Positions 1 through 6,820 of a stretch of DNA of 6,820 nucleotides are shown here, piece by piece (position 1 is the first letter of the stretch; each line of letters begins with the position of its first letter). The notes under the pieces are model-generated. The model had not been told where the DNA came from. It ran no database searches and worked only from the letters and a program-made list of their open reading frames with translations. The translations under genes were made by a program, and so were the position numbers. Source of the stretch: an uncultured delta proteobacterium (GTDB taxonomy: Bacteria > RBG-13-61-14 > DRUE01); NCBI GenBank assembly GCA_903930515.1, contig CAIYYW010000220.1, positions 1 through 6,820 of the forward strand, given 5' to 3'.

Positions 1-471
1 CAGGATCTCGTAAACAACGCCCCATCCCGGCCGCAAATTACCGTAGCCGGACAGGCCATTGGCCTGGACCGTCACTGAATCTCCCGAATCCACGGTCAAG
101 GCGTAAAATTCCGCATCCAAGGAAATGGGATCGCCGGACAGGTCGCTGAAATCTCCGGTCAACCAGGATTGGAGAGTGCTGTAGTCCGGGCCATCTAAAA
201 ACCCGTTTCCATCCAGGTCCTGCCAGAGGGTGGTCCGGGAACGAAGCCCGCCCGGAGCCTGGTTGTCCGTAACAAGCCAGTATCCCGGGTCCTGGAAGGC
301 CAGTCCCAATTCCATCGCGCCCATATCCGGGCCGTCAATCAGGGCGTTGTCCGCGTCTCCCCAGAAATTAGCGCCCGGCAGATGTTGCTGAGCGTTGGCT
401 GAAAACGGCAGGATAAAAATTGCGGTTAAGCAAAAAAAACCGATCCCCCAAATCCGTCCAAACTTTTCCAT
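1..471 (-). CDS. Secreted protein with two dockerin/EF-hand-like calcium loops (N-terminal part)
   Basis: This gene is open from an ATG at 471 to the left window edge, giving 157 codons without a stop; the C-terminus lies outside. Residues 1-27 form a clear signal peptide: a short charged start (MEKFGR), a hydrophobic core over about residues 8-23, and an A-N-A cleavage motif at 25-27 followed by QQ, so the protein is exported. Two related segments follow, WGDADNALIDGPD (37-49) and WQDLDGNGFLDGPD (83-96). The second contains a textbook 12-residue EF-hand/dockerin loop (D85, D87, N89, D93, D96); the first is the same pattern one residue shorter. Residues 118-157 look like the start of a beta-rich domain (ALTVDSGDSVTVQA). 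The ATG at 471 is preferred because AAAGGGG lies 8 bases upstream; the in-frame ATG at 477 would leave only 2. In known families such loops bind calcium, and true dockerins dock enzymes onto cohesins. Whether this protein docks anything cannot be told. The product is otherwise unrecognised. Confidence 0.82.
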   Translation of the reverse strand, partial: MEKFGRIWGIGFFCLTAIFILPFSANAQQHLPGANFWGDADNALIDGPDMGAMELGLAFQDPGYWLVTDNQAPGGLRSRTTLWQDLDGNGFLDGPDYSTLQSWLTGDFSDLSGDPISLDAEFYALTVDSGDSVTVQANGLSGYGNLRPGWGVVYEIL

Positions 472-479
472 TATCATAT

Positions 480-486
480 CCCCTTT
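480..486 (-). promoter_or_regulatory. Ribosome binding site of the secreted-protein gene
   Basis: On the minus strand AAAGGGG lies 8 bases before the ATG at 471. It decides between that start and an in-frame ATG two codons earlier (477), for which the spacing would be too short. Confidence 0.7.
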
Positions 487-605
487 GACTCCTTTGGCTT
501 TTTTGACTGAATCCGCCAAGCCATAAATAAATCAGGGTCTCAAGCTCTTAATCAGGATACCGCAGCTAATCTATAATTTTAAACGAAATAAGAGAAAAGA
601 GCAAT

Positions 606-618
606 GGAAACGGTTTCC
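606..618. promoter_or_regulatory. Operator-like dyad, GGAAAC-G-GTTTCC
   Basis: This is a perfect 6 bp inverted repeat with a single central base. It resembles operators of LacI/CcpA-type repressors, which typically read around GGAAACGTTTCC, although the usual centre has no extra base. It lies about 135 bp upstream of the start codon of the minus-strand secreted-protein gene. No regulator gene is visible, so the assignment is a guess from shape only. Confidence 0.25.
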
Positions 619-641
619 GGGGGTTGCCCACTTTTAAGCCT

Positions 642-661
642 TTAACAGGCTGTTGAAAAAG
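642..661 (+). repeat. Left terminal inverted repeat of the MITE-like element
   Basis: Twenty bases, TTAACAGGCTGTTGAAAAAG, pair with 829-848 with a single mismatch (C versus G at the ninth position). Similarity stops abruptly on both sides, which marks the element boundary. Confidence 0.75.
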
Positions 662-828
662 AGCTCCCTCCCCCTGGGAGGGGGGAGGGTCGGGGAGAGG
701 GTCGCCTCAAATTTACTCATAGCCAAAGCCCACAAAGCCTTGCGAAATAAGGACCAAATCACCCTCTCCTTGTTCCTCTCCCATCAAGGTAGAAGAGACG
801 ATTTTTCGCGATTATTGCTTAAAAAAGA

Positions 829-848
829 CTTTTTCAACACCCTGTTAA
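829..848 (-). repeat. Right terminal inverted repeat of the MITE-like element
   Basis: CTTTTTCAACACCCTGTTAA is the inverted partner of 642-661, 19 of 20 bases matching. The distance between the outer ends is 207 bp. Confidence 0.75.
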
Positions 849-898
849 GTTTTGCATCCTTCTTGTCCTCCGAAGCCCTTGCTGAAAGCGGAAAAGGG

Positions 899-928
899 CC
901 AAGGAGGATAACACCTTTCCCACCTTGG
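899..928 (-). terminator. Weak hairpin downstream of the acyltransferase gene
   Basis: CCAAGGAGG (899-907) and CCACCTTGG (920-928) form 9 bp arms with one mismatch and a 12-base loop. The structure begins 14 bases after the minus-strand stop codon. Read on the minus strand it is followed by CCCTTTTCC, only a poor U-tract, so it may be a weak or factor-assisted terminator rather than a strong intrinsic one. Confidence 0.3.
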
Positions 929-941
929 AACCTTTTATCCC

Positions 942-1826
942 TTATCCTTCATCCTTACTTTTGAGCAAATCCTCCTTGCTAAACCTGGTCCCATCCGGCC
1001 TGGTCCAGTGGGTGATCCCGGAAAAAAATCCGATTTTGGAATAAAAATACGATTGTCCTTCCAAGGTCACCTTGCCCGCGAAATAATCCTCCACGAACTT
1101 ATTCATCCGCCTCATCTCGGTTTCCAGCTTCTGCCGGTATTGCTCCATCTGCTCCATCGTCGCGTCGGCCGGGACATAAATCCGCTCGTTGCTCCCGATC
1201 CCGGCGATGGTGTTAAAGGGCCAGACCATCACGAACCGGTCCCAGCTCTTGAAGCGATATACCTTTTTCGCGTAATAGCTTATTGATACAATCGGCAGCC
1301 CGGTCTCCTTGGCCAGCTTGATCACGCCCGGCTTGACCACCTCTTTCGGCCCAAGCGGCCCGTCCGGGGTGATCACCAAGGCAAACCCCTCGGTGCGTTG
1401 AGCCTTGAGCATCTCCTCCAGAGCCTCTTTGCCGCCCCGGGTGCTGGACCCCAGTGCGCATTCAAACCCGAACAATTTCAGGATCCGCGACATCAACTGC
1501 CCATCTATGCTCCGGCTCACCATCCCAATCACCTTCTTGCCCCCCTCAATCTGGTAAACGAAGGGCATCATCAGCGAGCGGTTATGCCAGACCGCCGCGA
1601 TATAAGGCTGGCCCTGGTGGAACATCCTGAGATGCTGCTCGTTGTTGATCACGACCCATCTGCTGGTCCTCCCCACAAACTGCGTATAAAGCCACATCAG
1701 GACCGGCGCGAGATTGAGCAACAGCCAGTTCCGAACCCGCTTCTTCAATGGTTTCTTTTTTGCCGGCTCCTCAATCATCACTTTGTATTTATAGCCGACT
1801 TTTACCGTTTGTCCATACCTATTCAA
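942..1826 (-). CDS. DUF374-type lysophospholipid acyltransferase
   Basis: The 294-residue product belongs to the DUF374 branch of the lysophospholipid acyltransferase (LPLAT) superfamily, whose members transfer acyl groups to lipid acceptors at the inner membrane. Visible signatures are the WHNRSLMMP block (80-88, with H81 in the catalytic-histidine position; the classical HX4D aspartate is absent, as is usual in this branch), SRSIDG (104-109), GSSTRGG (126-132), ITPDGPLGP (152-160) and KPG (165-167). Residues 35-51 form one hydrophobic segment behind a basic patch (KKKPLKKR), typical of a membrane anchor. About 45 residues after the core (250-294, with GITHWTRPDG) are not part of the usual domain. 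The start is uncertain: TTG at 1826 is the longest option, while GTG 1781 or ATG 1778 would begin at or near MIEEPAKKK and fit family length; none has a clear ribosome binding site. Substrate is unknown; modification of lipid A or another envelope lipid is plausible. The gene is divergent from smc. Confidence 0.88.
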   Translation of the reverse strand: MNRYGQTVKVGYKYKVMIEEPAKKKPLKKRVRNWLLLNLAPVLMWLYTQFVGRTSRWVVINNEQHLRMFHQGQPYIAAVWHNRSLMMPFVYQIEGGKKVIGMVSRSIDGQLMSRILKLFGFECALGSSTRGGKEALEEMLKAQRTEGFALVITPDGPLGPKEVVKPGVIKLAKETGLPIVSISYYAKKVYRFKSWDRFVMVWPFNTIAGIGSNERIYVPADATMEQMEQYRQKLETEMRRMNKFVEDYFAGKVTLEGQSYFYSKIGFFSGITHWTRPDGTRFSKEDLLKSKDEG

Positions 1827-1852
1827 TTCAAGCGGAATGGCTCGCTCACGAA

Positions 1853-1883
1853 CCCCGCGGGTGAAACCCCGCGGGCGACGCCC
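1853..1883. repeat. GC-rich palindrome block (duplicated CCCCGCGGG plus GGGCGACGCCC)
   Basis: CCCCGCGGG occurs twice, at 1853-1861 and 1867-1875, separated by TGAAA. Each contains the self-complementary CCCGCGGG, and the two copies can also pair with each other around the TGAAA as a loop, with one bulged C. The second copy runs into another perfect hairpin, GGGCG-A-CGCCC (1873-1883). The arrangement resembles REP-type intergenic palindromes. It lies about 27 bases upstream of the TTG start of the acyltransferase gene, so in RNA it would form a stable structure in that leader. Confidence 0.5.
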
Positions 1884-1961
1884 TCCCCGCCCTGCCCACC
1901 GTCCCCTCCATCACTGGAACCCTTTCCATCTTCTTCCTTCCTCCCCCGCCCATCTACATTA

Positions 1962-1990
1962 ATTTAACAAAGAGCAAGTGTCCCTGTCAT
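1962..1990 (-). promoter_or_regulatory. Candidate sigma-70 promoter of the acyltransferase gene
   Basis: On the minus strand ATGACA (1990-1985; 5 of 6 to TTGACA) is followed after 17 bases by TTAAAT (1967-1962; 4 of 6 to TATAAT). The transcript would begin near 1955 and carry a leader of about 130 bases through the purine-rich tract and the GC palindromes. Confidence 0.3.
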
Positions 1991-1997
1991 GTTGACA
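1985..1997. promoter_or_regulatory. Dyad TGTCA-TGT-TGACA, possible operator
   Basis: This perfect 5 bp inverted repeat with a 3-base centre overlaps the candidate -35 element of the acyltransferase promoter, a position where a repressor would block transcription. A second, nested pairing GTGTC/GACAC (1978-1982 with 1994-1998) is also possible. No regulator can be named. Confidence 0.25.
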
Positions 1998-2056
1998 CAG
2001 AGGGCTCGGATGGGAAATCCCTAAAAAAAATCTTTTACACAAAATCCATTTTTTAC

Positions 2057-2084
2057 TTGACAAACTTTCCCAAATCGCTAATAT
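2057..2084 (+). promoter_or_regulatory. Candidate sigma-70 promoter driving smc
   Basis: A perfect -35 hexamer TTGACA (2057-2062) is followed after 16 bases by TAATAT (2079-2084; 4 of 6 to TATAAT), in an AT-rich setting. Transcription would start near 2091 and run into smc through an untranslated leader of almost 300 bases. It is the best plus-strand promoter in the region. Confidence 0.5.
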
Positions 2085-2127
2085 ATCCGATCAAATAAAG
2101 GAAAATATCAAAATCAGGATTTGATGA

Positions 2128-2202
2128 ATGATAAATAATGAATACCAAAAAATACCGTTGAATGAAAATCACATTATATCAATATGTTATGAAACTTATT
2201 GA
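2128..2202 (+). CDS. Possible 24-residue leader ORF
   Basis: An ATG at 2128 opens 24 codons (MINNEYQKIPLNENHIISIC and four more residues) ending in TGA at 2200-2202. AGGA at 2116-2119 lies 8 bases before the start, a reasonable ribosome binding site, and the ORF comes first after the candidate smc promoter. It has no recognisable family and could be chance in AT-rich DNA. Confidence 0.15.
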   Translation: MINNEYQKIPLNENHIISICYETY

Positions 2203-2335
2203 AAGGTTAAGATTAGTTTTTTGGAAGAATTTGATTGGAATAGGGATTGAAGGGGATGGACTAAATATAGTGGTTCGGCAATGAAAAAGTCCGGTAATAG
2301 ATTTTTTCATTGTCAAAGGCATTGAAATTTGGTAA
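2162..2335 (+). pseudogene. Short interrupted ORF resembling the N-terminus of a PilM/GspL-type protein
   Basis: From ATG 2162 there are 40 codons to a TGA at 2282-2284, then 16 more in the same frame before TAA at 2333-2335. Residues 11-19 look like a short amphipathic or basic helix (KLIERLRLV). They are followed by FWKNLIGIGIEGDGLNIVV (20-38), which has the form of the first phosphate-binding strand-turn-strand of actin-fold proteins such as PilM or the cytoplasmic part of GspL, normally like IGIDIGEDSIRVV. After the stop the frame continues with VIDFFIVKGIEIW, which also fits the expected second and third strands. This suggests a decayed or truncated 5' fragment of such a gene. No ribosome binding site precedes either ATG (2162, 2189), and codons are far more AT-rich than in the neighbours. 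The alternative is a chance ORF. Confidence 0.3.
2277..2314. promoter_or_regulatory. AT-rich hairpin in the smc leader
   Basis: CAATGAAAAA (2279-2288) and TTTTTCATTG (2303-2312) are perfectly complementary over 10 bp around a loop of about 12-14 bases, and the stem extends outwards by one G-U and one G-C pair. It spans the TGA stop of the interrupted ORF. The stem is too AT-rich and lacks a following U-tract to be a convincing terminator; an RNA-stability or regulatory role is possible. Confidence 0.4.
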
Positions 2336-2339
2336 GATG

Positions 2340-2357
2340 TTCTTTATCATTAAAGAA
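2340..2357. promoter_or_regulatory. Small hairpin upstream of the smc ribosome binding site
   Basis: TTCTTTA (2340-2346) and TAAAGAA (2351-2357) pair perfectly around a 4-base loop TCAT. The hairpin ends 17 bases before the AGGGGG ribosome binding site of smc and could affect translation or mRNA stability, though it is thermodynamically weak. Confidence 0.3.
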
Positions 2358-2374
2358 ATGTCAGACCAGGAAAC

Positions 2375-2380
2375 AGGGGG
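2375..2380 (+). promoter_or_regulatory. Ribosome binding site of smc
   Basis: AGGGGG lies 7 bases before the ATG at 2388, a strong purine-rich site that fixes the smc start and agrees with the conserved N-terminus of the protein. Confidence 0.8.
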
Positions 2381-2387
2381 CAATTGA

Positions 2388-5300
2388 ATGTGGCTGAAAA
2401 GGATTGAGCTGAGCGGGTTTAAATCATTCGCGGATCCGACCCGGCTGGAATTCAGTCCGGGGATTTGCGTGGTGGTTGGCCCGAACGGATGCGGCAAGAG
2501 CAATGTGGTTGAAGCGATCTGCTGGGCGATGGGCGAGCAGGGGCTAAGACCGCTTCGCGCCAAATGCAGCGAGGACCTGATCTTCGCGGGAGCGCGGGAC
2601 CTTACCCCGGCTCAGGCCTGCGAGGTTTCCCTGGTGTTTGACAACCAGAAGGGCGGCGCTCCTGCGGAGTTCAACCAGTATGCGGAAATCGAGATCACCC
2701 GGCGATTGAACCGGACCGGCGAGAGCGAATACCTGATCAACCGGACCCGCTGCCGGCTCAAGGACATTACCGAGTTCTTCCTCGGAACCGGCCTGGGCAA
2801 GCAGGCCTATTCCATTATTGAGCAGGGAGAAGTTGACCGGATCCTTCAGGCCAAGCCGGAGGAGATCCGTTCAATGATTGAAGAAGCGGCCGGGATCAGC
2901 AAGTACCGGTTCCGGCGCGACGAGGCTCAAAGGAAAATCCAGCTTACTCGTGAAAACCTGGTCCGGCTCCGGGACATCCTGGCCGAGCTATCCCGCCAGC
3001 TAAACTCCCTGAGCCGGCAGGCGAAAAAAGCCGAGCGCTACCATAAATACCGCGAGGAGATCAAAAACACCGATCTGGAATTGTTCGCCTATCGCGGGAT
3101 CATCCTGAAAGACCAGATCCAAAAACTGGAATCCGAGTTGGCGGAAAAAAAGTCCCGGCTGGAAGAGGCAAAGACCTCCCTGAACCGGCTGGAACTGGAT
3201 CTGGAGGATAAGGGGGCCGGACTGGACCTGGTCAATGTGGAGTTGGCGCAGGAGCAGGAATCCAATTACCAGATGAAATCCGGCCTGGAAAAACTGGATG
3301 CCGAAGGCAAAGGTTTGGCGAGGCAGGAAGAGCTGGAATTGGCGGGACTGGATAAAAAGAAACAGGATCGGCTTGCGATTGAGAATCAGCTTCAGGGCTT
3401 GGAGCAAGAAATTTTAGTCAAGACCCGTCAGAAGGAAGAAGCGGAATTTGAGTTAAGCTCGCTCCAGGCCGACCTGGAGACGCAGTCCAGTGTTCTGGAG
3501 GAAAAGCTGGACGAGAATAAGAAGCAAAAAATCCTGCTGGGATCCCTCCAGGAGGAACTGCGGAAATCCGACCAGGAATTAGCGCGTTTGTTGGAAAAGG
3601 AAAAAAATTTGGTCTGGCAGGAAACCCGGCTGCGGGAGGAGTTGGAGCAGACCCAGTCTCGGCTGCTGGAGCTGGAGCCGGTCATCAGCGGGGAGCATCA
3701 GCGCTCCTTTAGCTTCAACCAGAACCTGCATCAGTTGCGCAAGACCTTGAGCGACGCTGAGCAGAAGCTTGGGGAAAAGCAGACCGAGATGGAAAAACTG
3801 CGCGAGCTGATCGCGGAAAAAAGCGGCCGAGCCCAGGAGATCAAGAACCAGTATCAGTCGGTTTGCGCCCGGTTTGAGAATTTGAAGGAGATGCTGGAGA
3901 AGCTCGAGGGAGTGGAGCGCGGGGTGAGATACATCATGGAAAAAAACCGCGCAACGCCGGAGAAAAAAGGCATCCACGGACTGGTCGCGGACATCCTGGA
4001 TACTCAGCCGGAATTCGAGTTGGCGGTGGAAGCAATTTTGGGCGAGCGGATCCAGAGCGTGGTGGTGGACAGCCCCGAGCAGGGATTGGAGGCGATCAGC
4101 GCTTTACAAAACGATTCCGCGGGCCGCGGGACCTTCATCCCGCTTTCTTTGCGGCAGTTGGAAACGGTCGCGATCCCGGAGCATATCCGCGCAGCCGGCG
4201 CCCGGCCCTTGCAGGATTTGGTCCAGGTCCAGTCCGGGTTTGAGCCGGTGGCGAATTATTTGCTCGGCCAGTCGGTGCTGGTGGACGATTTGGGACAGGC
4301 GGTCCGGCTCTGGAATGAAAACGGATTCAAGGGCGCGTTCGTGACCCGAGACGGCGCGGTGCTGGACCCGCACGGGATTCTGAGCGGGGGCAGCAAGGAC
4401 CAGGCCGGGTTCCTGGCCAAGAAGCGCCAGCTCAAGGAACTGGAAGAGGAGAGACATTCTCTTCAGGCCAAGCTGCAAGATGCCGAGCAGGAGTTGAGCC
4501 TGTTTAATAATCAACTTATGGAGCGGGAAAATGAAATGAACCAGCTCCGGAACCGCACCCACCATCTCCAGCTGGAAGCGCTGGACCAGGAAAAGGATTT
4601 GCAACAGGCCACCGACGAACTGAACCAGAAGACCCAATCGCTGGAAAAACTCAAGGGGCAGTCCTCGCTATTATCCGAACAGGTTGGAAGGATCAGCCGG
4701 GATCAGGACGACCTGAACCGGAGGAAAACCGAGATCATCTCCGCGCTGGAACGGCTGAAAGAGGAATCCGAGGCCCTGGGCCGGGGGATGGAGTCCAAGG
4801 AACTGGAGTTGGCCCGGCTGGAGGAAGATCGTGGTAAATTTAGGGCCGGGCAGGCCGGTCTCCGGGAACGGGTCCTGGGAATGGAAGAAGCCCGGGCCCG
4901 GGCGCAAAAATCACTGGAGGAATTATTCGCGGCCAAGCAACATTTGATCGCGGAAATTGAGGAAGGAGAGAAAAATATCCTGGAGCTCAGGGGCCGGCGG
5001 GAGCGGATAGAAATTGAGAAAAACGCCTTGAGCGCGGACCTGGAGCTGAAGGCGAAAAAGCTGGAAGGGCTGGCGCGAGACAAGAGCGGCCTGGAGCAAA
5101 ACCGGGCCGAGGCTCAAACGCAATTGAAAGAAACCAACCACCAGGTCCGGCAGCAGGAGGAAATGCTGAACCAACTGTCCCTGGATTTTGAGCGGGAGAA
5201 ACTGGACCTGAACCATCAAAAGCAGTTGCTCTCGGAGATATATCAGGAAGACCTGGACCTGGTGATTGAAGCCAAAAAAGGCGGGATTGATCTAGCCGGG

Positions 5301-5960
5301 TTCCAGCCCGAGCCAAGGCAGGAACGGGTGGATGAGCTGCGGAAATTGATCATGCGGATGGGCGAGGTGAACCCGACCGCGCTGGAAGAATATCAAGAAG
5401 TGGAATCCCGCTTCAGCTTCCTCTCCAACCAGGAGGCGGACCTGATCTCCGCGCTCGGCAGCCTGGAGTCAACCATCCAGAAGGTGAACCAGGAATACCG
5501 GAAGCAGTTCAAGACCACCTTTGAAGAGGTCAACATAATTTTCCAGGACCTGTTCCCCAAACTCTTCGGAGGCGGCAAGGCCACCCTCCTGCTCGCCGAT
5601 GAAAATAACCTGCTTGAAAGCGGGATTGAGATCATCGCCCAACCGCCCGGGAAAAAATTCCAGAACCTCTCCCTGCTGAGCGGCGGCGAGAAATCCTTGG
5701 CCGCGATCGCGCTGATCTTCTCGCTCTACCTGAACCGCCCCAGCCCGTTCTGCCTGCTGGACGAGGTTGACTCGGCCCTGGACGAGTTGAATGTGGACCG
5801 GTTCAACAGGCTGCTTCGGGATTTGTCCGCACAATCCCAGATCCTTTTGGTCACCCACAACAAGCGCACGATGGAGCTGGCGGACCTGCTCTACGGGGTC
5901 ACTATGGAAAAACCGGGAGTGAGCACCGTGGTCTCGGTCCGGCTGGAAGAGCTCGCCTGA
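2388..5960 (+). CDS. smc: Chromosome segregation protein SMC
   Basis: The 1190-residue product is a full-length bacterial condensin ATPase, which dimerises, binds ScpA/ScpB and organises the chromosome by loop extrusion. The N-terminal head has Walker A GPNGCGKS (31-38), R57 in the LR(A/G) segment and the Q-loop (Q146 in SIIEQGEVD), followed by EEAAGISKYRFRRDEA. A long coiled coil (about 165-510) leads to the hinge (about 528-670), with its glycine-rich conserved parts GRGTFIPL and LDPHGILSGGS. A second coiled coil returns to the C-terminal head at about 991 (MGEVNPTALEEY), with signature LSGGEK (1097-1102), Walker B FCLLDEVD (1121-1128), D-loop SALDE (1129-1133) and switch histidine H1157. 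All catalytic motifs are intact and length is normal. Small departures are E42 and C45 in VEAICWAMGEQ, where D and R are commonest. The gene is followed after 19 bases by ftsY, so co-transcription is likely; rnc, the usual upstream partner in Bacillus, is absent here. Confidence 0.98.
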   Translation: MWLKRIELSGFKSFADPTRLEFSPGICVVVGPNGCGKSNVVEAICWAMGEQGLRPLRAKCSEDLIFAGARDLTPAQACEVSLVFDNQKGGAPAEFNQYAEIEITRRLNRTGESEYLINRTRCRLKDITEFFLGTGLGKQAYSIIEQGEVDRILQAKPEEIRSMIEEAAGISKYRFRRDEAQRKIQLTRENLVRLRDILAELSRQLNSLSRQAKKAERYHKYREEIKNTDLELFAYRGIILKDQIQKLESELAEKKSRLEEAKTSLNRLELDLEDKGAGLDLVNVELAQEQESNYQMKSGLEKLDAEGKGLARQEELELAGLDKKKQDRLAIENQLQGLEQEILVKTRQKEEAEFELSSLQADLETQSSVLEEKLDENKKQKILLGSLQEELRKSDQELARLLEKEKNLVWQETRLREELEQTQSRLLELEPVISGEHQRSFSFNQNLHQLRKTLSDAEQKLGEKQTEMEKLRELIAEKSGRAQEIKNQYQSVCARFENLKEMLEKLEGVERGVRYIMEKNRATPEKKGIHGLVADILDTQPEFELAVEAILGERIQSVVVDSPEQGLEAISALQNDSAGRGTFIPLSLRQLETVAIPEHIRAAGARPLQDLVQVQSGFEPVANYLLGQSVLVDDLGQAVRLWNENGFKGAFVTRDGAVLDPHGILSGGSKDQAGFLAKKRQLKELEEERHSLQAKLQDAEQELSLFNNQLMERENEMNQLRNRTHHLQLEALDQEKDLQQATDELNQKTQSLEKLKGQSSLLSEQVGRISRDQDDLNRRKTEIISALERLKEESEALGRGMESKELELARLEEDRGKFRAGQAGLRERVLGMEEARARAQKSLEELFAAKQHLIAEIEEGEKNILELRGRRERIEIEKNALSADLELKAKKLEGLARDKSGLEQNRAEAQTQLKETNHQVRQQEEMLNQLSLDFEREKLDLNHQKQLLSEIYQEDLDLVIEAKKGGIDLAGFQPEPRQERVDELRKLIMRMGEVNPTALEEYQEVESRFSFLSNQEADLISALGSLESTIQKVNQEYRKQFKTTFEEVNIIFQDLFPKLFGGGKATLLLADENNLLESGIEIIAQPPGKKFQNLSLLSGGEKSLAAIALIFSLYLNRPSPFCLLDEVDSALDELNVDRFNRLLRDLSAQSQILLVTHNKRTMELADLLYGVTMEKPGVSTVVSVRLEELA

Positions 5961-5979
5961 AAAAGTTGTCGGCAATTTG

Positions 5980-6820
5980 ATGGGCAGCGGATTTTTCTTC
6001 GCCGTTTTTTTGGCGATGTCTCTTTTTTCCCAAGGCGATGATCCGCCTGCCCCTTCCTCTGCCCAGTCCTCCCGGCCCGGTCTTCTGGACCGGTTCAAGA
6101 AGGGCCTGGCCAAGACCCGAGAGTTGCTCAACACCAGCCTGGCCGATCTTTTCACCGATGCCAAATCCATCCGCGGGATCAAGGATCAGTTGGAAGAAGT
6201 CCTGATCCGCTCCGACCTGGGCGTGAAGACCAGCGTGAAATTGATTGAGGGTTTGGAGCAAAAAATCAAGGGCGAGGCGGACCTGGAAAAAGTGAAGGCC
6301 GAACTCCGGAGCCAGATCCTTGCCATCCTCCGGCCGCTGGAAAAACCGATCAAGGTTCCGGCCGGCCAAAGGCCTTATGTGATGATGGTGATCGGGGTCA
6401 ACGGCTCCGGCAAAACCACCACCATCGGCAAAATCGCGCTCCGTTTTAAAAACCAGGGGCTCTCCGTGATCCTGGCAGGCGCCGACACCTTCCGCGCCGC
6501 GGCCGTGGAACAACTCCAAATCTGGGCCGAACGATCCGGCGCGGAATTGATCGCGCATAAGTCCGGGGCCAGTCCCTCCGCAGTCAGCTTTGACGCGATT
6601 GCCGCGGCGAAAAGCCGGGGCCGGGAGGTGGTGATCATTGACACGGCCGGACGGTTGCACACCCGGGTGAACCTGGTGGAGGAGTTGAAAAAGGTCAAGC
6701 GCGATTCGGAGAAAGCGCTGGGAAGAAAACTGGACGAGGTGCTCCTGGTCCTGGACGCCACCACCGGACAGAACGCCATTGAGCAGGCGAAAATTTTTCA
6801 AAAGGAGATGGAGGTGACCG
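5980..6820 (+). CDS. ftsY: Signal recognition particle receptor FtsY (N-terminal part)
   Basis: The reading frame runs from ATG 5980 to the right edge (280 codons visible). FtsY is the membrane-associated SRP GTPase that pairs with Ffh to deliver ribosomes making membrane proteins to the translocon. Visible are the N-domain helices (about 33-120, starting GLLDRFKKGLAKTRE), the P-loop GVNGSGKTTTIGK (139-151), the insertion-box region with DTFRAAAVEQL (169-179), DTAGR (221-225) and DATTGQNA (259-266). The TKLD guanine-specificity motif and the C-terminus lie beyond the window. There is no long acidic A-domain as in E. coli; instead a short hydrophobic N-terminal stretch (GFFFAVFLAMSLF, 4-16) and a Pro/Ser linker precede the N-domain. 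The start is uncertain: no clear ribosome binding site precedes ATG 5980, TTG 5977 is adjacent, and ATG 6016 would remove most of the hydrophobic stretch. The start lies 19 bases after the smc stop, which suggests translational coupling. Confidence 0.95.
   Translation, partial: MGSGFFFAVFLAMSLFSQGDDPPAPSSAQSSRPGLLDRFKKGLAKTRELLNTSLADLFTDAKSIRGIKDQLEEVLIRSDLGVKTSVKLIEGLEQKIKGEADLEKVKAELRSQILAILRPLEKPIKVPAGQRPYVMMVIGVNGSGKTTTIGKIALRFKNQGLSVILAGADTFRAAAVEQLQIWAERSGAELIAHKSGASPSAVSFDAIAAAKSRGREVVIIDTAGRLHTRVNLVEELKKVKRDSEKALGRKLDEVLLVLDATTGQNAIEQAKIFQKEMEVT

Follow-up and report, generated by a model that had tools for sequence, protein, structure and literature searches.

The window, a stretch of 6,820 nucleotides from an uncultured delta proteobacterium, contains a gene-free segment between two inverted repeats, which raises the question of what this segment is, what moves it, and what its interior represents. 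We conclude that positions 646-844 are very probably a MITE that is moved in trans by an IS5-family DDE transposase and has a gene-less hairpin core of nuclease type. The MITE itself is ordinary, and the unusual part is its core. The features were assigned as follows.

1-519, minus strand: ORF of 173 aa that flanks the MITE on its other side and runs off the contig; no Pfam match
642-645: left target-site duplication, TTAA (YTAR type); TTAA/TTAA here
646-844: MITE, 199 bp, non-autonomous, with IS5-type ends; near-full copies in its own genome, with homology stopping at the ends
646-661, plus strand: left terminal inverted repeat (TIR), CAGGCTGTTGAAAAAG; from the alignment of copies, with the same end on the complete ISs L105 and L132
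664-702, plus strand: left hairpin unit, CTCCCTCCCCCTGGGAGGGGGGAGGG plus TCGGGGAGAGGGT; can be aligned with the upstream unit of the DUF559 gene on contig C38 and folds as a hairpin
703-755: 53-bp spacer between the hairpin units, the place of the nuclease gene in DUF559 units
756-797, minus strand: right hairpin unit, inverted, CTCTTCTACCTTGATGGGAGAGGAACAAGGAGAGGGTGATTT on the minus strand; 33/38 bases shared with the downstream unit of the C38 DUF559 gene
829-844, minus strand: right TIR, CAGGGTGTTGAAAAAG on the minus strand; from the inverted-repeat comparison and the alignment of copies
845-848: right target-site duplication, TTAA; TTAA/TTAA here
942-1826, minus strand: neighbouring DUF374 acyltransferase-like gene; Pfam PF04028, E 1e-20

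Ends, interior and copies of the MITE

The first-pass annotation had described 20-bp ends matching at 19 positions with no gene between them, and both points held. Positions 642-661 and 829-848 are complementary at 19/20 positions with 167 nt between them, and when the window was randomised 200 times under a Markov-1 (dinucleotide-based) model, no inverted repeat of this quality arose within 400 bp, while a looser 15/16 criterion was reached in 5 of 60 randomisations. Pfam gave no match for the sole ORF crossing the interior (653-964, 103 aa). The inverted repeat was thus retained, but the length given to the TIR was not: the TIR is CAGGSTGTTGAAAAAG, an imperfect repeat of 16 bp with one mismatch (15/16 paired), and the outer TTAA is the target duplication, which, being palindromic, looks as if it belonged to the repeat. 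The complementary blocks pointed out at 694-702 and 761-769 were recovered within a longer 25-nt arm pair (678-702/761-785), and the interior is as foldable as had been supposed, the MITE strand giving a better fold than any of 200 shuffled versions (z = -4.9). The Rfam scan of positions 500-1000 returned no family, and no similarity to the MITE region was found in phage or plasmid records. The element is intergenic, beyond the 3′ end of the DUF374 gene.

Positions 636-856 were searched by BLAST against the window's own assembly (G000, 401 contigs), in which the window copy is on contig C220. Near-full copies were found elsewhere on C37 (94%), C97 (93%), C47 (95%), and C270 (85%). The genome has four or five such copies at 85-95% identity, in unrelated places; those on C97 and C47 are each cut within the element by a contig end and could together make up a single copy. 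After alignment of the copies with their flanks, the homology started at CAGG and stopped at CCTG, and the sequences outside were unrelated. The multiplicity that the first-pass annotation had expected from a BLASTN search was therefore observed, with sharp ends and unrelated flanks in the own genome. The same ends also surround unrelated interiors on C111 of the own genome, in the same-genus genome G001, and in many other bacteria. On C111 (L009, 1-131), the TIRs enclose an AT-rich interior of an element of at least 124 bp that is cut by the contig end. As MITE criteria we used TIRs, no transposase gene, a length under about 600 bp, several copies, and target-site duplications; 646-844 has the size, the TIRs, the copies, and the duplications, with no coding match.

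The gene order around the DUF374 gene beside the MITE differs in G001, the sole same-genus genome compared, and G001 lacks an ortholog of the phoH-like gene beside the C270 copy, so that gene order there gave no precise empty site for either copy. Two tandem DUF374 genes were seen in G001 (contig C40; L140, 1519-3244) versus one in the window.

Target-site duplication and probable IS5-family partners

The outer TTAA is a 4-bp target duplication of the YTAR type, as in IS5-family elements, for which YTAR is the duplication motif (PMC10359306). The duplicated words were TTAA/TTAA in the window, CTAA/CTAA at C37, and CTAG/CTAG at the complete IS L132, and the C270 copy had an imperfect duplication (TTAT/TTAA). 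Six MITEs of G001 showed TTAA/TTAA twice, CTAA/CTAA twice, one duplication with a mismatch, and one site without duplication. TA was present on both sides in 37 of the 44 collected TIR pairs, and the 4-mers were identical in 26 of these 37 pairs from many genomes, where re-pairing of left and right words would give 18.8 (p 0.0003); since most of the 37 came from a scan demanding TTAA at one end, the weight lies on CTAA/CTAA, CTAG/CTAG, and the six MITEs of G001, all obtained without this demand. The target preference proposed earlier (TA or TTAA) was refined to a 4-bp YTAR target, the IS5-family pattern, in place of TA alone.

Complete insertion sequences with the same ends were found in other genomes. 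A gammaproteobacterial MAG contig carries a 1,348-bp IS (L105, 5061-6408) with the ends of the window MITE, whose 362-aa transposase P0001 scored 278.8 bits (cut-off 140) with the IS5-family model NF033581 and contains the domains DUF772 and DDE_Tnp_1. The 1,340-bp element of genome G058 (L132, 1212-2551) has the same ends, CTAG on both sides, and a transposase 63% identical to P0001. Homologous transposase fragments in G030 and G086 are followed by the same end at a spacing of about 90-130 bp. In G001, five fetched contigs (C90, C354, C14, C503, and C202) break 74-143 bp inside an IS-ended element that begins CAGGTTGTTGAAAAAGTC / CAGGTTGTTGAAAAAGTCGAATTG, and all of these except C503 reach an ORF start, MRGKEDRQASMLVLMNP / ATGCGGGGCAAAGAAGACAGGCAG, of the form MRG..(D/E).RQ, as in the L105 transposase. 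Beyond these first 17-19 residues, no transposase of the P0001 group was found in G001. Near the first base of other G001 contigs there is a TIR match with this end sequence, and since these contigs are known from TIR matches alone, the copy number of the element in G001 (at least five) is a minimum.

The own assembly gave no match to P0001, and its only candidate was a weak 143-aa PF01609 match with none of these ends nearby. As the assembly consists of 401 contigs and two contig ends lie inside the MITE, absence of the transposase from it is not proven. An autonomous partner in the same genome is usual for an IS-derived MITE but not obligatory. The full-length IS with similar ends that the first-pass annotation had predicted thus exists in relatives and other phyla, with an intact transposase, but was not found in the own assembly. 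The description of the segment as a non-autonomous, MITE-like element was upheld by its multiple copies, its TIRs, the lack of a transposase gene, and the matching ISs elsewhere.

Judging from these sequences, an IS5-type transposase is the probable mover of the window MITE. The CAGGSTGTTGAAAAAG ends would be recognised in trans by such a DDE transposase, and insertion at YTAR would duplicate the four bases; the movement is presumably of the cut-and-paste kind. The hairpin cargo would most likely have been acquired once, through insertion into IS ends or capture between them, after which the IS5 machinery would amplify the element.

Two other origins were weighed against this one. Several well-known bacterial MITEs belong to the IS630/Tc1-mariner group, with a TA target and a 2-bp TA duplication, and the TA flanks on both sides in 37/44 TIR pairs would suit such an assignment. 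However, the duplicated word is four bases long and co-varies on both sides (CTAA/CTAA, CTAG/CTAG), and the transposase encoded by the complete elements with such ends is of the IS5 family (DUF772, DDE_Tnp_1), so that membership in this group is very improbable; IS630/mariner was rejected as the driver on duplication length and transposase family. In the least probable reading, to which we give hardly any credence, the element is a hairpin with a regulatory or terminator role, or a REP-type repeat that spread without transposition, and its long inverted repeat only mimics a transposon. The MITE does fold well, is intergenic, and has REP-like hairpins inside, but its copies cease to be homologous precisely at CAGG...CCTG, just outside which the 4-bp words match, and the same ends surround unrelated interiors on C111, in G001, and in many bacteria.

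The hairpin core and DUF559 genes

The core of the IS5-type MITE consists of GC-rich hairpin units that face each other without a gene between them. BLAST with the core only gave matches on C38 and C356 of the own genome and in genomes of other families. The C38 matches are located on both sides of a small gene, DUF559 (PF04480; L147, 780-1237), and the order on the coding strand is a hairpin with GGGGAGAGGGTGATT, the DUF559 gene, and AATCACCCTCCCC with a hairpin. The right core unit agreed with the C38 downstream unit at 33/38 bases, including the loop and a GATTTG tail (blastn E 2e-7), and the left one aligned modestly with the upstream unit (score 21 over 37 columns). The core matches in G003 and G022 directly adjoin DUF559 hits. 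The DUF559 reading frame on C38 continues into the hairpin unit, with the tail SPSPFSPPIKGGEL.

One stand-alone DUF559 gene was sampled from each of 60 genomes, of which 59 were usable (L172-L231), and each gene received a flank score, for which its 150 bp of upstream DNA were aligned locally with the reverse-complemented 150 bp downstream and the best match was taken. In this set of genomes, which covers many families but is non-random and partly related in lineage, a score of at least 14 was reached by 36/59 stand-alone DUF559 genes, compared to 2/91 other ORFs of the same loci (Fisher p 1e-16) and 0/12 weak or multi-domain DUF559 genes. All control positions of the same contig were surpassed by 40/59 of the genes and by 0/12 of the weak or multi-domain loci. 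In the plasmid collection, the flanking pair was present in Deinococcus aetherius, Sphingomonas parapaucimobilis, and Pseudanabaena, and no pair was found at the DUF559 genes of Enterobacteria (Escherichia coli), Neisseria gonorrhoeae, Azospirillum, Sinorhizobium, and Photobacterium. The S. parapaucimobilis gene (L272), with its flanking inverted repeats, is placed between a GatB/YqeY-domain gene and dnaG.

The hairpins could instead be generic GC-rich terminators or low-complexity DNA whose likeness to the DUF559 flanks is due to chance, with no relation to the nuclease. The units are purine/pyrimidine-rich and partly self-similar, so any match between them carries less information, and the C38 match of the left unit is modest, as noted. 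Nevertheless, chance hairpins do not account well for a score of 14 in 36/59 DUF559 genes versus 2/91 other ORFs and 0/12 weak or multi-domain genes, for the 40/59 genes that exceeded every same-contig control, or for the 33 of 38 bases, loop and GATTTG tail included, shared by the right unit and its C38 counterpart. We therefore regard a chance likeness as unlikely and retain the reading of the core as nuclease-type.

Several DUF559 copies in genome G117 are alike from unit to unit; some pairs (L248/L252) share little beyond the unit, and others share a longer region. Such copies suggest that the hairpin-DUF559-hairpin units are mobile. This 2.6-Mb genome has 11 DUF559 matches (L248-L256), several of them nearly identical from hairpin to hairpin and some within a larger shared repeat. 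PADLOC gave weak matches of the DUF559 domain alone, inside large defence proteins and one homing endonuclease, and because these were weak we claim no defence system. One Caulobacter DUF559 protein is described as a Vsr-like nuclease (PMC12907096). The link between DUF559 and flanking repeats was not found in the freely accessible papers searched, on DUF559 or on REP, RAYT, and nucleases, and its novelty is accordingly provisional.

Related repeats and known systems

The six MITEs of G001 (L281, L282, L283, L288, L292, and L295) have the ends of the window MITE around a core of inverted GTCATTCCCG units, with the pair form GTCATTCCCG...CGGGAATCCAG and with GTCATTCCCGGCTTGACCGGGAATCCAG and GTCATTCCCGCGAAAGCGGGAATCCAG facing each other. 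Both core unit types also flank a GIY-YIG gene at contig C778 of G001 (L301). These core units resemble dRS3-like ATTCCC(N)GGGAAT repeats, which we take to be comparable to Neisseria dRS3, and they belong to a different sequence family from the core of the window MITE. Some stand-alone GIY-YIG genes (L301, L335, L354, L332, and L322) have inverted, well-known intergenic repeats alongside (GTCATTCCCG..., GTCATTGCGAG..., CACCCTGAGCTTGTCGAAGG). In the flank test, 13/52 stand-alone GIY-YIG genes beat all controls, as did 2/8 multi-domain genes, so the GIY-YIG-repeat link is true of a subset at most. GIY-YIG as a partner equal to DUF559 was rejected on these counts.

The window MITE shares its ends and the 4-bp YTAR duplication with IS5-family ISs (NCBIfam NF033581, transpos_IS5_4), but these carry a transposase, whereas the MITE has none and its own assembly yielded none. 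The Chunjie MITE of Geobacter uraniireducens measures 178-235 bp and has conserved TIRs and direct repeats (PMC10969869). Like Chunjie and other bacterial MITEs, the window element is short and intergenic, with TIRs, duplications, several copies, and a variable interior; Chunjie was likened to it by description, not by terminal sequence, and the review text searched does not describe a nuclease-type hairpin pair for Chunjie.

The core has the layout of REP/RAYT units and REPINs, namely two inverted hairpin units, with a gene (DUF559 on C38) or without one (the MITE). However, RAYT is a tyrosine transposase, whereas the C38 gene encodes a Vsr-like PD-(D/E)XK nuclease domain (DUF559). The single-stranded tail of the window/DUF559 unit is a G-rich tract with GATT and lacks GTAG, the REP tag, and the units are few in the own genome, unlike REP/REPIN.

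We consider it about evenly balanced whether stand-alone DUF559 nucleases and some GIY-YIG nucleases with their hairpin pairs are REP-like mobile units without RAYT, with the gene-less doublets as their miniatures and the IS5-type MITEs of this genus carrying such doublets, of DUF559 type in one species and of GIY-YIG type in the other. Through the core, a widespread nuclease family of unknown role could be linked, with strong statistical support, to GC-rich intergenic hairpins of many unrelated bacteria. Should the nuclease move or maintain these repeats, the two would form a second REP-like system alongside RAYT/REPIN, which would account for the origin of many such hairpins and of the C-terminal tails that they add to small proteins, such as that on C38.

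A DUF559-type hairpin doublet also occurs inside two 159-bp repeats of G002, a genome of the same order (L049 and L058, both 1405-1563), which are 97% identical. Their ends, GTTGCCCAAA...TTTGGGCAAC, are unlike those of the window MITE, and they are possibly a second MITE family. Together with the window MITE and the G001 MITEs, the G002 repeats make three groups of small repeats with nuclease-type doublet cores.
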